Shown here: positions 1 through 64,000 of the stretch, piece after piece
Numbering within the stretch: the stretch's first letter is position 1
Layout: every line of letters starts with the position of its first letter
Source: an uncultured SAR116 cluster alpha proteobacterium
GTDB taxonomy: Bacteria; Pseudomonadota; Alphaproteobacteria; Puniceispirillales; Marisalimonadaceae
Assembly (NCBI GenBank): GCA_902595515.1
Contig: CACJQK010000001.1
Location: forward strand, 124,001 to 188,000
Direction of reading: 5' to 3'
Length of the DNA stretch: 64,000 nucleotides
The notes under the pieces: generated by a model
The model's input: only the letters and a program-made list of their open reading frames with translations
Told to the model about the DNA's origin: nothing
The model's database searches: none
Program-made: the position numbers and the translations under genes

Positions 1-270
1 TTTTATTTGAAGCTTAGATAACATTTCACCTATTTGTGGACCTCCTCCATGTACCACAACAGGAAGCATTCCTACTTGTTGTAACAAAACAATATCTTTT
101 GCAAAGCTGTTTACATATTCCTTTTTACCCATTGCATTTCCACCAAACTTTACAACAATAACCTTATTTGCATAACGTTTCATAAAAGGTAGAGTTTCTG
201 TAAGTAAATCAGCTTTTTTCAGCCATTCAGATTGAATTTGATCTTTATTTTTTTTCAATGCTTTAACCAT
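1..270 (-). CDS. argB: Acetylglutamate kinase, N-terminal part (runs off window)
   Basis: ArgB phosphorylates N-acetylglutamate in arginine synthesis. Only the first 90 codons are present; the gene continues past base 1. The ATG is at 270. The translation shows the amino-acid-kinase motifs [10 protein letters not shown] (about residues 40-49) and [10 protein letters not shown] (about residues 72-81), which bind nucleotide and substrate. It lies 62 bases downstream of engB on the same strand, as in the alphaproteobacterial rpmH-rnpA-yidC-engB-argB order. Identification is secure from the two motifs and the context; the C-terminal half cannot be assessed. Confidence 0.93.
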
Positions 271-332
271 CTAAAATTTATACCAATATTAGTATCATAT
301 ATTTTTGAATTTAATTATTATTTTATCTTTTT

Positions 333-968
333 TTATGCAAAGCTTGCTAAATATGTTCTCAGCATTCCAATACCATTATTTTTATGACTTGAAGTAACTA
401 TTATTTCAGGGAAAGCAGCTGTATATTTAGAAATAATTTTATTTGAATTTTCTTTCACCTTTATTATTTCTTCATCACTCAATTTATCGATTTTTGTAAG
501 AACTAAAACCCAACTTACTGCTGCTGTATCAAGTTCTTTCATTATAGCTTTATCTAAGTCTCCAATTCCTCGCCTGCTATCAATTAACAGACATACAGTT
601 CTTAATGTTGGTCTACCTTTTAAATACTTTAAAGTAAGAGATGACCATGATTTTATATCTTTCTTTGGTGCTTTTGCATAACCATAACCAGGTAGATCAA
701 CTAATCTAAGCCTATTGCTTTGATAGACAAGGTCAAAAAATATCAGTTGCCTAGTCCTTCCTGGTGTTTGGCTAGTTCTAGCTAAGGTTTTTCTATTTGT
801 AAGGGCATTAACAAGTGAACTTTTACCAACGTTTGATCGTCCTGCAAATGCTACCTCATTACCTTCTTGAGGAGGTATAACGTTAATATCAAGTGCTGCA
901 GCTATGAATTTACAGTCCCCTGAAAAAATTTTTCTAGCTTTTTCAATTTCAAAATCATCATATAACAA
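333..968 (-). CDS. engB: Ribosome-biogenesis GTPase EngB (YihA/YsxC)
   Basis: A small GTPase needed for assembly of the large ribosomal subunit. The 211-residue protein carries the G1 P-loop GRSNVGKSS (about residue 43), the G3 motif DLPGYGYA (about residue 91) and the G4 motif TKIDK (about residue 158), all diagnostic of the TrmE-Era-EngA-EngB-Septin class. The apparent start is TTG at 968, with AGG upstream; there is no in-frame ATG near the N-terminus. It lies 13 bases downstream of yidC, so it is probably cotranscribed. Confidence 0.95.
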   Translation of the reverse strand: MLYDDFEIEKARKIFSGDCKFIAAALDINVIPPQEGNEVAFAGRSNVGKSSLVNALTNRKTLARTSQTPGRTRQLIFFDLVYQSNRLRLVDLPGYGYAKAPKKDIKSWSSLTLKYLKGRPTLRTVCLLIDSRRGIGDLDKAIMKELDTAAVSWVLVLTKIDKLSDEEIIKVKENSNKIISKYTAAFPEIIVTSSHKNNGIGMLRTYLASFA

Positions 969-981
969 GAATTCAACCTAC

Positions 982-2706
982 TTATTTTGACTCTTTATTC
1001 ATCTTATTCATAATTACCCATTGCTGACATATTGAAAGCAGATTATTCCATGTCCAATATATAACTAAACCAGCAGGGAAAGTTGCTAATAAAAATGTAA
1101 ACGCAACTGGCATCCATGCAAATATTTTTGCCTGTATAGGGTCCGGTGGAGTTGGGTTAAGTCTTTGCTGTAAAAACATAGTCACACCCATTAACAACGG
1201 CCAAATACCAATATTTAAAAAGTCTGGCAAAAATGATGTACTGTAGGGAAGCAAACCAAATAGGTTAAAAATACTGGTTGGATCTTGAACAGATAAATCC
1301 TTAATCCACCCAAAAAAAGGTGTTTGCCTCATTTCAATTGAAACAAATAAAACCTTATATAGAGCAAAGAAGACAGGAATCTGAACTAAAATGGGCAAAC
1401 ATCCTGCCGCAGGATTCACTTTTTCTTTTTTATAAAGATTCATCATTTCTTGGTTTAATTTTTGTCGATCGTCACCAACTCTTTCTCTCAATTTTTGTAT
1501 CTGAGGTGTTAGTACTCTCATTTTAGCCATGCTCTTGTACGATTTATTTGCTAATGGAAAAAATAATAATTTAACAATTACTGTTATAGCTAAAATTGCT
1601 AATCCAAAATTACCTAAATAATCATTTGCCCAAGATAAAGCATAAAAGAAAGGTTTCGTTAAAAAATAAAACCAACCAAAATCAATAGCCAAGTCAAAAT
1701 GTTGAATATTAAATTTTTGTTCATATTCGTCAAATAAAGCTAATCTTTTTGCTCCTGCAAATGTCCTTGATAAAAAATCACCTTGAGAGTTTGCAGAAAT
1801 AGTTACAGCATTTCCTAAAAAATCAGTTTGATATTGCCCACCATTTGAACTTAATTTTCTAAAAGTAAAGTTGTATTTCTGGTTTTGATCAGGTAACAGA
1901 GCTGTCATCCAATATTTGTCAGTCAATCCAATCCAACCCCCTGATTCTTCTGGTTTTATATTAATACCCTTTTTGCCAGCCTCTGTTAAATCACCATAAC
2001 TTTGTTCAGACAACGTTCTATCAAAAACTCCAAGTGGACCCTCATGCAATACAAAAAAATCAATTGTTTCTGGTTCACCAGCTCTTCTAATTAAACCATA
2101 AGGATATAAAGTAACTGACTTAGCAGAACTATTTTCTACTCTCTGGTTAACAGTGATCATAAAAGTATCGTCAATACTTATGTCTTGATAAAAATTAATT
2201 CCTTCACCATTATTCCACTTTAAAGTGACAGTTTTTTCAGGAGTTAAAAGATTACTTGATGTCTGCCATAATGTTTTACCATCAGGGACTTTAATCCCAT
2301 CAGGGCTACTCCATCCAAATTCAATAAAATATGGTGTCCTACCATTTGACTTTAATAATAATTTAATCATATCACTGTCAGGCTCGAGCGATTCTCTATA
2401 CTGTGTTAAAGTAATATCATCAATTCTTGCACCCCTTAATGAAATAGACCCAGATACCTCTTTACTTTCCATTGAAATTCTTGGAACTGTTCTATTTTGA
2501 TCAGTTGGTTCAGTATTATCTGATGTAATAATCCCATTACCTACATTTTCAGGCAAAGGAATGTTTGAGGTGTCATTATTTTCTTTAGCGATTTTTTCTT
2601 GTTGATATAAATCTTTTTTGGGATCAACAAATAATATTTGATAGCCTATGAGCACAGCCATAGATAAGCAAATTGCCGCAACTAAATTTCTTGTTTCTGG
2701 ATTCAT
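982..2706 (-). CDS. yidC: Membrane protein insertase YidC
   Basis: YidC inserts and folds inner-membrane proteins, alone or with SecYEG. The 574-residue length fits the Gram-negative type: one N-terminal membrane anchor (about residues 8-27), a large beta-rich periplasmic domain, and a C-terminal bundle of five membrane segments. The core region includes KLLFFPLANKSYKSMAKMR (about residues 378-396) and a conserved cytoplasmic loop that reads NLYKKEKVNPAAGCLPILVQ. It sits between yidD/rnpA and engB in the classical order. Nothing is unusual in the sequence. Confidence 0.97.
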   Translation of the reverse strand: MNPETRNLVAAICLSMAVLIGYQILFVDPKKDLYQQEKIAKENNDTSNIPLPENVGNGIITSDNTEPTDQNRTVPRISMESKEVSGSISLRGARIDDITLTQYRESLEPDSDMIKLLLKSNGRTPYFIEFGWSSPDGIKVPDGKTLWQTSSNLLTPEKTVTLKWNNGEGINFYQDISIDDTFMITVNQRVENSSAKSVTLYPYGLIRRAGEPETIDFFVLHEGPLGVFDRTLSEQSYGDLTEAGKKGINIKPEESGGWIGLTDKYWMTALLPDQNQKYNFTFRKLSSNGGQYQTDFLGNAVTISANSQGDFLSRTFAGAKRLALFDEYEQKFNIQHFDLAIDFGWFYFLTKPFFYALSWANDYLGNFGLAILAITVIVKLLFFPLANKSYKSMAKMRVLTPQIQKLRERVGDDRQKLNQEMMNLYKKEKVNPAAGCLPILVQIPVFFALYKVLFVSIEMRQTPFFGWIKDLSVQDPTSIFNLFGLLPYSTSFLPDFLNIGIWPLLMGVTMFLQQRLNPTPPDPIQAKIFAWMPVAFTFLLATFPAGLVIYWTWNNLLSICQQWVIMNKMNKESK

Positions 2707-2803
2707 TTTTTCTCGCTCAATTATATCTAGAAGAATTACATATCTTATTTTTATATTTGTTTAACCTAAAGTACCTTTTATTAAAAGAAATGAATTAAAT
2801 AAC

Positions 2804-3028
2804 TCATTTTATGGGATCATGTCCACTTTTCCCCCATGGATGACATTTAATAATTCTTTTAAAACCTAACCAAACCCCTTTTTTTAAACCAAACTTGATT
2901 ATCGAATCTTTTGTGTATTCAGAGCAAGTGGGTAAGTATCTACAATTATTTCCTAATAAAGGTGAAATAATATATTTATAAGCATCAATTAAGGTAATTG
3001 AGGAAGATGTTAAAAATCTTTTCATCAT
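2804..3028 (-). CDS. yidD: Membrane protein insertion efficiency factor YidD
   Basis: A small amphipathic membrane-associated protein thought to aid YidC-dependent insertion. At 74 residues it has the family length and the conserved core with YKYIISPLLGNNCRYLPTCS and, near the C-terminus, KCHPWGKSGHDP. The three cysteines at CRYLPTC and KCHPWG are typical. The start overlaps the rnpA stop by four bases (ATGA), which indicates translational coupling. Confidence 0.95.
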   Translation of the reverse strand: MMKRFLTSSSITLIDAYKYIISPLLGNNCRYLPTCSEYTKDSIIKFGLKKGVWLGFKRIIKCHPWGKSGHDPIK

Positions 3029-3366
3029 AATCTACTCAAACATTGTTTCAATTGACTGTGCATCTCAAAAAAGGAAGCTTTTAAAATTGACTGTTTAGCT
3101 ATTAAAACATAACTATATTTTTCTTTAAACAAAATATTATCTTCTTTTAACAAGCTTGAGATTAATGCTCTCATTCTCCTTTTTGCCCTATTTCTTTTTA
3201 CTGCATTACCAATTCTTTTAGTGGCTGTGAAACCAAACATCAGCCCTTCATCTGATATATTAGGGTTACAATACTCTTGTAAAATGAAATTTTTGTTATG
3301 GGTTTTTTTCCCAAACTTATTTGATAAAACAAAATCTCTTCTCTTCTTTAAAGTTACAAGTTTCAT
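3025..3366 (-). CDS. rnpA: Ribonuclease P protein component
   Basis: The protein subunit of RNase P, which matures tRNA 5' ends. The 113-residue basic protein has the RNA-binding signature with KRIGNAVKRNRAKRRMR (about residues 50-66) and begins with the usual LKKRRDFVL motif. It lies between rpmH and yidD on the same strand, the near-universal bacterial arrangement. Confidence 0.96.
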   Translation of the reverse strand: MKLVTLKKRRDFVLSNKFGKKTHNKNFILQEYCNPNISDEGLMFGFTATKRIGNAVKRNRAKRRMRALISSLLKEDNILFKEKYSYVLIAKQSILKASFFEMHSQLKQCLSRL

Positions 3367-3424
3367 TTTACCATCTCATAAGCTATTAACTTAACCAACA
3401 AGATAAAGAAATAATCAAGAAAAT

Positions 3425-3559
3425 TTAAGCTGAGAGCTTTTTTCTTCCTTTAGCTCTTCTACTACGAATTACATTTCTTCCACCAACAGTAGACATTCTG
3501 GATCTATATCCATGTCGTCTTTTTCTTACTAAATTACTAGGTTGAAATGTACGCTTCAT
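3425..3559 (-). CDS. rpmH: 50S ribosomal protein L34
   Basis: L34 is a very small basic protein of the large subunit. The 44-codon frame begins [20 protein letters not shown] and continues with [19 protein letters not shown], the standard L34 sequence. The ATG at 3559 is preceded by GGAAAG at normal spacing. It heads the minus-strand rpmH-rnpA-yidD-yidC block. Confidence 0.97.
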
Positions 3560-3632
3560 TGCTTTCCTGTATTAGACACAGCCTCTCGATTTAATTTATG
3601 TTTAGACGCTTTGTGACAGTTAGTCAATATGA

Positions 3633-4124
3633 TTATTTTTGTGTACGCTCAGAGATTGTAGGAGCTGGCTTCATTTCCATATCCCAAGGAAAATATATCC
3701 ATGTATCTTGAGAAACTTCTGTTATAAAAGTATCAACTTGTTCTCTACCACTTGGTTTAGCATATACTGTTGCATAATGAGCATTAGGTAAACTTGATCT
3801 TATAGCTTTAATAGTTTCACCAGTATCTACAAGATCATCAACTATTAGCCAACCTTCGCCATTATTTGCAACACTAGATTCTTTTAAAACTTTTATTTCA
3901 CCCTTAGTTTTTTGGTTATAAGATAAAACACAAAATGTATCTATTAATCTGATATCTAATTCTCTAGCTACTATGGCCGCAGGTACCAGCCCTCCTCTTG
4001 TAACAGCAATTATTCCTTTATAGGGCTTCAGTTCCGATAAACGCCAAGCTAAGGCTTTACTATTTCTGTGTATTTCTTCCCAAGACACTGGAAAAGATTT
4101 GTCATATGTATTTGTGTTATTCAT
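3633..4124 (-). CDS. gpt: Xanthine/guanine phosphoribosyltransferase
   Basis: A purine-salvage enzyme that transfers phosphoribose from PRPP to guanine or xanthine. The 163-residue protein resembles E. coli Gpt in length, with an early VTRGGLVPA loop (about residue 42) and the PRPP-binding motif [11 protein letters not shown] (about residues 93-103). The C-terminal IYFPWDME segment is typical of the XGPRT branch. It is separate from the rpmH block by a 73-base gap and may have its own promoter. Confidence 0.88.
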
Positions 4125-4245
4125 GTAATATATATAAATGTAAAGTTAATATTTTCTACACTAAAATTAACAAAAATATAATATTTATTTTCTTACTTGA
4201 TTATAACAATTTATGTAGATAACTATTATAAACATTTTATAAAGT

Positions 4246-4322
4246 GCGCTCGTAGCTCAGCTGGATAGAGCACTAGACTACGAATCTAGGGGTCAGGGGT
4301 TCGAATCCTCTCGAGCGCACCA
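4246..4322 (+). tRNA. tRNA-Arg (anticodon ACG)
   Basis: A full cloverleaf can be drawn. The acceptor stem pairs GCGCTCG (4246-4252) with CGAGCGC (4312-4318), followed by discriminator A and an encoded CCA (4320-4322). The D stem is GCTC/GAGC. The anticodon stem CTAGA/TCTAG encloses loop CTACGAA, with anticodon ACG at 4280-4282. The T arm is AGGGG-TTCGAAT-CCTCT. The wobble A is presumably edited to inosine to read CGU/CGC/CGA. A decayed integrase start lies just downstream, suggesting this tRNA once served as an attachment site. Confidence 0.97.
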
Positions 4323-4423
4323 ATTCTTTTTATTAATATCAATTAGTTAAAAGAATGAATATTAAACACCCCAAAGAATACTCAGTTTTGACACAGGTTT
4401 GACAAAGTGAAAGGAGTCAAATT

Positions 4424-4618
4424 ATGGGATGTGTAAAAAAAAGAGGTAATTCTTGGAACGCTCAAGTTATAATTTCTGAATGGAGAATTTTTACAAAAAA
4501 ATTTAAACTAAATTAGATGCAACTAAATGGGTGTCTATTTGTTATAACTGTGTTAGAAAAATAAGAAGTGTAAATATTAAATTTGTCCCCAACAAAAATT
4601 TATATTCAATTATTTAAG
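4424..4618 (+). pseudogene. Tyrosine recombinase (integrase) N-terminal remnant, frameshifted
   Basis: The ATG at 4424, with AAAGGAG upstream, opens a 30-codon frame starting MGCVKKRGNSWNAQV and containing FTKKF, the usual opening of the arm-binding domain of phage or island integrases. It stops at 4514. In the -1 frame from 4507 the family pattern resumes as TKLDATKWV, so one A appears to be missing in an A-rich stretch near 4505. The catalytic domain is absent: downstream reading ends at about 4618 without an R-H-R-Y core. Its position about 100 bases after tRNA-Arg is typical of an integrated element. This is a relic, not a working gene. Confidence 0.6.
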
Positions 4619-5032
4619 GTGAAAATATGATACAAAATTATATTAATTGGGAAAAAAACAAATAAATTTGTGGAAAGAAAATATTGGTGTTTCCGATCAT
4701 GGAGTTGCATGGGTATCATTCATCAAAGGTATTTTAGTAGGATTGTTAGTTTATCACTTTTTTATAGTTTAAGATTTCAAAGGTAGTTAAATATTATGAG
4801 TAAAGATTTTACAGTTTTTTTGGTGGTTGCAGGTTTTTTAGTTTTATTAAAAGGTTATATATTTTTTAATATAAACCCTGCTATGTACCTCAACCCTATA
4901 TTAAATTAGTGTTGGTCAGTTTACCCCTACGCCAAAAAATTCAAAAGTATATTAGGTATGGTCGTTACTTTATTATTTTTTTTTGTTGATTTTTATTTGA
5001 TTAAAGTTAACAGGTGATTTTATATATTTGGT
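4619..5032. other. Gene-poor stretch with small-ORF debris
   Basis: No normal gene is visible. From 4627 a frame starts MIQNYINWEK and stops at 4663. An overlapping frame from 4665 continues with NLWKENIGVSDHGVAW and a hydrophobic tail ending near 4770, so together they look like a frameshifted small membrane protein. A second small hydrophobic frame (4796-4909) is listed separately. The last 120 bases are AT-rich without recognisable coding signal. With the integrase remnant just upstream, the stretch reads as the decayed edge of an inserted element. Confidence 0.4.
4796..4909 (+). CDS. Possible 37-residue membrane peptide
   Basis: ATG at 4796, stop TAG at 4907. The product begins MSKDFTVFLVVAGFLVLLKG and holds one clear hydrophobic segment (about residues 6-22), followed by an FFNINPAMYLNP tail. 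There is no convincing Shine-Dalgarno sequence and no recognised family. It could be a genuine single-span mini-protein or remnant sequence of the decayed tract around it; I cannot decide. Confidence 0.25.
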   Translation: MSKDFTVFLVVAGFLVLLKGYIFFNINPAMYLNPILN

Positions 5033-5063
5033 TATGTCTGACAAATTTAATTTGTCAGACATA
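5033..5063. terminator. Strong inverted repeat, probable bidirectional terminator
   Basis: A perfect 13-bp stem, TATGTCTGACAAA (5033-5045) with TTTGTCAGACATA (5051-5063), surrounds a 5-base loop; one further T-A pair can close inside. It lies 14 bases beyond the stop of the minus-strand binding-protein gene and so ends the amino-acid ABC operon. On the plus strand it is followed by a T-rich run. Confidence 0.65.
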
Positions 5064-5077
5064 TACTAATTGATTTT

Positions 5078-5863
5078 TTATAACGATGGTAGAGATGGTA
5101 GATCTTGACCTAACCATTTAAGTGAAATTTTATTAAGATCACCACCTAGTTTCTTATGAAGAATAAAAACATTTACCCATCTTAATAAATCTTCATTTCC
5201 TTTTTTAACTCCAATAAAGCAAGGGCTATCTTTGATTATAAACTTTCTTTCTAAATCAAAATCAGGATTAGCCTCTGTTACTGAAGCTGCAACAGTATTT
5301 CCAGCAACAAGTACTTGGACTTGTTTTGACTTTATAGCACTTAATGTTGCTGCGTTATCGCCAAATCTTGTTATTTTAGCACCCTTAGGAGCCATTTTAG
5401 TTAATTCTAAATCTTCTAATGTTCCTCCTGTAACACCAATTGTGAGGCCATCTAAATCTGAATAAGAAGAAACTTTAACCGAGGATGGAGCAAAAACACC
5501 AGAATAAAATGGTGCATATGCGCTGGAAAAATTTATTGACTTAGCTCTTGAGGGATTAGCACCCATTGTGGATATAACTAAATCAACCTTATCTGTTTCG
5601 AGAAAAGGAATTCTTTGTTTTGAAACCACTGGTACAATTTTTAGCTTAACTCCTAAATCCTTTGCAATAAGCTTAGCTACATCAACATCATAACCTTCAT
5701 GTTCTCCAGTTTTGCCAACTGATCCAAAAGGTGCAAAAGCTTCAGGAACGGCTATTTTTACTTCACCATTTTTAAGTATTTCATCTAAGTCGGCAGCATT
5801 TGTTGAAAAATTCATAAAGAATAAACTTAATATGAATCCATATATCATTTTTTTTGAAAACAT
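5078..5863 (-). CDS. Polar amino-acid ABC transporter, periplasmic binding protein (family 3)
   Basis: This protein captures an amino acid in the periplasm and delivers it to the two permeases encoded just upstream. I place the start at ATG 5863, ten codons inside the longest frame, because GAAAGGA lies 8 bases before it and it opens a clean signal peptide (MFSKKMIYGFILSLFF, cleaved near NAADL). The 261-residue protein has the SBP_bac_3 pattern: an early VAVPEAFAPFG-like strand (here KIAVPEAFAPFG), GYDVDVAKLIAKDLG (about residues 57-71), DLVISTMGANPSRAKSINFS and IGVTGGTLEDLE. It is the last gene of its operon. The exact amino acid is unknown. Confidence 0.88.
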   Translation of the reverse strand: MFSKKMIYGFILSLFFMNFSTNAADLDEILKNGEVKIAVPEAFAPFGSVGKTGEHEGYDVDVAKLIAKDLGVKLKIVPVVSKQRIPFLETDKVDLVISTMGANPSRAKSINFSSAYAPFYSGVFAPSSVKVSSYSDLDGLTIGVTGGTLEDLELTKMAPKGAKITRFGDNAATLSAIKSKQVQVLVAGNTVAASVTEANPDFDLERKFIIKDSPCFIGVKKGNEDLLRWVNVFILHKKLGGDLNKISLKWLGQDLPSLPSL

Positions 5864-5882
5864 TTTTTTTCCTTTCAATTTA

Positions 5883-6566
5883 TTAATTTTCAATTGCGTA
5901 TTTTTTTTCTAAGTGTTTTGCGTAAATAGCTAGGGGGTAACACAGGCAGAAATACAAAACTGCCATAATAGGAAAGATTATAAATGGCTCAGATCCTATC
6001 ACCGGAGCATTCGCCCATCTTTTTCCTAATAACATTAAATCTTGAAAACCAATTATATATGCTAGGGAAGTGCCTTTTATAATTTGAATTAGAAAGCTTA
6101 CTGTAGGTGCAATACTATATTTATAAACTTGAGGTATTATTATAAGTCTTAAAATCTGCAAGAAATTAAAATTTAGAGCAACTGCTCCTTCCCATTGTCC
6201 TTTAGGTATGGCTAAAATTGCTCCTCTCCACACTTCTGCTAGATATGCCGAAGTAAAAACTACCAATGATATACTAGCAGCATACCAAGGGTTGAAGTCT
6301 TGTCCGATAAAACGTGGAATTCCTAATCCAATAATAAATAATAACATTAGTAGAGGTAAAGATTGGAACAACCAAATATACGAAAAGCTAATATAATTCA
6401 AAATTTTTGATGGATATATTCTTAAAAAAGTTACTAATAAAGCAAGCAATCCACCACCAATAAAAGCTATTAATGATAAATAGATTGTGAATCTAGTAGC
6501 CGATATTAGTTGTGCTATAATTATCCCCAATGGCTTATCAAAAATTTCAATCAATATCTCTTGCAT
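5883..6566 (-). CDS. Polar amino-acid ABC transporter permease (HisM/GlnP type)
   Basis: An inner-membrane permease of the amino-acid ABC type, 227 residues with about five membrane segments. It shows the EAA-loop region with WEGAVALNFNFLQILRLIIIPQ (conserved E, A, and G/N positions) followed by hydrophobic helices. Its ATG at 6566 directly follows the stop of the preceding permease gene, implying translational coupling, and the binding-protein gene starts 19 bases after its own stop. It probably forms a heterodimer with the 6567-7241 product. No ATPase gene is in the operon. Confidence 0.88.
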   Translation of the reverse strand: MQEILIEIFDKPLGIIIAQLISATRFTIYLSLIAFIGGGLLALLVTFLRIYPSKILNYISFSYIWLFQSLPLLMLLFIIGLGIPRFIGQDFNPWYAASISLVVFTSAYLAEVWRGAILAIPKGQWEGAVALNFNFLQILRLIIIPQVYKYSIAPTVSFLIQIIKGTSLAYIIGFQDLMLLGKRWANAPVIGSEPFIIFPIMAVLYFCLCYPLAIYAKHLEKKYAIEN

Positions 6567-7241
6567 TCACATTCTCTTTTTTAATGTTTTATTAAAAACA
6601 ACTTCTAAAGTTGTTTTTAATAATAAAGAAAGAGCAACGTATAAAATCGATAAAACAATAAATATTTCAAAAGTTCTGAACGTCCTGCTATCAATATATA
6701 AGCCAGCATGAGTGAGATCATTGACACCAATCTCAGAAATAATTCCTGTAGTTAAAAAAATAAAAATAAATTGGCTTGATAATGAAGGAAACATTTTAAT
6801 CAATGTGTGAGGAAGCACAATTTTTCTGAATATTGTCATTTTATTTAAATTTAAAGAATATGCAGCCTCTAGTTGACTGTTCGGAGTAGAGTTAAATCCT
6901 GACCTTAATATTTCTCCAAAATATCCTGTAAAATTTATGGTTAATGCTAGAAGCGCGTGTGCCCAAAAGGGCCACACATATTGAAATATTAATGGCAAAC
7001 CAAAGGTAACAAAAAATAATTGAACTATTAATGGAGTGTTGCGAATAAAATCAATCCAACAAATAGATAAATAGTTTAGTGGTTTTACTTTCCAATAAAT
7101 TGATGCAGCTAAAATAAATGCTATTATAAATCCAAGACCGCCTGAGATAATTGTTAAGCTAGAGCTTATAAATATCCCCTCGAGTATAAGACTCATATAT
7201 TCTGATGATCTATAAATTTCAAAAAAGCGAAAGTCAAACAT
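6567..7241 (-). CDS. Polar amino-acid ABC transporter permease
   Basis: The first gene of the operon, 224 residues, with the His/Glu/Gln/Arg/opine permease layout. N-terminal helices are followed by an LNKMTIFRKIVLPH segment, which matches the EAA loop, and by further membrane segments. It is the paralogue and likely partner of the permease downstream. The intergenic region 7242-7490 must contain its promoter, because the next gene on the other side reads the opposite way. The ATPase must come from elsewhere in the genome or be shared. Confidence 0.87.
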   Translation of the reverse strand: MFDFRFFEIYRSSEYMSLILEGIFISSSLTIISGGLGFIIAFILAASIYWKVKPLNYLSICWIDFIRNTPLIVQLFFVTFGLPLIFQYVWPFWAHALLALTINFTGYFGEILRSGFNSTPNSQLEAAYSLNLNKMTIFRKIVLPHTLIKMFPSLSSQFIFIFLTTGIISEIGVNDLTHAGLYIDSRTFRTFEIFIVLSILYVALSLLLKTTLEVVFNKTLKKRM

Positions 7242-7490
7242 CTTATAAAATTAACCAACCTATTAGATAGAATTTGAATAGACTAAAGATTAATAAGTAA
7301 AAATATGTTATTAAATGTTTGTGGCGACTAAAAATATGTCAAAGGATGGTCATTTGTAATTTATGATTAATTATTAGTCATAAATAAAAAAATTATCAAT
7401 CAGAAGCAGTTAAAAAAAATTTCATCCTTAAATTTAATCATTAGAAACAGAATTATTTTATTTTTAATATTATTTTGTTTAATTTAAAAT

Positions 7491-8212
7491 ATGATAAAAA
7501 TTATTTTCAGTAGAAAAGGCCTCGATAGCACTGCTGGCGGTATACCTAGTCCTAAAAAAGGAAAAAATATTCAAAGTTTTCCAATCCCATATAAAACAAA
7601 CACTCTAACTTCATATGAGTATCTTGGTTTTGGTAGAGAAATAAATCAGTTATCTAAAAAAAAGATTAAACCTTCAGATACTTGTCATTATGATCCCAAC
7701 TTAGAAACTGGTCAGTTTGGTCAAGTAGGAGCTGCTCAAACACATCTTGAAAATAATGGGGTTGAAATAGGTGATATTTTTCTATTTTGGGGATGGTTTA
7801 GACAAACTGTCGAATTTCAAAATAAAATTTCATTTTCAAAAACTGATCCTGGTCACTATAGGATGTTTGGTTGGTTTCAGATTGGAAAAATTATAAAACT
7901 TGGAGATGACCCAACTTGGTATTTAAAAGAGAAACCAAACCCAAGTTCGCACCCTCACACCATTGGTAAATGGAAAAAAAATAATACTCTTTACATTGCA
8001 AAAAAAAATCTAAATGGATTTGTCCTAAGTGGTTAAATCCTAAACATGGTGGTTGTGGCATGTCATATCACAAAAATCTCAGCAGATGGAAAGAAAATAT
8101 AGTAGACATTGTTGGACGCGGCCAAGAGTTTGTTGCCAAACCTAAAAATGATAAAGAATGTAAAAAATGGTTAATGTCTATTTTTCAATCAGTTGATTTC
8201 AAGAAAATATAA
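7491..8212 (+). pseudogene. Nmad3-family (nucleotide modification associated) protein, frameshifted
   Basis: The first frame (7491-8036) starts MIKIIFSRKGLDSTAGGIPS, the characteristic opening of the Nmad3 family, a family predicted by comparative genomics to act in modified-nucleotide metabolism in phages and bacteria. It goes on with FGQVGAAQTHLENNGV and GDIFLFWGWFR. The frame ends early, but family-like sequence continues in the -1 frame from about 8012 (KWICPKWLNPKHGGCGMSYH and onward) to the TAA at 8210-8212. The break falls in a run of nine A (8000-8008); a tenth A would restore one frame of about 240 codons. So this is a recent pseudogene, a sequencing or assembly error, or polymerase-slippage expression. 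The biochemical function of the family is not established here. Confidence 0.7.
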
Positions 8213-8335
8213 ACGTTTAGACTAATAATAATTTTATAAATAAAGTAAAATGCTTTTAAGTTTTAAATTAAACTGACAAATTAAATCATTTATTGAAGAG
8301 ATCATTAATATTATCTTTGGAGTTGGGTATCAGTA

Positions 8336-8428
8336 ATGAGTAAATTGGGAATTATTTTAATAATTTTATTTGTAATTTTTGTATTTTTTCCAACTATGTC
8401 TTATTGGATTAATCAGTGGAGTTTTTAA
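8336..8428 (+). CDS. Possible 30-residue membrane peptide
   Basis: ATG at 8336, stop TAA at 8426-8428. The product starts MSKLGIILIILFVIFVFFPT and ends SYWINQWSF, a single hydrophobic span. GGAG lies upstream, but at long spacing. It ends 3 bases before the next gene (8432), so it may be the first cistron of the small-gene cluster 8336-9200. No family is recognised and it could be a chance frame. Confidence 0.3.
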   Translation: MSKLGIILIILFVIFVFFPTMSYWINQWSF

Positions 8429-8431
8429 AAG

Positions 8432-8665
8432 ATGTTCAAGTTGAATAGTTTTTGTAAAGAATGTTTTGATCCACATAAAATAATTTGGAGCTGTAAAAAA
8501 CACTATTCTGAAAAAATTTGGATCTACCTTTGTGGGAATTGCATAAGATATTTTAAAAATATAAATGGCAAAAATTTTAGATCTCAATTCCAAAACATAA
8601 AATCTCTTATTAAGTGTCGAGTTTTGTTAAAAAAATTAGAACTTCCATTTTATGAATTAAAATAA
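8432..8665 (+). CDS. Small five-cysteine protein, hypothetical (paralogue of 8991-9200)
   Basis: A 77-residue protein of unknown function. Its N-terminal half holds cysteines at 8, 11, 21, 34 and 37 with the spacing C-x2-C-x9-C-x12-C-x2-C, which suggests a zinc-ribbon-like or other metal-binding fold. The remainder is basic (KNINGKNFRSQ and so on). The protein encoded at 8991-9200 has exactly the same cysteine spacing, so the two are probably paralogues. It lies 3 bases after a tiny hydrophobic frame and 8 bases before a membrane protein gene. No signal peptide is visible, so a cytoplasmic location is likely. Confidence 0.6.
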   Translation: MFKLNSFCKECFDPHKIIWSCKKHYSEKIWIYLCGNCIRYFKNINGKNFRSQFQNIKSLIKCRVLLKKLELPFYELK

Positions 8666-8673
8666 CAAATAAT

Positions 8674-8958
8674 ATGGAACATATAATTTTTAAAATATTT
8701 ATATTTTGTATGTTTATAATTTTGGGCGTATTAATTTTCGGTTTGTTAAAATGGATTTTTGAAAAAATGAAATTATGCTACAAACACATTGATCTGAAAA
8801 TTAAAATATTAATTATATTACCAATAAGTGCTCTAATAATAATCCCTTGGTTGCTTATTCAAACATTGATTTTAATTGGTTATACAGAATTAATAATAGC
8901 AATTATGATAGGTTCTGTAGGATCTCACTATATTTTTGAAAATGAAGAAAAAAATTAA
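8674..8958 (+). CDS. Hypothetical small membrane protein
   Basis: A 94-residue protein, not recognised. It has a hydrophobic N-terminal segment (about residues 5-28), a short basic stretch FEKMKLCYKHIDLKIK, and two closely spaced hydrophobic segments (about residues 47-64 and 65-86), ending in an acidic NEEKN tail. It lies between the two cysteine-rich paralogues on the same strand with short gaps, so the three may be an operon. Confidence 0.5.
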   Translation: MEHIIFKIFIFCMFIILGVLIFGLLKWIFEKMKLCYKHIDLKIKILIILPISALIIIPWLLIQTLILIGYTELIIAIMIGSVGSHYIFENEEKN

Positions 8959-8990
8959 ATTTAAAGCAAACAATTATATATTATGAAGTA

Positions 8991-9200
8991 ATGAAAAATT
9001 TTTATTGTTCAAGATGTAATATTCCTTCTAAAAAGTTGTATAATTGTAAATACGAAAAAAATGACAGTGATTATTTTTTTCTATGTGCCAAATGCGCATT
9101 TGAGTGTAGCAAGATTTTTAGAAAAACTTTTAAATCAAAATCTGGAAAATTTGTTTCAATCGGTTTGTTAAAATCCAGAAAAGAAAGAAGTATTTTTTAA
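8991..9200 (+). CDS. Small cysteine-rich protein, hypothetical (paralogue of 8432-8665)
   Basis: A 69-residue basic protein with cysteines at 6, 9, 19, 32 and 35, giving C-x2-C-x9-C-x12-C-x2-C, identical in spacing to the protein at 8432-8665; an extra cysteine is at 39. The surrounding residues also match (P-x-K near the second pair, CK after the third cysteine, an aromatic-aliphatic pair before the fourth). A zinc-binding role is an inference from the cysteine pairs. No named family was recognised. Confidence 0.6.
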   Translation: MKNFYCSRCNIPSKKLYNCKYEKNDSDYFFLCAKCAFECSKIFRKTFKSKSGKFVSIGLLKSRKERSIF

Positions 9201-9263
9201 TCCTATTCAAAAAAATATTAAATAATCTTTACCTCTAATTTTAAATTTGTTTAAATTACCTGT

Positions 9264-9626
9264 ATGACAAAACCAATAAATATATACTCTAAATTCAATA
9301 AATTTGATGATTACTGGTCTCCAAAAGTAATATCTGAGATGAATAATTATCAATTTAAATTAGTTAAAATAAAAGGTGAATTTATTAAACATAATCATTC
9401 AGATACAGATGAAGTTTTTATAGTAATTAAAGGTAGTATGAAAATAGAATTTGACTCAGAAATCATAGAAATAAATGAAGGTGAAATGATAGTAGTACCT
9501 AAAGGGGTAGATCATAAGCCAACCTCAGAAGAAGAATGTCAAATCATGTTAGTAGAACCTAAAGGTATATTAAATACCGGCAATGTAAAAGGAGATTTAA
9601 CAGCTCCTAATGATGAGTGGATTTAA
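9264..9626 (+). CDS. Cupin-domain protein
   Basis: A small single-domain cupin of 120 residues. Cupin motif 1 is visible as KHNHSDTDEVFIVIKGSMKI (about residues 42-61), containing the H-x-H and E metal ligands. Motif 2 is around GEMIVVPKGVDHKP (about residues 72-85), with its histidine. Such proteins can be metal-dependent isomerases, dioxygenases or sensors; the substrate cannot be told. It is followed after 3 bases by the MORN-repeat gene, so they may be cotranscribed. Confidence 0.82.
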   Translation: MTKPINIYSKFNKFDDYWSPKVISEMNNYQFKLVKIKGEFIKHNHSDTDEVFIVIKGSMKIEFDSEIIEINEGEMIVVPKGVDHKPTSEEECQIMLVEPKGILNTGNVKGDLTAPNDEWI

Positions 9627-9629
9627 ATA

Positions 9630-10211
9630 GTGATTTCAGTTTATATAAAATTCATTTGGATGATTGTTTTTACATTTCTAATCTTTTTTATAGTTCGTTC
9701 TGTTCATAGTGAAACCATGGATGATTTAATTTGGGAAAAAGGAATTTATTATAAAAAAAATACGAATATTCCTTTCAGTGGAGAGATAAATGGAAACATT
9801 AAAGGTCAGATCCAAGATGGAATGAAAGAAGGTACATGGGTAAGATATTACAGTAATGGACAATTATTTTCTGTATCAAATTATAAAACTGGTAGAAAAA
9901 ATGGTGCCTGGATTACTTTCAACAATAGAGGTCATTTAATAGAAAAGGGTCAATACAAAAATGATCTTGAAGATGGTCACTGGATACGTCTATTTGAAAA
10001 TGGTGAAATATGCTACAAAGGTAAGTTTGAGAATGGGAAAAAATCAGGATCTTGGGTTGCTTTCTATTATAATGGACAATTGAAATATCAAGGGAATTAT
10101 AAAAACGGGACCAAGGATGGTTATTGGGAGTATTTTTCTCCATCTGGTTATTTATATGAAGATTATTCTGGTTATTTCAAAAACAATAAAAAAGTTAGCA
10201 GTAAAATTTGA
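9630..10211 (+). CDS. MORN-repeat protein (YwqK-like), exported or membrane-anchored
   Basis: A 193-residue protein with an N-terminal hydrophobic segment (about residues 5-24, IKFIWMIVFTFLIFF) followed by at least five tandem MORN-type repeats of about 23 residues, each with a pattern like G-x-W-x-x-(F/Y)-x-x-N-G-x-(L/I). Repeats are seen around GTWVRYYSNGQL, GAWITFNNRGHL, GHWIRLFENGEI, GSWVAFYYNGQL and GYWEYFSPSGYL. The start is GTG at 9630, or ATG ten codons later. The repeats probably lie outside the cytoplasm. The family is sometimes labelled antitoxin YwqK, but no toxin gene is adjacent. Confidence 0.8.
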   Translation: MISVYIKFIWMIVFTFLIFFIVRSVHSETMDDLIWEKGIYYKKNTNIPFSGEINGNIKGQIQDGMKEGTWVRYYSNGQLFSVSNYKTGRKNGAWITFNNRGHLIEKGQYKNDLEDGHWIRLFENGEICYKGKFENGKKSGSWVAFYYNGQLKYQGNYKNGTKDGYWEYFSPSGYLYEDYSGYFKNNKKVSSKI

Positions 10212-10232
10212 AAAAAAATTACTAACTTAATT

Positions 10233-10478
10233 TTAGCCTACAAATCCTCTTAACATTGAAATAAACGGAATTATTTTAGAAACAAAATTTTGAAATAGAG
10301 CAATAGGATTAATCCCAAATCTTGGCAAAATTAAAAATATTATTACTACAATCAAAAATGTTAATATTATTGGAAGGATGAACTTAGTACTTCGATGCTC
10401 TCTTTCGGACATAAATGAATTAAATAAAAAGTAAGCAATCGAAAAAATGATAACTAAAAAAATTATAAGTTTTAACAT
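10233..10478 (-). CDS. Hypothetical membrane protein, 81 residues
   Basis: Not recognised. Two hydrophobic segments (about residues 2-19 and 34-53) are separated by a charged loop SEREHRSTKF, and a weaker hydrophobic region is at the C-terminus. The predicted topology is a two- or three-span inner-membrane protein. It ends 21 bases from the convergent MORN-repeat gene; a 48-codon membrane frame lies 18 bases upstream on the same strand. Confidence 0.5.
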   Translation of the reverse strand: MLKLIIFLVIIFSIAYFLFNSFMSEREHRSTKFILPIILTFLIVVIIFLILPRFGINPIALFQNFVSKIIPFISMLRGFVG

Positions 10479-10496
10479 TTATTAGGTTTTTGCTTT

Positions 10497-10643
10497 TTAC
10501 TGTAGGTTTGGTTTTTTTGAAAAATGTTTAGTAAATATTTTTCTTATGTTATCCTTAATTTTAGAGTAATTCCAAATACACACAAATGAAGCTAAAGCTA
10601 AAACAAAAGTAGAAAACAAACTTGTTGTTGAACCAATACACAT
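10497..10643 (-). CDS. Possible 48-residue membrane protein
   Basis: ATG at 10643, TAA at 10497-10499. The product starts MCIGSTTSLFSTFVLALASF, has one hydrophobic segment (about residues 8-24) and a basic C-terminal tail (KIKDNIRKIFTKHFSKK), a topology typical of small single-span proteins with a positive-inside tail. It could be the first gene of a two-gene unit with 10233-10478. No family is recognised. Confidence 0.4.
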   Translation of the reverse strand: MCIGSTTSLFSTFVLALASFVCIWNYSKIKDNIRKIFTKHFSKKPNLQ

Positions 10644-10725
10644 AAAGTATAATTTAATTTAAGAATAAATGTTTTTCAAGTTGTATTTAAATAATTAAAC
10701 ATTTTTAATTTAATATTTTTTATAA

Positions 10726-11268
10726 TTAATAAATATCTGTAAGTGATGAATTATTATTTTTTGGATTATTTACATTCACAGAAACACGATAAAAATTTAT
10801 ATTATTGTTTGCATTACTATTAAATATATCTTTTCCTAAAAGAAATGACCTAACTTCAGACTCTTCTAACAAGACAGGTTGTCTGTGATGTATATGATTT
10901 ATTTGATCTACGGAATTTCTTGTCAATATTAAACAACCAATTTCATTATATAGACCAGCAAAATAATTAGTTTGAGAAAAGTGATAATAAGGTATTTTTT
11001 TATTATCTTTTCTTTGCCACTCATACCAACCATTGTTAAAAATTATACATCTCTTTGCATTTTTAAATGATGGCTTTTCATTCATAGTTTCAGAACGACA
11101 ATTAATTAGGTTCATATCTTGTTTCCATAATGGAGAGTATGACCATTTCATTAACAGCGATTTTTCTTTAGTTTTTACTGGTACTAATTGTGACGGACAT
11201 ACATTATACGATACTTCATATTCTAAATTGAATGCATTTTTTGACGAAACAACAAATCTTCCACACAT
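10726..11268 (-). CDS. SRAP-domain protein (HMCES/YedK type), abasic-site DNA shield
   Basis: SRAP proteins form a covalent thiazolidine crosslink between their Cys2 and abasic sites in single-stranded DNA, protecting replication forks. I choose the ATG at 11268 rather than the longer frame because it yields MCGRF, placing the catalytic cysteine at position 2, exposed once Met is removed. Other family residues are visible: the Asn in INCRSETM, the Glu in NGWYEW, and the His in HIHHRQPVLL. At 180 residues it is slightly shorter than usual. It appears intact and stands alone between promoter-sized gaps. Confidence 0.9.
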   Translation of the reverse strand: MCGRFVVSSKNAFNLEYEVSYNVCPSQLVPVKTKEKSLLMKWSYSPLWKQDMNLINCRSETMNEKPSFKNAKRCIIFNNGWYEWQRKDNKKIPYYHFSQTNYFAGLYNEIGCLILTRNSVDQINHIHHRQPVLLEESEVRSFLLGKDIFNSNANNNINFYRVSVNVNNPKNNNSSLTDIY

Positions 11269-11376
11269 CTGAATAGAATAACTTATTCTATTCAAAACTA
11301 GTAAACAAAAAAAAATTAATTAATAATTATATTAAATATTTTAAAATTAATGTTTATGTTGTTCTAGGTTTAACCT

Positions 11377-11754
11377 TTGCTTGCTGATATTATTTTAATT
11401 TTACATTTTCTTGTTGTAATTTTTATTACAGTTGGTTTTTTATTGATACCTATTGGTTATTATTATGATTGGAGTTGGATAAAAAACTTTAAATTAAGAT
11501 TATTTCATTTTGGTCTAATGTTTTTAGTGACATTCGAAACTCTTGTTGGCATAACTTGTCCATTAACCTCTATTGAAAATTATCTTCGAGGAATAAATAA
11601 TAGTAAATCTTTTATTTCTTTTTGGATTGGAAAGATTATTTACTGGGACTTTCCAACTAGTTTTTTTATGTTTTTATATTTTGTATTTTTAGGATGGACA
11701 TTATTGATGTGGAAGATTTATCCTCCAAAGTTTAAGGATAGTTATTTAAAATAA
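11377..11754 (+). CDS. DUF2784-family membrane protein
   Basis: A 125-residue protein of unknown function with about four membrane segments. The DUF2784 pattern is visible: LADIILILHFLVVIFITVG at the N-terminus (with the conserved His), RLFHFG in the middle, and the CPLTSIENYLR motif (about residues 61-71). The start is TTG at 11377; no in-frame ATG precedes the conserved N-terminus. Confidence 0.78.
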   Translation: MLADIILILHFLVVIFITVGFLLIPIGYYYDWSWIKNFKLRLFHFGLMFLVTFETLVGITCPLTSIENYLRGINNSKSFISFWIGKIIYWDFPTSFFMFLYFVFLGWTLLMWKIYPPKFKDSYLK

Positions 11755-11801
11755 TTTATAATAAATATTGGATTAAAAACTTTAAAAAATAAGAGATTAA
11801 T

Positions 11802-11975
11802 ATGGATTTTAAATATGCTCAAAGTTGGTTACTTGGAATTGTTTGCTTTGTATATGGAATTTATAGAGTTATAGGTGGATCAGATGAAACTTTTAATTGG
11901 GTAGACGCTGCAGCTATTTTTGGATTTTGCTATTCAATTTATGTTACCCAACTAAAAAAATCTGAAGATGATTAA
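11802..11975 (+). CDS. Small two-span membrane protein (related to 14729-14911)
   Basis: A 57-residue frame, ATG at 11802, TAA at 11973-11975. There are two hydrophobic segments, around WLLGIVCFVYGIYR and AAAIFGFCYSIYV, and an acidic tail KKSEDD. The layout and key residues (W-x9-G-I-x-R, then GFC-(Y/F)-x-x-Y-(V/L)-T) match the 60-residue protein at 14729-14911, which supports both as real genes of one small family. Function unknown. Confidence 0.55.
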   Translation: MDFKYAQSWLLGIVCFVYGIYRVIGGSDETFNWVDAAAIFGFCYSIYVTQLKKSEDD

Positions 11976-12042
11976 ATAAATATAGTATAACGTATATTTA
12001 TACATAATATGCATATATATGTATAAAAATTAATTTATTAAA

Positions 12043-12237
12043 TTAATTTTTTTTCAATAAGCTTTTAATGCTATTTAAAAGTTGTTGATTATCGTCTTTA
12101 TACTTAAATTTTATTAATGCAATTTTATCATCAATGTTATTAGTTTTTTCCAGATAATAATTAAAGAAATCACTTTTCTTGGATTTTAGTTTTGCTTCAG
12201 CTTTAAATTTATTAAGCTTATCATTTTCTTTATTCAT
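12043..12237 (-). CDS. Hypothetical small charged protein
   Basis: A 64-residue lysine-rich protein with no cysteine and no hydrophobic segment, predicted to be mostly helical (NKFKAEAKLKSKKSDFFNYY and similar). No family is recognised. It stands alone between AT-rich gaps. It might be a nucleic-acid-binding mini-protein or a chance frame; the ATG and its isolation make a real gene moderately likely. Confidence 0.4.
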   Translation of the reverse strand: MNKENDKLNKFKAEAKLKSKKSDFFNYYLEKTNNIDDKIALIKFKYKDDNQQLLNSIKSLLKKN

Positions 12238-12333
12238 AAATTATCGTACCATATGTCAGTTCTTAAAATAAATTAAAACTTGAAAATTTTATTACTCTTT
12301 ACGTTAAGCTATTAATCAGTTTAAGATTTACAT

Positions 12334-12666
12334 ATGATAAAAGATAAATTTTGCTTTGTATATGTAACAGTTGAAAATTTTGAGCAAGCAGAGCTAATTG
12401 CCGAACTTGCAATTAAAGACAAATTAGTTGCATGCGCAAATATTTTCCCAGAGTCTCATTCCATGTTTGAATGGAAAGGAGAAGTTAAATTGGAAAAAGA
12501 AACAGTTTTACTTTTAAAAACATTAGATAATAAATATGATTTACTTGAAAAGTTAATAATTAAAAATCACGTATACGAAACACCATGTATACTAAAGATA
12601 AATGTTTCTAATGGGCATAAAGATTTTTTAAGATGGGTTGAAACGTCTGTAAATCTATCTGATTAA
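12334..12666 (+). CDS. cutA: CutA1-family divalent-ion tolerance protein
   Basis: CutA is a small trimeric ferredoxin-like-fold protein historically linked to copper tolerance; its true role is unsettled. The 110-residue protein shows FVYVTVENFEQAELIAE at the N-terminus, then the signature LVACANIFPESHSMFEWKGE (about residues 31-50) and, near the C-terminus, YETPCILKINVSNGHKDFLRW. Length and motif order are typical. The DUF4174 gene starts 1 base after its stop codon. Confidence 0.93.
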   Translation: MIKDKFCFVYVTVENFEQAELIAELAIKDKLVACANIFPESHSMFEWKGEVKLEKETVLLLKTLDNKYDLLEKLIIKNHVYETPCILKINVSNGHKDFLRWVETSVNLSD

Positions 12667-12667
12667 A

Positions 12668-13105
12668 ATGTATAAATTATATATGAAAAAAATATCTACT
12701 TCTTTAATGATTTCGTTTATCTCTATTTCAATGAGTTATGCTGCTGAAAAAATAATCTTGGAAGACTATATCAATTCTTTTGCATGGGAAAAAAGGATAG
12801 TCCTTTTTATTTCAAAATCAAAATACGTTTATTTCATAAATGAAACCGATAATTTTTTTAAAAAAAACAGTTGTGAGAATGATAATAGAAATTTAAAGTA
12901 TATTCGAATAGTAGGTGATGAAATAAAAAAATATAATATTTCAGAAAAATTTAAAAACAAATATGGAATGTGGTTGATTGGTTATGACGGTCAAATAAAA
13001 TCATATTCATCAGATATTTCATTATTAAAAAAAATTTATAATATTGTAGACAAAATGACTATAAGGAAAAAAGAATTATTAAAACAAAAAGTTAAATGTG
13101 ACTAA
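12668..13105 (+). CDS. DUF4174-domain exported protein
   Basis: A 145-residue protein with a signal peptide (hydrophobic core SLMISFISISM, probable cleavage after SYAA). The DUF4174 pattern follows: an early SFAWEKRIVLFIS strand, then MWLIGYDGQIKSYS, a thioredoxin-like strand, and the family-typical end VDKMTIRKKEL. DUF4174 proteins are small periplasmic proteins of unknown role with a thioredoxin-like fold. It is cotranscribed with cutA by spacing. Confidence 0.7.
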   Translation: MYKLYMKKISTSLMISFISISMSYAAEKIILEDYINSFAWEKRIVLFISKSKYVYFINETDNFFKKNSCENDNRNLKYIRIVGDEIKKYNISEKFKNKYGMWLIGYDGQIKSYSSDISLLKKIYNIVDKMTIRKKELLKQKVKCD

Positions 13106-13193
13106 TAAATTTTGGTTGATAGTTGAATAAAATAAAAAAATTACCAAATATTTACTCTATAAGGAAATTAAAACATCTGTCATACTCAACAAA

Positions 13194-13871
13194 ATGATAT
13201 TTTATATAACATTATTACTAATACTATCAATTGCTCCAATGATATGGCTAAATTACGTATTTACTAAAAATGATAAAGTTCTAGTAAATATGCCTTTTAC
13301 TGGATTAGAGTTTGGCAAAATTATTCTTAATGAGCTTGGCTTAAATGATGTTAAAATTGAAAAATCTCTAAGTATAGATCATTATGATCTTAATGAAAAA
13401 AAAGTAAAAGTTTCAGAAAATCGTCTTTCTCGAAAAAGTCTTACTGCAATATCAATTGTCTGCCACGAAATTGGCCATGCAATGCAACATCATGAAAAAT
13501 ATAAACCACTTGAACAGAGGACAAGCCTTGTTAAGAATACAGCATGGATCTCACAGTTAGGTAGCGGGTTATTAGTAATGGGTATACCGACAATCTTTGC
13601 AACTGGTTCTTATTCATTAATAAAAGTTTGTCTAATATTAGTATTATTATCACTTATAATAGGTGTAATAATTCATTTAATAACTTTAGAAGTTGAATTA
13701 GATGCTAGTTTTAATAAAGCTTTGCCTATAATTAAAAGTAAAGTTCCAGAAGAGTATCACGATGCTTGTCAATCTATTCTAAAAGCTGCTGCTTTTACCT
13801 ATGTTATTGGAGTTATAAGAAACTTTGTGTCTCTAAGATTTATTTGGTTATTACTTTCAAGAATTAGATAA
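13194..13871 (+). CDS. Membrane zinc metallopeptidase (Zn_peptidase_2 family)
   Basis: A 225-residue membrane protein with an N-terminal span, the zinc-binding motif CHEIGHAMQHHEKY (about residues 91-104) and two or three further hydrophobic segments, as in the PF04298 family. The HExxH catalytic core is intact. An acidic residue after the next span (LEVELDASF, about residues 163-171) is a likely third zinc ligand by family comparison. It is followed after 2 bases by a 64-residue gene. The substrate is unknown. Confidence 0.85.
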   Translation: MIFYITLLLILSIAPMIWLNYVFTKNDKVLVNMPFTGLEFGKIILNELGLNDVKIEKSLSIDHYDLNEKKVKVSENRLSRKSLTAISIVCHEIGHAMQHHEKYKPLEQRTSLVKNTAWISQLGSGLLVMGIPTIFATGSYSLIKVCLILVLLSLIIGVIIHLITLEVELDASFNKALPIIKSKVPEEYHDACQSILKAAAFTYVIGVIRNFVSLRFIWLLLSRIR

Positions 13872-13873
13872 TT

Positions 13874-14068
13874 ATGACTAATAAAAAACAAAAATATATT
13901 ATTACGCTTTTAGTAGATAATAGAGAATGGAACAGCCAACCTATAGAGGGAGAATTGGGTAACCTTCAGAGTATAATTGATGAAGCATTAGAACAACACA
14001 GAATTTCTAGATTTTTCACGATTAGACCAAAGCACGTAGAATTTAAAAGAGCAACCTTACTAAAATAA
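13874..14068 (+). CDS. Hypothetical protein, 64 residues
   Basis: Not recognised. A soluble protein with a regular pattern of beta-strand (YIITLLVDN) and helix (LQSIIDEALEQHRISRF). It starts 2 bases after the metallopeptidase stop codon, so the two are almost certainly cotranscribed, which is the main reason for calling it a gene. Confidence 0.5.
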   Translation: MTNKKQKYIITLLVDNREWNSQPIEGELGNLQSIIDEALEQHRISRFFTIRPKHVEFKRATLLK

Positions 14069-14079
14069 ATATATTAGAT

Positions 14080-14622
14080 TTAATCTATAAAATTAATTTC
14101 TTTAATATATATATCTGCTGAATGATCTCTCCCAAATGCAACAACTCCTACAGATGTAATATTTTCAGGATTGATTTTTTTAGATAAGAGAACACTAGAC
14201 CTTTTAAATTCATTAATTGGTAGTTTAAATATTTTGAAATCATTAACAACTTTAAAACTAATTTGATAATATTGCCACGGTAGTAAAGTTCCAGATGTTC
14301 TCAAGTGAATAAAATAATTTTGATTATTACCTTTTGCAGTTATTTCAATAAATTTTGCGCCCTTTAAACTTGCTTTTTTAAGTTTTCTTCTAATCTGAAT
14401 GAAACCTCCCTTATTTTCCGTGGAAACGTTTCCCGTTAAACGTGCATACAAATTATGGTTCTCATTAAAATATTCAACTTTACCCGAAGAAATACCACCC
14501 ATAACTTGATCAGAAATAAATTGCCACTTTTTTGGATTTTCAAAATTGTCTTTAAATATCGTATTACCTAATGCTTCTTGGATTAAAATAAAGAAAAGAA
14601 AAATAAATTTAAAATTATTCAT
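14080..14622 (-). CDS. CIA30-family protein (complex I intermediate-associated domain)
   Basis: A 180-residue protein with a short signal-peptide-like N-terminus (FKFIFLFFILIQEALG) and then a CIA30 beta-sandwich domain. The family marker DNFENPKKWQFISDQVMGGI (about residues 24-43) is present, as are GGFIQIRRKL and the C-terminal VAFGRDHSADIYIKEI. CIA30 was named from mitochondrial complex I assembly, but bacterial exported versions have unknown, possibly carbohydrate-related, roles. It is convergent with the 13874-14068 gene. Confidence 0.78.
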   Translation of the reverse strand: MNNFKFIFLFFILIQEALGNTIFKDNFENPKKWQFISDQVMGGISSGKVEYFNENHNLYARLTGNVSTENKGGFIQIRRKLKKASLKGAKFIEITAKGNNQNYFIHLRTSGTLLPWQYYQISFKVVNDFKIFKLPINEFKRSSVLLSKKINPENITSVGVVAFGRDHSADIYIKEINFID

Positions 14623-14728
14623 ACTAAATAAGAAAATTACGTTTTATAATGATAATTGACTTAATTTTATTTGTAATGAAAGTTTATCAATTTTTTGATT
14701 TAATAAAACTTAAATATATTGGAAGAAA

Positions 14729-14911
14729 ATGAAAAAACAAATTATTGGCTGGATTATTGTTGCATCTGCATTGATTTGGGGCATATTAAGATGGATAGAT
14801 TTAGTTGAACCCAATTTTGTAATAAATTTTTTTGCTATTGGTGGCTTCTGTTTTGGAGTTTACCTTACTAGAGATCCAAATGAAGAAGATAATGAATTCA
14901 AATCTAATTAG
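14729..14911 (+). CDS. Small two-span membrane protein (related to 11802-11975)
   Basis: A 60-residue protein starting MKKQIIGWIIVASALIWGIL, with a second span around FFAIGGFCFGVYL and an acidic tail (NEEDNE). GGAAG lies upstream of the ATG. It shares W-x9-G-I-x-R and GFC-(Y/F)-x-x-Y-(V/L)-T with the 11802-11975 product, so they are probably paralogues. Function unknown. Confidence 0.55.
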   Translation: MKKQIIGWIIVASALIWGILRWIDLVEPNFVINFFAIGGFCFGVYLTRDPNEEDNEFKSN

Positions 14912-14948
14912 CATTTAAATTTAAAGAAATTTTAAATTCGAGACCGAA

Positions 14949-15116
14949 ATGACCAAAAGAGATTATCCAAAAGAAATTAGCCAAGATGAGTGGCTAAAAA
15001 GACAAAATTATTTTCTTGAAGAACAAAACAGAAGATTAAAAAGTCAATTAGCTGAATCTAAGGAATATATAAACGTTCTTATTAACAAATTGAAGTTATA
15101 TCAATCAAAACAGTAA
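14949..15116 (+). CDS. Hypothetical small coiled-coil protein
   Basis: A 55-codon frame, ATG at 14949, TAA at 15114-15116. The product is highly charged and helical (DEWLKRQNYFLEEQNRRLKS and onward), with leucine spacing that suggests a short coiled coil. No family is recognised. It lies between two real-looking genes on the same strand with short gaps (37 and 13 bases), which supports it as a cistron. Confidence 0.5.
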   Translation: MTKRDYPKEISQDEWLKRQNYFLEEQNRRLKSQLAESKEYINVLINKLKLYQSKQ

Positions 15117-15129
15117 CCTGGAGACAAAA

Positions 15130-15510
15130 ATGACGCTAACGAGTATTCTGATATTATCTTTTTTATTAGTTCTAATCCAAATTACCATTCCTGTACTAAT
15201 AAGCCTGTTAACCAATAATGTAAAATTATCTTATTTATTCTCTTCCAGAGATAATGCAGCAAATACTTCAAAATATATAGATAGAGCTAATAGGTCATTA
15301 AAAAATTTATTTGAAACACTACCAATATTTATTGGATTAATGCTTTTATCAATTATTAATGATGTAGATAACTCTTTGCTAGCAATGATGTGGTTATTAG
15401 CAAGAATAATTTATGTTCCAGTATATATTGTTGGAATAAACTATGTAAGGACAGGTATTTGGGCCATTTCTCTTATATGTTTAATAATAATGAGTTTTAA
15501 CTTTTTATAA
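15130..15510 (+). CDS. MAPEG-family membrane protein
   Basis: A 126-residue four-span membrane protein of the MAPEG superfamily (membrane-associated proteins in eicosanoid and glutathione metabolism). The family pattern is visible: RANRSLKNLFETLPIFIGL (about residues 54-72), with the conserved N-x-x-E, then ARIIYVPVYIVGINYVRTGIW. The bacterial members are mostly uncharacterised. GGAG precedes the ATG. Confidence 0.82.
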   Translation: MTLTSILILSFLLVLIQITIPVLISLLTNNVKLSYLFSSRDNAANTSKYIDRANRSLKNLFETLPIFIGLMLLSIINDVDNSLLAMMWLLARIIYVPVYIVGINYVRTGIWAISLICLIIMSFNFL

Positions 15511-15514
15511 GAAT

Positions 15515-15811
15515 TTAAGAATTTGAGTCAACTATAACCTCACCGCTATAAACAACTTCTTTGGGGGATAAAGAATTTGGTATGGAATTGTGTTTTGATA
15601 AATAATACCTAATTTTCTTCAAATGTTTTTCATCGTCATATTTCCAGATACTCGTTACTTGGTTTTTAAGTGAGGTATTTTGTATCATTGTAAAATTTAC
15701 TTTAAGTTTTTCTTTAAGCGCATCTTCATAAATCCTTTGAGAAATAGCAATAAACATTTCAGCATGTTGTTCGTTTTGGAATGTTCTAACTGTTATTCTA
15801 ATTATAGACAT
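15515..15811 (-). CDS. Hypothetical protein, 98 residues
   Basis: Not recognised with confidence. The pattern of strand-helix-helix-strand (IIRITVRTF, then EMFIAISQRIYEDALKE, then strands) suggests a dimeric alpha-beta-barrel or ferredoxin-like fold, but this is only a fold guess. It is convergent with the MAPEG gene, 4 bases apart. Confidence 0.5.
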   Translation of the reverse strand: MSIIRITVRTFQNEQHAEMFIAISQRIYEDALKEKLKVNFTMIQNTSLKNQVTSIWKYDDEKHLKKIRYYLSKHNSIPNSLSPKEVVYSGEVIVDSNS

Positions 15812-15907
15812 AAAAATATTCTATAAACTGATTACAAGAAATTCAAATTTTTTATATGATACTACTGAGTTTAAAATTTTTTATGTAATAAAAGTATTGA
15901 GGTATAA

Positions 15908-16882
15908 ATGGCCAAAGCAATAGTCTTAAGAAAATATGGTAATTCTGATGTTTTAAAATTGGAAGACATTAAAATCAAAAAACCAAAAGAAAATGAACTC
16001 CTCATAAGACAAACAGCAATAGGCGTTCATTTCCATGATATTTATGTCAGATCAGGGCTTTACAAAACACTAGAGCTACCTGGAATACCAGGCCTTGAAG
16101 CAGTTGGTATCATAGAAGAAACAGGAGCAAGTATAGAAGACTTTAAAAAAGGAGATAAAATAGCATACATTACAAAAAATTATGGAGCGTATTCAAGCCA
16201 CAGAAACTTGGATAAAAATCTTGCTGTTAAAATTCCTAATTTTATTTCAGATGAAATGATTGCAACAAATTTCTCAAGAGCAATTACAGTACAAATGTTA
16301 ATTGAAGAGGTTACCAAATTAAATGCTTCTGATACAATTTTAATTACAGCCGCCACAGGGGGTGTTGGAAGAATTTTTTGTCAATGGGCTAAATCAAAAG
16401 GAGCTGTTGTTATTGGTACTGTTGGAAGCAAAGAGAAAGTTATTACAGCAAAATTTTATGGGTGTGATTATACACTTACTTATCATCAAAAAGATTTTGT
16501 GGCAACAGTAATGGAACTGACAAATGGTAAAGGTGTAGATAAAATTTTTGATTCAGTTGGCAAAGATACATTTGAAAATTCTTTGAAGAGTATTAAAGTC
16601 TGTGGACATTTAATAAATTTTGGACAATCTTCAGGACCTCTTGACCCAATTTCAATGTCTATTTTAGCTGGGAAATCCCTTACAATTTCGAGACCAATTT
16701 TGTTTGATTATATTTCTAACTCAGCTTTATACAAAAAAATGGCTGATTCAGTTTTCCAAGCATTCAAAAATAATCAAATAACATTACCAGAATTTTATCC
16801 GTTCAAACTTAAAGATGCTAACTTAGCTCATAATATGTTAGAATCTAGAAGAGGTGGTGGAAGTGTGTATTTGGAGCCTTAA
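15908..16882 (+). CDS. NADPH:quinone oxidoreductase (MDR superfamily, Qor type)
   Basis: A zinc-free medium-chain reductase, probably reducing quinones or other alpha,beta-unsaturated carbonyls with NADPH. The 324-residue protein begins with the Qor-like AIVLRKYGNSDVLKLED, has GVHFHDIYVRSGLYK (the usual NFxDxYxRxGxY site with HFHDI) and PGIPGLEAVGII, and binds nucleotide at AATGGVGRIFCQWAK (about residues 148-162). There are no structural zinc cysteines. AGGTATAA precedes the ATG. It lies ahead of the rhodanese gene with a 33-base gap. Confidence 0.88.
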   Translation: MAKAIVLRKYGNSDVLKLEDIKIKKPKENELLIRQTAIGVHFHDIYVRSGLYKTLELPGIPGLEAVGIIEETGASIEDFKKGDKIAYITKNYGAYSSHRNLDKNLAVKIPNFISDEMIATNFSRAITVQMLIEEVTKLNASDTILITAATGGVGRIFCQWAKSKGAVVIGTVGSKEKVITAKFYGCDYTLTYHQKDFVATVMELTNGKGVDKIFDSVGKDTFENSLKSIKVCGHLINFGQSSGPLDPISMSILAGKSLTISRPILFDYISNSALYKKMADSVFQAFKNNQITLPEFYPFKLKDANLAHNMLESRRGGGSVYLEP

Positions 16883-16915
16883 TGAAGTCTTTGTAAATAT
16901 AGAAAATTAAAAATT

Positions 16916-17803
16916 ATGAAATTAGATACTTGGAAAAACCCTGAAGCAATTGTTAGCTGTGAGTGGTTAAGTCAAAATCTTAACAACAATAATATAAGAA
17001 TATATGACTGTACAACTTATCTGCATTATAGAGATAATGATCCTACTTTACCCTACATTGTAGAAAGTGGAAGAAAAAATTATGAACTTTGTAACATTCA
17101 AAATTCTAGTTTCTTAGATCTTCATTTAGATTTATCAGATAAAGACAGTCCGTTTAGATTTACTTTGCCTAAACTTGAAATTCTTGCTGATAGTTTCAAG
17201 AAACAAGGAATTGGAAGCGATTATCATGTAATTCTCTACTCAAGGAATGGAGCACAGTGGTCTGCGCGTATTTGGTGGATGTTAAGAGCAGTTGGATTTG
17301 ATCGTGCAAGCATATTAGATGGTGGATTTAATCAGTGGCAAAAAATGAGCTTACCTACTTCAAAAAGTAATTTAACTTTCTCAAAGTCTGATTTTGTTTT
17401 TTCACCAAGAGATAATATTTTTGTGAATAAGGATGCAGTTCTTGAAGCTATTGGTAATCCAAAGTTTATAATATTAAATTCATTGACTGCCGATATCCAT
17501 AATGGTGAAAATCCAAGATATGGGAGACGTGGAAGGATCCCTACAAGTCTTAATATACCATTTCATGAATTACTTGATGTTGAAACAGGGAAATTTAAGA
17601 AATTTGATAAATTATTAAAAATTTTTCAAGTTAACAACGTATCTAGAGATAGTTGCGTTTTAAATTATTGTGGTGGCGGTATTGCCGCATCTTTAGAGGC
17701 ATTTGTACTATATCAATTAGGTTTTGAAAATATTAAAATTTATGATAATTCGCTTCATGAATGGGCAGCTATTGATCAAACCTTACCAATGGAGAATGAT
17801 TAA
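16916..17803 (+). CDS. Two-domain sulfurtransferase (thiosulfate/3-mercaptopyruvate type)
   Basis: A 295-residue protein with two rhodanese domains. The inactive N-terminal domain shows VILYSRNGAQWSARIWWML and ILDGGFNQW. The catalytic C-terminal domain has the active-site loop NYCGGGIAAS, with the persulfide-forming cysteine followed by GGGIA, near residue 246. The family moves sulfane sulfur from thiosulfate or mercaptopyruvate to cyanide or thiol acceptors; the loop does not decide clearly between the two. Its TAA is directly abutted, in the same frame, by the region encoding RsmJ. Confidence 0.88.
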   Translation: MKLDTWKNPEAIVSCEWLSQNLNNNNIRIYDCTTYLHYRDNDPTLPYIVESGRKNYELCNIQNSSFLDLHLDLSDKDSPFRFTLPKLEILADSFKKQGIGSDYHVILYSRNGAQWSARIWWMLRAVGFDRASILDGGFNQWQKMSLPTSKSNLTFSKSDFVFSPRDNIFVNKDAVLEAIGNPKFIILNSLTADIHNGENPRYGRRGRIPTSLNIPFHELLDVETGKFKKFDKLLKIFQVNNVSRDSCVLNYCGGGIAASLEAFVLYQLGFENIKIYDNSLHEWAAIDQTLPMEND

Positions 17804-18388
17804 ATTTTAAAATGTTCTTTTGTTGAAGGTCCAATTTTACATAGATTAAAATACGGCAAAGGTAGAGGTCAAAACCTTGCTAAAGCTGTTGGTATGAAAT
17901 TTAATAAAAACAGAAATATAGTAGATGCAACAGCTGGATTAGGATACGATTCATTTATTCTAGCTTCTCTTGGAGCCAAAGTCACATTAATTGAAAGATC
18001 AGAAAAAATGTACAAAATTCTTCAAAATGGTTTTAATGAAGGGGTATCATTCGGCGGTGAAATTAAGAACATAATAAATAGAATGAATTTATTATTTGGA
18101 GACTCTAAAGATGTTTTACCAAAGCTATCTCCTGAAGTTATTATGATCGATACTATGTATAAAGACAGAAAGAAAACAGCTCTTGTTAAAAACAATATGA
18201 GACTTGTTAGAAAGATTGTGGGTCCTGATTCTGATTATATTGAACTTCTTAAAGTAGCTTTAAATTGTGCAAAGAACAGGGTAGTTCTCAAACAACCTAG
18301 ATATGCAGATCCAATTAAAGAGATTAGAAAATGCTCTCACCAGATTTTAGGAAAAACGATACGCTATGATGTATTTATGACCAATTAG
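17804..18388 (+). CDS. rsmJ: 16S rRNA m2G1516 methyltransferase RsmJ, non-standard start
   Basis: RsmJ methylates G1516 of 16S rRNA using SAM. Family sequence begins right after the rhodanese stop: KCSFVEGPILHRLKYGKGRG (from 17810), then VDATAGLGYDSFILASLGA, the SAM-binding motif I, and LIERSEKM. The C-terminal part has VIMIDTMYKDRKKTA and VVLKQPRYA, also typical. The first in-frame ATG is at 17894, inside the conserved domain, and between 17804 and 17894 there is no in-frame ATG, GTG or TTG. The best candidate start is ATT at 17804, immediately after the upstream TAA, which would need translational coupling. The protein would be about 194 residues, shorter than the E. coli one (about 250). 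A frameshift in the 5' end is the alternative. Confidence 0.75.
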   Translation: MLKCSFVEGPILHRLKYGKGRGQNLAKAVGMKFNKNRNIVDATAGLGYDSFILASLGAKVTLIERSEKMYKILQNGFNEGVSFGGEIKNIINRMNLLFGDSKDVLPKLSPEVIMIDTMYKDRKKTALVKNNMRLVRKIVGPDSDYIELLKVALNCAKNRVVLKQPRYADPIKEIRKCSHQILGKTIRYDVFMTN

Positions 18389-18507
18389 TTTTTTTATAAA
18401 TGAAACGATTTGTAATTATAAATATAATTTGAATATTTTCAAAAAATATTAAATATTCTAATTTTGAGACGTATTATCTTTAGTACACTATTTCGGAATT
18501 GTTTATA

Positions 18508-19032
18508 ATGAAATTATTTTTTTTAACATTATTATTCATTTTTTTATCGGGCTGTTTTCAAAAAACATCATTTATAAGTAGATATGGTCAAAGTATAGTA
18601 TTAAATCCAAGCCAAACAGAAAAAAATGTCAATAAAATTGAAACTATTTCAGACCAAAAATTAACAAATCTAAATAAGCCAAGTGGTTTTTTATCAAAAA
18701 AAGACATAGACTATTCTACTAAATTTCAAAATATTGATTTTTCTTCTAGTAAATTTCTCAAGGGTGACCCTAATTGTATTAGTATCATTAGAGTTAAAGT
18801 ACTTGGTAGTTTAAGCTATAATGAATTAATGTATGAACTTAAAAAAAGGGCTGCTACTATGGGTGGTAATGCTATTGGAATTCAAAATTTAAATGAAAAC
18901 AAAGAGATCACTTACGCTAATCAAGAAATTGAAATTGAGAATAGTTTAGATGTACGTTACGCTTTCATGAAGCAAACGAATCTTTTATCAAGTGTAACCG
19001 CTGACATTTTTAAATGTAAATCAGACGTATAA
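18508..19032 (+). CDS. Outer-membrane or periplasmic lipoprotein, hypothetical
   Basis: A 174-residue protein. I choose the ATG at 18508, three codons into the longest frame, because it opens a perfect lipoprotein signal: MKLFFLTLLFIFLSGCF, with lipobox LSGC and Cys16 as the modified residue. The C-terminal half contains KKRAATMGGNAIGIQN, which resembles the shared segment of RcsF/DUF4156-like lipoproteins, and two further cysteines (PNCIS and FKCKS) that could form a disulfide. The assignment to that group is tentative. Confidence 0.65.
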   Translation: MKLFFLTLLFIFLSGCFQKTSFISRYGQSIVLNPSQTEKNVNKIETISDQKLTNLNKPSGFLSKKDIDYSTKFQNIDFSSSKFLKGDPNCISIIRVKVLGSLSYNELMYELKKRAATMGGNAIGIQNLNENKEITYANQEIEIENSLDVRYAFMKQTNLLSSVTADIFKCKSDV

Positions 19033-19073
19033 TAAAAAGTTTTTTCTCTTAACAAAAATACTATAATTAAAAT

Positions 19074-19277
19074 ATGAAATTTTTCATTTTTATATTATGT
19101 TTTTTGTTCCCATTTGGGTTAGCGTATTTAATAAAAGAAGTTGAGTTAAGTATTTATGTAATTACGTTAATAATAATATTATTTACAATATTTATAATAA
19201 GTTATTTAAACAAATATAATAAATATGCTCAATTTTCTTTAAAAAGTTTATTATTTAAAACAAAGAACAAAAATTAA
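19074..19277 (+). CDS. Hypothetical small membrane protein, 67 residues
   Basis: Two hydrophobic segments (about residues 2-18 and 27-45) separated by a short acidic link, then a basic tail ending KTKNKN. Not recognised. It ends 2 bases before the convergent gene. Confidence 0.45.
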   Translation: MKFFIFILCFLFPFGLAYLIKEVELSIYVITLIIILFTIFIISYLNKYNKYAQFSLKSLLFKTKNKN

Positions 19278-19279
19278 AA

Positions 19280-19687
19280 TTAAAATACTGTATTAACCAG
19301 ATTCATAGCTATTGCTGTACAACTGACAGAAGAACCAATCATTATTGCTCTATCTCCCCATTGCATTCCTACATAAATCCAACCGATACAACTAACTATA
19401 TAAGCTATCTGTCCATAAAGAATAAAAGATGCACTTATTAGAAAAATACCTGCAACTGCTAAAAGCATTGAAATCCACTTTACGTACCAGTCCGTAGTAC
19501 CCGTTGGAGTTGTAGGTTTTATTTCATCATACTCAGTTTGAAGTTCTTCCAACTCTTGCTTAAGTCTTTTTTTCTCATGTGATAATTCCATTGCTAATCT
19601 ACCAGCTTTTGTCATAGAACTTCCCGCTAAAGAAGAGTTTGAGTCATTTGTTTGATCAGTAATAACACTAATATTTTTGTCTTCCAT
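19280..19687 (-). CDS. Hypothetical protein with coiled coil and membrane segments
   Basis: 135 residues from the ATG at 19687; a GTG three codons upstream also opens the frame, but AAGGTG is better spaced for the ATG. A polar, Ser/Thr-rich N-terminus is followed by a clear coiled-coil helix (ELSHEKKRLKQELEELQTEY) and then two or three hydrophobic segments (from about residue 67). It could be a membrane-tethered scaffold. No family was recognised with confidence. Confidence 0.55.
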   Translation of the reverse strand: MEDKNISVITDQTNDSNSSLAGSSMTKAGRLAMELSHEKKRLKQELEELQTEYDEIKPTTPTGTTDWYVKWISMLLAVAGIFLISASFILYGQIAYIVSCIGWIYVGMQWGDRAIMIGSSVSCTAIAMNLVNTVF

Positions 19688-19810
19688 TACAGTCACCTTA
19701 AAACAAAATAATTAAATTTTTCTATTAAATTATTTATATAATTTGTCAAAATTTATTTTCTAAATTTCAAAATTTATTTAGAATATTTTATTATTAATAG
19801 GAGAGTTTTT

Positions 19811-20302
19811 ATGAAATGGGAAACTGGGACGTTATTGCATATACATATTGCCCCTAAGGCTTCTGTTGACATGGTAGAATTAGAAGAAGCAGAATTAGTT
19901 GAAGGTAAGGGTATTATTAATGATCGTTACTATAACAAAACAGGTACATATTCACCTAAACCTGATATAAGAGATATAACTTTAATAGAAAATGAAGTTC
20001 TCGAGGCATTGGCAGTTAATCAACCACCACTTCAAGAAAAACCTATTATTTTAAAACCCATAGAACATAGAAGAAATTTAACTACATCTGGTGTGCCACT
20101 TAATTATTTAGTAGGGAAAAAGTTTAAAGTTGGAGATGTAATTTTGCTTGGTGGAAGACTTAACTTTCCATGTAAATATCTTGCGGATCTTCTTAAAAAA
20201 CCACTTGTTCTGCCATTATATAATAGATCTGGTCTAAATTGCTCGATAGTTAAGGGAGGAATAATTAGAAAAGGTGATCAAATTATTCAAATCGAAGACT
20301 AA
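19811..20302 (+). CDS. MOSC-domain protein
   Basis: A 163-residue single-domain MOSC protein, related to the C-terminal domain of molybdenum-cofactor sulfurase. Typical features are LVEGKGIINDRYYN (about residues 29-42), RRNLTTSGVPLNYLVGKKF (about residues 92-110) and a conserved cysteine in LNFPCKYLADLL. Such domains are thought to carry sulfur or bind a molybdopterin-like cofactor. A strong GGAG precedes the ATG. Its 3' end overlaps the convergent chrA by four bases. Confidence 0.88.
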   Translation: MKWETGTLLHIHIAPKASVDMVELEEAELVEGKGIINDRYYNKTGTYSPKPDIRDITLIENEVLEALAVNQPPLQEKPIILKPIEHRRNLTTSGVPLNYLVGKKFKVGDVILLGGRLNFPCKYLADLLKKPLVLPLYNRSGLNCSIVKGGIIRKGDQIIQIED

Positions 20303-21504
20303 ATCACCAATGTAAATATCCAACCACAAAATGATATAAAGATCACCGCTGCCCACTGAGGTATTTTAATAAAAAATAAAATTATAAAAGAAATTAAGAT
20401 AAGAGCAAAATCATAATAGCTTTTTAGACTAGTAATGATTATAGGGTCATACAAGGCAGCAATTAATAATCCTATAACACTAGCGTTAACGGCTTTAAAA
20501 GCATTAATAATTAAACCAAATTTTCTTAATTCATTCCATATTGATAATGTACCTATAATTAAGAGAAATGAAGGCAGGAAAATAAAAAACAAACAAAAAA
20601 ACCCTGTTAACATAGTATTGATTTCACTTTTTAAAAATATTCCTAAATAGGATGAAAATGTAAACAAAGGACCCGGTATAGCTTGTGACGCGCCATAACC
20701 TGCTAAGAATAAATCATTTTCTATCATACCACTAGCAACAAATTCTTCGTTTAATAATGGTAATACAACGTGCCCTCCTCCAAAAACCAAGGAACCAACT
20801 TTAAAGAAACTATTCGCTAAATTTAAAAGATTAGAATTAAAAATTTCATTCACAATTGGGAGAATTATTAAAAAAGTGAAAAATAAAATTATTGGGAAAA
20901 TCTTCCAAAAACCTATTTCAACAGAAAACTTTTGGTTTTTTCCTTTTCTTTTTTGTTCTCTATATACAAACACCCCAATTAGACCACTTAGAGTCAAACA
21001 CATTAATTGATTTAATGATGATGGAAAAATTATTAAAAACAAAGCTGTTAAAAATGCTATTAAATATCCAATGTTGTCTTTTAATAAATTTTTACTCATC
21101 CCTAATATTGCTTGAAATACAATTATCACAACAATTGCTTTCAAACCTTTTAAAACACCATGATGAATTGAATTGTCATAATTTAAAATTGCATAACCAA
21201 ATAGCATAAGAATTATTACTGAAGGCATCGTAAAACCCACCCAAGCTAAAATAGCTCCTTTTACACCTTTGAAGTAATATCCAATAGATATACCAACCTG
21301 ACTAGAAGAAGGGCCTGGCAAAAAATTGCAAAGAGAAACAAAATCAGCATAGGTTTTTTCATCTAACCATTTTTTTTGTTTTACAAAGAAGTTTCGAAAA
21401 TAACCAATATGGGCTATTGGTCCTCCAAAGGAAGTAAAGCCTAATAATAGAAAGGAGAGAAAAATATCTAAATTTTCAATTTTTATTTTATTATTTTTTT
21501 TCAC
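20299..21504 (-). CDS. chrA: Chromate transporter, two-domain ChrA
   Basis: A chromate (or sulfate-like anion) efflux family protein of 401 residues made of two homologous halves. The N-terminal half carries FTSFGGPIAHIGYFRNFFVK (about residues 19-38) and NFLPGPSSSQVGISIGYYFK; the C-terminal half repeats it as LVFGGGHVVLPLLNEEF and ASQAIPGPLFTFSSYLG. About ten to twelve spans are expected. In sea water the physiological substrate may not be chromate. Confidence 0.92.
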   Translation of the reverse strand: MKKNNKIKIENLDIFLSFLLLGFTSFGGPIAHIGYFRNFFVKQKKWLDEKTYADFVSLCNFLPGPSSSQVGISIGYYFKGVKGAILAWVGFTMPSVIILMLFGYAILNYDNSIHHGVLKGLKAIVVIIVFQAILGMSKNLLKDNIGYLIAFLTALFLIIFPSSLNQLMCLTLSGLIGVFVYREQKRKGKNQKFSVEIGFWKIFPIILFFTFLIILPIVNEIFNSNLLNLANSFFKVGSLVFGGGHVVLPLLNEEFVASGMIENDLFLAGYGASQAIPGPLFTFSSYLGIFLKSEINTMLTGFFCLFFIFLPSFLLIIGTLSIWNELRKFGLIINAFKAVNASVIGLLIAALYDPIIITSLKSYYDFALILISFIILFFIKIPQWAAVIFISFCGWIFTLVI

Positions 21505-21578
21505 TATTAAGTAGTCTAAATTTACTTTATTCTATGATCTTATACTACTAAATAACTTAGCTTAACAGAGGATTAAAT

Positions 21579-22028
21579 GTGAAAAATAAAAATGTAATAT
21601 TTTATATAAGCTTCTTATTAATCTCCAGTATTGTTTCTATAACGCCTTTACATGCCAATGAAGGTGCTCCAGGAGTAGTTAAAGAAAGAATGGATAAATT
21701 TAAGATAAGCAAAAAAATGATGCAAACTATTCATAAATCCATTCAAAGTGAAGACTTTGAAACAATAGAAAAATCTGCAACTACTCTTTATAATTGGAGT
21801 AAAGAAATGATAAAATATTTCCCAGAAGGAAGTGACATAGCTCCTTCTGAAGCCTCTGCAGATATTTGGTTAGATCCAGAAGGTTTTAAAAAAGCAGTTA
21901 ATAATTTTGAGTTAGCATCTTTAAAATTAATTAATAATTCTAAAGAAAAAGATTTTGACAATACAGTTGATTCGTTCCGAAGCCTTGCTGGAACGTGTAA
22001 AGGATGTCACCAAAAGTTTAGAAATTAA
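21579..22028 (+). CDS. Cytochrome c' / c-556 type cytochrome
   Basis: A periplasmic four-helix-bundle cytochrome. The 149-residue product has a signal peptide (FYISFLLISSIVSIT, cleaved near LHANE) and a single C-terminal haem motif CKGCH (about residues 141-145) in the usual place for cytochrome c', with a lysine-rich end. ERMDKFKISKKMMQTI is the usual start of helix A. The start is GTG at 21579 behind AGAGGA. Its redox partner cannot be told. Confidence 0.9.
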   Translation: MKNKNVIFYISFLLISSIVSITPLHANEGAPGVVKERMDKFKISKKMMQTIHKSIQSEDFETIEKSATTLYNWSKEMIKYFPEGSDIAPSEASADIWLDPEGFKKAVNNFELASLKLINNSKEKDFDNTVDSFRSLAGTCKGCHQKFRN

Positions 22029-22051
22029 ATTATTTTAAAAGGTATAGCATT

Positions 22052-23101
22052 ATGCAAGGAATTGTATTTCTAGGAGATAAAAAATTAGAAATTCAGGATT
22101 TTGAGGACCCTTCACCAGGACCAAATGATGTGATTATTGAGATCAAGGCATCAGGAATGTGTGGAAGTGATCTCAAATTTTACAGAGCAAATAATGGTCC
22201 ATCATCTCTGGGTCTTGGAGGTGATGATAAACCAGTTATTGCTGGACATGAACCATGTGGTACTATTGTAGAAATAGGGTCTAACGTACCAAAAAAAACT
22301 TTTCAATTAGACACACGTGTAATGCAACATCATTATGAAGGTTGTGGCACCTGTTCACACTGTTCCACAGGATGGCAACAACTTTGTATTGATGGAGTTA
22401 AAGTCGTTTTTGGTGTTACTGGACACGGTGCGCATTCTAAATATATGAAGTGTCCTGCTAACACATTAGTTCATTTGAGAGATGAAATATCATTTGTTGC
22501 TGGTGCAGCAATATCATGTGGAACTGGGACCGCATGGGGAGCTTTAGAAAGATTAGATTTAAAATCAAGTCAAACTATAGCGATTTTTGGCATGGGACCC
22601 GTTGGATTGTCAGCTGTTATGTTAGCTAAAAAGATGGGGTCAAGAGTTATTGCAATTGACATAAATAAACAAAGGTTAGAGAGATCAATTGAATTTGGAG
22701 CAGATATACTCATAAATCCTAACGAAAGCAATGACTTGTTAGAAGAAATAAGGGATTTAACAAAAGGTATTGGAGTTGATGCATCTTTAGAAGCGTCATC
22801 TTCACCAGAGGCACGTTCATTGGCAGTAAAGAGTGTGAAAACATGGGGCAAAGCATGCTTTGTAGGTGAAGGTGGAGATGTAACTTTAGATGTTAGTAAT
22901 GATCTATTAAGGAGACAAGTTACACTTATAGGAAGTTGGACATTTTCAAAACATGGACAAGCCCAATGTGCTGATTTTATAGTAGATAAAAAACTGAATG
23001 TTGATAATTTATTTACACACACGTGGTCATTAAACCAAGCAGAAGAAGCCTATAAAATATTTGACAAGCAATCCGATGGGAAAGGGGTTATCATACCTTA
23101 G
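22052..23101 (+). CDS. Zinc-dependent alcohol dehydrogenase (MDR superfamily)
   Basis: A 349-residue NAD(P)-dependent dehydrogenase. The catalytic zinc site includes Cys in GMCGSDLKFY and the GHEPCG motif; the structural zinc site is GCGTCSHCSTGWQQLC (C-x2-C-x2-C-x7-C). The nucleotide-binding motif is FGMGPVGLSAVMLAK (about residues 177-191). The layout resembles threonine- or sorbitol-dehydrogenase-like members, but the alcohol cannot be named. It is 23 bases after the cytochrome c' gene. Confidence 0.88.
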   Translation: MQGIVFLGDKKLEIQDFEDPSPGPNDVIIEIKASGMCGSDLKFYRANNGPSSLGLGGDDKPVIAGHEPCGTIVEIGSNVPKKTFQLDTRVMQHHYEGCGTCSHCSTGWQQLCIDGVKVVFGVTGHGAHSKYMKCPANTLVHLRDEISFVAGAAISCGTGTAWGALERLDLKSSQTIAIFGMGPVGLSAVMLAKKMGSRVIAIDINKQRLERSIEFGADILINPNESNDLLEEIRDLTKGIGVDASLEASSSPEARSLAVKSVKTWGKACFVGEGGDVTLDVSNDLLRRQVTLIGSWTFSKHGQAQCADFIVDKKLNVDNLFTHTWSLNQAEEAYKIFDKQSDGKGVIIP

Positions 23102-23110
23102 ATCTTCAAA

Positions 23111-24520
23111 TCAATTCTGTTTATAATACGATTTCCAAGGTCCATAGTGTAAGCTTAAACTTATAAATAAGCCATAAATTATCAAACCAGACGACATAGT
23201 AATAAATAATAAATACGGACTAGCTACATTATTATACAAAAAGAATGAACTCAAAATCACAACAAAAATCAATCTTAAAAAGGTTCCTACAACTGGCCAA
23301 AACAAAGTATTGAATGCTTGACATACAAAATAAAGACCAAGACCAAGAGCAAAAAAGCCATAAAAGGGTGCAACTACTTTCAAATAAACTTCAGCAGCAT
23401 CTATAGCTTGAGGATTGTGTGTGAAAAAATTGGACCAGAGTTCAGGATAAAATGAAAAGAACAATCCTGTAATACCGACAATGAAAACAGAAAAAGCTGT
23501 ACCCTTCCAAGTCATTTGTACAGCTCTTTTTAATTTATTTGCACCAACATTTGCCCCTACTATTGCAATAAGGGCACCACCTACTCCAAAAATAATAGGA
23601 ATCAAAAGCAATTCTAACCTTATTGCAATACCAAATCCAGCTGTCCAATGTGATCCGAAAATTCCAATCACTGCTGTACAGAATAATGCTAATGAAATTG
23701 TCATTAAAGACTGACAACTTGCTAATGAACCCGATTTAATTAACTTTAAAAATCCGTCTAGTTGCAAAATTTTGGAAAATTTAAATGAATAAGAATGATT
23801 TCCAAAAAAATAAAAACCTAATATAAATATTAATCCAAAAAAATATCCAGACAATAATGAAATGGCAGACCATTCTAAAGAATTAAATAAATAATTTTCA
23901 CTTAAAAATACTACATTATTTTTTAAAATAAAATTTCCATCAAGATAATTAAAATTGAAACTTGCTAGTAAAACATGAGAAGACAGAACAATCAGCCAAC
24001 TAAAAGCTGGCATTATTGTATTACCTGAGCCTCTAGTAATAGAAATAATAATATTAAATAACCAAATCAAAAAAATTCCACCTAATAATATGTTACCATA
24101 ACTTAAAGCTGCGCTGCTTACCTCTTGATCTATTTTCATAAAGATAAAAAATCTTTCTGAAATGGAAAAAAAAAGTAACATCATAAGTAGTGCTCCCAAC
24201 AATGAAATTAATATTGCTGACCTAAAGATACATTCTGCTAAATGTAGGTTTTTGCTTCCAAAAGCTCTTGCAGTAGCACCGCTTATAGCTCCACCAAAAG
24301 CTCCATTAGATAGCATGCTTGTTAACATGAAAATTGGAAAAATATAAGCTACACCAGCTAATTCAGAAATGCCTATTTTCCCTATATACCAAAGATCAAA
24401 TATAACAGTACTAGCAGATAAAAAGGTAGCGCATATATTTGGTATAGCTAATTTAAAAAAAATCTTATTGAATGGTAATTCAATTAATTCATTAGAGATT
24501 TTTTTTTTATTCAAAACCAA
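23111..24520 (-). CDS. MATE-family efflux transporter
   Basis: A 469-residue membrane protein with about twelve spans arranged in two similar halves, as in NorM/DinF-type multidrug and toxic compound exporters. The N-terminal signature PFNKIFFKLAIPNICATFLS and the early VIFDLWYIGKIGISELAGVA (the usual DxxFIGxLG pattern) are visible. The start appears to be TTG at 24520 or 24514. The substrate is unknown. Confidence 0.88.
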   Translation of the reverse strand: MVLNKKKISNELIELPFNKIFFKLAIPNICATFLSASTVIFDLWYIGKIGISELAGVAYIFPIFMLTSMLSNGAFGGAISGATARAFGSKNLHLAECIFRSAILISLLGALLMMLLFFSISERFFIFMKIDQEVSSAALSYGNILLGGIFLIWLFNIIISITRGSGNTIMPAFSWLIVLSSHVLLASFNFNYLDGNFILKNNVVFLSENYLFNSLEWSAISLLSGYFFGLIFILGFYFFGNHSYSFKFSKILQLDGFLKLIKSGSLASCQSLMTISLALFCTAVIGIFGSHWTAGFGIAIRLELLLIPIIFGVGGALIAIVGANVGANKLKRAVQMTWKGTAFSVFIVGITGLFFSFYPELWSNFFTHNPQAIDAAEVYLKVVAPFYGFFALGLGLYFVCQAFNTLFWPVVGTFLRLIFVVILSSFFLYNNVASPYLLFITMSSGLIIYGLFISLSLHYGPWKSYYKQN

Positions 24521-24530
24521 TCTTTCAAGA

Positions 24531-26288
24531 TTAATTTATAAATTCTAATGTCTTTTCTTCATCCTTAACTGACTTAACAACAATACCAGGTCGCTCTTTG
24601 GTAAATTTACCATTTTTGTAAGTAACTACACCGGATACAATTGTAGTTACATATCCCTTTGTATGCTGCATTAATCTTTTTCCACCTGCTGGCAAATCTT
24701 GTGTCATAAATGGATCAGAAGAACCCACATTTTCCCAGTCAATTATGTTGATATCAGCTTTTAAACCAACTTTTAAAAGACCTCTGTCTTTCAAACCAGC
24801 TGCGTTTGCTGTGTCTGAAGTCAGTCTTCTAACTGTTTCTTCCATAGAAAAAGCTTTTTCCTTAACAGACCAATATGATATAAGCCAAGTTGGATAACCT
24901 GCATCTAAAATAAAACCAACATGAGCTCCACCATCACCAAGTCCCATTATTGCATTTTTATCATCAAGCATTTTTTTACATACACCAAATGTATGATCGG
25001 CATAATTTACCAATGGGGCATAAATAAAGTTATTACCATCGTTTTCTATAAGAATTTCATATGCTAGTTCTGCTGCCGTCACTCCCTTTTCTTTTGCCAT
25101 AGCTTCGATAGACTCTTCTGGCTTAGGATTATAATTAGGTGGTGAACCAAATCTATACATTTGAGTATATCCAATCCTATTTATTAGTGGAAAAGTACTT
25201 CCCTTGATTGGATCTTCAGATAAAATTTTATTTTTTATTTCATCTTTCCTCATTTCAATTACGCGTCTATCTAATGGCAAATCTGAAATAGACTTATATG
25301 TATCTGTCCCGGAAAATGGATTTTGACTTCCATTTAATCCTAATAACAAACCAATTGGTCTTGGAGTAACAACTGGTCTAATAGGCAAACCTTCTTTTTG
25401 AGCTTGTCTAGCCATTGCCATTAAATCTTCCCAAAAATGAGGCCTATCGTGTCTTTGTGTACAACTAAAGACTATTGGTCTACCAGATTTTTTCGCAATT
25501 CTCTTGAGAACCTCAAATTCTGTTTCAGGATCAGGTTCATTCCAATCTGAAACTATTTCCATAAATCCTGAACCTGCATCTGATAATCCCATTGCAATTG
25601 CAGTCAATTCATTTTCATGAGCTCTTAAAGTTGGAGTATATTCACCTTTTAAACTCTTATGACTAATTGTGCGTGATGTTGAAAAACCGAAAGCTCCAGC
25701 CTCAACAGCCTCTTTAGCCAGCTTTCTCATTATTTGCATATCTTCAATAGTTGCAACCTTGTGCTTAATTGCTCTTTCACCCATCACATAAACTCTTAAT
25801 GCAGCGTGAGGTAAAAGCGCACAAACATCTATATCTAATTTGTTCTTTTCAAGAGCCTGAATATATTCTTCAAAGGTCTCCCACTGCCAGTTTAAACCCT
25901 CATGCATTACAGGAGCGGGAATATCTTCAACACCCTCCATAAGTTCAACTAACTTAACTCTATCTTCTGGTTTACAAGGAGCAAAACCTACTCCACAATT
26001 ACCCATAACAACAGTAGTAACACCATGAATTGATGAAGGTTTTAATTGGCTATCCCAAATTGCTTGGCCATCATAATGAGTATGAATATCAACAAATCCA
26101 GGCGTTACAACCAAATTAGTTGCATCAATGACTTCATTGGCTTTTCCAGAAAAGTTCCCAATAGCAGCAATTATTCCGTTTTTTATGGCTATATTGCCTA
26201 TTTTTGACTTAGAACCTGTTCCATCAACTAGAGTGCCATTATTAATAATTAAGTCAAAATCATTTATTTCTCTGTTTAAGCCATCCAT
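24531..26288 (-). CDS. D-aminoacylase-type amidohydrolase (N-acyl-D-amino-acid deacylase family)
   Basis: A 585-residue metal-dependent hydrolase of the amidohydrolase superfamily, close in layout to N-acyl-D-amino-acid deacylases. The metal site HTHYDGQ (about residue 73) follows VTPGFVDI; NCGVGFAPC (about residue 102) is the family's substrate/metal segment; a later aspartate is in GLGDGGAHVGF. A strong GGGAGG lies ahead of the ATG. It leads a catabolic group with a CoA-transferase and a 3-hydroxyacyl-CoA dehydrogenase on the same strand, which suggests removal of an acyl or carbamoyl group before CoA activation. Confidence 0.85.
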   Translation of the reverse strand: MDGLNREINDFDLIINNGTLVDGTGSKSKIGNIAIKNGIIAAIGNFSGKANEVIDATNLVVTPGFVDIHTHYDGQAIWDSQLKPSSIHGVTTVVMGNCGVGFAPCKPEDRVKLVELMEGVEDIPAPVMHEGLNWQWETFEEYIQALEKNKLDIDVCALLPHAALRVYVMGERAIKHKVATIEDMQIMRKLAKEAVEAGAFGFSTSRTISHKSLKGEYTPTLRAHENELTAIAMGLSDAGSGFMEIVSDWNEPDPETEFEVLKRIAKKSGRPIVFSCTQRHDRPHFWEDLMAMARQAQKEGLPIRPVVTPRPIGLLLGLNGSQNPFSGTDTYKSISDLPLDRRVIEMRKDEIKNKILSEDPIKGSTFPLINRIGYTQMYRFGSPPNYNPKPEESIEAMAKEKGVTAAELAYEILIENDGNNFIYAPLVNYADHTFGVCKKMLDDKNAIMGLGDGGAHVGFILDAGYPTWLISYWSVKEKAFSMEETVRRLTSDTANAAGLKDRGLLKVGLKADINIIDWENVGSSDPFMTQDLPAGGKRLMQHTKGYVTTIVSGVVTYKNGKFTKERPGIVVKSVKDEEKTLEFIN

Positions 26289-26370
26289 GAATAACTACCT
26301 CCCACATTTCGATATTTTGTTATTTTAATTATTTGATGTCAATAAGTGATTTTAGTTTAATTAATTAGAA

Positions 26371-27555
26371 TTAATTAATAATTTTATTTTTTCTTAGCAT
26401 ATGTATCTGTTTGTCTGATAATCCGATCTCTTTAAGAACTACATTAGTATCATCTCCTAATGCTGGTGCAGAATTTCTTATTTTTCCAGGAGTTTTACTT
26501 AATCTTGGAAAAGCTTGATGCATTAAAACATTTCCATATTCTTTATTAAAATGGTCAATTAGAACTTCCCTGTCATGTATGTATGGATGTTCAATGATTT
26601 CTGATATGTCTAGAACGGGTCCAACTGTAATTCCTTCTTTAGAGAAGATATTTAAGACTTCTTCTCTATTATATTTTTTAATAAATTTTGAAATAGGTTT
26701 ATCTAAATCATCTTGATTATTCAGTCTGTCACTATTAGTCAAAAATCTTGGATCCTTAATCAAATCACTTGAACCTATTGTTAAGGCTAGTTTTTCCCAC
26801 ATTGACTGCATTGATGCAGATAAAGAAACATATTTATTATCTTTTGTTTTATATATCCCTCTTGGTGCAGCTACATTACTTCTATTTCCAATTCTTTCTG
26901 GAACCTTACCTGAAATTTTATAACTTGCAGCCCACGGTCCCAAAATTGAAAAAAAAGGCTCAAAAAGAGATAGGTCAATTACCTGTCCACCAGTATTATT
27001 TTTTTTTGAAGCTAAAATAGCCATCAAAATTGCACCAAATCCTGTTAATCCAGCAACCATATCAGCTAAAGCTAGAGGGGGTAAAAGAGGAGCCTGGTTT
27101 TCTTCACCAGTCATGGCTGCAAAACCACTCATACCTTCTACAAGAGAGCCAAAACCTGGAGCATTTTTAAAAATGCCAGTTTGTCCCCAACCAGAAATTC
27201 TTAAAATAATTAAATTCTTGTTTAACTGATTTAACTTTTCTGGGCCAATTCCCCATTTCTCAAGAGTGCCAGGCACAAAATTTTCGATAAAAACATCAGC
27301 CTTTTTTACTAACTCTTTTAAAAGATCTAACCCTTCATCTTTTTTTAAATCTATGGAAATACTTCGTTTGTTTCTTGAATAAACAGCCCACCAATGAGAG
27401 ACACCATTTATTTTCCAGTTTCTAAGGTCGTCTCCTTTTCCAGGTTTTTCTACCTTAACTACATCTGCTCCAAAATCAGCAAACATATGACTTACCATGT
27501 TACCAGCGGCCAAACGAGACAAATCCAAAATTTTAATATTTTCTAATGGTAACAA
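26371..27555 (-). CDS. Class III CoA-transferase (CaiB/BaiF family)
   Basis: A 394-residue enzyme that moves CoA between carboxylic acids. The N-terminus LENIKILDLSRLAAG and the segment FGADVVKVEKPGKGDDLRNW are standard, and the catalytic aspartate sits in PPLALADMVAGLTGFG (about residue 168). The start is TTG at 27555 behind AAGGAA. It lies 19 bases from the 3-hydroxyacyl-CoA dehydrogenase gene, so they are likely cotranscribed and act on the same acid. Confidence 0.92.
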   Translation of the reverse strand: MLPLENIKILDLSRLAAGNMVSHMFADFGADVVKVEKPGKGDDLRNWKINGVSHWWAVYSRNKRSISIDLKKDEGLDLLKELVKKADVFIENFVPGTLEKWGIGPEKLNQLNKNLIILRISGWGQTGIFKNAPGFGSLVEGMSGFAAMTGEENQAPLLPPLALADMVAGLTGFGAILMAILASKKNNTGGQVIDLSLFEPFFSILGPWAASYKISGKVPERIGNRSNVAAPRGIYKTKDNKYVSLSASMQSMWEKLALTIGSSDLIKDPRFLTNSDRLNNQDDLDKPISKFIKKYNREEVLNIFSKEGITVGPVLDISEIIEHPYIHDREVLIDHFNKEYGNVLMHQAFPRLSKTPGKIRNSAPALGDDTNVVLKEIGLSDKQIHMLRKNKIIN

Positions 27556-27574
27556 AATTTATAATTCCTTATTT

Positions 27575-28507
27575 CTATGATTCATTACTTTCAATTTTTA
27601 ATCTCCTAAGTTGCTTCAATAAGAAATTCCTTTTTTTTGCTCTTTTTTCTAAATCGTCTTTACTAAGCACTTTGCGTCTTTCTAACTCAAGTTTATTACC
27701 TGCGTCATCTGACCAATCTGGGATTTTAGTTTGGGTTTTAGCCATTTCTATAAATATGGAGCCATATCTAGACATATAATCTTTGATTCCACCTGGTGCA
27801 TTTAAATCAATTGTTTCAAAAGGTCCCATAAATGCCCACCTCAGACCTAACCCATCTTTTATTGTTGCGTCTATATCTTCTGAACTAGCATACCCTTCTG
27901 AATACAATCTCATCGCTTCATTTAAAAGAGCTCCTTGTAATCTATTAAGTATAAAGCCATCAATTTCTTTTTTAACTGTAACAATTGACGAACCTGAGAG
28001 TTTAAAAATTTCTTTAGTTTTTTCAATCGCCTTAATAGATGTATTCTCTCCAGGACAGATCTCCACACATGGTATAAGATGTGGTGGGTTAGCAGGGTGT
28101 GCTATCAAGCATCTATGTTGCCCTCTGAGATTTTGAGAAATTTTTGAAATAGGAATAGCAGAAGAAGATGATCCTATAACAACATTTTGAGGCGATAAAT
28201 TGTCTAACCGTGCAAATAATTCTTGTTTGACAGATAAAATTTCAGGTGCACTCTCTTGGATGTACTCGACTTTAGCGCATAATTCTTCAAGTTTTACATT
28301 TTTAGAAATTTTATTTAAACATTTATCAACATCAACTTTGTCATCTATAGCTTTTAATTCTTCAAGAAACAAGGTAACTCTCTTTTCATAACCATTAAAA
28401 ACTTCTGGATATGGGTCATAAACAAAAACATTAAAACCACTTTTAGAAAATATTGCCGCCCAACTTGAACCAATTAATCCACCACCAATTATACCAACAT
28501 TTTTCAT
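27575..28507 (-). CDS. 3-hydroxyacyl-CoA dehydrogenase (carnitine-dehydrogenase/lambda-crystallin-like)
   Basis: A 310-residue NAD-dependent dehydrogenase. The Rossmann motif GIIGGGLIGSSWA is at residues 4-16. ESAPE (about residue 87) and SSSSAIPIS follow, with the catalytic histidine in IAHPANPPHLIPCVE (about residue 137) and the C-terminal dimerisation domain starting at FILNRLQGALLNEA. The single-domain form acts on 3-hydroxybutyryl-CoA, L-gulonate or carnitine-like substrates. An aspartate-rich IDLNAPGGIKDY region resembles the L-carnitine dehydrogenase side. It is the first gene of its operon. Confidence 0.88.
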   Translation of the reverse strand: MKNVGIIGGGLIGSSWAAIFSKSGFNVFVYDPYPEVFNGYEKRVTLFLEELKAIDDKVDVDKCLNKISKNVKLEELCAKVEYIQESAPEILSVKQELFARLDNLSPQNVVIGSSSSAIPISKISQNLRGQHRCLIAHPANPPHLIPCVEICPGENTSIKAIEKTKEIFKLSGSSIVTVKKEIDGFILNRLQGALLNEAMRLYSEGYASSEDIDATIKDGLGLRWAFMGPFETIDLNAPGGIKDYMSRYGSIFIEMAKTQTKIPDWSDDAGNKLELERRKVLSKDDLEKRAKKRNFLLKQLRRLKIESNES

Positions 28508-28602
28508 GAAAATTCCTTCAGAGTTAATTTCTATTAATTATTACGATATTTATAATTTAACTAATAGAATAACTTAAATTATTTATTTATATTTTGAAAA
28601 TC

Positions 28603-28617
28603 GTGATAATTTATCAC
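28603..28617. promoter_or_regulatory. Perfect 7-1-7 palindrome in a divergent intergenic region
   Basis: GTGATAATTTATCAC lies between the 3-hydroxyacyl-CoA dehydrogenase gene (minus) and the glutathionyl-hydroquinone reductase gene (plus), 26 bases before the latter's ATG. It has the size of an operator for a dimeric regulator. No binding protein can be assigned. Confidence 0.35.
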
Positions 28618-28642
28618 TAAATTTAATTTTTGGGATTAATTT

Positions 28643-29575
28643 ATGGGACAATTAGTCAGTGGCGTTTGGACAAAAGGCTCAGTTTCAAACAATCAAAAAG
28701 ATGGAAGTTTTAAAAGAGTAGATAGTGTTTTCAGAAATGAAATAAGTATTAATAGCCAAATTTATAAACCTGAAACAAATAGATATCACTTATATGTAAG
28801 TTATGCATGTCCATGGGCTCATAGAACGTTAATATTTAGGTATTTAAAAAAACTTGAGAACCATATCTCTGTGGATTATGTGCATCCAGATATGCTTGAC
28901 AATGGTTGGTCCTTTTTGAAAAACTTTCCAAAAACAACAGGTGATAGCTTGTATGGTAAAAAGTATGTACATGAAATCTATCAAATTTCAGAGAAAAACG
29001 TATCTTCGAAAGCAACAGTACCTATTTTATGGGATAAAAAAACTAATACAATTGTAAATAATGAGTCTGCTGAAATAATCCGGATAATGAATAGTGCATT
29101 CAATGATATTACAAAAAATTATGATGATTACTATCCATCAAATTTAAGAATTGAAATTGATAAAATTAATAAATTAATTTACGAGAACATTAATAATGGT
29201 GTTTACAAATCTGGTTTTTCAAGAACTCAAGAAGCCTACGAAGATGCAGTAAAAAAGTTATTTTCATCCTTAGAAATGATTGATGAAATCCTAGAAAATA
29301 AAGAATATTTAGTTGGCAATGTGCTGACTGAAGCAGATATCAGATTAATTCCTACTTTATTGCGGTTTGACAGCGTTTATTATCTTCATTTTAAATGTAA
29401 TTTGAAAAAAATAAGTGAATTTAAGAATATCAGTTCTTATGTGAAAAAACTGTTTAATAATCCAGCTATAAAAATAACTACAAATTTTGATCATATCAAA
29501 AGACATTATTATTTTTCTCACGAACACATAAATCCTTACAGGATTATACCTTTAGGACCTAATTCACCAATTTAA
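28643..29575 (+). CDS. Glutathionyl-hydroquinone reductase (Xi-class GST, YqjG type)
   Basis: A 310-residue Xi-class glutathione transferase that reduces glutathionyl-hydroquinones using glutathione. The catalytic motif is YACPWAHRTLI (about residues 53-63), with Cys55 as nucleophile. The family start with MGQLVSGVW and the C-terminal HINPYRIIPLGP are both typical. Such enzymes recycle glutathionylated (often chlorinated or oxidised) hydroquinones, which fits the aromatic-degradation operon further along the window. Confidence 0.92.
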   Translation: MGQLVSGVWTKGSVSNNQKDGSFKRVDSVFRNEISINSQIYKPETNRYHLYVSYACPWAHRTLIFRYLKKLENHISVDYVHPDMLDNGWSFLKNFPKTTGDSLYGKKYVHEIYQISEKNVSSKATVPILWDKKTNTIVNNESAEIIRIMNSAFNDITKNYDDYYPSNLRIEIDKINKLIYENINNGVYKSGFSRTQEAYEDAVKKLFSSLEMIDEILENKEYLVGNVLTEADIRLIPTLLRFDSVYYLHFKCNLKKISEFKNISSYVKKLFNNPAIKITTNFDHIKRHYYFSHEHINPYRIIPLGPNSPI

Positions 29576-29584
29576 ATTATAATA

Positions 29585-30352
29585 TTACTTTTTTTCTGAA
29601 TAAATTGAACATGCTGATCCAAACTCAGCGAACAAACATTTATTTAATTTATTTTTTTCAGGTTCATACTCTGCATGCCACTGAACGCCTACTGCAAATG
29701 AAGGATGATTAGGAATAGTTACTGCTTCAATAATACCGTCATCTGATAAAGCTTCTATTTTTAGATTACTAGCAATAGTATCGATGGCCTGACCATGAAG
29801 TGAATTAACTAAACAAGAGTCCTTTTTGAGTAATTTTGAAAAATAGCCGTTTTTTACAAAATCAATTCTATGTTTTAATTTAAAAATTTGCTCAACCGTT
29901 ACATCATCTCCTCTGGGCATACGATGATCATTTTTGTCATCCAGCAAATGTACCCGATAATGCAATGTTCCACCATAGGCTACATTCATTTCTTGGATGC
30001 CTCTACAAATTCCAAAAATTGGAATACCTAAGCTTACACATTTAGGTATCATTTCTAAAACAATCTCGTCTCTTCCAATATCAATGGGCTCATCTGCTGG
30101 GAATGGATTACCTCCAAAATGATGCGGCTCAACGTTTGCTCTTCCTCCAGTTAAAACTATACCATCGATTTTTTTTAGGAGTAGATCTAGGTCTTTACCT
30201 TTTATATATGAGGGAATTAAAATTGGTATTGCATTACTAAATTTAGATACTGCATTTACATACCTTTGACCTGTTGAATGAGAGACTTGCCTACCACCAA
30301 AATTAATAATTTCATTAGTTGATATACCAATTATTGGTTTGTTTGAAGACAT
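29585..30352 (-). CDS. Gamma-glutamyl-GABA hydrolase-like class I amidotransferase (PuuD family)
   Basis: A 255-residue enzyme of the peptidase C26 group. The nucleophile cysteine is in PIFGICRGIQEMNVAYGG (about residue 117), and the His/Glu pair is in VGVQWHAEYEPE near the C-terminus. The family hydrolyses gamma-glutamyl amides, as in putrescine use. With the downstream genes it might remove a glutamyl tag, but there is no PuuA/PuuB/PuuC gene next to it, so the substrate is open. Confidence 0.88.
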   Translation of the reverse strand: MSSNKPIIGISTNEIINFGGRQVSHSTGQRYVNAVSKFSNAIPILIPSYIKGKDLDLLLKKIDGIVLTGGRANVEPHHFGGNPFPADEPIDIGRDEIVLEMIPKCVSLGIPIFGICRGIQEMNVAYGGTLHYRVHLLDDKNDHRMPRGDDVTVEQIFKLKHRIDFVKNGYFSKLLKKDSCLVNSLHGQAIDTIASNLKIEALSDDGIIEAVTIPNHPSFAVGVQWHAEYEPEKNKLNKCLFAEFGSACSIYSEKK

Positions 30353-30389
30353 GATTTATTTGAAACTTTCTATTATTTAAAATTTTTAA

Positions 30390-31115
30390 TTAACAACCTA
30401 GTTGTTTTGCTAGGTCGTTTAAATCTCTTGAAACAATATCCCATTTTCTATCACCTTTATAATCATTTACTTCAGCAATATCAAACAACTTATCCCTTCC
30501 ATATTCAAAAGGTCTATGAATATAAGCAGTTTTCATACCCTGAAGGCTGGCCGCTTTTAGATCATCATCGTGAGCAGCAACCATCAAACATTCTTCTGTT
30601 TTTAAATCAAGAGCACTACAGGCTTTTAAGTAAGCTTCTGGCTCAGGTTTATAATAGCCAATTACTTCTGCTCCTAAAATTACATCCCAATTAAGATTTG
30701 AAAATTTTGCCATATTAACTATTAAGGCTATATTTCCATTAGATTGGGTAGCAAGAATATATTTATTCTTGAGGGCATTAAGACCTTCACTGCTATCTGG
30801 CCATCCAGGAAGTCTATGCCAAGCTTTTACGAGCATTTTAAAATCTTCATCTGATAGATCATGCAAATTAAATTTTGAAGCAATTTTTTGCAAATTTTCC
30901 ATGTGTAAAATATCAAGTATAGTAAATGATCTTCTTCCCTTTCTTATCTCCTCCATAGCTGGTTGATATTCTGCTCTCCATGCGTCGGCAAAATCAAAAG
31001 GATCTAATGAAATATTGTTTTTCTTTGCAACAATCTCTACTTCTCGTGCTATACCAGTCCTCCAATCAACAACAGTACCAAATACATCAAACAAAAGTGC
31101 TTTAACTTTTAACAT
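30390..31115 (-). CDS. Haloacid dehalogenase, type II (HAD superfamily)
   Basis: A 241-residue HAD hydrolase of the (S)-2-haloacid dehalogenase branch. I place the start at ATG 31115 because GGAGG lies 4 bases before it; the longest frame starts five codons earlier with TTG. The nucleophile is Asp10 in LLFDVFGTVVDWRTG, motif II is in LATQSNGN, the lysine is in GYYKPEPEAY, and the last motif is in MVAAHDDDLKAA. The VDWR segment is typical of type II dehalogenases. It could dehalogenate a small 2-haloacid in sea water. Confidence 0.88.
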   Translation of the reverse strand: MLKVKALLFDVFGTVVDWRTGIAREVEIVAKKNNISLDPFDFADAWRAEYQPAMEEIRKGRRSFTILDILHMENLQKIASKFNLHDLSDEDFKMLVKAWHRLPGWPDSSEGLNALKNKYILATQSNGNIALIVNMAKFSNLNWDVILGAEVIGYYKPEPEAYLKACSALDLKTEECLMVAAHDDDLKAASLQGMKTAYIHRPFEYGRDKLFDIAEVNDYKGDRKWDIVSRDLNDLAKQLGC

Positions 31116-31236
31116 TTTGCCTCCAATCAATTAATATGTTAAATATATCCAATTAGTATTCTTAAATCTAAAATTTAATCTACTTAAAAAATAATTAAGA
31201 ACTCTTTGAAATTTAATCACATATCTTTTCAGCCAA

Positions 31237-32151
31237 ATGAACAAAGATAAATCAAAAAAAATAAAAACATTATCTCCTGCATTGCTAGCTGTACTCTTCA
31301 TGGTTTTATCAGGCATTTTTGCAACAACTATGCATTGTTTAATAAGGTTTGCAACTGAGGATAATCATCCATTTGAAGTTGCTTTTTTTAGAACAATATT
31401 TGTTCTACTCATTTTTCTTCCTGTAGTTATCAAAAATGGTATGGTATCGCTTAAATCTAATAATGTTAAATTGCAATCATATAGAGCAGTCGTTGGCAGT
31501 ATAGCTATGTTATGTATGTTCTATGGACTTAGTATAACAGAATTGGCAAAAGCAACTGCGCTTATGTTTACTGTTCCTATTTTTGCAACAATATTAGCAA
31601 TTATTTTTCTCAAAGAGATTGTTGGAATAAGAAGATGGCTTGCAATGTGTGTAGGGTTTATAGGAGCATTAATTGTTTTAAGACCAGATATTGAATTAGG
31701 TTTTGGGCCATTACTAATTTTATGTGCTTCATTAATGTGGTCTTCTTCTATGTTAATGGCAAAGAAACTTACACAAACAGATACAACTGTAAGCATAACA
31801 TTTTGGCAAGCAGCAGGTCTCATTCCTGCAACATCCATACTTGCCATACAAGTTTGGGTATGGCCTACTTTTGAACAGCTAATAATGTTTTTATTTATTG
31901 CTATAGCTGGAACTTTAGTTCACTGGTTTTTAAATGAAGCTCTCAAGAGGGCTGACATTACTGCACTTCTCCCACTAGACTATTTAAGGTTAATTTGGTC
32001 AGTATCACTAGGTTTTATATTTTTTAACGAAATACCACATGTTGGTTTATGGCTTGGGTCTGCGCTAATACTTGGGGCTTCAACATATATAGGTATAAGG
32101 CAAGCAAAAAAGAAAGAACAGTTGAGTACTAATTCAAATATAAATTTATAA
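31237..32151 (+). CDS. EamA-type membrane transporter (DMT superfamily)
   Basis: A 304-residue ten-span membrane protein with two EamA repeats. Each half ends in a helix-rich segment such as ALMFTVPIFATILAIIFLKE (first half) and LPLDYLRLIWSVSLGFIFF (second half). The family moves small metabolites outward. The DMT fold is clear, but the substrate is unknown. It converges with the SDR gene at 32154. Confidence 0.9.
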   Translation: MNKDKSKKIKTLSPALLAVLFMVLSGIFATTMHCLIRFATEDNHPFEVAFFRTIFVLLIFLPVVIKNGMVSLKSNNVKLQSYRAVVGSIAMLCMFYGLSITELAKATALMFTVPIFATILAIIFLKEIVGIRRWLAMCVGFIGALIVLRPDIELGFGPLLILCASLMWSSSMLMAKKLTQTDTTVSITFWQAAGLIPATSILAIQVWVWPTFEQLIMFLFIAIAGTLVHWFLNEALKRADITALLPLDYLRLIWSVSLGFIFFNEIPHVGLWLGSALILGASTYIGIRQAKKKEQLSTNSNINL

Positions 32152-32153
32152 CT

Positions 32154-32888
32154 TTAACGACCTCCAGAAACCGGTACAACTGAACCAGAAATATAGCTTG
32201 ATTTGTCACCTAATAACCACATGACTGTTTTAGCAACTTCTTCTGCACTACCTATTCTTCCAAGTGGAACTGATGGCATTAATCTATCAACCCTAGACGC
32301 ATCACCTGCTTTGGCGTGAATTTCAGTATCAATCAAACCTGGTGCCACAGCATTTACTCTTATGCCGTATTTTCCAAGTTCTTTTGCCATCCCATAAGTA
32401 AGAGAATGAATAGCACCCTTTGACATTGCATAGTGAACAAATTCTCCTCCACCCCCAATATCTGCGGCAATTGAAGACATATTTACTATTGTTCCAGATT
32501 TCTGAGAAATCATAACTCTTGATGACTCTTGAGCTACATAAAAGGCTCCTGATATGTTTGTATCTACAACCATCTTCAAGTCGTCTGGACTAAGATCTTG
32601 TATTGGTGAAATTGGTCCTGTTATTCCTGCATTGTTAAAAACACCATCAATTGTTCCAGCTTTATCTAAGAAGTCATTAAACATACCTTTAACAGATTTA
32701 TTATTAGCTACATCACATTGTAATATAATTCCATCACCACCTGAATCTCTTACAAGTTTAAGACATTTTTCTGCCGCCTTTGAATTTTGATTATAGTTAA
32801 TTCCTACAAACATTTGTGCTTTAGCGGCTTCAATTGCAGTAGCCTTTCCAATGCCTTGGCTTGCTCCTGTAATTAAAATATTTTTCAT
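32154..32888 (-). CDS. Short-chain dehydrogenase/reductase
   Basis: A 244-residue SDR of the classical type. The cofactor motif TGASQGIG is at residues 7-14, NNAG is at about residue 90, and the active site has Ser in NMSSIAADIGG with YAMSK (catalytic Tyr and Lys) about residues 152-156. The glycine-rich tail SGSVVPVSGGR is typical. It is likely cotranscribed with the D-2-hydroxyacid dehydrogenase gene 17 bases upstream. Confidence 0.92.
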   Translation of the reverse strand: MKNILITGASQGIGKATAIEAAKAQMFVGINYNQNSKAAEKCLKLVRDSGGDGIILQCDVANNKSVKGMFNDFLDKAGTIDGVFNNAGITGPISPIQDLSPDDLKMVVDTNISGAFYVAQESSRVMISQKSGTIVNMSSIAADIGGGGEFVHYAMSKGAIHSLTYGMAKELGKYGIRVNAVAPGLIDTEIHAKAGDASRVDRLMPSVPLGRIGSAEEVAKTVMWLLGDKSSYISGSVVPVSGGR

Positions 32889-32905
32889 TGATATTTCCTT
32901 TTTTA

Positions 32906-33925
32906 TTAGATTTTTTTAAATTTTTCTCGAAAAATTCCTAATACTTCTGAATTCACTGGCCTTGGTGGATCCTTCCCATCAAAAATATCTAAAAGCTGTG
33001 TTGCAACAAATTCAGACATTTTATTTCGACTATCTCTTGTAATACCTGCTGTATGAGGGCTAGCTATTACATTTTCAAGTTTTAAAAGTTTATGAGTTGA
33101 CGGAGGTGGCTCAAACTCCCATACATCTAAACCTGCACCTGCTAAATGTCCTTCTATAAGTGTATTATATAAATCGTCTTCGTTATGGATTGATCCTCGA
33201 GAAGTAGTAACAAAATAACTTCCTTTTTTCATTTTCTTAAACCAATATTTATTGATCATATTATTTGTTTCTTTATTTAAGGGTATATGAACAGACACAA
33301 CGTCACTTTCTGATAATAAAATATCTAATTCGGTTTTGCTTGCATGTTTCTTTTTAAAAGTTTCTTCAGATAAGTAAGGGTCATAAGCCAAAATATTACA
33401 ATTAAATGCAACTTTACATATTTCTGCAACTCTGCCACCTGTATTTCCAAGACCTATAATTCCAACATTTTTATTTAAAAGATCCTTACCCATTAAACTC
33501 ACTCTTGGCTCGTTCCAACCTCTTCTGAGAGCGTGGTCACATTCACCAATTCTTTTAAATAAATTCAAAATCATGCCTACTGCGTGCTCTGCAACACCTT
33601 CAGCATTTCCACCAGTCTGATTAACTACTAATACACCTGCCTGAGTACATGCATCAACATCAATAGTGTCGTAGCCTGCACCAGAGGATGAAACAACAAG
33701 TAAGTTTGGTATTTTAGTTAAAAATTGTTTATCAACTTGCAAATATTTTGGAACTTCATCTCTTGCTGCCCCTACCTGATAGGCATCAGCTTTTTGCAAA
33801 ATTGACATGCACTTTTTTTCATTATCTGAACTATTGATTTTTAATATTTCAACTTTAGATTGAGAATGTAAAATATCTAAACCATTTTGGGCAGGCAAAG
33901 TGTCAAGGTAAACTATTGTAGGCAT
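32906..33925 (-). CDS. D-2-hydroxyacid dehydrogenase (NAD-dependent)
   Basis: A 339-residue enzyme of the phosphoglycerate/formate/lactate-type dehydrogenase family. NAD binds at VGIIGLGNTGGRVAEICK (about residue 154). The substrate arginine lies in VTTSRGSIHNEDDLY, the glutamate in DVWEFEPPP and the catalytic histidine in VIASPHTAGIT. It reduces a 2-keto acid to a D-2-hydroxyacid or the reverse; the substrate is not set by the sequence. It pairs with the SDR downstream. Confidence 0.9.
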   Translation of the reverse strand: MPTIVYLDTLPAQNGLDILHSQSKVEILKINSSDNEKKCMSILQKADAYQVGAARDEVPKYLQVDKQFLTKIPNLLVVSSSGAGYDTIDVDACTQAGVLVVNQTGGNAEGVAEHAVGMILNLFKRIGECDHALRRGWNEPRVSLMGKDLLNKNVGIIGLGNTGGRVAEICKVAFNCNILAYDPYLSEETFKKKHASKTELDILLSESDVVSVHIPLNKETNNMINKYWFKKMKKGSYFVTTSRGSIHNEDDLYNTLIEGHLAGAGLDVWEFEPPPSTHKLLKLENVIASPHTAGITRDSRNKMSEFVATQLLDIFDGKDPPRPVNSEVLGIFREKFKKI

Positions 33926-34073
33926 ATTATCCTCATATCAAAAACACTCTGATATGATATTCATTTTCTAAATTCATGCAAAGTAATTGAAACTATTTTT
34001 TTAAAGTATATTTTTCAAGATACTATTATAGGATAATAATATATCGAATTAATTAATACTTATGAGGATTAAA

Positions 34074-34457
34074 ATGATTAATAGAATATTAATACCAGAT
34101 ATACTTCAACCTGTAAGTCACTATTGTCATGTTGTTGAAGCAAATGGTGTAGTTTGGGTTTCAGGATTAGTCGGAATGAATTTTGACGGTACAATTCCAA
34201 AAAGCACAAAAGATCAGTTTGATATTGCCATAAGAGATCTAAATACTTGTCTTGTTGCGGCTGGTAGTTCTTCAAATGATGTAGTGAAAGTGAGAGTTTT
34301 TTTAACTAACATTAACGATAGATCTATCATTAATCCAAAAAGAATTGAATATTTTGGAGAACATAAACCTGCATCAACTTTATTAGAAGTATCTGCTCTT
34401 GTAGACTCTAGAATGAAAGTTGAAATTGAAGCTGAAGCAATTGTTACAAAATTATAA
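34074..34457 (+). CDS. RidA-family imine/enamine deaminase
   Basis: A 127-residue protein of the YjgF/YER057c/UK114 family, which hydrolyses reactive enamines and imines arising from amino-acid metabolism. The longest frame begins at 34062, but ATG 34074 has GAGGA at proper spacing and begins MINRILIPDI. VKVRVFLTNIND carries the conserved arginine, and ASTLLEVSALVD is the usual C-terminal segment. It is placed directly before the amidase gene (17 bases), which suggests it mops up a by-product of that pathway. Confidence 0.9.
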   Translation: MINRILIPDILQPVSHYCHVVEANGVVWVSGLVGMNFDGTIPKSTKDQFDIAIRDLNTCLVAAGSSSNDVVKVRVFLTNINDRSIINPKRIEYFGEHKPASTLLEVSALVDSRMKVEIEAEAIVTKL

Positions 34458-34474
34458 TAAGAAAGAGAGTTTAG

Positions 34475-35791
34475 ATGGACTTAATTAAACTAAGTGCAAA
34501 TGAAGCATTAAAAATGATGGAAGAAGATAGTCTTTCATCTGAAGAGTATGTTAAAGCATTTTTAAAACAAATAGAATTACGAGAAGATGATGTTGGTGCT
34601 TGGATTTTTTTAGATCCTAAACTTGCTTTAGAGCAAGCAAGAGAAGCAGATAAAAGACGGAAAGATAAAAGCGCAGGTAAATTAAACGGCCTCCCAATTG
34701 GTATTAAAGACATTATTGATACAAAAGATATGCCTACAGAAAATGGATCTCAATTATGCAAAAACAGAAAACCATCTACAGACGCTCATTTAGTTAGATT
34801 ACTGAGAGATGAAGGTGCTGTTATTATAGGTAAATGTGTTACAACTGAGTTTGCCTTGTCAGGTCCTGGTAAAACAAAAAACCCAAAAGATTTAGAATGC
34901 ACCCCAGGTGGCTCTTCATCGGGTTCTGCTGCTGCCGTTTCAGACTGTATGGTACCGTTAGCAATTGGATCACAAACAGGTGGTTCTGTTTTAAGACCCG
35001 CATCATTTACAGGTATATTAGGATTTAAACCAACATTTGGAACGATATCTAGATCTGGAATGTCACCAATTTCTCAAAGATTAGACCACCCTGGTATTTA
35101 TGCAAATTGTGTTGAAGACATAGACTTAGTTGCCTCAGTAATTTTATCATATGACAGTAATGATTTAGATATGATTCAAAATTACAAATATAAAAGGACT
35201 GTGAGTTTAAATAAGCCAATTAAATTTGGATTTGTTAGAGGGCCTGTTTGGACTTTCGGTGATGAGGATATGAAACATGGAATTGAAAAGTTTGTAAAAA
35301 ATGTACAACTTGATATTGAAGAGCTAGACCTTGGAAAAGATTTTGATGATGCAGCTAAAGCACACGAAATTATAATGAACGGATCAATTGCTAATTCTCT
35401 AATGAATTATTACCAAACTGATAAATCTAATCTTCACCCCTTTACTGTTAAAAGAATCGAATCAGGAATATCAGTATCAGCTAGTGACTACGTATCAGCA
35501 ATAGAACAAGCAAAAAAAATGGAAAAAACTTTAAAACAATTTTTTAAAAAATATGATGCTATTATTACTCCTGCAGCACCAGGACAAGCTCCTCGTGATC
35601 TAATGAATACTGGGAATGCAATTTTTAACGGATATTGGACTATGATGGGAGTTCCAGCAATCAGCCTTCCTTTTTTAAAAGGTAAAGATGATTTACCAAT
35701 TGGCATTCAATTTATTGCAAATTGGAGTGAGGATTTAAAATTGTTGGAAATATGTAAGTATATTTTAAAAAAAGAAAAGCTTGCTAACTAG
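34475..35791 (+). CDS. Amidase (amidase-signature family)
   Basis: A 438-residue amide hydrolase. The Ser-cisSer-Lys triad is visible: Lys78 in GLPIGIKD, the cis-serine within GGSSSGSAAA (residues 145-154), and nucleophile Ser171 in SQTGGSVLRPAS. The C-terminal part reads ITPAAPGQAPRDL and LPIGIQFIA, as in the family. It is more like a catabolic amidase than GatA, because no gatB/gatC is near and it is cotranscribed with ridA. GAAAGAGAG precedes the ATG. Confidence 0.92.
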   Translation: MDLIKLSANEALKMMEEDSLSSEEYVKAFLKQIELREDDVGAWIFLDPKLALEQAREADKRRKDKSAGKLNGLPIGIKDIIDTKDMPTENGSQLCKNRKPSTDAHLVRLLRDEGAVIIGKCVTTEFALSGPGKTKNPKDLECTPGGSSSGSAAAVSDCMVPLAIGSQTGGSVLRPASFTGILGFKPTFGTISRSGMSPISQRLDHPGIYANCVEDIDLVASVILSYDSNDLDMIQNYKYKRTVSLNKPIKFGFVRGPVWTFGDEDMKHGIEKFVKNVQLDIEELDLGKDFDDAAKAHEIIMNGSIANSLMNYYQTDKSNLHPFTVKRIESGISVSASDYVSAIEQAKKMEKTLKQFFKKYDAIITPAAPGQAPRDLMNTGNAIFNGYWTMMGVPAISLPFLKGKDDLPIGIQFIANWSEDLKLLEICKYILKKEKLAN

Positions 35792-35806
35792 AGAAGTCAG
35801 CAAGCT
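35778..35806 (-). terminator. Rho-independent terminator of the TRAP binding-protein transcript
   Basis: The stem AGCTTGCT (35778-35785) pairs with AGCAAGCT (35799-35806). Read on the minus strand the stem is followed by a long T-rich run (TTTTCTTTTTTT), so it ends the minus-strand dctP transcript. It overlaps the 3' end of the amidase gene and may stop that transcript too. Confidence 0.6.
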
Positions 35807-35821
35807 AAATTATTTATATAT

Positions 35822-36838
35822 TTAAAGTAAACCTATTTTCTTCATGTAAGAAAGATTTGACTCTAAAGCCTCTTTTGCGAGTGGGCTTTTTGATGCGGCA
35901 GAATTCCACGCCTCAACAGCGATTTGTCTGAACTTTGCTCTCTCACTAACTGGCCAGTCAATGATTGTTAAGTCACCGGCTGCCTTATCTTTTGCAACTT
36001 GAGCTCTACCGTCAAGGCCAGCATCTCTCAGCTTAGCTGTCCAAGTCATGTAGGTCCAAACTGTTAGGGCAGTTTGATGTTGTTTACTCAACTTATTAAA
36101 AACTTTCTTGTTAATAATAGTTTGTAGGTTGGCCATTGAGTGAATACCAGGGTAAAGTGGGTACTTTGCAATCTTATGAAAACCACTAGCATGATTGTTA
36201 ATATAAACAGAAGCATCAGCGGCATCAACAATACCCTTTTCTAGAGAAGTATAAACCTCAGAGAAAGGAATTGAAGAAGGTGAAGCACCTGCTCTTCTGA
36301 AAACATCAGCGGCTAAACCTTCAGGTGATCTAATCTTAACACCTTTAAGATCAGCTACGCCATTAATTGGAACCTTTGAAACAAGAGCTTCTTTTCCGTA
36401 AGGACCACAACCTAGAACAAGAATTTTACCTGGTAAAACGCTATCATATATTTTTTGAAGCATTTCTTTTCCACCACCGTGCATACAATATTCTTGATAT
36501 TGTTTCGGTGTATCGTAACCTGCAATCAAATCCCCCATAATTGCAAAAGCTGGGTCTCTTCCTGCAAAGTATGCAATAGCATTGAAATCGCCGTCTAGGA
36601 TACCGTTTGCAACCGCATCAATTGTTTCTCTGTGAGGTACAACAGACTTTGTTGGTAATCCTTCAATTTGTAATTTGCCATCAGTAAGATCTGATAATAT
36701 TTTTGCCTTTTCACCCATATAAGTATGAGCCCAGTCACCAGCTTTAGAACTCATTTGAAACTTAAGCTTCTTCGCACTAGCAGCGCCTGTAAAGGTAAGG
36801 CCAGCTACGATTAAAGCACTTATTAAATATTTTTTCAC
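35822..36838 (-). CDS. dctP: TRAP transporter substrate-binding protein (DctP family)
   Basis: A periplasmic binding protein for a tripartite ATP-independent transporter, 338 residues. I choose GTG 36838, which has a perfect AAGGAGG 7 bases upstream and opens a clean signal peptide (KKYLISALIVAGLTFTGAASA). The longer frame adds only 12 unlikely residues. The conserved arginine that salts the substrate carboxylate is in KGVKIRSPEG; PFSEVYTSLEKGIVDAAD is standard. It is divergent from the fused DctQM gene and follows a 40-codon membrane gene. Confidence 0.93.
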   Translation of the reverse strand: MKKYLISALIVAGLTFTGAASAKKLKFQMSSKAGDWAHTYMGEKAKILSDLTDGKLQIEGLPTKSVVPHRETIDAVANGILDGDFNAIAYFAGRDPAFAIMGDLIAGYDTPKQYQEYCMHGGGKEMLQKIYDSVLPGKILVLGCGPYGKEALVSKVPINGVADLKGVKIRSPEGLAADVFRRAGASPSSIPFSEVYTSLEKGIVDAADASVYINNHASGFHKIAKYPLYPGIHSMANLQTIINKKVFNKLSKQHQTALTVWTYMTWTAKLRDAGLDGRAQVAKDKAAGDLTIIDWPVSERAKFRQIAVEAWNSAASKSPLAKEALESNLSYMKKIGLL

Positions 36839-36860
36839 TATATTCCTCCTTTTGTGAAAA

Positions 36861-36983
36861 TTAGCTGAAACCATCAGCTATATAAAACATCATCCATGTA
36901 ATTAAAACCGCGAAAGCAAATCCAGCAATCCAAGCCCAGGGACCGTAAGTATCTACATGATCGCTTCTAACAGGTTTAGCCAA
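36861..36983 (-). CDS. Small single-span protein in the TRAP locus
   Basis: A short frame on the minus strand just before dctP, stop at 36861-36863. TTG 36983 has an ideal GGAGG spacing; an in-frame ATG at 37007 gives 48 residues but has no Shine-Dalgarno sequence. The product has RSDHVDTYGPWAWIAGFAFA and then a hydrophobic span and YIADGFS. Its strong ribosome site and position suggest a real protein made together with the binding protein, perhaps an accessory of the transporter. No family is recognised. Confidence 0.5.
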   Translation of the reverse strand: MAKPVRSDHVDTYGPWAWIAGFAFAVLITWMMFYIADGFS

Positions 36984-37028
36984 AATTTCCTCCTTGGTTC
37001 TTGACATACTAAAATTAATGTCTCTAAT

Positions 37029-37042
37029 AGATACTATTATAG
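37029..37042. promoter_or_regulatory. Promoter-like 14-mer shared with 34018-34031
   Basis: AGATACTATTATAG lies between the divergent dctP side and the dctQM gene. Its complement contains TATAAT, a perfect -10 hexamer reading toward the small-gene/dctP transcript, with TTGCAA 19 bases upstream as a weak -35. The identical 14-mer occurs at 34018-34031 in another divergent intergenic region. Confidence 0.4.
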
Positions 37043-37093
37043 TTCTTAATTCTAAGACAATTGCAAGTTAAAAATTCGTATGGGGGAAATTTA

Positions 37094-39151
37094 ATGGCAG
37101 AAACAGTCCAAAAGCAAAGTTTAGACTTGGATAACATGGAAAATTTTGAGACTGGGAAAGATCGTTTTGCCTTTTTTGACCATTTCAGTAAGTTTTCTGG
37201 GCTAGCTGTAGCACAACTTTATTTGATATGTGCTGCTGTGACAGGATACGAGGTTATATCAAGATACGTATTTGATGCCCCTACTCAGTGGGTATTTGAA
37301 GTTGTAATGGTTTTAGCTGCAACAGCATGGATGTTATCAGCTGCTTACGTAACTTTGCACAAACGTCATATTGGGATAACAGTCTTTTATATAATGGCAT
37401 CGGATAGAGGTAAATGGTGGCTTGATCTTATTGCGTATGTGGTTGGCATAATTGCACTATGGTTACTAATTGATGATTCAGTTATTCGTGCTCTAGATTC
37501 AGTTATGATGCTTGAAAAGGCTGGAAGTGCCTGGAATTCTCCACAGCCAATGATTTTAAAGTCTATGCTTACCATTGGTGCAACGACTTACATAATTCAA
37601 TTAATGATAAATCTATACAGGCATTTTAGTTCTGACATTGCAAAAAAAATAGTTTTAGGAATTTGTGGTTTGATAATTTTGAGAATCACTTGTGTTATAA
37701 TAGTCCACTTCATAGGAGAAGAGAGTTTCGCTGGATACATCAACTCCCTCTATGCCGCAGTCGGAAGTCATATTAATCCACAAGATTACCTTAACATGCA
37801 GGATATGAATATAGGTACAGCAAGCATATTAATTGTCGTATTAATGCTGGTATTGATGATGACAGGTATGCCTCTTGGAGTTGTAACCTTATTTGTGTCA
37901 GTTCTTAGTGCTCTTTGTTATTTTGGTTATGGAGGACTTTATTTAGTCTCTACCAATGCCTTTGGGCTATTAGAAAAATATCCATTAATTGCAGTACCGC
38001 TATTTGTATTAATGGCGTCTATTCTAGAAAGAGCTGGCGTAGCAGAGGATTTATTTGACGCTATGTCAATTTTTGCTGGAAAGCTTAGAGGTGGTGTTGC
38101 AATTCAAACAATTGCCGTTGCAGTTGTGTTAGCAGCAATGTCAGGTGTTATGGGTGGAGAAATTGTTATGCTAGGTTTAGTAGCTTTACCACAACTCTTG
38201 AGATTGGGTTATGACAGAAAAATGTCTATTGGTTTAATTTGTGCTTCTGGTGCATTAGCAACCCTTATTCCGCCTAGTATCATCATGATTATTTATGGCT
38301 TATCTGCTCAAGTAGCTATTGGAGATCTTTTTATGGCTGGAGCTGTTCCTGGTTTAATGCTTGCTGGCTTGTATGCTATCTATGTACTAGCAAGATGTAA
38401 TATTAACCCAGCAATGGCACCTACGGCAGAAGAAGTAGCAAAAGCAAGAAAAAAAGAAATGAAAATGTCTAAAGATAAACTCTATGCAGTTTTCTTAAGT
38501 ATCTTTTTAATATTCTGCGTTATGGGTTCAATTTATGGTGGAATTGCATCGGTAACCGAAGCTGCAGCAGTTGGAGTGTTAGGTGCTATTTTTGTTGCTT
38601 GGTTTAGAAACTCATACAGTTGGAATTTATTACAAGTAGCTCTTGCTGGAACAATGTCCACTGTTGGAACAATTATTTGGCTTATTTTAGGAGCAGTAGC
38701 ATTTGTTGGAATTTATAATCTTATAGGTGGCGCAGATTTCATGAGATCCTTGTTTTCAGGATTAGGATTGCCTGCTATAGGAATTGTTTTTGTTATGATG
38801 GGAATATTAGTTATCCTTGGAACTTTTATGGAGTGGATTGCAATAGCATTTATAACAGTTCCTGTGTTTGCTCCTGTTGTAGTTGGAATGGCACCAGAAT
38901 TAGGATTAGAGCCTGAGTGGGCAGCTGTGTGGTTTGGTGTGTTATTTGTTATGAATATTCAGATTTATTTTCTTTCACCACCATTTGGACCTGCATGTTT
39001 TTGGTTAAAATCCGTTGCACCAGCAGATATAACCTTACAAGAAATTTTTGTATCTGTTCTTCCGTTTATAGCTCTACAAATAACGGGAATGTTATTAGTT
39101 ATGTTTTATCCAGACATTGCTCTTTGGTTTCCAAAGTGGCTTGGTTCATAG
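37094..39151 (+). CDS. dctM: TRAP transporter, fused small and large permease (DctQM)
   Basis: A 685-residue fused permease. I choose ATG 37094 behind GGGGGAAA. The N-terminal part (to about residue 180) is a four-span DctQ-like domain with SRYVFDAPTQWVFEV. The rest is a DctM domain with about twelve spans, recognised by LMMTGMPLGVVTLFVS, PLIAVPLFVLMASILERAG, LATLIPPSIIMIIYG and the C-terminal IQIYFLSPPFGPACF. Together with the binding protein and an ion gradient it imports a carboxylate. It is divergent from dctP, and its 3' end overlaps the convergent terC by six bases. Confidence 0.93.
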   Translation: MAETVQKQSLDLDNMENFETGKDRFAFFDHFSKFSGLAVAQLYLICAAVTGYEVISRYVFDAPTQWVFEVVMVLAATAWMLSAAYVTLHKRHIGITVFYIMASDRGKWWLDLIAYVVGIIALWLLIDDSVIRALDSVMMLEKAGSAWNSPQPMILKSMLTIGATTYIIQLMINLYRHFSSDIAKKIVLGICGLIILRITCVIIVHFIGEESFAGYINSLYAAVGSHINPQDYLNMQDMNIGTASILIVVLMLVLMMTGMPLGVVTLFVSVLSALCYFGYGGLYLVSTNAFGLLEKYPLIAVPLFVLMASILERAGVAEDLFDAMSIFAGKLRGGVAIQTIAVAVVLAAMSGVMGGEIVMLGLVALPQLLRLGYDRKMSIGLICASGALATLIPPSIIMIIYGLSAQVAIGDLFMAGAVPGLMLAGLYAIYVLARCNINPAMAPTAEEVAKARKKEMKMSKDKLYAVFLSIFLIFCVMGSIYGGIASVTEAAAVGVLGAIFVAWFRNSYSWNLLQVALAGTMSTVGTIIWLILGAVAFVGIYNLIGGADFMRSLFSGLGLPAIGIVFVMMGILVILGTFMEWIAIAFITVPVFAPVVVGMAPELGLEPEWAAVWFGVLFVMNIQIYFLSPPFGPACFWLKSVAPADITLQEIFVSVLPFIALQITGMLLVMFYPDIALWFPKWLGS

Positions 39152-39754
39152 ATAGTTATTGATATAAGGATAAATTTGCATCCAACCATCTAAAGTCATT
39201 TTAGATGAGAGGTAGACTAAAAAAGCAAGACCTAAATATGATAGCCATTTAAACTTAGTTAATAATTTAACTATAGCTGTTGCAAACAAAGCCATTATTA
39301 AAATGGCAAAGGCAATGCCTAAGATCAATAAAGTCTTATTATCTCTTGCAATTGCTGTAATAGCTATAACATTATCAAGAGACATTGAAATGTCAGCTAT
39401 AATGATAGTTATAAGCGCTCCTTTTAATCCTTTGCCTGATACATCTTTTTGGAGCTTTTCTTTGTCTTCTTCTGATGAAGAGAATTCTTTTATATCATTA
39501 TAAAATTTCCAACAAACCCAAAAAAGTAATAACCCACCTAATAAAAGTAATCCTGGTATACTAATTAAATAAGAAGCAACAAGAGCAAATAAAATTCTTA
39601 ATACGGCAGCAGCCATCAACCCAATGAATATAACTTTTTTACGACTTTCTTCAGGAACTGCCGCGGCTGCCATTCCAATTATTAGCGCATTGTCTCCTGA
39701 TAGCACAATATCAGCTATTATAATCTGAGTAATATCTAACATCCACTCTAACAC
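39146..39754 (-). CDS. TerC-family integral membrane protein
   Basis: A 202-residue membrane protein with about seven spans. The family motifs SGDNALIIGMAA (about residues 19-30) and SLDNVIAI (about residues 125-132) carry the conserved aspartates and asparagines thought to bind metal. The start is GTG at 39754 with GGAG 7 bases ahead. TerC/Alx relatives are linked to manganese export and exoenzyme metallation; no yybP-ykoY-type riboswitch was seen upstream. Confidence 0.9.
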   Translation of the reverse strand: MLEWMLDITQIIIADIVLSGDNALIIGMAAAAVPEESRKKVIFIGLMAAAVLRILFALVASYLISIPGLLLLGGLLLFWVCWKFYNDIKEFSSSEEDKEKLQKDVSGKGLKGALITIIIADISMSLDNVIAITAIARDNKTLLILGIAFAILIMALFATAIVKLLTKFKWLSYLGLAFLVYLSSKMTLDGWMQIYPYINNYL

Positions 39755-39884
39755 AATATGTCTCCACTCGATGACGGTTAAGTAACATTGTTTAGACTTT
39801 TTATCAATTATGTCATTATTTTAATAAAGTAATAAATTGGAATTATATTGATATGAAAATAGAAATATCTATTATAAATCTTCG

Positions 39885-41501
39885 ATGAAAGAAAAGAGTA
39901 TGAATGAAACATTTGATTATATAATTGTTGGTGCAGGTTCAGCAGGTTGTGCCGTAGCTAATAGATTATCTGAAAACGCCAATAATAATGTACTACTAAT
40001 CGAAGCTGGCAGGTCATCACATCCGTTATCAAGACTTCCAGCAAGCTTTGCTCTTTTAATTGATAATCCATTAGCCAATTGGAGATATAGATCAGAGCCA
40101 GAGGCAAATACTTCAAATCGAAAAATACCAATACCAAGAGGTAAATTACTTGGAGGCTCGAGTTCAATTAACGGATTAGTATATGTCAGAGGTAATAAAC
40201 TGGATTATGATACGTGGGCACAAATGGGAAATACAGGTTGGTCATATGACGATGTCTTACCTTTTTTTAAAAAAATGGAAAGCTATCAGGGAAATACTTC
40301 GGAATTAAGAGGAGTAGAAGGACCATTAAAAGTCACAGAAGTGACAGATAGAAACCCAATCTATAATGGTTTATTTAAAGCAGCAGAAGAAATACAAATA
40401 CCTGTTAATAAAGATTATAATGGACAGGATCAAGAAGGTATAGGTTACACTCAAACTACAATCTATAAAGGTGAAAGAATGAGTGCAGAAGTTGCTTATT
40501 TAAGGCCAATAAAATCTAGAAAAAATCTAACCATAATTACAAATAGTCTTGTTAAAAAACTTCTTTTTGATGGTAAGAAATGTATTGGTCTTGAGGTTAA
40601 AAATAAAAATAAAATAATTAAGTATTCTGTTTCAAAAGAAATAATTCTGTCTGGTGGAGCAATAAATTCCCCTCAAATTCTTGAATTGTCAGGTATCGGT
40701 AGAAGAGATGTTTTGGAAGAAAAAAATATACCAGTAATACATGAACTTAATGGTGTTGGAGAAAATTTAAGAGACCATATTGCACCAAGAATTATTTATA
40801 AAATTACAAAACCTGGAATAGCTTATAATGACAAAGCAAGAGGTATTAACCTTGTAAAACAGGTCGCAAACTATATATTTAAAAGAGATGGATTTTTAAC
40901 ATTGCCATCAGCACCTGTAGTAGGTTTTTTTAAAACTAGAAAAGAATTAGCTGCTCCAGATATCCAGGCTCACTTTATACCCTACAAAGTTGTATTGGAG
41001 AACGGTAAAAGAAAGTTAGGCGAGCAACCTGGCATTACTTGCACTGTAAATCAAAACTTACCCGAGAGTAAGGGTAGTATTCACATAAAGTCTGATGACC
41101 CGGAAGACTCACCGAGGATAAAATATAACTTCTTATCAAGCTCTTTGGATAGACATACACTAATTTCTGGAGTTAAACTAATTAGGAGAATTATGGGTTC
41201 AACTACAATGAAAGAATTCTGTGGTGAAGAAATACAGCCTGGAGAAAATTTTAATTCAGACGAAAAAATACTTCAATTTATAAGGGATAAAGCTGAAACA
41301 GTTTACCACCCTGTAGGGACATGTAAAATGGGATTTGACCAAGAATCCGTTGTCGATAAAAATTTAAAGGTTCATGGAATAAAAGGTCTTCGTATAGCAG
41401 ATGCTTCAATTATGCCAACATTAGTGTCAGGAAATACTAATGCTGCTTGCATGATGATTGGAGAACGTTGTGCTGACTTTATATTAAACAATTTGAAATG
41501 A
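39885..41501 (+). CDS. GMC oxidoreductase (choline-dehydrogenase-like)
   Basis: An FAD-linked alcohol dehydrogenase or oxidase of 538 residues. FAD binds at DYIIVGAGSAGCAVANRLSE (about residues 11-30). GMC signature 1 is in PRGKLLGGSSSINGLVYVRG, and signature 2 is GGAINSPQILELSGIG. The catalytic His is in VYHPVGTCKMG and the partner Asn in SGNTNAACMMIG. ATG 39900 is an alternative start. It overlaps the next gene by four bases, so it is translationally coupled to a methyltransferase. The substrate could be choline or another alcohol; no betB is next to it. Confidence 0.9.
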   Translation: MKEKSMNETFDYIIVGAGSAGCAVANRLSENANNNVLLIEAGRSSHPLSRLPASFALLIDNPLANWRYRSEPEANTSNRKIPIPRGKLLGGSSSINGLVYVRGNKLDYDTWAQMGNTGWSYDDVLPFFKKMESYQGNTSELRGVEGPLKVTEVTDRNPIYNGLFKAAEEIQIPVNKDYNGQDQEGIGYTQTTIYKGERMSAEVAYLRPIKSRKNLTIITNSLVKKLLFDGKKCIGLEVKNKNKIIKYSVSKEIILSGGAINSPQILELSGIGRRDVLEEKNIPVIHELNGVGENLRDHIAPRIIYKITKPGIAYNDKARGINLVKQVANYIFKRDGFLTLPSAPVVGFFKTRKELAAPDIQAHFIPYKVVLENGKRKLGEQPGITCTVNQNLPESKGSIHIKSDDPEDSPRIKYNFLSSSLDRHTLISGVKLIRRIMGSTTMKEFCGEEIQPGENFNSDEKILQFIRDKAETVYHPVGTCKMGFDQESVVDKNLKVHGIKGLRIADASIMPTLVSGNTNAACMMIGERCADFILNNLK

Positions 41502-42322
41502 TAAATAGATCTGATTTAGAAAATTTTTGGACCCGAGGAGACATTCATACAAGAATCCATAAAGCAATGTCAGAAGCTGGTTTAAATGAGAAAAAATTAG
41601 AAATTGAAGATTTATTTCCTATTGATCAGTATCACGCTCGAGGGATTGCAGCAACTATAGATCTCGGGAAAAGGATGCCAATATCTGAAAATCAAAGAAT
41701 TATAGATATTGGATGTGGACTTGGAGGACCTGCAAGATATTTTGCAAAACAATTTAAATGTTTAATAACAGGAATAGACATAACACCTAGCTTTATAGAA
41801 ATTGGTAATAAGTTTAACAATCTTACTTCAATGTCCAAGAAAGTATCACTTCAAATAGGAAATGGTGAAACTTTAGATTTTGAGGATGAAGCTTTTGACG
41901 GCGGATATTCACAACATGTAACTATGAATATCAAAAACAGAAAAGATTTTTTTTTGGAAGCATATAGAGTTTTAAAAAAAGGGACTTTTTTTGCTTTTTC
42001 AGAACATGGATTAGGGCCAAAAGGAAATCCAATTTTCCCATTACCATGGGCAGACACATCTGAGATGAGTTTTTTATTGTCTCCTGAAAGTACAATATCG
42101 TTATTAAAAGAAATTGGATTTTATGATATTCAAATTATTGAAACATCTGAGAAATATATCTCTGGCTATGAAAAAATGATTGATAATAAGTCTAAAAAGG
42201 ACAAGCCTATTCTTGGAATTCATGTGATTGGTGGAGCTACCATGAAACAAAGATCTATAAACTCAATGAAGTCTATTAAAGAAAAACGTACATTACCATT
42301 TGAAATTGTATGTAAAAAATAA
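41498..42322 (+). CDS. SAM-dependent methyltransferase (sarcosine/dimethylglycine-type fold)
   Basis: A 274-residue class I methyltransferase. The motif I IIDIGCGLGGPARYF (about residues 67-81) and the preceding FPIDQYHARGIAAT are seen in sarcosine/dimethylglycine N-methyltransferases and related enzymes. The later motif is DEAFDGGYSQHVTMNI. ATG overlaps the stop of the GMC gene (ATGA). The linked pair suggests methylation and oxidation of the same kind of small molecule, such as an amino alcohol, but this is inference. Confidence 0.8.
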   Translation: MINRSDLENFWTRGDIHTRIHKAMSEAGLNEKKLEIEDLFPIDQYHARGIAATIDLGKRMPISENQRIIDIGCGLGGPARYFAKQFKCLITGIDITPSFIEIGNKFNNLTSMSKKVSLQIGNGETLDFEDEAFDGGYSQHVTMNIKNRKDFFLEAYRVLKKGTFFAFSEHGLGPKGNPIFPLPWADTSEMSFLLSPESTISLLKEIGFYDIQIIETSEKYISGYEKMIDNKSKKDKPILGIHVIGGATMKQRSINSMKSIKEKRTLPFEIVCKK

Positions 42323-42330
42323 TTTTAAAA

Positions 42331-43023
42331 CTAAAAGTTCAAAATTATTCTTTTATTCATTTTACCTTTGTTTTCTATTTTTACAGATTTAACGTAATCA
42401 ATCTCAGATGTTTTATTCACATGTGTTCCGCCACATGGCTGAAAATCAATATTATCTCCAATTTTTATCATTCTTATTTGTCCAGACCCTCTTGGCGGTT
42501 TTACAGCCATAGTTCTAACTAATTCTGGGTTTTCGTCTAACTCTTTATCTGTAATGCTTGAAATATAAATTGAATAGTCTTTATCGATTAATCGATTAAT
42601 TTTGTTTAACACATCTTCTTTGTCAGGCTTACTTTCAAGATCAAAGTCTAGACGACCTCTTCCGTCACCTATAGATCCTCCCGTAACAGGAAAAGGTATA
42701 ATTGAACATAATAGATGAAGTGAAGTATGCACTTTCATGTGACTATATCTTTTTACCCAATTTAAATTTAATTTGACCTGTTCATTTTTGTTTAGACCAT
42801 CAATATTTTCAACTAAATGAACTAATTTATTGTCAATATATTTAGTTCCATTAATGTTAATATTTTGATTATCTACTGAAATTGAACCATCATCTCCAGG
42901 CTGTCCACCACCCTCTGGATAAAAAATAGTTTCATTTAGAACTAAACCTTCAGACACAATTTCAGATATAATTGTATTATGCTCTTTCAAATATGAATCG
43001 TTTCTGAATAACTCAATTGTCAT
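42331..43023 (-). CDS. Alanyl-tRNA editing protein (AlaX type)
   Basis: A free-standing trans-editing enzyme that hydrolyses mischarged Ser- or Gly-tRNA-Ala. The 230-residue protein contains only the editing core: the first zinc half-site HTSLH (in KVHTSLHLLC, about residue 98), the second CGGTH (in FQPCGGTHVNKT, about residue 203) and, at the N-terminus, FYPEGGGQPGDDGSI. There is no aminoacylation domain. Confidence 0.92.
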   Translation of the reverse strand: MTIELFRNDSYLKEHNTIISEIVSEGLVLNETIFYPEGGGQPGDDGSISVDNQNININGTKYIDNKLVHLVENIDGLNKNEQVKLNLNWVKRYSHMKVHTSLHLLCSIIPFPVTGGSIGDGRGRLDFDLESKPDKEDVLNKINRLIDKDYSIYISSITDKELDENPELVRTMAVKPPRGSGQIRMIKIGDNIDFQPCGGTHVNKTSEIDYVKSVKIENKGKMNKRIILNF

Positions 43024-43121
43024 TTTATTACCTTTGATATATCCTAGACTTTATTAACAAATCTCAAAATAGAATTTTATAAAAATTTGCTAAATTGTAA
43101 ATAAATTTGAAGGATAATAAA

Positions 43122-43826
43122 ATGGATATTGATGGTAAGAAGGCTATTGTTTTTGGGGGCACATCTGGAATAGGGCTCTCAGCAACTCAAATGTTATCAG
43201 ATAAAGGTGCTCATGTAGTAGCACTTAGCCGAAACCCTGAGAAATTACAAAATGTACCCAAAAATGTTGTTACAAAAAAAATGAATGTTTTAGACAGGGA
43301 TACATTAGAACAGTTTTTTCAAGAAGTTGGCGAATATGATATTTTAGTTAATTCTGCAACAGGTGGCGCCAGAGCTGTTGGTCCATTTTTATCCATGGAT
43401 TTAGACGGTTACAAAGCGTCATTTGATAAATTGTGGGGATATACTAATGTAGTTAGATATGGCACTAAATATCTTAAAAATAACGGAAATATTGTCTTAG
43501 TTAGTGGTTCTCCTGCTAGAAAATGTAGACCTGGGCAAATTGCTATTTCATCAGTAGGAGGTGCTGTAGAAGCATTTGCAAGAGGCATAGCACCTGAAAT
43601 TGCACCTAAAAGAATTAATATAGTTTCACCTGGTATCATTGATACGCCTATGAGTCCTCTTCAAGGTAAAGAAAGAGAAGATTATTATAAGAACACAACA
43701 AACAATAACTTAATTCCTAGAGCAGGAACTCCAGATGAAGTTGCAACTGGAATAATTTTTGCGATTGAAAATGAATTTATTACTGGAACAACAATTGATA
43801 TTGATGGTGGCTGGCTGATTTCATAG
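43122..43826 (+). CDS. Short-chain dehydrogenase/reductase
   Basis: A 234-residue SDR. I choose ATG 43122 with GAAGGA before it. The cofactor motif GGTSGIGLSAT is at about residues 12-22. The SDR NNAG motif is changed to NSATGG. The usual Ser and the YxxxK catalytic pair are not obvious: the expected stretch reads GQIAISSVGGAVEAF, without a tyrosine and lysine at the standard spacing. It may use another residue or be a binding-type SDR. The end TTIDIDGGW is typical. Confidence 0.85.
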   Translation: MDIDGKKAIVFGGTSGIGLSATQMLSDKGAHVVALSRNPEKLQNVPKNVVTKKMNVLDRDTLEQFFQEVGEYDILVNSATGGARAVGPFLSMDLDGYKASFDKLWGYTNVVRYGTKYLKNNGNIVLVSGSPARKCRPGQIAISSVGGAVEAFARGIAPEIAPKRINIVSPGIIDTPMSPLQGKEREDYYKNTTNNNLIPRAGTPDEVATGIIFAIENEFITGTTIDIDGGWLIS

Positions 43827-43834
43827 AAATAATT

Positions 43835-43862
43835 AAGAAGAGTAAATTTTATACTCTTCTTT
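43835..43862. terminator. Bidirectional terminator between convergent genes
   Basis: AAGAAGAGTA (43835-43844) pairs with TACTCTTCTT (43852-43861) around an AT-rich loop of seven bases. It lies between the SDR stop (43826) and the DUF445 stop (43870). T-richness on the distal side of each arm fits termination of both transcripts. Confidence 0.6.
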
Positions 43863-43869
43863 ATCTATT

Positions 43870-44562
43870 TTAAAAAATATTAAATCCAATAGGACTAAGA
43901 GTTAAACCTAAAAAACCTCCAAAAAAACCACCCCAAACAACAAGCCAACCTAGATGCTCCTTTATCATTTTTTGAATAATGATTTTAATATCTTCTGGGG
44001 ATAAATCAGTTAATCTAGCATCTAACATATTTTCAATCTTTATTAACAAGGAAGACGTAGTCTCAGAGCTACTATCGCTAGAAGTATTTTCATTTACAAA
44101 GTCTTCTATAATTATTTTTAATTTCTTAGTAAAAGGCTCTTTGAGAGGATCAAGAGCCTTTCTACCACCTACCATTGCAAGCATACCGCCTAATTGTGAA
44201 CCTTCTATAGCCTCAACTAAACCTATAAAAACCTTGTCAAAATCAATCTTATTAATAATTGTTTCCGAAGTACTAACTTTATTATCTAATAAAAAATTAT
44301 TTATCTGGGTTTCAGTAAATAACTCTTGTAAAATAAGGTTTTTTATTCCAAGTTTAATATCTTCAAATTTATCTTGGATAACTCCAGATCCATATAAAAG
44401 AGGAACTTTTTCAAATAACATATGAATAGCTAACCAATTAGTTATGCTGCCCGATAAAGCAAATACTCCTGTAATTATAATGAAAGGATGATTATCTTGA
44501 TAAATATAACCTACAATAATAATTAGTATTGATAATAAATTTGTTATTAAAGATTTATTCAT
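43870..44562 (-). CDS. DUF445-family membrane protein
   Basis: A 230-residue protein with N-terminal spans (about residues 5-50) and one C-terminal span, enclosing a helical cytoplasmic or periplasmic part. The family signature GSITNWLAIHMLFEKVP (about residues 38-54) and a glycine-rich C-terminus GGFFGGFLGLTL are clear. Role unknown; YheB-like relatives have been linked to cell-envelope processes. Confidence 0.82.
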   Translation of the reverse strand: MNKSLITNLLSILIIIVGYIYQDNHPFIIITGVFALSGSITNWLAIHMLFEKVPLLYGSGVIQDKFEDIKLGIKNLILQELFTETQINNFLLDNKVSTSETIINKIDFDKVFIGLVEAIEGSQLGGMLAMVGGRKALDPLKEPFTKKLKIIIEDFVNENTSSDSSSETTSSLLIKIENMLDARLTDLSPEDIKIIIQKMIKEHLGWLVVWGGFFGGFLGLTLSPIGFNIF

Positions 44563-44588
44563 AACTTATAAAACTTCATAAATTTTAT

Positions 44589-45446
44589 TTAAAACTTTGG
44601 CGCTGCAATCACTGGGTTTTTTAACACACCTAATAATCCGATATCAACTTCAACAATATCACCTGGAACCATATATACTGGCGGATTCCTCTTATCACCA
44701 ACACCACCAGGAGTACCTGTAACAATCACATCTCCGGTTGATAAAGCAGTAAATTCTGATATGTAACTAATTAGTCTTGGAATTGGAAAAATAAGATCAT
44801 CTAATGTGGCTTTCTGCATTACATTTCCATTTAATCTTAATTCAATCGGCAACTTTTTGTAATCACCAACTTCACTTGGTGTAACTAAATAAGGCCCGAA
44901 GCCACCTGTTCCAGGAAAGTTTTTTCCAGGAGTAAATTGAGAAGTATGCCTTTGGTAATTTCGCACACTACCATCATTATAACACGAGTAACCAGCAATA
45001 TGATTTAATGCATCTTTTTCAGATATAAACCTACCACCTTTTCCTATAACGATTGCCATTTCAGCTTCATAGTCAAAACGATCAGATTTGTCTGGTTTGA
45101 TCAAAGGTTGTAAATGAGCAACTTGAGAGTCAGCAAATCTAGTAAAAATTGTAGGATTATCTACGTCAGGTCTTCCCGTTTCTTTTTTGTGTTCTAAATA
45201 ATTTAAACCAATACACATAATTTTTTCTGGATTTGGAATTACAGGTAAAAAAGTAATGTCTGATAAAGATAGGTCTTCAGTTTTTCCTGCTATGTATTCT
45301 TCGGCGTCATTTTCCATATTTAAGGTGATTAAATCCTTTATAGTATTGACCTCAGGATCAAGCCTTCCAGTCAAATCGATTACTCCGTTATTTGCAAATG
45401 CTCCGAAACCTGGTTTTCCTAACCTTGTAAAGCTTAATAGTTTCAT
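44589..45446 (-). CDS. Fumarylacetoacetate hydrolase-fold enzyme
   Basis: A 285-residue enzyme of the FAH family. The metal site lies in DYEAEMAIVIGKGGRFIS (about residue 126), and GYSCYNDGSVRNYQRHT and VTGTPGGVGDKRNPP are standard. Family members cleave acylpyruvates or hydrate/decarboxylate ring-cleavage dienoates. As the last gene of the operon with two extradiol-type dioxygenases and a flavin hydroxylase, it most likely processes the ring-cleavage product. It starts 15 bases after the preceding VOC gene. Confidence 0.92.
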   Translation of the reverse strand: MKLLSFTRLGKPGFGAFANNGVIDLTGRLDPEVNTIKDLITLNMENDAEEYIAGKTEDLSLSDITFLPVIPNPEKIMCIGLNYLEHKKETGRPDVDNPTIFTRFADSQVAHLQPLIKPDKSDRFDYEAEMAIVIGKGGRFISEKDALNHIAGYSCYNDGSVRNYQRHTSQFTPGKNFPGTGGFGPYLVTPSEVGDYKKLPIELRLNGNVMQKATLDDLIFPIPRLISYISEFTALSTGDVIVTGTPGGVGDKRNPPVYMVPGDIVEVDIGLLGVLKNPVIAAPKF

Positions 45447-45461
45447 GTTTTTTTCCTCTTC

Positions 45462-46304
45462 TTAAGATCTCATAATCGCATTTCCCCACAAATTTAGGGT
45501 TTTTTCTTCTTGAGGCCAGTTTTTTGGCGGTCGACCAATTACCGTTTCCAATTCAGCCGATATTTCTATCCAATTTCCGTCAACATCTTCAATAAATACA
45601 AATAAATTATTTCCTGGACCATGTCTACCAGGCCCCCATATCAACTTTATATTATTTTGAGCAAAATGATCACACCATATTTTTATATTATTCCATTCAC
45701 CAGCTTCATATGAGTGATGATCAACTCCATTTTGAGAAGACTTAAAACACGCAATAGTATGATGTTCATGATTGGATGTAGTGAAAGAAGTTGCAAGTTC
45801 ACCAGTACTTTTTACTACTCTGTCAGTTACTTGAAATCCAAGTTTTCTTTGATAGAAATTTTCAAACTTCTCAACGTCCTCAGTTGCAAAAGTAATATGC
45901 TGTAATGGTGCATAAATTCCTTTAGAAAAAATGTAATTTTCTTTTTTTAGAACTCCAAAACAAATCATATTATTATCAGGATCTTGTAATGAAAAGGATC
46001 CTGATCGATAAAACTCTGAAACAAAAGCATTAATTTTACATTTATTTATTTTTAAAAATTCTTTATATCTTTCTAAATTTTCTTCATTTTTACAAACCAT
46101 TCCTGCATAGCCGAGTGTCTTGTTTTTTCCTGTTGTTATTATTATTTTTCGACTAGGCCCCTCGCACAAAAACTTTTGACTTGTCAGCCTGTTTATCTTC
46201 ATATCCATTACTTTTGAATAAAATTCAGCTAACCTTTTTGGGTCACGACTGTTAATTTCAAGATGGTGTAATGAAATATTAGCTTGAACAGCATCTAGAG
46301 ACAT
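45462..46304 (-). CDS. VOC-family extradiol dioxygenase-like protein
   Basis: A 280-residue two-domain vicinal-oxygen-chelate protein. The C-terminal domain keeps the 2-His-1-carboxylate iron set: His in LQHITFATEDVEKF, His in GVDHHSYEAGEW and Glu in WIEISAELE. The N-terminal domain, ISLHHLEINSRDPKRLAEFY, is degenerate. This suits a type I extradiol dioxygenase or a related isomerase. It is the second VOC enzyme of the operon and lies 4 bases from the IclR gene. Confidence 0.85.
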   Translation of the reverse strand: MSLDAVQANISLHHLEINSRDPKRLAEFYSKVMDMKINRLTSQKFLCEGPSRKIIITTGKNKTLGYAGMVCKNEENLERYKEFLKINKCKINAFVSEFYRSGSFSLQDPDNNMICFGVLKKENYIFSKGIYAPLQHITFATEDVEKFENFYQRKLGFQVTDRVVKSTGELATSFTTSNHEHHTIACFKSSQNGVDHHSYEAGEWNNIKIWCDHFAQNNIKLIWGPGRHGPGNNLFVFIEDVDGNWIEISAELETVIGRPPKNWPQEEKTLNLWGNAIMRS

Positions 46305-46308
46305 TTAT

Positions 46309-47091
46309 TTACCTTATTGAATTTGTTTCATGATGATACTTTTGAATATCTTCAAAAATTTCATTAATGTATTTTTCTACTAATAAACCATATGACGTAA
46401 GATTAGCATATATTACAGGCTCATGCTCTAAAAGAAATTCATCTAAATCGAATATTGAACTTAAAGATGCTTCAATTCCCAGTTTTTTGTTACTGATTGA
46501 TACTGCAAAACCAATGAGACCTTTATCTACTTGACCTTCTGTGAAGCAATAACCTTTTTTTCTGTCATTTTTTAAATCCTTCAAAAAATTATTTTTATCT
46601 TCATCTGATTTAAAGTTTTCCAAATTAATTAAATCTTGTAACTTTTTGTTTGTAATTTGCATAATTATTGCCCTGGAAGTTGCACCATATATTAAAGGCA
46701 TTAATTTTCCTCTTTGATAACTTGTATTTTTTTTAAAAGATGGGCTTTTGTAGTCAGCAACACACATGACTTTGTTACCATAAAGTCTTGCTAAAACATT
46801 AACACTTGTTATAGGGTTTTCGTCAGCTAGTTTTTTTAGAAATGGCTGCCCTGCTCTCACCAAGGGATCAGAAAAATTAATTATTCTATTAAATTTTATG
46901 AATGCCGGCCCCAATCTAAAATAAGATCCAGCTGCACTTTCAAGAAATTCTGCTGAAACCATTTCTCGGATTATTCTATATATTGTACTAGATGGCGTTT
47001 CAAGTGCTTTTGAAATTTCTAAAACAGTCCATGAACTTCTCTCTTCGGAGAAGAGATCTAAGATTTTTTTATACCTTAAGAAACCAGACAT
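46309..47091 (-). CDS. IclR-family transcriptional regulator
   Basis: A 260-residue regulator with an N-terminal winged helix (about residues 5-65, with SWTVLEISKALETPSSTIYR as the recognition part) and a C-terminal ligand-binding domain (about residues 80-250). IclR proteins typically control aromatic-acid operons and bind palindromic sites. It lies inside the operon it probably controls, between the flavin hydroxylase and the second VOC gene. Candidate operators are in 49573-49629. Confidence 0.9.
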   Translation of the reverse strand: MSGFLRYKKILDLFSEERSSWTVLEISKALETPSSTIYRIIREMVSAEFLESAAGSYFRLGPAFIKFNRIINFSDPLVRAGQPFLKKLADENPITSVNVLARLYGNKVMCVADYKSPSFKKNTSYQRGKLMPLIYGATSRAIIMQITNKKLQDLINLENFKSDEDKNNFLKDLKNDRKKGYCFTEGQVDKGLIGFAVSISNKKLGIEASLSSIFDLDEFLLEHEPVIYANLTSYGLLVEKYINEIFEDIQKYHHETNSIR

Positions 47092-47099
47092 CTTTATCC

Positions 47100-48566
47100 C
47101 TATGAAGCAAAAATTTCGTTAAGATAAAAACGAGAAAACTCTTTTAAGTCACTTTTATCTGTACTAGCAAGAACAAACCGATCTGGTCGAATTATTAAAC
47201 TGTTTGAATTGAATTTTTTTAAAATTGTTTCTATTTCTGGTATATCAAATGAACTGTAAGTTCTAATTTTAAATTTCTTTTCACTTTCTTTATTATTTGT
47301 AATTAATATTGGATAACATGAAAACAAATCATCAAATTCTTTGTTAAAATTAATTTTTATAGATGGAAAAATTTTACCTCTATTTTTATCGTGTAGACTA
47401 CCTAATCCTTTTCCAAGTTCAGGCTTTATACTATTCATTTTTATTGTACCATCTTTCTCTACATAAACAGTGTCTGATACCTTAGATCCGCCAATTGAGT
47501 TAAGTAACTCACCCATTTTCATTGCAGTGTTTATATAATCTTTCACATTTGATGATCTCTCACTTTGATAAGTATCAAGTAATCTTTCATTGTGTTCTTT
47601 TTTACAACATATGCTAATTTTCCACGCTAAATTAGATGCATCTCTGATTCCAGCACACATACCTTGACCCATAAATGGAGGTGTCAAATGAGCAGCATCT
47701 CCAACTAAAAGTTGACGGCCCCTTCTCCATTTCTTTGCAATTGCTGATTGAAATGTGTAAACAGTTTTTCTTTCAATTATCGCTTCATCTTGTGATACCC
47801 ATTTACTTAGAAATTTCCATAGTGTTTTGCTATCAAAAAATTTTTCTACACTTTCTTCTTCTTTTAAAGCTATTTCCCATCTTCTTCTTTTTCCTACATT
47901 TCGACAGTACGTTGCTGGCCTTTTTGAGTTACAATATTGTATTGTTCTATCTGGCAGATTTGTTTTTTTAGTTTTTAAAATTAGATCAATGACAGCCCAA
48001 CGTTGTTCAAACCCTAAATGTTCCATTTCACTTTTCATTTGCTTTCTTAGAAAAGAGTTAGCACCATCGCAGCCAATCACATATTTAGACTTTGCAGAAA
48101 AAATCTGGTTGGTTTTTATATCTTTGTATTGAATAATTGAGTGATTTTTATAGTTAATAGTTTTGTAAACTTCAGAATTTTGAGAAATAAGTACCTTCTC
48201 ATATCTTTTTAATCTATGACGTAGACTTCTTTCTAAATCAGGTTGATGAAAACGATAACTTGGATACCATCCATTTTCAGTAATTACTTTTGGTCTTGGC
48301 CAATCAAGAAGAATTTTGCCTTTTTCATTAACAAATTTTGTACCTTTATTAATAATTAATTTTTTTGTTAAACTCTTAGTAATGCCAATAGTATTAAATA
48401 CTCTCATTACTTCATCGTCAAAATGAACTGCTCGTGGTAATCTATATATACCTGCTTCTTTTTCTAAAACTAGAATAGATAAATTATTCATAGCTAAGAG
48501 ATTGGCTAATGTTCCTCCCGTAGGACCTAATCCAATTATAACAACATCAAAATCTATAGTACTCAT
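47100..48566 (-). CDS. FAD-dependent aromatic hydroxylase (MhpA-like)
   Basis: A 488-residue class A flavoprotein monooxygenase. I choose ATG 48566 because it overlaps the upstream stop (ATGA) and opens directly into the FAD motif VVIIGLGPTGGTLANLLA (about residues 8-25). The DG motif VIGCDGANSFLRKQ and the second FAD motif LVGDAAHLTPPFMGQGMCAG complete the fold. It probably hydroxylates a phenolic acid to a catechol, the substrate for the extradiol dioxygenase encoded just upstream. Confidence 0.92.
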   Translation of the reverse strand: MSTIDFDVVIIGLGPTGGTLANLLAMNNLSILVLEKEAGIYRLPRAVHFDDEVMRVFNTIGITKSLTKKLIINKGTKFVNEKGKILLDWPRPKVITENGWYPSYRFHQPDLERSLRHRLKRYEKVLISQNSEVYKTINYKNHSIIQYKDIKTNQIFSAKSKYVIGCDGANSFLRKQMKSEMEHLGFEQRWAVIDLILKTKKTNLPDRTIQYCNSKRPATYCRNVGKRRRWEIALKEEESVEKFFDSKTLWKFLSKWVSQDEAIIERKTVYTFQSAIAKKWRRGRQLLVGDAAHLTPPFMGQGMCAGIRDASNLAWKISICCKKEHNERLLDTYQSERSSNVKDYINTAMKMGELLNSIGGSKVSDTVYVEKDGTIKMNSIKPELGKGLGSLHDKNRGKIFPSIKINFNKEFDDLFSCYPILITNNKESEKKFKIRTYSSFDIPEIETILKKFNSNSLIIRPDRFVLASTDKSDLKEFSRFYLNEIFAS

Positions 48567-49537
48567 TTTTTTCGAATATTTTGGTATAACCAAGGGCAAT
48601 CAATTATCATAGGTGATCTTTTACCTTGCTGGGCAGTTTCGATACGTTTTTTTCTAAACTTTAGTCTTTCATTATCAGGTAAATATAATCTTTCATGCCC
48701 CCAGAAACTTGGACCTTCGTTTGTTTCGCGAGGAACCCATGTAGTAGGATCAATAATTCTGCCACCCCATCCATTTTCAATAAAAAATCCTGAAGGGGTA
48801 TGTGCATAAAAAGAAGTCATATAATCATTTGTGTGTCGACCCAAGGTGTAGGCTATTCCATTTTTGTGGTTATATTGAAGTAAATCATATCCTTGCCCAA
48901 CATCGTCCAAGTTTTTGTATTCTACCATAAAATGATGAAATCCTTGTTGACCACTTCCAATTAGAGCGAAACTGTGATGGCGTCCATTCACATGAAAGAA
49001 ACATAATGAAATTGGATCAAAACTATAATCACTTATTTTGAAATCTAAAATATCTCTGTAAAAAGGAATTAACATATCAACATTAGATACATGTAAAACT
49101 GCATGACCTAGTCCGCAAACGTCAGTCTTAAATCCAGAAATTGGTCTTCCCGAGACAAATGGACTATCATCAATATGAGGCTTATAAACAAGTTCAATTC
49201 TGTTACCTACTGGATCATCAAAATAAATTAATTCATCAACAAATCTCATATCAGCAAGGTTTTTATTTCCTATGAAAACGTCTATTCCATTGTCTTCCAA
49301 CCTTTTTGCATATTTTTGAAGGTCTAATTTTTCTTCTACTTCCCATCCAAGAAAAGCAAGTTTATCACCAGGTTCACCGGAGATTGTGAACCTTTGCTTT
49401 TGATCATCCATACGAAAAAATAAAGATTTTTTGGAATGATCAGTTTTTTGCATTCCTAGATTCTTAGTGGCAAAGTCTTGCCACTCTTCAATTTTATCTG
49501 AATTTACTCCAATATAACTAAGTGCATTGATGGACAT
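48563..49537 (-). CDS. Type I extradiol (catechol 2,3-) dioxygenase
   Basis: A 324-residue two-domain VOC dioxygenase. I choose ATG 49537 (MSINALSYIGV) because AAGGA lies upstream; the longest frame adds 19 poorly matching residues. The iron ligands are His in CGLGHAVLHVSN, His in GFHHFMVEYKN and Glu in PSGFFIENGWGGR, the classic pattern of BphC/HpaD-type enzymes. It cuts the catechol ring next to the hydroxyls. It is the first gene of the five-gene aromatic operon and divergent from a TRAP transporter. Confidence 0.92.
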   Translation of the reverse strand: MSINALSYIGVNSDKIEEWQDFATKNLGMQKTDHSKKSLFFRMDDQKQRFTISGEPGDKLAFLGWEVEEKLDLQKYAKRLEDNGIDVFIGNKNLADMRFVDELIYFDDPVGNRIELVYKPHIDDSPFVSGRPISGFKTDVCGLGHAVLHVSNVDMLIPFYRDILDFKISDYSFDPISLCFFHVNGRHHSFALIGSGQQGFHHFMVEYKNLDDVGQGYDLLQYNHKNGIAYTLGRHTNDYMTSFYAHTPSGFFIENGWGGRIIDPTTWVPRETNEGPSFWGHERLYLPDNERLKFRKKRIETAQQGKRSPMIIDCPWLYQNIRKK

Positions 49538-49572
49538 AAAATAAATCCTTGAAAATATTTTACCAGATAATA

Positions 49573-49629
49573 TATCATTTTGATAATAAAACAATTATTT
49601 TATAGCTTAATTATCAAATAATGATAATT
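49573..49629. promoter_or_regulatory. Candidate IclR operators (two inverted repeats)
   Basis: In the gap between the divergent dioxygenase and dctP genes, TATCA-TTT-TGATA (49573-49585) and AATTATCA-AATAA-TGATAATT (49609-49629) share the half-site TATCA/TGATA. Two spaced palindromes with one half-site suit a dimeric regulator acting on both promoters. Assignment to the IclR protein is inference from position. Confidence 0.4.
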
Positions 49630-49732
49630 GTCTATAATTTTTTAAAATTGGATTTGATTTATATAAATATCTAGTTAATGATTTAGGTTACATAAATTAA
49701 AATTATCTAAAATTTTAAATGGAGGAATATTA

Positions 49733-50767
49733 ATGAATAAATTGATTGGCGTAGTAGTGACAACAATTATCAGCGCTGGATTATCGTTTTCAGCATTAGC
49801 TGATAAGGTTACTCTAAAATTTCATACAATGGTACCAATGCCAGCAAATTCAAATGCTAAATTTGTTAAACCATGGGCTGATAAGGTAAAAAAAGAAAGC
49901 AATGGGGAAATTATTACTGAAATGTATCCTTCAATGCAACTTGGAGGAAAACCACCACAACTAGTTGATCAAGCTCGCGAAGGTGTTGTAGATATTGTTT
50001 GGACAGTAGCGGGTTATACTCCTGGAAGGTTTCCAAGATTATCTGTCTTTGAATTACCTTTCATGCCAACAAGTGCAAAAATAACTGCTCAAGCTGTTCA
50101 AGAATTTGTTGAAACCGCTGGAGCTGAAGATCTGAAAGATTATAAAATTCTTGCAGTTCACGTTCATGCCCCAGGTATGATACACACTAAAAAAACATTA
50201 ATTAAATCAGTAAGTGATTTTAAAGGTCTTAAGCTAAGAGGTCCAACACGTTCAGCAACAAGTTTATTAAAAAACTTAGGAGCAACACCCGTTGGTATGC
50301 CAATACCAAAAGTTGCACCTTCCTTGTCAAAAGGAGTAATTACGGGGATGGTTGTTCCTTGGGAAATTATGCCATCTTTTAAACTCCAAGAATTAACTAA
50401 ATCGCATACCAATGTTGCGGGAAATAGAGGTCTTTATACGACACCATTTCTTTTTGTAATGAACAAAGCAAAATACGATTCATTGTCACCAGCCCATAAA
50501 AAAGTTATTGATAATAATTCAGGTATGTCATTAGCTAGACAAGCAGGTATATTGTGGGATGATTTTGAGGGACCTGCACGTGCATTAGCAGTTAAAGCTG
50601 GAGGTGAATTTCACACTATAACCGGAGCACCTTTAGCTGATATAAAAAAAGCAGCAGATCAAGTCATTCAAGATTGGATTAAAGATGCTAACAGTAAAGG
50701 TCTTGATGGACAAAAACTTTACGATACTGCAAAGTCTTTAATTTCAAAATATGAAAAAATGATGTAA
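49733..50767 (+). CDS. dctP: TRAP transporter substrate-binding protein (DctP family)
   Basis: A 344-residue periplasmic binding protein with a signal peptide (LIGVVVTTIISAGLSFSALA, cleaved near ADKVT). DctP features are VKFHTMVPM-like start (here LKFHTMVPM), the conserved arginine in FKGLKLRGPTRSA, and PSLSKGVITGMVVPWE. TGGAGGAAT gives a strong ribosome site. It is divergent from the aromatic operon and so probably binds an aromatic acid. Hairpins directly follow (50771-50844). Confidence 0.92.
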   Translation: MNKLIGVVVTTIISAGLSFSALADKVTLKFHTMVPMPANSNAKFVKPWADKVKKESNGEIITEMYPSMQLGGKPPQLVDQAREGVVDIVWTVAGYTPGRFPRLSVFELPFMPTSAKITAQAVQEFVETAGAEDLKDYKILAVHVHAPGMIHTKKTLIKSVSDFKGLKLRGPTRSATSLLKNLGATPVGMPIPKVAPSLSKGVITGMVVPWEIMPSFKLQELTKSHTNVAGNRGLYTTPFLFVMNKAKYDSLSPAHKKVIDNNSGMSLARQAGILWDDFEGPARALAVKAGGEFHTITGAPLADIKKAADQVIQDWIKDANSKGLDGQKLYDTAKSLISKYEKMM

Positions 50768-50770
50768 TTA

Positions 50771-50844
50771 TCCTAAATATGAGTTTTAGGAAAAAAATTT
50801 TCACGATTAAAATACGTCCAAATAATAAATTTGGACGTATTTTA
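50771..50844 (+). promoter_or_regulatory. Two hairpins at the dctP-dctQ junction
   Basis: The first hairpin pairs TCCTAAA (50771-50777) with TTTAGGA (50785-50791); the dctQ ATG (50779-50781) lies in its loop. The second is a perfect 16-bp inverted repeat (50808-50823 with 50829-50844, 5-base loop) inside the first codons of dctQ. No T-run follows, so this is more likely a translation block or mRNA-end stabiliser than a terminator. No Shine-Dalgarno sequence precedes dctQ. Confidence 0.6.
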
Positions 50845-51309
50845 CATTTGATCTCTAGATATTTTGCAATCTTTGGTGGCTTTGTACTTTTAACAGCTGC
50901 TTTAATTAGTATTTTTTCTATTTTTGGAAGAGTTGTCTTTTCATCCCCTATTCTAGGCGATTTTGAATTAGTTGAAATAGCTTGCGCAGTTGCAATTGGA
51001 TCCTTCTTGCCATTATGCCATCTCAAAGAAGGTAATGTTATAGTAGATTTCATAACAGCTAAATTATCAAAAAGTAAAATTAATTTTTTAGATTCTATCA
51101 GTTCCCTCATATTTGGATTGGTTGCTTTGTTTTTTAGTTCTCGTATGATTTTAGGAGCTAAGGACATGTATCTTTATCAAGAAGAAACTATGCTGCTAGC
51201 GTTTCCAATTTGGCTACCTTTTATTCCAGTTATAGCCTCTTTCTTTCTTTTAACAATTTGTTGTTTTTATACCTTCGCAATAAAAATAAATCAGATAACA
51301 GGAAAATAA
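50779..51309 (+). CDS. dctQ: TRAP transporter small permease (DctQ)
   Basis: A 176-residue four-span subunit. Its N-terminal cytoplasmic stretch (KIRPNNKFGRIL) is encoded by the perfect 16-bp palindrome. The DctQ pattern is present: IFSIFGRVVFSSPILGDFEL with the conserved E and G, then LPLCHLKEGNVIVDFI. It follows dctP by 11 bases and precedes dctM by 5 bases. Confidence 0.9.
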   Translation: MSFRKKIFTIKIRPNNKFGRILHLISRYFAIFGGFVLLTAALISIFSIFGRVVFSSPILGDFELVEIACAVAIGSFLPLCHLKEGNVIVDFITAKLSKSKINFLDSISSLIFGLVALFFSSRMILGAKDMYLYQEETMLLAFPIWLPFIPVIASFFLLTICCFYTFAIKINQITGK

Positions 51310-51314
51310 TCCTT

Positions 51315-52631
51315 ATGGAAAAATTTACACTAGGCATTGTTGCTTTTCCTATATTATTTTCAATGCTTGCATTAAGAGTTCCTATTGGACTAGCAATGTT
51401 AATAGTTGGTTGCTCTGGAACAATTATAATAGCTGGATGGCTTCCAATTTTATCGCAAGTTAAAACTAGTGCTTGGCATTTATTTTCTAATTACTCTTTA
51501 TCTGTCATCCCGCTATTTTTATTAATGGGAAATTTTGCAGGTAAAGCAGGTATGAGTGAAGCACTTTTTAAATTCACTGGAGCATGCCTTGGACACAGAA
51601 AAGGTGGTGTTGCAATGGCAGCAATTGGAGCCTGTGCTGGATTTGGAGCAATTTGTGGCTCGTCACTAGCTACAGCTGCTACAATGGGGAAGGTTGCATT
51701 ACCAGAATTAAGAAGACTTGGATATTCTGGAGCCTTAAGTACAGGCACCCTAGCGGCTGGAGGTACGCTGGGTATTTTAATTCCACCATCAGTTATACTA
51801 ATCATATATTCAATTTTAACAGAACAAAATATTGCTAAAATGTTTTTGGCTGCCTTCATACCAGGTATTTTAGCAGCTCTGGGATACATATTTGCAATTG
51901 GTTTATATGTTAGATTTGTAAAAGGTTCGGGACCAACAAAGGAAAGAGTTGGCTGGAAAGAAAGGTTGTTTTTATTTAAGAATATTTGGCAGATCATTCT
52001 AATTTTTTTAGTGATGATCGGGGGTATTTATTTAGGTTGGTTTACTCCAACAGAAGGTGGTGCTATAGGGGCTGGCGGAGCAGGTTTAATAGCAATTTCT
52101 AACAAAAACTTTAAATTTGGTGACTTAGTTGATGTGATAGAGAGTACAGCAATAACTTCTGCTATGATATTTCTAGTACTTTTAGGTGCAGAATTTTTCA
52201 ACTCATTTATAGCATTAACACAACTTCCAAACCAATTAGGTGAGATTGCATTAGAAAATAACTTTTCACCTTATCTAATTGTAGCTTGTATTCTTGTACT
52301 ATATTTGTTTTTGGGCTGTTTAATGGATAGCCTGGCAATGATATTACTCACCATACCAGTTTTTTTCCCTTTGATAATGACATTGGATTTTGGAATGTCT
52401 GCTGAAGAGACAGCAATATGGTTTGGAATATTAACACTCATCGTCGTAGAAGTAGGATTAATCACACCTCCAGTTGGATTAAATGTTTTTATTATCAATA
52501 AGATGGCTGGAGATGTCAGCATTACTGAGACATTCAAAGGAGTTTTACCATTTTTGTTTAGTGATATCTTAAGAGTTATACTTTTATTCTCTTTTCCTGG
52601 TATTACACTATTTCTTCTTAAAATTTTTTGA
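51315..52631 (+). CDS. dctM: TRAP transporter large permease (DctM)
   Basis: A 438-residue large subunit with about twelve spans. I choose ATG 51315; the longer frame merely overlaps dctQ. Typical segments are ALRVPIGLAMLIVG, SVIPLFLLMGNFAGKAG, SSLATAATMGKVALPELRR, GTLGILIPPSVILIIYS and, near the end, VEVGLITPPVGLNVF. It completes the TRAP set begun by the 49733 dctP. Confidence 0.94.
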   Translation: MEKFTLGIVAFPILFSMLALRVPIGLAMLIVGCSGTIIIAGWLPILSQVKTSAWHLFSNYSLSVIPLFLLMGNFAGKAGMSEALFKFTGACLGHRKGGVAMAAIGACAGFGAICGSSLATAATMGKVALPELRRLGYSGALSTGTLAAGGTLGILIPPSVILIIYSILTEQNIAKMFLAAFIPGILAALGYIFAIGLYVRFVKGSGPTKERVGWKERLFLFKNIWQIILIFLVMIGGIYLGWFTPTEGGAIGAGGAGLIAISNKNFKFGDLVDVIESTAITSAMIFLVLLGAEFFNSFIALTQLPNQLGEIALENNFSPYLIVACILVLYLFLGCLMDSLAMILLTIPVFFPLIMTLDFGMSAEETAIWFGILTLIVVEVGLITPPVGLNVFIINKMAGDVSITETFKGVLPFLFSDILRVILLFSFPGITLFLLKIF

Positions 52632-52762
52632 AATTAATTTTTAACTCTATCTGACTTATAAAATCTCATAACAGTATTTTTATTTAATCTGTTAATATTT
52701 CTTATTTGACTTTTACTTATATATGCTGAGTATGAAATAATACTAAAATTTGGAGGAAATAA

Positions 52763-53788
52763 ATGATTAATATTAGAAGAATTATTGCAGTTGGTTTGAT
52801 GGTTCTTATGTCAAACATATATGCAAATTTAGTTCTTGCCGCTGTTGATGGACCAGATGTTTTTTGGAAATTTAGTCTCTGGGGAAAAAGAAGAGCTTTT
52901 ACCGAAGGCGCAGAAACATTATCAAAAAGATTATCTGAAGAAACTAATGGTAAATTCAAACTTAAGATTTTCTATGGGGGACAACTATCTAAATCAAAAG
53001 AAAATCTGGATGGATTAAAAGCCAACTCATTTGAAATGGCTGCTTTTTGTAATTTTTACCACCCAGGTAAAAATGCAGGATTAATGGTTTTAACTATGCC
53101 GTTTCTACCAATGGGAGATTTTGATAAAGATGCAAAGATTAGACAAGCTGTGTATGATCATCCAATTGTCTCAGGTCAGTTGGCTAAATGGAATGCTATG
53201 CTATACATGACATCTAATCTTCCTCAATATGAGTTCTTAGGTAAAGGAAAACCACCAACTAGCTTGTCAGATTTTAAAGGAATGAGAGTTCGTGCTGGTG
53301 GTGGTGTAGGTAAAGCTATGGAAAAATTAGGAGCTATAAGACAAACCGTTCCAGCTAGTGAAGTTTATACATTAATTTCAAGAGGTGCTGTGGATGCTGT
53401 TTCTTTTCCTTATACATATGCTCACGCTGCATATAAGATTCATGAAGTTGCAGAATGGTATACTGCTAATTTATCACCAGGAACCTCTGACTGTCCATAT
53501 GTCATAAACAAAACTTCATACAACAAACTACCTAAACAATATCAAAAACTGCTTCAAGATTTAAAGCCTGAAGCATTAGCTTCAATGAAAGCTGCTTATA
53601 AAAAAGCTGATGATAAAAATTTACCAATGTTTAAATCAAAACTTCAAGAAATAAAGTATGACGAAAAAACTTTAGCAGAGTTTAGAAAAACTGCAGGTAA
53701 ACCTGTTTGGGACGCTTGGGTAAATGCAAATAAAGATAAATTTGATGCTCAAGCCTTACTAGATTTAATTTTTGCAACTGCAAAATAG
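52763..53788 (+). CDS. dctP: TRAP transporter substrate-binding protein (DctP family), second set
   Basis: A 341-residue binding protein with a signal peptide (IIAVGLMVLMSNIYANLVLA). The conserved arginine is in FKGMRVRAGGGVG; PASEVYTLISRGAVDAVSF is the usual DctP segment. TTGGAGG gives a strong ribosome site. Only moderately similar to the 49733 protein, so it probably binds another acid. A textbook terminator directly follows its stop. Confidence 0.92.
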   Translation: MINIRRIIAVGLMVLMSNIYANLVLAAVDGPDVFWKFSLWGKRRAFTEGAETLSKRLSEETNGKFKLKIFYGGQLSKSKENLDGLKANSFEMAAFCNFYHPGKNAGLMVLTMPFLPMGDFDKDAKIRQAVYDHPIVSGQLAKWNAMLYMTSNLPQYEFLGKGKPPTSLSDFKGMRVRAGGGVGKAMEKLGAIRQTVPASEVYTLISRGAVDAVSFPYTYAHAAYKIHEVAEWYTANLSPGTSDCPYVINKTSYNKLPKQYQKLLQDLKPEALASMKAAYKKADDKNLPMFKSKLQEIKYDEKTLAEFRKTAGKPVWDAWVNANKDKFDAQALLDLIFATAK

Positions 53789-53798
53789 TTACATCTTG

Positions 53799-53834
53799 GC
53801 ATGTGTGTAATTTTTTACACACATGCTAATTTTT
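53799..53834 (+). terminator. Rho-independent terminator between dctP and dctQ
   Basis: The perfect 12-bp stem GCATGTGTGTAA (53799-53810) with TTACACACATGC (53815-53826) has a TTTT loop and is followed by TAATTTTTT. It ends just 3 bases before the dctQ ATG (53838), so it works as an attenuator within the operon unless a promoter lies inside dctP. Confidence 0.85.
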
Positions 53835-53837
53835 TAA

Positions 53838-54413
53838 ATGTCTAAAATCTTAACTAAATCAAATAATTACCTCAGTGTATTCGAAGATTATTTAATAAAG
53901 ATATCTGGTATTTCCTTATTTGTTGTGATGATACTTACATCATTTCAAATTATATCACGGGTGTTAGGTTATCCGTGGCCAGGATATTTAGAATTATCAG
54001 AACTATCAATTTCAATTTTTGCTTTTTTAGGTGTTGCATACGCTCAGCGACTTGATGCACATATTAGAATGGAGCTTTTAGTTGGAAATTTAAAAGGACG
54101 TGCTAAATGGCTACTTGAATTTTTTTCTACAATCTTTTCTTTCTTAGTTGTTTTAATATTAATTTATTATAGTTGGTTATTTGCAATTGATGCATATAAA
54201 ATAGGCGATACAACTTACGATTACTTATATCCTACATGGCCAGCAAAAATACTTGTTCCCATTGCCTTTACTATATGGGCACTAAGACTGTTCCTTGAAA
54301 TATTTGGTTTTTTAAGAATGATTTTATTTAAAAACTTAGAGCCAATAGCTATTCCAATCATGAAGACACCTGAAGAACTCGCAAACGAAGAAATAAAGGT
54401 AATTAAGGACTGA
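53838..54413 (+). CDS. dctQ: TRAP transporter small permease (DctQ)
   Basis: A 191-residue four-span protein with the DctQ pattern: MILTSFQIISRVLGYPWPG (conserved R and W), ELSELSISIFAFLGVAYAQR and DAHIRMELLV. It starts 3 bases after the T-run of a terminator and has no Shine-Dalgarno sequence. It is followed after 3 bases by dctM. Confidence 0.9.
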   Translation: MSKILTKSNNYLSVFEDYLIKISGISLFVVMILTSFQIISRVLGYPWPGYLELSELSISIFAFLGVAYAQRLDAHIRMELLVGNLKGRAKWLLEFFSTIFSFLVVLILIYYSWLFAIDAYKIGDTTYDYLYPTWPAKILVPIAFTIWALRLFLEIFGFLRMILFKNLEPIAIPIMKTPEELANEEIKVIKD

Positions 54414-54416
54414 TTA

Positions 54417-55820
54417 ATGTTTAGTAAATTACTAAGTGGACAACCATCAGGGATTTTTGGAATTGGGTATGAAGACCCAACGACAGTTGGTATAATTTGT
54501 ACTATTATTTTACTAATCTTAGTTGTTTCTGGTGTAAGAGTCGTATTTGCAGCTAGTATTGCTGGTATGATTGGGTTAGTTGAATTAATAGGTGTTGGTC
54601 CTGCTCTCGCTAATATTGGTGCTATTCCATACTCTAAGTCTGTAACATTTGTTCTTGGATTATTGCCTATTTTTATTTTAATAGGATTTTTGGCCTACCA
54701 AGCTGGGATGACAAGACAGCTATATGACTGTGCAAAAGCCTGGATTGGTTTTGTCCCTGGTGGTCTCGCAGTTGCTACAGTTTTTGCAACTGCTGGGTTT
54801 GCTGCTGTTTCTGGAGCCTCAACAGCTACAGCCGCAGTTTTTTCAAGGGTAGCTATACCAGAGATGTTAAAAGAGGGATATGATCGAAAATTGGCTGCAG
54901 GAGTAGTCGCAGCAGGTGGAACTCTTGCGTCATTAATACCACCTTCTGCTATTTTAGTTATATATGCAATAATTGTTGAGGAATCAGTTGGAGCTCTATT
55001 ACTAGCAGGTTTTTTACCGGGGATATTTTCAGCTGTAGTCTATGGTGCAATTATAGTTATCTGGGCTAAAATAAACCCTAACTTAGGACCTCCAGGTAGA
55101 AGGTACACGCTTAATGAGAAAATCAGAGCTCTTCCAGGGGTTATTCCAATAGCAATTGTAATTTCTGTAATTATTAGTGCAATTTACGCTGGTTGGGCAA
55201 CACCAACCGAAGCAGGTGCTTTAGGTGCTTTTGTAGTACTGATTATAGCTGTAATGAGGGGTTTAAAACTAAATTCACTCAATTTTGCATTAATTGAAAC
55301 TGCTAAACTCGTTGCAATGATTTTTTCAATTATATGGGGCGTATTAATTTTTGTTAGATTTCTTGGATTCTCAGGATTACCAGAAACTTTTGCTAATTGG
55401 ATTATTTCATTACCTTTTGATCCTTACATTGTACTAATTTTAATTTTACTTGGTTACGTGGTTTTGGGTATGTTTATTGATGCAATTGGACTTTTATTAT
55501 TAACCTTACCAGTTGTTTATCCTGCAATTATTCTCTTAAATGGTGGCCCAGATGTAACTGCAGATCAAAGTCCTTTTGGAATGACATTTAATCAAGTTAG
55601 TGTTTGGTTTGGGATAATAGTAGTCAAAATGGCAGAGGTGTGCCTAATTACCCCACCTATTGGTCTTAATTGTTTTGTTGTTGCTGGTGTAAGAAAAGAT
55701 ATACCTGTTACAGACGTATTTAAAGGAGTAACCATATTTTTTATTGCAGATATTTTGACTATTTTAGTACTAATAATGTTTCCTGCAATAATAACTTGGC
55801 TACCCGATTTAATGATGTGA
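54417..55820 (+). CDS. dctM: TRAP transporter large permease (DctM)
   Basis: A 467-residue large subunit with about twelve spans. VSGVRVVFAASIAGMIG near the N-terminus, LGLLPIFILIGFLAYQAGM, SGASTATAAVFSRVAIPEM, GTLASLIPPSAILVIYAII and VKMAEVCLITPPIGLNCFV are diagnostic. It ends the second TRAP set. Confidence 0.94.
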   Translation: MFSKLLSGQPSGIFGIGYEDPTTVGIICTIILLILVVSGVRVVFAASIAGMIGLVELIGVGPALANIGAIPYSKSVTFVLGLLPIFILIGFLAYQAGMTRQLYDCAKAWIGFVPGGLAVATVFATAGFAAVSGASTATAAVFSRVAIPEMLKEGYDRKLAAGVVAAGGTLASLIPPSAILVIYAIIVEESVGALLLAGFLPGIFSAVVYGAIIVIWAKINPNLGPPGRRYTLNEKIRALPGVIPIAIVISVIISAIYAGWATPTEAGALGAFVVLIIAVMRGLKLNSLNFALIETAKLVAMIFSIIWGVLIFVRFLGFSGLPETFANWIISLPFDPYIVLILILLGYVVLGMFIDAIGLLLLTLPVVYPAIILLNGGPDVTADQSPFGMTFNQVSVWFGIIVVKMAEVCLITPPIGLNCFVVAGVRKDIPVTDVFKGVTIFFIADILTILVLIMFPAIITWLPDLMM

Positions 55821-55953
55821 TTTTTACAAATTGGCTTGGTTATTTGTTAGTTTGGTAATAATACTCAACATAATATAATTTCAAATTTGATTCGCATAAT
55901 TACATAATTTCTTTATAAATTAATTACTATTATAAATTATAAGGGGAACATAT

Positions 55954-57132
55954 ATGAAAAAAACATTAATTTCATTTATGCTATCAATATTCTTAATTTT
56001 TCCAGCTATTGCAGATAATGTAAAAATTGGAATTATTCTTGGATTTACAGGTCCTATTGAATCTTTAGCGCCTGTGATGGCTAAAAGTGCTGAAATGGCT
56101 ATTGATGAAGTAAATAAATCAGGTAACTTTACTCATGGCAAAATAGATAGTGTCAGAGGTGACTCAACATGTGTTGATGCTGCTGCTGCGCAAGCAGCTG
56201 CAGAAAGATTGATTACTGCAGAAAAAGTGAATGCTATAATGGGTGCTGATTGCTCTGGTGTTACTACTGCTGTTTTAAAAAACGTAGCAATGCCAAATGG
56301 TATTGTTATGATATCTCCATCTGCAACATCACCAGCACTATCAACTGAGCCTGATAATGGCTTGTTTTTTAGAACCGCACCATCAGATGCTAGACAAGGT
56401 GAAGTTATAGCAGATTTATTAATGGAAAAAGGTTTTAAAACGGCTGCCTTATCACACACAAACAATGACTATGGAAAAGGCTTAGCTGCAAGTATTCAAA
56501 AAAACTTCACCTCTAAAGGAGGTAAAATTACCATAACAGCATCTCATGAGGATGGTAAAGCTGACTATAGTGCTGAAGTTGCTGCTCTTGCCCAAGCTGG
56601 TGGTGATATTTTGATAGTCGCAGGCTACCTTGATCAGGGAGGTAAAGGTATAATACAAGCATCATTAGATGCAGACGCATTTAATAAATTTTTCTTACCA
56701 GATGGTATGATAGGTGATTCTCTTCCAAAAGCTATTGGTCCAGATCTCAATGGATCAATTGGATCTGTTCCAGGTACAGACAGCCCAGGCGCAGCTAAAT
56801 ATTCAGAATTAGCAAAAGCGGCAGGTTTTGAGTCTGGGCCTTACGGACCTGAGTCTTATGATGCCGCAGCTCTAATTATGCTTGCAATGGAAAAGTCAAA
56901 ATCCACTAAAAGTAATATTTTTAAAGCTAGTGTTATGGATGTAGCTAACGCTCCCGGAGAGAAAATTTTTCCAGGTGAACTTGGTAAAGCACTAAAATTA
57001 ATTAAGGCAGGAAAGGATGTAGACTATGTTGGAGCAACAGCCCTAGAGCTTGTTGGTGCTGGCGAGTCCTCAGGAAGTTTTGCCGAAATATTAATCGACA
57101 ACCAAAAAACCAACAAAGTTGGTTATAGGTAA
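55954..57132 (+). CDS. Branched-chain-amino-acid-type ABC transporter binding protein (LivJ/K family)
   Basis: A 392-residue periplasmic binding protein with a signal peptide (MKKTLISFMLSIFLIFPAIA, cleaved before DNVKIG). The type I fold is shown by KIGIILGFTGPIESLAPVMA, DSTCVDAAAAQAAAERLI, MISPSATSPALS and SHTNNDYGKGLA. AAGGGGA precedes the ATG. The family carries leucine-like amino acids, amides or urea; the ligand is unknown. A terminator follows directly. Confidence 0.92.
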   Translation: MKKTLISFMLSIFLIFPAIADNVKIGIILGFTGPIESLAPVMAKSAEMAIDEVNKSGNFTHGKIDSVRGDSTCVDAAAAQAAAERLITAEKVNAIMGADCSGVTTAVLKNVAMPNGIVMISPSATSPALSTEPDNGLFFRTAPSDARQGEVIADLLMEKGFKTAALSHTNNDYGKGLAASIQKNFTSKGGKITITASHEDGKADYSAEVAALAQAGGDILIVAGYLDQGGKGIIQASLDADAFNKFFLPDGMIGDSLPKAIGPDLNGSIGSVPGTDSPGAAKYSELAKAAGFESGPYGPESYDAAALIMLAMEKSKSTKSNIFKASVMDVANAPGEKIFPGELGKALKLIKAGKDVDYVGATALELVGAGESSGSFAEILIDNQKTNKVGYR

Positions 57133-57138
57133 AATTAG

Positions 57139-57174
57139 AAAAGGCTTAGGATATTTTCTTAAGCCTTTTTTTTT
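57139..57174 (+). terminator. Rho-independent terminator between the binding protein and ATPase genes
   Basis: AAAAGGCTTAGGA (57139-57151) pairs with TCTTAAGCCTTTT, with one G-U pair, around a short T-rich loop, and is followed by a run of T ending at 57174. The ATG of the ATPase gene is at 57177, only 2 bases later. This separates a strongly expressed binding protein from the rest of the operon. Confidence 0.85.
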
Positions 57175-57176
57175 AT

Positions 57177-57932
57177 ATGCTTAGAGTTAAAAATCTTTAC
57201 AAAAGTTTTGGTGGTATAAGAGCCATAAACGACATTACTTTAGAAATTGAAAAATCATCAATTACAGCACTAATTGGTCCTAACGGCGCAGGTAAGACTA
57301 CTTTATTTAATATAATTAATGGATCTATTAAACCAGATTCTGGAACTGTAGAACTAAATGAAATTGACATTACTGGTTATGAACCTCACCAATTATTTAA
57401 TCTTGGTATTTTAAGAACTTTTCAAATTGCACATGAGTTTTCTTCTTTAACAGTTAAGGACAACCTAATGATGGTTCCTCCAAATCAAACTGGCGAGTCA
57501 ATATTACACACTTGGTTTTCACAAAAAAAAATTAAATTAGAAGAACAAAATATAGCTAGAAAAGCTGATGAAGTAATGGAGTTTCTGCAACTCAAACACT
57601 TAGCAAACGAATACGCAGGAAACCTTTCAGGAGGACAAAAAAAATTATTAGAGTTGGGTAGAACAATGATGGTTGATCCCAAGATTGTTCTTCTTGACGA
57701 AGTTGGAGCTGGTGTTAATAGAACTTTATTAAATACAATAGGTGATGCAATTTTAAGGCTTAACAAAGAATTTGATTATACATTTTGTATGATAGAACAC
57801 GATATTGAATTTATCAGTAGATTGTGTGATCCGGTCATTGTCATGGCAGAAGGATCAATTCTAATGAAGGATAAAATTTCAAAAGTTAAAGAAAACGATA
57901 AAGTTATAGAAGTATATTTGGGTAAAAATTAA
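57177..57932 (+). CDS. livG: Branched-chain-amino-acid ABC transporter ATPase (LivG type)
   Basis: A 251-residue ATPase subunit. Walker A is IGPNGAGKTT (about residues 32-41), the signature is LSGGQKKLLELGR, and Walker B is IVLLDEVGAGVN, in which the usual proline after DE is valine; the catalytic glutamate is kept. The switch histidine is in MIEHDIEF. It has no Shine-Dalgarno sequence because the terminator T-run abuts its ATG. Confidence 0.93.
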   Translation: MLRVKNLYKSFGGIRAINDITLEIEKSSITALIGPNGAGKTTLFNIINGSIKPDSGTVELNEIDITGYEPHQLFNLGILRTFQIAHEFSSLTVKDNLMMVPPNQTGESILHTWFSQKKIKLEEQNIARKADEVMEFLQLKHLANEYAGNLSGGQKKLLELGRTMMVDPKIVLLDEVGAGVNRTLLNTIGDAILRLNKEFDYTFCMIEHDIEFISRLCDPVIVMAEGSILMKDKISKVKENDKVIEVYLGKN

Positions 57933-57938
57933 TAGAAT

Positions 57939-58643
57939 ATGTATTTATTGTCAGGAGAAAATATAACATGTGGATACGGTGCTGTTGACATCGTAACCAA
58001 TTGTAATATAGGAGTTTACAAAGGCAAAATATCATCTGTAGTTGGACCAAATGGAGCTGGAAAGTCCACTGCTATGAAAGCATTATTTGGCCTTCTTCCA
58101 ATTAAAAATGGGAAAGTTGTTTTTGACGGTGAAGATATTACAAATTTACCACCACAACAGAGAGTTTTGAAGGGAATGGGTTTTGTACCACAAACTAATA
58201 ACATTTTTCCCTCTTTAACTGTACAAGAAAACTTAGAAATAGGATCTTTCATAGATCAGAATAATAAAAATGAAATGTTAAAATATGTTTATGATTTATT
58301 TCCTATCCTAAAAGATAAAAAAAATCAGGATGCAGGAGAATTGTCTGGAGGACAAAGACAACAGGTAGCTGTTGGACGAGCATTAATGACAAAACCAAAA
58401 CTTTTAATGCTGGATGAACCCTCTGCTGGTGTTTCTCCAATTATAATGGATGGTTTATTCACTAAAATTAAAGAAATAGCAAATCAAGGAACAGCAGTAT
58501 TAATGGTTGAACAAAATGCAAAACAAGCATTAAAAATATCTGATTTAGGTTTTGTTTTAAGTCAAGGTAAAAATCTTTTTACAGACAGTGGGAATTCTCT
58601 TTTAGCAAATAAAGAAGTACGTCAAGCTTTTTTAGGAGGTTAA
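57939..58643 (+). CDS. livF: Branched-chain-amino-acid ABC transporter ATPase (LivF type)
   Basis: A 234-residue ATPase subunit with Walker A VGPNGAGKST (about residues 34-43), signature LSGGQRQQVAVGRAL, Walker B LLMLDEPSAGVSP and the switch region MVEQNAKQAL, typical of LivF. It pairs with LivG. It starts 6 bases after livG. Confidence 0.95.
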   Translation: MYLLSGENITCGYGAVDIVTNCNIGVYKGKISSVVGPNGAGKSTAMKALFGLLPIKNGKVVFDGEDITNLPPQQRVLKGMGFVPQTNNIFPSLTVQENLEIGSFIDQNNKNEMLKYVYDLFPILKDKKNQDAGELSGGQRQQVAVGRALMTKPKLLMLDEPSAGVSPIIMDGLFTKIKEIANQGTAVLMVEQNAKQALKISDLGFVLSQGKNLFTDSGNSLLANKEVRQAFLGG

Positions 58644-58649
58644 ATAATT

Positions 58650-59660
58650 GTGGATTTTATAAATGGTATTACTTTAATTGCGAACTATATTGTTATTCCT
58701 GGACTCACCTATGGAAGCCAATTAGCGCTTGGAGCGCTGGGCATCACTATAATTTATAGCGTTTTAAGATTTTCAAATTTTGCTCATGGTGAGTTTATGT
58801 CTTTCGGAGCAATGAATTCAATTCTTCTGAGTTGGTTATTTATTAGCCTTGGAGTTACCTTAAATCCACTTCCAACAGCTATAATTGTTTTACCAATAGC
58901 TATAGTATTAACTATTTCTTATTGTATTATTATGGATAAATTTATTTTTAAATTTTACCGAAAACAAAATTCTAAAAGTGTAATTAATTTAATAGTGTCT
59001 ATTGGAGTAATGTTTTTTACAGGTGGGTTAATCAGATTTATAGTTGGTCCAGGAGATAAAAACTTTTTTGACGGAGAGAGATTTATTTTAAAGGCTAGAA
59101 CCTTTAAAAATATAACAGGCCTAAACGAGGGCCTTACCCTTAAAACAACCCAAGGTATTACAATTATTTTAAGTGTTCTACTAGTTATTTTATTATTTTG
59201 GTTTTTAAATAAAACTAAAACAGGCAAATCAATGCGAGCGTATTCAGACAATAAAGAGCTAGCATTGTTATCAGGTATAAATCCTGAAAAAGTTGTTTTA
59301 ATAACTTGGATAATAACTGGAACATTGGCCTGTGTTGCTGGAACTCTATATGGATTAGACAAAAGTTATAAACCATTTACATATCTTCATTTAGTGTTAC
59401 CAATTTTTTCTGCTGCTATTGTAGGTGGTGTAGGAAACCCAGTTGGTGCAATTATAGGAGGATTTGTTATAGCTTTTTCAGAATTAATAATAACATTCGC
59501 TTATAAAAAAATATTTTTTTACTTTCTTCCAATTAATTTTGTACCAGAAGGATTATTACAAATTCTCTCAACCGATTACAAAATAGCTATATCTTTTTTG
59601 ATATTAGTTTTAGTACTACTAATTAAACCAACTGGGATCTACAAAGGTAAAATAATTTAA
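58650..59660 (+). CDS. livH: Branched-chain-amino-acid ABC transporter permease (LivH type)
   Basis: A 336-residue permease with about eight spans. GLTYGSQLALGALGITIIYS near the N-terminus, RFSNFAHGEFMSFGAM (a LivH hallmark) and KTGKSMRAYSDNKELALLSG (the ATPase-contact loop, about residue 190) are clear. GTG 58650 is the start, behind AGGAGG at the end of livF. Confidence 0.93.
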   Translation: MDFINGITLIANYIVIPGLTYGSQLALGALGITIIYSVLRFSNFAHGEFMSFGAMNSILLSWLFISLGVTLNPLPTAIIVLPIAIVLTISYCIIMDKFIFKFYRKQNSKSVINLIVSIGVMFFTGGLIRFIVGPGDKNFFDGERFILKARTFKNITGLNEGLTLKTTQGITIILSVLLVILLFWFLNKTKTGKSMRAYSDNKELALLSGINPEKVVLITWIITGTLACVAGTLYGLDKSYKPFTYLHLVLPIFSAAIVGGVGNPVGAIIGGFVIAFSELIITFAYKKIFFYFLPINFVPEGLLQILSTDYKIAISFLILVLVLLIKPTGIYKGKII

Positions 59661-59670
59661 AGATTTAAAA

Positions 59671-60984
59671 ATGACCAATGCTTCACGAATAAAATTCCTT
59701 TATATTTTAATGACTATAACATTACTTCTAGTTGGTTTTTTCCAAAGTTGGAATGTGGCACTAACAATATTTAATTTATGTTTAATTTCATCGATAATGA
59801 CCCTCGGCATAAATATTCAATGGGGTAATGCAGGCATCGTTAACTTTGGTGTAATGGGTTTTGCTGCATTAGGTGGGCTGGCAAATATTATTATATCTAT
59901 GCCACCTACCCAAAATGCTTGGAAAGTAGGTGGTGAAATTATAATAATTGGATTATTGGTGTTTACTTTATCTGTCATTTTTTCAATTTTATTATTTAAA
60001 AAAAGTAACTTAAATAACAAAATTAAGTACTTAATTTCATTTGCCTTTATAGTTTCTGGTTATTTTGTAATGCGTCTTTTAGTTGATGCCCCTATTGAAA
60101 AAATAGAAGCTATAGAGCCTGCAAAAACAGGTTATTTAGGAGGATTTAATTTACCAGTTTTATTATCCTGGCCTGTAGGAGGTTTGTTAGCAGCTTTCTC
60201 AGCTTTTATAATTGGAAAAATTTCTCTTGGCTTAAGATCAGATTATCTAGCTATTGCAACTCTAGGTATTTCAGAGATTATTATTTATTTCTTAAAAAAT
60301 GAAGATTGGTTATCTAGGGGGGTTAAAAACGTTAACGGCTTACCAAGACCAGTTCCCTATGAAATTGAGCTTCAGTCAAAAGAATGGGTTTTAAAAGTAT
60401 CAGATTATCTAGATATGCCTATTACTGAACTTTCATCAATTATAGTAAAATTATCTTACTCAATATTATTTTGTGTAGTTTTGTTAATTGTTTTATTTTT
60501 GCTTGAAATAGCAGTTAAATCACCATGGGGTCGAATGATGAGAGCAATAAGAGACAATGAAGTTTCAGCAAATGCAATGGGTAAAAATATTAAGCAAAGA
60601 CACTTACAAGTCTTTATAATTGGATCTGCAATCGTTGGACTTGCTGGAGCAATGTTGACTACGCTTGATGGTCAATTTACCCCTGTGTCATATCAACCTT
60701 TAAGATATACGTTTTTAATATGGATTATGGTAATAGTTGGTGGATCAGGCAACAATTTTGGTTCAATAATTGGTGGCTTTTTGATTTGGTTTTTTTGGGT
60801 TCAGTCTGAACCTCTTGGTTTGTGGTTTATATCTCAAATCACTACTCATATATCTGATGCCATTATAATTAAAAGTCATTTATTAGAAAATGCTGCCCAT
60901 ATAAGGTTGATGTTCATGGGTATGATATTATTGATCACATTAAGATTTGCCCCTAAAGGCCTAATACCTGAAGTGAAACGTTAA
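59671..60984 (+). CDS. livM: Branched-chain-amino-acid ABC transporter permease (LivM type)
   Basis: A 437-residue permease with about ten spans. NIQWGNAGIVNFGVMGFAAL, LGLRSDYLAIATLGISEII and SPWGRMMRAIRDNEVSANAM (ATPase-contact loop) identify LivM. It has a loop insertion of about 100 residues compared with short family members. It is followed after 2 bases by a peptidase gene. Confidence 0.92.
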   Translation: MTNASRIKFLYILMTITLLLVGFFQSWNVALTIFNLCLISSIMTLGINIQWGNAGIVNFGVMGFAALGGLANIIISMPPTQNAWKVGGEIIIIGLLVFTLSVIFSILLFKKSNLNNKIKYLISFAFIVSGYFVMRLLVDAPIEKIEAIEPAKTGYLGGFNLPVLLSWPVGGLLAAFSAFIIGKISLGLRSDYLAIATLGISEIIIYFLKNEDWLSRGVKNVNGLPRPVPYEIELQSKEWVLKVSDYLDMPITELSSIIVKLSYSILFCVVLLIVLFLLEIAVKSPWGRMMRAIRDNEVSANAMGKNIKQRHLQVFIIGSAIVGLAGAMLTTLDGQFTPVSYQPLRYTFLIWIMVIVGGSGNNFGSIIGGFLIWFFWVQSEPLGLWFISQITTHISDAIIIKSHLLENAAHIRLMFMGMILLITLRFAPKGLIPEVKR

Positions 60985-60986
60985 AT

Positions 60987-61865
60987 ATGATAAAAATTGA
61001 AAGTTTTCCAAATTTGATTGAAAAGGTGAATTTTAACTACACTAAATTAATGTTAATCTTTTTATTACTTAAAACCTTCCCTTGCTTTGCAACAAATAGT
61101 TTAGTTATAAATATTAATAATACCGAAATCATACTTGAAGGTAATTTTGTTCAGGGTGGTCTGGTAAAAGGTAAAATTAATAAAGATCTTAATATTAAAT
61201 TTAAAGAAAGAGTTCTGAGAAAAACTTCCAACGGAGATTTTGTAATAGGTTTTGGAAGAGATCATCCAAAAGAAGCTAATTTGTATTTTTTTATTAATCA
61301 AAATTGGATTTTAAAAAAATTAGACATAAAACAAAGAAAATATAAAACTCAAGTTATTAATGGACTTGAAAAAAAAATGGTAACCCCACCCAAGTCTTTT
61401 TGGGATAGAATTAAAAAAGAAAATAAAGTAATTAAAGAAGTTAGAAGTTTAGATAGTGATGTAGATTTTATATTTCAAAAGTTTGATTGGCCTACTAAAG
61501 GTATAATTTCTGGAGTTTTTGGTAGTCAAAGAATACTTAATGGAAAACCGAAACGTCCACATTATGGTATTGACATAGCTGCTCCAGAGGGAACTAATAT
61601 ACTTGCTCCCACAGATGCTATAGTAAGAATGGCACAAAAAGACTTATATTATACAGGTGGAACTGTCATGTTAGATCATGGACACGGGGTAACTTCAGTA
61701 TATTCTCATTTGTCGTCTATAAATGTAAAAGTTGGTGACAAAATAGATAAAGATCAAAAAATTGGTGAAGTTGGATCAACTGGGAGATCGACAGGGCCTC
61801 ACTTGGATTGGAGAATAAATTGGTTTTCTGAACGCTTAGATCCAGCACTATTAATAAAAAAATAA
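60987..61865 (+). CDS. M23-family metallopeptidase (murein hydrolase type)
   Basis: A 292-residue exported peptidase of the LytM/M23 type, probably acting on peptidoglycan. A hydrophobic N-terminal signal (KLMLIFLLLKTFPCFA) is followed by a beta-rich N-terminal domain and the C-terminal M23 domain (from about residue 165). Zinc ligands are in HYGIDIAAP (HxxxD) and in YSHLSS; the last motif, usually HxH, reads TGPHLDWRI. This HLD form may be a variant used in alphaproteobacteria. ATG 61050 is a possible alternative start. It is 2 bases after livM. Confidence 0.88.
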   Translation: MIKIESFPNLIEKVNFNYTKLMLIFLLLKTFPCFATNSLVININNTEIILEGNFVQGGLVKGKINKDLNIKFKERVLRKTSNGDFVIGFGRDHPKEANLYFFINQNWILKKLDIKQRKYKTQVINGLEKKMVTPPKSFWDRIKKENKVIKEVRSLDSDVDFIFQKFDWPTKGIISGVFGSQRILNGKPKRPHYGIDIAAPEGTNILAPTDAIVRMAQKDLYYTGGTVMLDHGHGVTSVYSHLSSINVKVGDKIDKDQKIGEVGSTGRSTGPHLDWRINWFSERLDPALLIKK

Positions 61866-61913
61866 ATAAATAGAAAATTGTTTAATAGAATGTAAATTAC
61901 ATGATCTTAAAAC

Positions 61914-61941
61914 TTGACAGATTGCAGTATCAAGCTATATT
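61914..61941 (+). promoter_or_regulatory. Sigma-70-type promoter for rplU-rpmA
   Basis: TTGACA (61914-61919) is a perfect -35 box, separated by 16 bases from TATATT (61936-61941), a good -10 box. About 80 bases of leader follow before the rplU ATG (62022). Confidence 0.6.
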
Positions 61942-62021
61942 CCGATAACGATTTAGACATAGTTATTTCAATAATATTTATTTAAATAATCATTATACTA
62001 ATTAATTATCGGATTATAAAA

Positions 62022-62582
62022 ATGTATGCAGTAGTTAAAACCGGTGGAAAACAATATCGTGTTCAAAAAGAAGATGTAGTTTTAGTTGAAAAACTTAATG
62101 CTAATGATGGTGACCAGCTAGTGCTTAGTGATGTATTAATGGTAGGTGATGGCAAAAAAGTTACACTAGGTACTCCACTAGTTAATGATGCTGCAGTAAT
62201 GGCACAAGTTATTAGACAAACTCGTGGTCCAAAAATTACAATGATATATAAGCGAAGAAGAAAGAATAGTAGAAGAAAACAAGGTCATAAACAAGATCTA
62301 ACACTTCTTAAAATAATTGATATAGCTGAAACTGGCGGATCTAAATTATCTCCAAAAAAAGCTACTGATAAATCAAAAGAAAAAAAGACTAAAGTTGAAA
62401 CTAAACCAAAACCCGGATCTAAGTCAAAAGTAGTTGAAGAAAAAGTTAAAAAATCAGTTAAGGCCAAGTCAACTGCAAGTAAGACAACTGAAAGAAAAAC
62501 AAAATCAGCTTCTATTAACCCTGAAACAAAATCTAAAACAAAAACAACTACTAAAACAAAAAAAACAAGTACTAAAAAATAA
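62022..62582 (+). CDS. rplU: 50S ribosomal protein L21 with long lysine-rich tail
   Basis: The first 102 residues are standard L21 (MYAVVKTGGKQYRVQKED and, near the end, YKRRRKNSRRKQGHKQ). They are followed by an extra tail of about 80 residues made almost only of Lys, Thr, Ser, Pro and Glu, with no hydrophobic core. Tails on L21 occur in some alphaproteobacteria; its function is unknown. It is cotranscribed with rpmA 14 bases later. Confidence 0.95.
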   Translation: MYAVVKTGGKQYRVQKEDVVLVEKLNANDGDQLVLSDVLMVGDGKKVTLGTPLVNDAAVMAQVIRQTRGPKITMIYKRRRKNSRRKQGHKQDLTLLKIIDIAETGGSKLSPKKATDKSKEKKTKVETKPKPGSKSKVVEEKVKKSVKAKSTASKTTERKTKSASINPETKSKTKTTTKTKKTSTKK

Positions 62583-62596
62583 TAAAGGATTAAAAA

Positions 62597-62866
62597 ATGG
62601 CACATAAAAAAGCTGGCGGTAGTTCTAGAAATGGCAGAGACTCAGCCGGAAGAAGATTAGGTGTTAAAAAATTTGGTAGCGAAGCTGTCATTGCTGGTAA
62701 CATTATAATTAGACAACGTGGAACAAAGTATCATCCAGGATCAAACGTTGGAATGGGAAAAGATCATACAATTTTTTCACTTATAGATGGGTATGTTAAG
62801 TTTAAAGAACATAAAGGGAAAAAAATGTTTGTTTCTGTAGAACCAAATAGACAAGCTGCTGAATAA
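62597..62866 (+). CDS. rpmA: 50S ribosomal protein L27
   Basis: An 89-residue L27 with the usual N-terminus [20 protein letters not shown], which reaches the peptidyl-transferase centre, and [25 protein letters not shown] precedes the ATG. It lies between rplU and obgE. Confidence 0.98.
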
Positions 62867-62890
62867 TCAATTCTTTTTTATTTGAACTCT

Positions 62891-62920
62891 GGAATAGCTT
62901 CATAGCTATTCCTTTTTTTT
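62891..62920 (+). terminator. Rho-independent terminator after rpmA
   Basis: GGAATAGCT (62891-62899) and AGCTATTCC (62904-62912) form a 9-bp stem with a TCAT loop, followed by eight T. It separates rplU-rpmA from obgE. Confidence 0.9.
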
Positions 62921-62965
62921 ATTTTAACTCTTTTCATCTAGAATACTATATATTAGGGTTTTATA

Positions 62966-64000
62966 ATGAAGTTTTTAGATCAAGCTAAAATCTATATAGC
63001 TAGTGGGCGTGGTGGACCTGGATCTATTTCTTTTAGAAGAGAAGCACATGTTCCTTATGGTGGACCAGATGGGGGAAATGGTGGTCGAGGGGGTGATGTA
63101 ATTGCTTTATGTTCAGATGGTCTTAATACGTTAATAGATTTTCGTTATCAACAGCATTTCAAAGCTAGACCCGGAGAGGGTGGTAAAGGAAAAGATAGAA
63201 GTGGAATAAGTGGCAACGATATTATTCTTAGACTTCCTATTGGAACACAGATATTAGATGAAACTAATAATTTTATATTAGCAGATATGACAGAAATCGG
63301 ACAAAAAATTGTTTTAGCCAAGGGAGGTGAAGGGGGTAAAGGTAATGCTTTTTTTAAAACATCTATAAATCAAGCACCAAGAAAAGCACAACCTGGAGGT
63401 CCATTAGAGGAAAAATGGATTTGGCTTCGTCTAAAATTAATAGCAGATATAGGCTTAATTGGACTACCAAATGCAGGCAAAAGCACATTACTTTCCAGAA
63501 TTACAGCTGCAAAACCTAAAATAGCCGACTACCCCTTTACAACACTTCATCCAAATCTTGGAGTGGTTAACCAAGATGATATGGAATTCGTAATAGCGGA
63601 TATTCCTGGATTAATAGAGGGTGCTCATGAAGGATCTGGCTTAGGTCATAGATTTTTAGGTCATGTTGAACGTTGCCAAGGATTATTGCATCTAATAGAC
63701 GTTACTTCTAAAAATATTAAAAAAGATTACCTCACTATTGTTCATGAAATTAAAGCATATGATAGTAATTTATCCAAGAAAAAACAGATCTTAGTTTTAA
63801 CAAAATGCGATGCTGTTGAAGATAAAAAAGTTAAGTCTGCGAAAGAAATTTTAAAAAAACTCAATGTAGAAAATGTTATCAATATTTCTTCAGTTTCAGG
63901 AGAAAATATTATTTACCTTATTAGAGAGTTACAAAACTTTATAGTAAAGACAAAAAATAAAGAAAATAGTAAAGATCAAAGAAAAAAAATTATATCTTGG
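62966..64000 (+). CDS. obgE: GTPase Obg (CgtA), 3' end outside window
   Basis: Obg is a large-subunit ribosome-assembly GTPase. The ATG at 62966 opens a frame that stays open for 345 codons to the window edge. The glycine-rich Obg fold (ASGRGGPGSISFRREAHVPY and GGPDGGNGGRGGDV) is followed by the G domain: G1 GLPNAGKST (about residue 169), G3 DIPGLIEGAHEGSGLGHRFL, G4 TKCD. It is placed after rplU-rpmA, as is common. The C-terminus is not visible. Confidence 0.97.
   Translation, partial: MKFLDQAKIYIASGRGGPGSISFRREAHVPYGGPDGGNGGRGGDVIALCSDGLNTLIDFRYQQHFKARPGEGGKGKDRSGISGNDIILRLPIGTQILDETNNFILADMTEIGQKIVLAKGGEGGKGNAFFKTSINQAPRKAQPGGPLEEKWIWLRLKLIADIGLIGLPNAGKSTLLSRITAAKPKIADYPFTTLHPNLGVVNQDDMEFVIADIPGLIEGAHEGSGLGHRFLGHVERCQGLLHLIDVTSKNIKKDYLTIVHEIKAYDSNLSKKKQILVLTKCDAVEDKKVKSAKEILKKLNVENVINISSVSGENIIYLIRELQNFIVKTKNKENSKDQRKKIISW

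Follow-up and report, generated by a model that had tools for sequence, protein, structure and literature searches.

Hydrophobic type I toxins are single-pass membrane peptides of 30-50 amino acids, often encoded on mobile DNA and controlled by antisense RNA. Among small zinc proteins, the anti-sigma factor CsfB (Gin) of Bacillus subtilis dimerises, has a treble-clef fold without being part of a larger protein, and inhibits sigma factors (PMC5890618). Haloarchaeal C(P)XCG zinc-finger microproteins are four-cysteine proteins, mostly of 40-80 amino acids, of which one genome can encode many (PMC11241148, PMC6562870); they are defined by two motifs with a proline at position 2 and/or a glycine at position 5. 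The locus described here comes from SAR116, one of the abundant bacterial groups of the surface ocean (PMC8547437). It lies in a stretch of 64,000 nucleotides (C1:124001-188000; hereafter the window) from a genome judged to be 80% complete, and encodes two small cysteine proteins, P1 and P2, together with the membrane proteins uTM and P3. As small, putatively zinc-binding microproteins P1 and P2 are of a known kind; their architecture is one that we have not seen described.

Results

The putative uTM-P1-P3-P2 operon

The putative operon is located on the plus strand and begins with uTM (8336-8428), an open frame for a single-pass membrane microprotein of 30 residues. It is followed by P1 (8432-8665), recognised as an open reading frame and modelled, which encodes a basic cysteine protein of 77 amino acids (subfamily MFKLNSFCKEC, pI 9.6), by P3 (8674-8958), which starts 8 nt 3' of P1 and encodes a membrane protein of 94 amino acids with three hydrophobic stretches as judged by eye, and by P2 (8991-9200), which encodes a basic cysteine protein of 69 amino acids, a paralogue of P1 (subfamily ending KSRKERS, pI 9.7). 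A preliminary description of this DNA had reported a membrane reading frame between two proteins of identical cysteine spacing on one strand, and these three reading frames were confirmed at the positions given; it had missed uTM, the fourth gene of the operon, located 5' of P1. A uTM frame of its own precedes P1 in 19 of the 23 loci inspected, and these are exactly the loci with P3, although the frame of uTM relative to P1 varies among them. Median dN/dS values amounted to 0.13 for P1, 0.25 for uTM and 0.24 for P3 (17 sequences each, the window and 16 of 24 loci for P1 and uTM) and to 0.19 for P2 (11 sequences), which indicates that purifying selection acts on P1 and P2 and counts as evidence that the four frames are coding. 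On the 5' side of the operon (7491-8212) there is an Nmad3 gene (PF18754) with an internal deletion of about 90 bases and a frameshift when compared to intact relatives.

P1 and P2 have the exact spacing C-x2-C-x9-C-x12-C-x2-C in common. Within stop-to-stop frames of at least 40 amino acids this pattern occurs twice in the window and not once in 100 first-order Markov resamplings. The five-cysteine pattern of the preliminary description is thus exact in both proteins, whereas its label of five-cysteine proteins understates the total, as each has six cysteines, the sixth being placed outside the pattern and differently in the two. The claimed paralogy was borne out: a search with P1 found P2 with E=0.005 in its own genome and with E=1.5e-4 among the open reading frames of the fetched loci, and the two subfamily profiles matched with a probability of 96.7%. 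The sister genus holds separate orthologues of P1 and of P2, and therefore the duplication is not recent. By these comparisons P1 and P2 are genuine old paralogues, and the tree led us to reject a tandem duplication of recent date within the window. A weak P1 match on another contig (C14) of the same genome was discarded, its six-frame reading being without family sequence.

Conservation of the genes within the genus and the order

Of 40 genomes from this SAR116 genus, 21 contained the gene group uTM-P1-P3, in 13 cases with P2 adjoining it, so that the genes of the trio first noticed do stay together in relatives. P1-family matches were obtained in 35 of the 40 same-genus genomes (E≤0.1) and P3 in 23. 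Among 136 genomes of the order P3 was found in these 23 only, all of the same genus. When P1 presence was scored with our own cut-off (E below 1e-18), P1 was present in all 23 genomes with P3 (Fisher 3e-9), and P3 was absent from 2 of the 25 genomes with P1. P2 was less constant. Eight genomes had uTM-P1-P3 without an intact adjoining P2; in one genome (G019) the P2 start codon is lost and in another (G020) P2 is a pseudogene, and therefore P2 can be lost. P2 is dispensable, which we count against a joint module, as we do the arrangement in the sister genus, where P1 and P2 are neighbours and P3 is absent.

Predicted fold, metal site and charge

Of 40 diverse members of the family, 39 kept the four outer cysteines, and 35 of these had the middle one as well. 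This difference points to four zinc ligands, and since the middle cysteine is missing in four of the 39 members, the fifth cysteine is probably no essential metal ligand. AlphaFold models of P1 and P2 reached a mean pLDDT of 67.5 and 66.3, respectively, which is of moderate confidence and does not include the metal. They display a CxxC knuckle, the strands of a hairpin and a helix that starts at the second CxxC, which is the order of elements in a treble clef. In the P1 model these elements are E16-22, E31-34 and H35-48, while they were less fully predicted for P2. Foldseek searches with both models gave no match at E 0.001, the best values being 0.3 and 0.065; weak matches were to ZZ domains, to the GATA-like finger of KDM6 and to ribosomal proteins which were taken as L24e type. 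With VIA-align no Z exceeded 2.6, GATA fingers scored about 2.5, and neither CsfB nor ClpX appeared in the output, an absence that carries no weight; PDB sequence searches returned nothing significant. From the models and the cysteine conservation, P1 and P2 would probably fold as treble clefs, each binding one zinc through its four outer cysteines. The nine members tested are all basic (pI 9.4-9.9) compared to a median pI of 8.9 for 64 proteins of the window; because that median is already so high, charge is weak evidence.

A wider family of small cysteine proteins

P1 and P2 belong to a larger family that comprises five homologue groups, namely P1, Ap (MSYFCSKCEYPF), ApL, P2 and GGTWK, the last of which ends in YGGTWKSKKK. 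The family profile matched 73 of 136 genomes of the order (E≤0.001). The GGTWK profile matched 5 genomes out of 289 searched for the class and 3 out of 398 for the phylum, the genome of the window being counted in both; one of the class matches (G252) is a decayed piece, and the remaining two phylum matches (G572 and G339) lie outside the class. Judging from these profile matches, the branch ending in YGGTWK is the most widespread one and reaches other Alphaproteobacteria. Judged, among other things, by the genes beside the copies, G572 and G339 are probably Gammaproteobacteria, in which case the branch would extend to these as well. In a tree with long branches and many weak forks, and with long-branch warnings, GGTWK was set apart from the other four groups (support 98/94). 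The idea that each pair consists of one member from each of two clades was dropped because P2 falls on the P1/Ap side of the tree rather than beside GGTWK.

The genes upstream of GGTWK copies differ. GGTWK overlaps or abuts the stop codon of a gene of the VTV...LLEREPNTSIL family in two loci (L120 and L121) and that of a 345-amino-acid family without Pfam match in another (L119). In two further loci (L134 in G047 and L135 in G280) it overlaps the start of a gene for a protein beginning with MCGRY, which we take to be SRAP-like; an open reading frame similar to that gene is present in the window at 10726-11295.

The family is uncurated, being named by none of the curated libraries searched. Pfam, NCBIfam, PHROGs and PADLOC gave no match above cut-off for the proteins of the module; the best Pfam matches below cut-off reached 12.5 of 27 bits for P1 and 11.2 of 28 bits for P2, and PADLOC gave none even at E≤1 for P1, P3, P2, one GGTWK and one Ap protein. 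For the relatives, too, nothing in Pfam or NCBIfam passed the curated cut-off. The view of an unassigned, compact system of a cysteine-protein pair and a membrane protein stands; the roles suggested with it (metal sensing or delivery, defence, toxin) are hypothetical. RPB9-like zinc ribbon, zf-UBR, Rhodanese_C and PHD were considered as assignments and rejected, as they were below the curated cut-off or gave E above 0.2 in PDB searches. IMG/VR scans with P1, P2 and P3 detected no relative, the scan with the GGTWK profile detected one contig, and phage and plasmid collections held no relative of one GGTWK protein; a viral origin was rejected on these searches. In the open-licence full text of PMC no description of the YGGTWK string or of a SAR116 zinc finger was found.

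Recurrence of a Cys/membrane/Cys layout

A second version of the layout, Ap-(c8)-mskdf-GGTWK, is made of other paralogues and of unrelated membrane peptides. Its full order was found in four genomes (G017, G006, G023 and G037), and in six (G022, G019, G023, G025, G018 and G029) Ap is inverted and faces GGTWK, with mskdf, with or without c8, still upstream of GGTWK. Other combinations are P1-mskdf in G001 and Ap-c8-mskdf in the sister genus (G715). As the layout recurs with other parts, the uTM/P1/P3/P2 group is one version of a repeated Cys/membrane/Cys unit, and the arrangement first seen in the window proved to be a real one that accommodates non-homologous membrane peptides. More distant paralogues of c8 and mskdf exist elsewhere in these genomes, and possible core paralogues of both occupy similar places in several of them (L164-L173).

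We determined how often a small membrane gene follows within 150 nt on the 3' side and on the same strand, using 88 copies from 58 loci (HMM E≤1e-6, with 200 nt available on the 3' side). This was the case for 32 of 51 P1/Ap copies (P3 in 21, c8 in 5 and mskdf in 6) versus none of 37 P2/GGTWK copies, the set of membrane genes having been defined from the same loci as those counted.

Counts of pairs and of island positions were based on the 150 matches listed, which cover 68 of the 73 genomes with a match and do not include weaker ones. Among these, paralogues less than 1.5 kb apart were found in 22 of 34 multi-copy genomes versus 0.4 expected for uniform placement, a null that ignores contig breaks. 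These numbers refer to genomes and not to independent events because some pairs represent one orthologous locus in several genomes. Among the matches listed, 20 pairs were in tandem, 7 convergent and 5 divergent; two of the 32, both tandem, involve pieces of a single decayed G025 copy that overlap each other, and without them there are 30.

A tRNA-Arg island and its scar in the window

In many relatives the tRNA-Arg (ACG) gene is the attachment site of an island that holds members of the family. In the window this gene (4246-4322) is followed by a scar that extends to position 4910, all on the plus strand. The N-terminal remnant of an island-type tyrosine integrase (MGCVKKRGNSWNAQ...; 4424-4516), whose full-length relatives are PF00589, runs into the remnant of an Ap-type gene (4507-4619; HMM E=9.5e-11), the decayed third family member of the window, for which the HMM match spans 23 residues and the tail is in another frame. 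Then come a frameshifted gene for a c8-type membrane microprotein (4627-4772) and an intact gene for a mskdf-type membrane microprotein of 37 residues (4796-4909). Thus, the window keeps a decayed second cassette at the tRNA-Arg island site.

Of 132 copies in genomes where gpt, which lies beside tRNA-Arg(ACG), was found, 40 were located within 15 kb of gpt versus 2.3 expected, and in 20 of the 39 genomes having both, a copy had a related tyrosine integrase no more than 10 kb away; both counts are among the matches listed and cover those from genomes judged relevant. In the f2 genomes G755 and G750, the gpt/tRNA-Arg site carries an integrase, with an internal stop in G755, and a single GGTWK gene. 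The link to a mobile island fits a role in defence, competition or addiction somewhat better than one in metal homeostasis, though it does not prove such a role.

Other genes were noted beside family copies. A recurrent two-gene block adjoins them at nine loci and encodes a GFA-like protein of 208 and an NTF2-like protein of 126 amino acids, both below Pfam cut-off. DUF6974-like proteins (PF22388) are encoded near copies at five loci (L060, L061, L143, L145 and L125), in two of which (L061 and L145) the gene is directly upstream of P2 by sequence cluster.

Discussion

We tentatively propose, with a probability of about 0.4, that uTM-P1-P3-P2 is one version of a mobile, membrane-tethered module that combines a pair of paralogous zinc microproteins with at least one small membrane protein. 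The family, its recurrence, the purifying selection, the pairing, the coupling of the P1/Ap type to a membrane gene and the enrichment at the tRNA-Arg island are results and speak for it, as do the conserved outer cysteines and the order of elements in the models; the mode of action that follows is proposed. Each cysteine protein would form a treble clef in which the four outer cysteines coordinate a single zinc. A member of the P1/Ap type and one of the P2/GGTWK type would act jointly, probably as a heterodimer in the manner of the CsfB or ClpX zinc domain dimers, and the cognate membrane protein would hold the P1/Ap-type member at the membrane. The basic tails might then contact a host target such as nucleic acid, RNA polymerase, the ribosome or an acidic lipid, so that the module could serve its carrier island as a membrane-tethered adaptor or inhibitor. 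Counted against such a module are the moderate confidence of the models, the lack of a fold match at E 0.001 and the consideration that genes on an island can remain linked even when they do not function together.

The main and strongest rival is a toxin-antitoxin or addiction system, in which uTM, c8 and mskdf (30-50 residues) or P3 would damage the membrane and would be neutralised, or controlled in their expression, by the basic zinc proteins. What puts it first among the rivals is the small size and hydrophobicity of the membrane parts, together with carriage on islands. Small hydrophobic peptides do adjoin small basic proteins directly, the family occurs near integrases and tRNA sites in multiple and often decayed copies, and c8 and mskdf have paralogues at other places of the genomes. 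However, the Pfam, NCBIfam, PHROGs and PADLOC searches matched no toxin or antitoxin family, an addiction pair with two zinc proteins would be unusual, and genomes of the other families have single GGTWK copies without a membrane peptide. We regard this explanation as unlikely, although a serious one.

An island-borne module for defence against phages or other elements seems improbable. The island position would suit it, as would a restriction-like protein of 987 amino acids and serine recombinases (both recognised by eye) that adjoin some copies and an HNH protein in one island; yet PADLOC matched none of the module proteins, and the island proteins tried were equally without match, apart from weak HNH-region matches of one protein to several models, PtuB and Cas9 among them.

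Metal sensing or delivery, with the cysteine proteins carrying zinc or copper and passing it to the membrane protein, deserves little credence. It would account for invariant cysteines beside a membrane partner, and in some relatives the same island contains genes for CopD, a multicopper oxidase and CopC/CusF. But these copper genes occur in only three mapped loci, the island carries unrelated cargo as well, no conserved metal-ligand cluster is seen for P3 in A6, and four-cysteine sites of the spacing found in P1 and P2 are usually structural. Neutral hitch-hiking, by which small, locally duplicated genes would be kept together by descent without joint function, is equally improbable; it agrees with the many remnants and pseudogenes and with synteny that in part reflects one shared locus, but dN/dS well below 1 in all four genes, pairs that persist despite changed orientation and a slot filled by unrelated membrane genes speak against it.

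The membrane-tethered module might be taken further. In a new class of mobile modules, an obligate heterodimer of two paralogous zinc microproteins would be specific for a swappable membrane microprotein and would act as a compatibility or exclusion system of islands, conferring immunity against related elements or phages; different combinations of paralogues and membrane parts would then provide different specificities. This extension is speculative, and we doubt that it holds.

A recurrent, selected, island-borne module of proteins of less than 100 residues is the kind of gene that annotation misses. Should the pairs prove to be zinc heterodimers that act on membrane peptides, they would offer a testable mechanism for the interaction between island and host, and the YGGTWK branch, with its probable presence in Gammaproteobacteria, may include cultivable hosts in which to study it.

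Comparison with known systems

The Gin/CsfB family (PF10764) was not listed for P1 or P2 in Pfam scans at E≤1. When compared to hydrophobic type I toxins, which are under antisense RNA, the membrane peptides of the module differ in adjoining zinc-type proteins. The haloarchaeal C(P)XCG proteins (PMC11241148, PMC6562870) resemble P1 and P2 as small four-cysteine microproteins with mostly unknown functions, but they are archaeal and are not described there as island-borne Cys/membrane/Cys modules; moreover, the defining proline and glycine are missing from CKECF and CGNCI of P1 and from CSRCN and CAKCA of P2. The N-terminal zinc-binding domain of ClpX is a dimeric adaptor whose treble clef has its elements in the order predicted for P1 and P2 (compared with CsfB in PMC5890618). 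In ClpX this domain forms part of a large ATPase, and it has no sequence match to P1 or P2. CsfB/Gin, according to the same paper, has its own spacing (C11/C14 and C30/C33) and differs in clade and target, and neither a membrane partner nor a paired paralogue is mentioned there. Like P1 and P2 it is small and stands alone, and like their models it has one CxxC in a knuckle and the other on a helix; it is a treble clef that binds one zinc and dimerises (PMC5890618), as is proposed for P1 and P2. By this analogy, CsfB would be the nearest mechanistic model for P1 and P2 among the systems compared here.

Follow-up and report, generated by a model that had tools for sequence, protein, structure and literature searches.

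The analyzed stretch of DNA (hereafter the window) comprises 64,000 nucleotides from an uncultured SAR116 cluster alphaproteobacterium, whose genome is AT-rich with a GC content of 31%. A TRAP transporter operon is encoded on its forward strand, consisting of dctP for the solute-binding protein (49733–50767; PF03480, E 3.7e-41), dctQ for the small membrane subunit (50779–51309; PF04290, E 4.5e-13) and dctM for the large membrane subunit (51315–52631; PF06808, E 1.7e-89). The ATG of dctQ lies 11 nt 3' of the dctP stop, and the first codons of dctQ hold the palindrome that had been pointed out in the preliminary description (50808–50844, forward strand), in which 16 of 16 base pairs (100%) are complementary around a 5-nt loop. 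Its 5' arm extends from the third base of codon 10 to codon 15 (50808–50823) and its 3' arm from the third base of codon 17 to codon 22 (50829–50844). The stem begins 29 nt after the ATG and 40 nt after the dctP stop codon, and four of its 16 pairs are G-C. A weak U-tract is formed by U-rich sequence at the stem's foot (50840–50849, forward strand), which is partly paired with a 5' run of A; the hairpin passes a loose terminator scan, with T at no more than 5 of 8 positions.

For comparison, 58 genomes of the family were searched and dctQ was found at E <= 1e-40 in 43 of them, at 44 places in four genera, all of which were used. The reading frame of dctQ is kept in these homologues, and two of them (L012 and L025) stay in frame despite having three bases fewer before the stem. 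A later start of dctQ, which would render the hairpin intergenic, could be envisaged at a TTG (codon 24) in the window and in seven near relatives. Since 25 of the 44 homologues contain no ATG, GTG or TTG in dctQ codons 21–50, translation must start 5' of the stem at least in those, and the later start was consequently ruled out. The third-position bias in dctQ codons 2–11 is small, with diversity sums of 2.6, 1.8 and 1.7 at positions 1, 2 and 3 (ten codons, 18 rows), compared with 0.07, 0.02 and 0.30 per codon in the downstream codons. Codons 2–11 are thus under only weak constraint as protein.

Neither base composition nor the protein sequence accounts for the large stem, because stems of this kind are rare in simulated windows and among synonymous recodings. 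Two perfect 16-bp stems with loops of 3–8 nt are present in the window, whereas simulated windows (60 for each Markov order) contained on average 0.017, 0 and 0 for orders 1, 2 and 4, respectively, and when the first 30 dctQ codons were recoded synonymously 100,000 times, just 28 versions reached 16 bp. Furthermore, the 141-nt dctP-dctQ junction folds at −30.3 kcal/mol, whereas 200 shuffled versions averaged −18.1 kcal/mol (sd 2.9), giving a z of −4.3. A mobile palindrome or repeat was ruled out, the core dyad being single-copy in the genome. An Rfam scan at the gathering score revealed no family at the stem, a tRNA being the only match in the window, and none in L002, L052, L083 and L170. The second perfect 16-bp hairpin of the window (6589–6623, 3-nt loop, 14% GC) lies within a minus-strand ORF for an ABC permease (6567–7241), at the 3' end of the latter.

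All 16 pairs of the large stem are Watson-Crick pairs in 15 of the 44 homologues, and the 37-mer of the stem folds at −13.7 kcal/mol or lower in 36 of them. In the alignment used for covariation (A1; 44 rows, 27 of them distinct), 88.2% of the stem cells are paired, compared to 28–53% in slid registers. Compensatory changes among relatives, which the preliminary description had named as a check on the stem, are present: eight of the 16 pairs changed on both sides. The covariation score amounts to 0.260 as opposed to 0.133 (sd 0.011) for shuffled alignments, and none of 500 shuffles reached any of the five observed measures; shared ancestry is kept in with these shuffles, and the slid registers and a tree correct for part of it. 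The best pair links the third bases of Arg13 and Gly19, with the codon combinations CGT:GGA, CGC:GGG and CGA:GGT. Among 42 rows (L029 and L095 excluded) this pair reads T:A in 20, A:T in 12 and C:G in two, along with seven wobbles and one mismatch, and is thus paired in 41. In the same rows, the third bases of codon 12 and Arg20 read A:T in 37, G:C in three and G:T in two. The tree was derived from the part of dctQ that lies 3' of the stem. On it, the Arg13-Gly19 pair takes a minimum of six state changes; this is less than the sum of the five and four required by the two sides apart, so that some of the changes at Arg13 and Gly19 coincide.

Silent sites were compared among 20 near relatives (L002–L021). 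The mean same-amino-acid codon difference was 0.014 in eight stem codons versus 0.321 in 142 others, an about 20-fold low that was equalled by none of 136 ten-codon windows and by none of 20,000 random eight-codon samples. The compensatory changes and the nearly frozen silent sites among near relatives bear out the earlier suggestion that the coding palindrome is selected as an RNA structure. As judged from these alignments, the large stem is kept by selection on RNA base pairing, beyond the peptide alone.

This evidence weighs on two explanations that do without an RNA element. If only the protein were constrained, the peptide RPNNKFGR would matter to DctQ and its codons would be complementary by accident; 42 of the 44 homologues do indeed retain this peptide, apart from minor changes. 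However, this leaves the matched third-position changes, the frozen silent sites and the scarcity of suitable recodings unexplained, and in the clade without the stem the peptide is missing too while the rest of DctQ is intact, which makes a pure protein constraint very improbable. A DNA operator, i.e. a dyad bound by a regulator, is just as improbable. A perfect 37-bp dyad that is identical, letter for letter, in most nearer relatives would suit such a site, but its core is found only once in the genome and its letters vary in matched pairs and via G-U wobbles, which suits RNA.

The clade without the stem consists of L029 and L095, which group together in the tree and in which the peptide RPNxxFGR is gone as well. 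The stem is damaged in six other homologues (L022–L024, L026, L028 and L050). Evidently, with six damaged stems and two homologues without any, the element can be lost. One genome (G030) carries two dctQ copies, L020 with the stem and L095 without stem and peptide.

A small 7-bp hairpin precedes the large stem (50771–50791, forward strand). Its location is as previously described: TCCTAAA (50771–50777) pairs with TTTAGGA (50785–50791), and the 7-nt loop contains the ATG of dctQ (50779–50781). The evidence for this hairpin is much weaker than for the large stem: in six rows taken from L002–L016, 0–3% of plain shuffles of its 36-mer reach a fold as good. According to fold prediction of the homologues, the hairpin occurs in L002–L016, and the clade of L022 has one of different sequence; it is absent or weak in L017–L019, L021, L027, L051, L083–L089 and others. 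A role of the ATG-holding hairpin across the family was therefore not upheld, and it is probably incidental. Where the large stem is damaged (the clade of L022), the start-codon hairpin of different sequence is longer (−7.8 kcal/mol) and is possibly a shifted element.

Both hairpins together could be taken as controlling the translation of dctQ only, by slowing or blocking initiation or early elongation. The ATG held by the small hairpin in the window and in L002–L016 would be in line with this, as would the stem of another dctQ of the genome (L170, see below), in which the A of the start codon is paired. The large stem, however, lies 29 nt past the ATG, and the usual translation initiation footprint ends short of a stem at this distance. 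Moreover, only part of the family has the small hairpin, and the position of the large stem equals that of intergenic hairpins elsewhere which leave dctQ untouched. Translation control as the sole function is thus improbable.

The 3' ends of other dctP and binding-protein genes were analyzed as well. A hairpin was classified as terminator-like if it had a stem of at least 8 pairs with at least 3 G-C, a loop of 3–8 nt and at least 5 T in 8. Eight of the 10 dctP genes in the genome, including the one discussed here, are followed by such a hairpin within 110 nt, in some of the others with a clear T-run of 6–8. As for the remaining two, L041 has no hairpin and L047 carries the long-loop stem of the second coding-embedded case described below. 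Two examples for comparison are found in the window on the forward strand, one (53796–53829) in the gap between a second dctP (52763–53788) and its dctQ (53838–54413), the other (57137–57171) 3' of an ABC binding-protein gene (55954–57132; Peripla_BP_6). Contig C1 spans 300 kb, with 309 ORFs according to a simple gene caller. Here a terminator-like hairpin is present at four of four codirectional DctP junctions versus two of 179 other codirectional junctions, and both of the latter follow binding-protein genes (Peripla_BP_6 and Phosphonate-bd). A fifth DctP gene on this contig, which has a convergent neighbour, also carries one. A stricter scan of C1 yielded 17 sites, 12 of which are intergenic and four antisense to genes; the single sense site within a gene is the dctQ stem.

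Beyond this genome, a terminator-like site was found at 22 of the 30 dctP loci examined (from 48 matches) in six genomes of the family. For two ABC binding-protein families in the source genome, four of seven matches qualify; the hairpins at L199 and L201 miss the rule, and L203, a match below the family cut-off, has none. Class-wide, four of 29 dctP 3' ends are terminator-like and 26 fold at −15 kcal/mol or lower; these figures come mostly from GC-rich genomes, are without shuffle control, and carry no weight in the argument. At one of the loci outside SAR116 (L169; GC 0.55, a different family of the same class) the terminator-like hairpin 3' of dctP extends into the following ORF, and this arrangement may recur. 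In the window, a perfect 14-bp hairpin (5033–5063) is located about 15 nt past the end of a minus-strand ORF (5078–5893), which from its translation looks like an amino-acid binding protein.

A coding-embedded stem was found in two clearly different dctQ genes, the one in the window and a second dctQ of the genome (G000:C8, 37042–37554; locus L170), in which the stem includes the start codon. This 13-bp stem with G-U pairs (L170:1489–1548) has a 5' arm ending with the A of the start codon, which pairs to codon 12, and a 3' arm formed by codons 12–16 and followed by a T-run. Its core is kept in 27 of 27 homologues examined, with 94.5% of the cells paired; four pairs changed on both sides, and between 0 and 4 of 500 shuffles scored as high. 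Two broken gene fragments from genome G003 (L197 and L198) were left out of this set. The second dctQ of G003 is apparently broken, as stop codons occur within these matched stretches.

With respect to the position of the stem and its conservation, we consider it likely that the palindrome acts as an RNA hairpin which sets the ratio of dctP to dctQM and is built into the first dctQ codons, not into the intergenic gap. Upon formation of the hairpin the transcript may end there by partial intrinsic termination, with the TTT and TTA codons before the first membrane helix providing the weak U-tract. Alternatively, the transcript might be trimmed back to the hairpin and be protected by it as a barrier to 3' exonucleases. 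Either route would leave a dctP-only message, and the binding protein would be made in excess of the membrane protein. To partial termination we would give somewhat less than an even chance. Conservation of the U-tract was considered as proof of termination and turned out to be uninformative, the stemless L029 and L095 being about as T-rich there.

A decay barrier alone appears possible, though rather unlikely. In this case no termination would occur, and the hairpin would block 3'-5' exonucleases after the dctQM part has been cut, as for malE of E. coli, resulting in a stable dctP message. The weak U-tract of the dctQ stem is in favor of such a barrier, and so is the E. coli precedent, where 17 of 26 structures protecting the upstream operon gene sit in the next coding sequence and show conserved wobble positions (PMC5927463). 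On the other hand, the T-runs of 6–8 at other dctP genes suit termination, and a T-run follows the second coding-embedded stem (L170). The proposal that the hairpin protects the dctP mRNA hence agrees with its position 3' of the binding-protein gene and with this precedent (PMC5927463). A partial terminator, however, is in no worse agreement, since a hairpin with a U-tract is found at the same place in other dctP genes of this genome.

An objection to a ratio-setting hairpin is that translation of dctQ would unfold it: from the geometry we infer that a ribosome begun on dctQ would open the stem when only a few codons in. The low number of G-C pairs (four of 16), the weak U-tract and the damage or loss of the stem in eight homologues also speak against it. 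A more specific proposal is put forward as a tentative and rather doubtful one. The start of SAR116 dctQ might constitute a translation-gated terminator, with the codons of a short linker as the stem and the Phe/Leu codons before the first membrane helix as the U-tract, so that dctQM would be transcribed only if a ribosome had begun dctQ in time. If this were true, translation capacity would influence how much binding protein is made relative to membrane protein.

In transporters that depend on a binding protein, this protein is needed in excess of the membrane protein, and the means by which operons adjust the two are known for few systems. The dctQ stem can be followed clearly by comparison in a major group of uncultured marine bacteria, with matched silent changes across four genera. 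Since the element lies in coding sequence and is kept by such changes, it is testable with silent mutations alone. Furthermore, it illustrates that an odd conserved N-terminal peptide can arise as a by-product of an RNA element.

A literature search in open papers retrieved no description of such an element in dctQ. Older work on dctPQM of Rhodobacter capsulatus reportedly mentions a stem-loop between dctP and dctQ. Ribosome-gated attenuation is known from ampC. It is likewise found in the pyr leader, where a translating ribosome can prevent the terminator hairpin (PMC5021804). The idea that a ribosome stops the hairpin would be shared by a gated dctQ, but these attenuators make use of a leader, whereas here the membrane-subunit gene itself would serve this purpose.

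In the ABC importers of Ruminiclostridium cellulolyticum, internal terminators follow the binding-protein genes; they are intergenic and reporter-tested, with long stems, low U content and a U-tract paired with the 5' foot (PMC9045158). The dctQ stem has in common with them a stem-loop right after a binding-protein gene that comes first (40 nt after its stop), a long stem, low U content and a U-rich foot paired with 5' letters. It differs in lying not between the genes of an ABC operon but in the coding sequence of a TRAP operon (codons 10–22 of dctQ), and is known from sequence. The protective 3' structures of E. coli have no U-tract, are located at a mean distance of 107 nt from the gene start and are backed by decay data, and the upstream gene often encodes a transporter binding protein (PMC5927463). 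The dctQ stem resembles them in its location within the downstream coding sequence, in the conservation of wobble positions (0.014 versus 0.321) and in the binding-protein gene upstream, and differs by its distance of 29 nt into the gene, its weak U-rich foot and, again, the kind of data behind it. Taken together, the comparative evidence identifies the dctQ stem as a genuine RNA element under selection, which is of a known kind but unusually placed.
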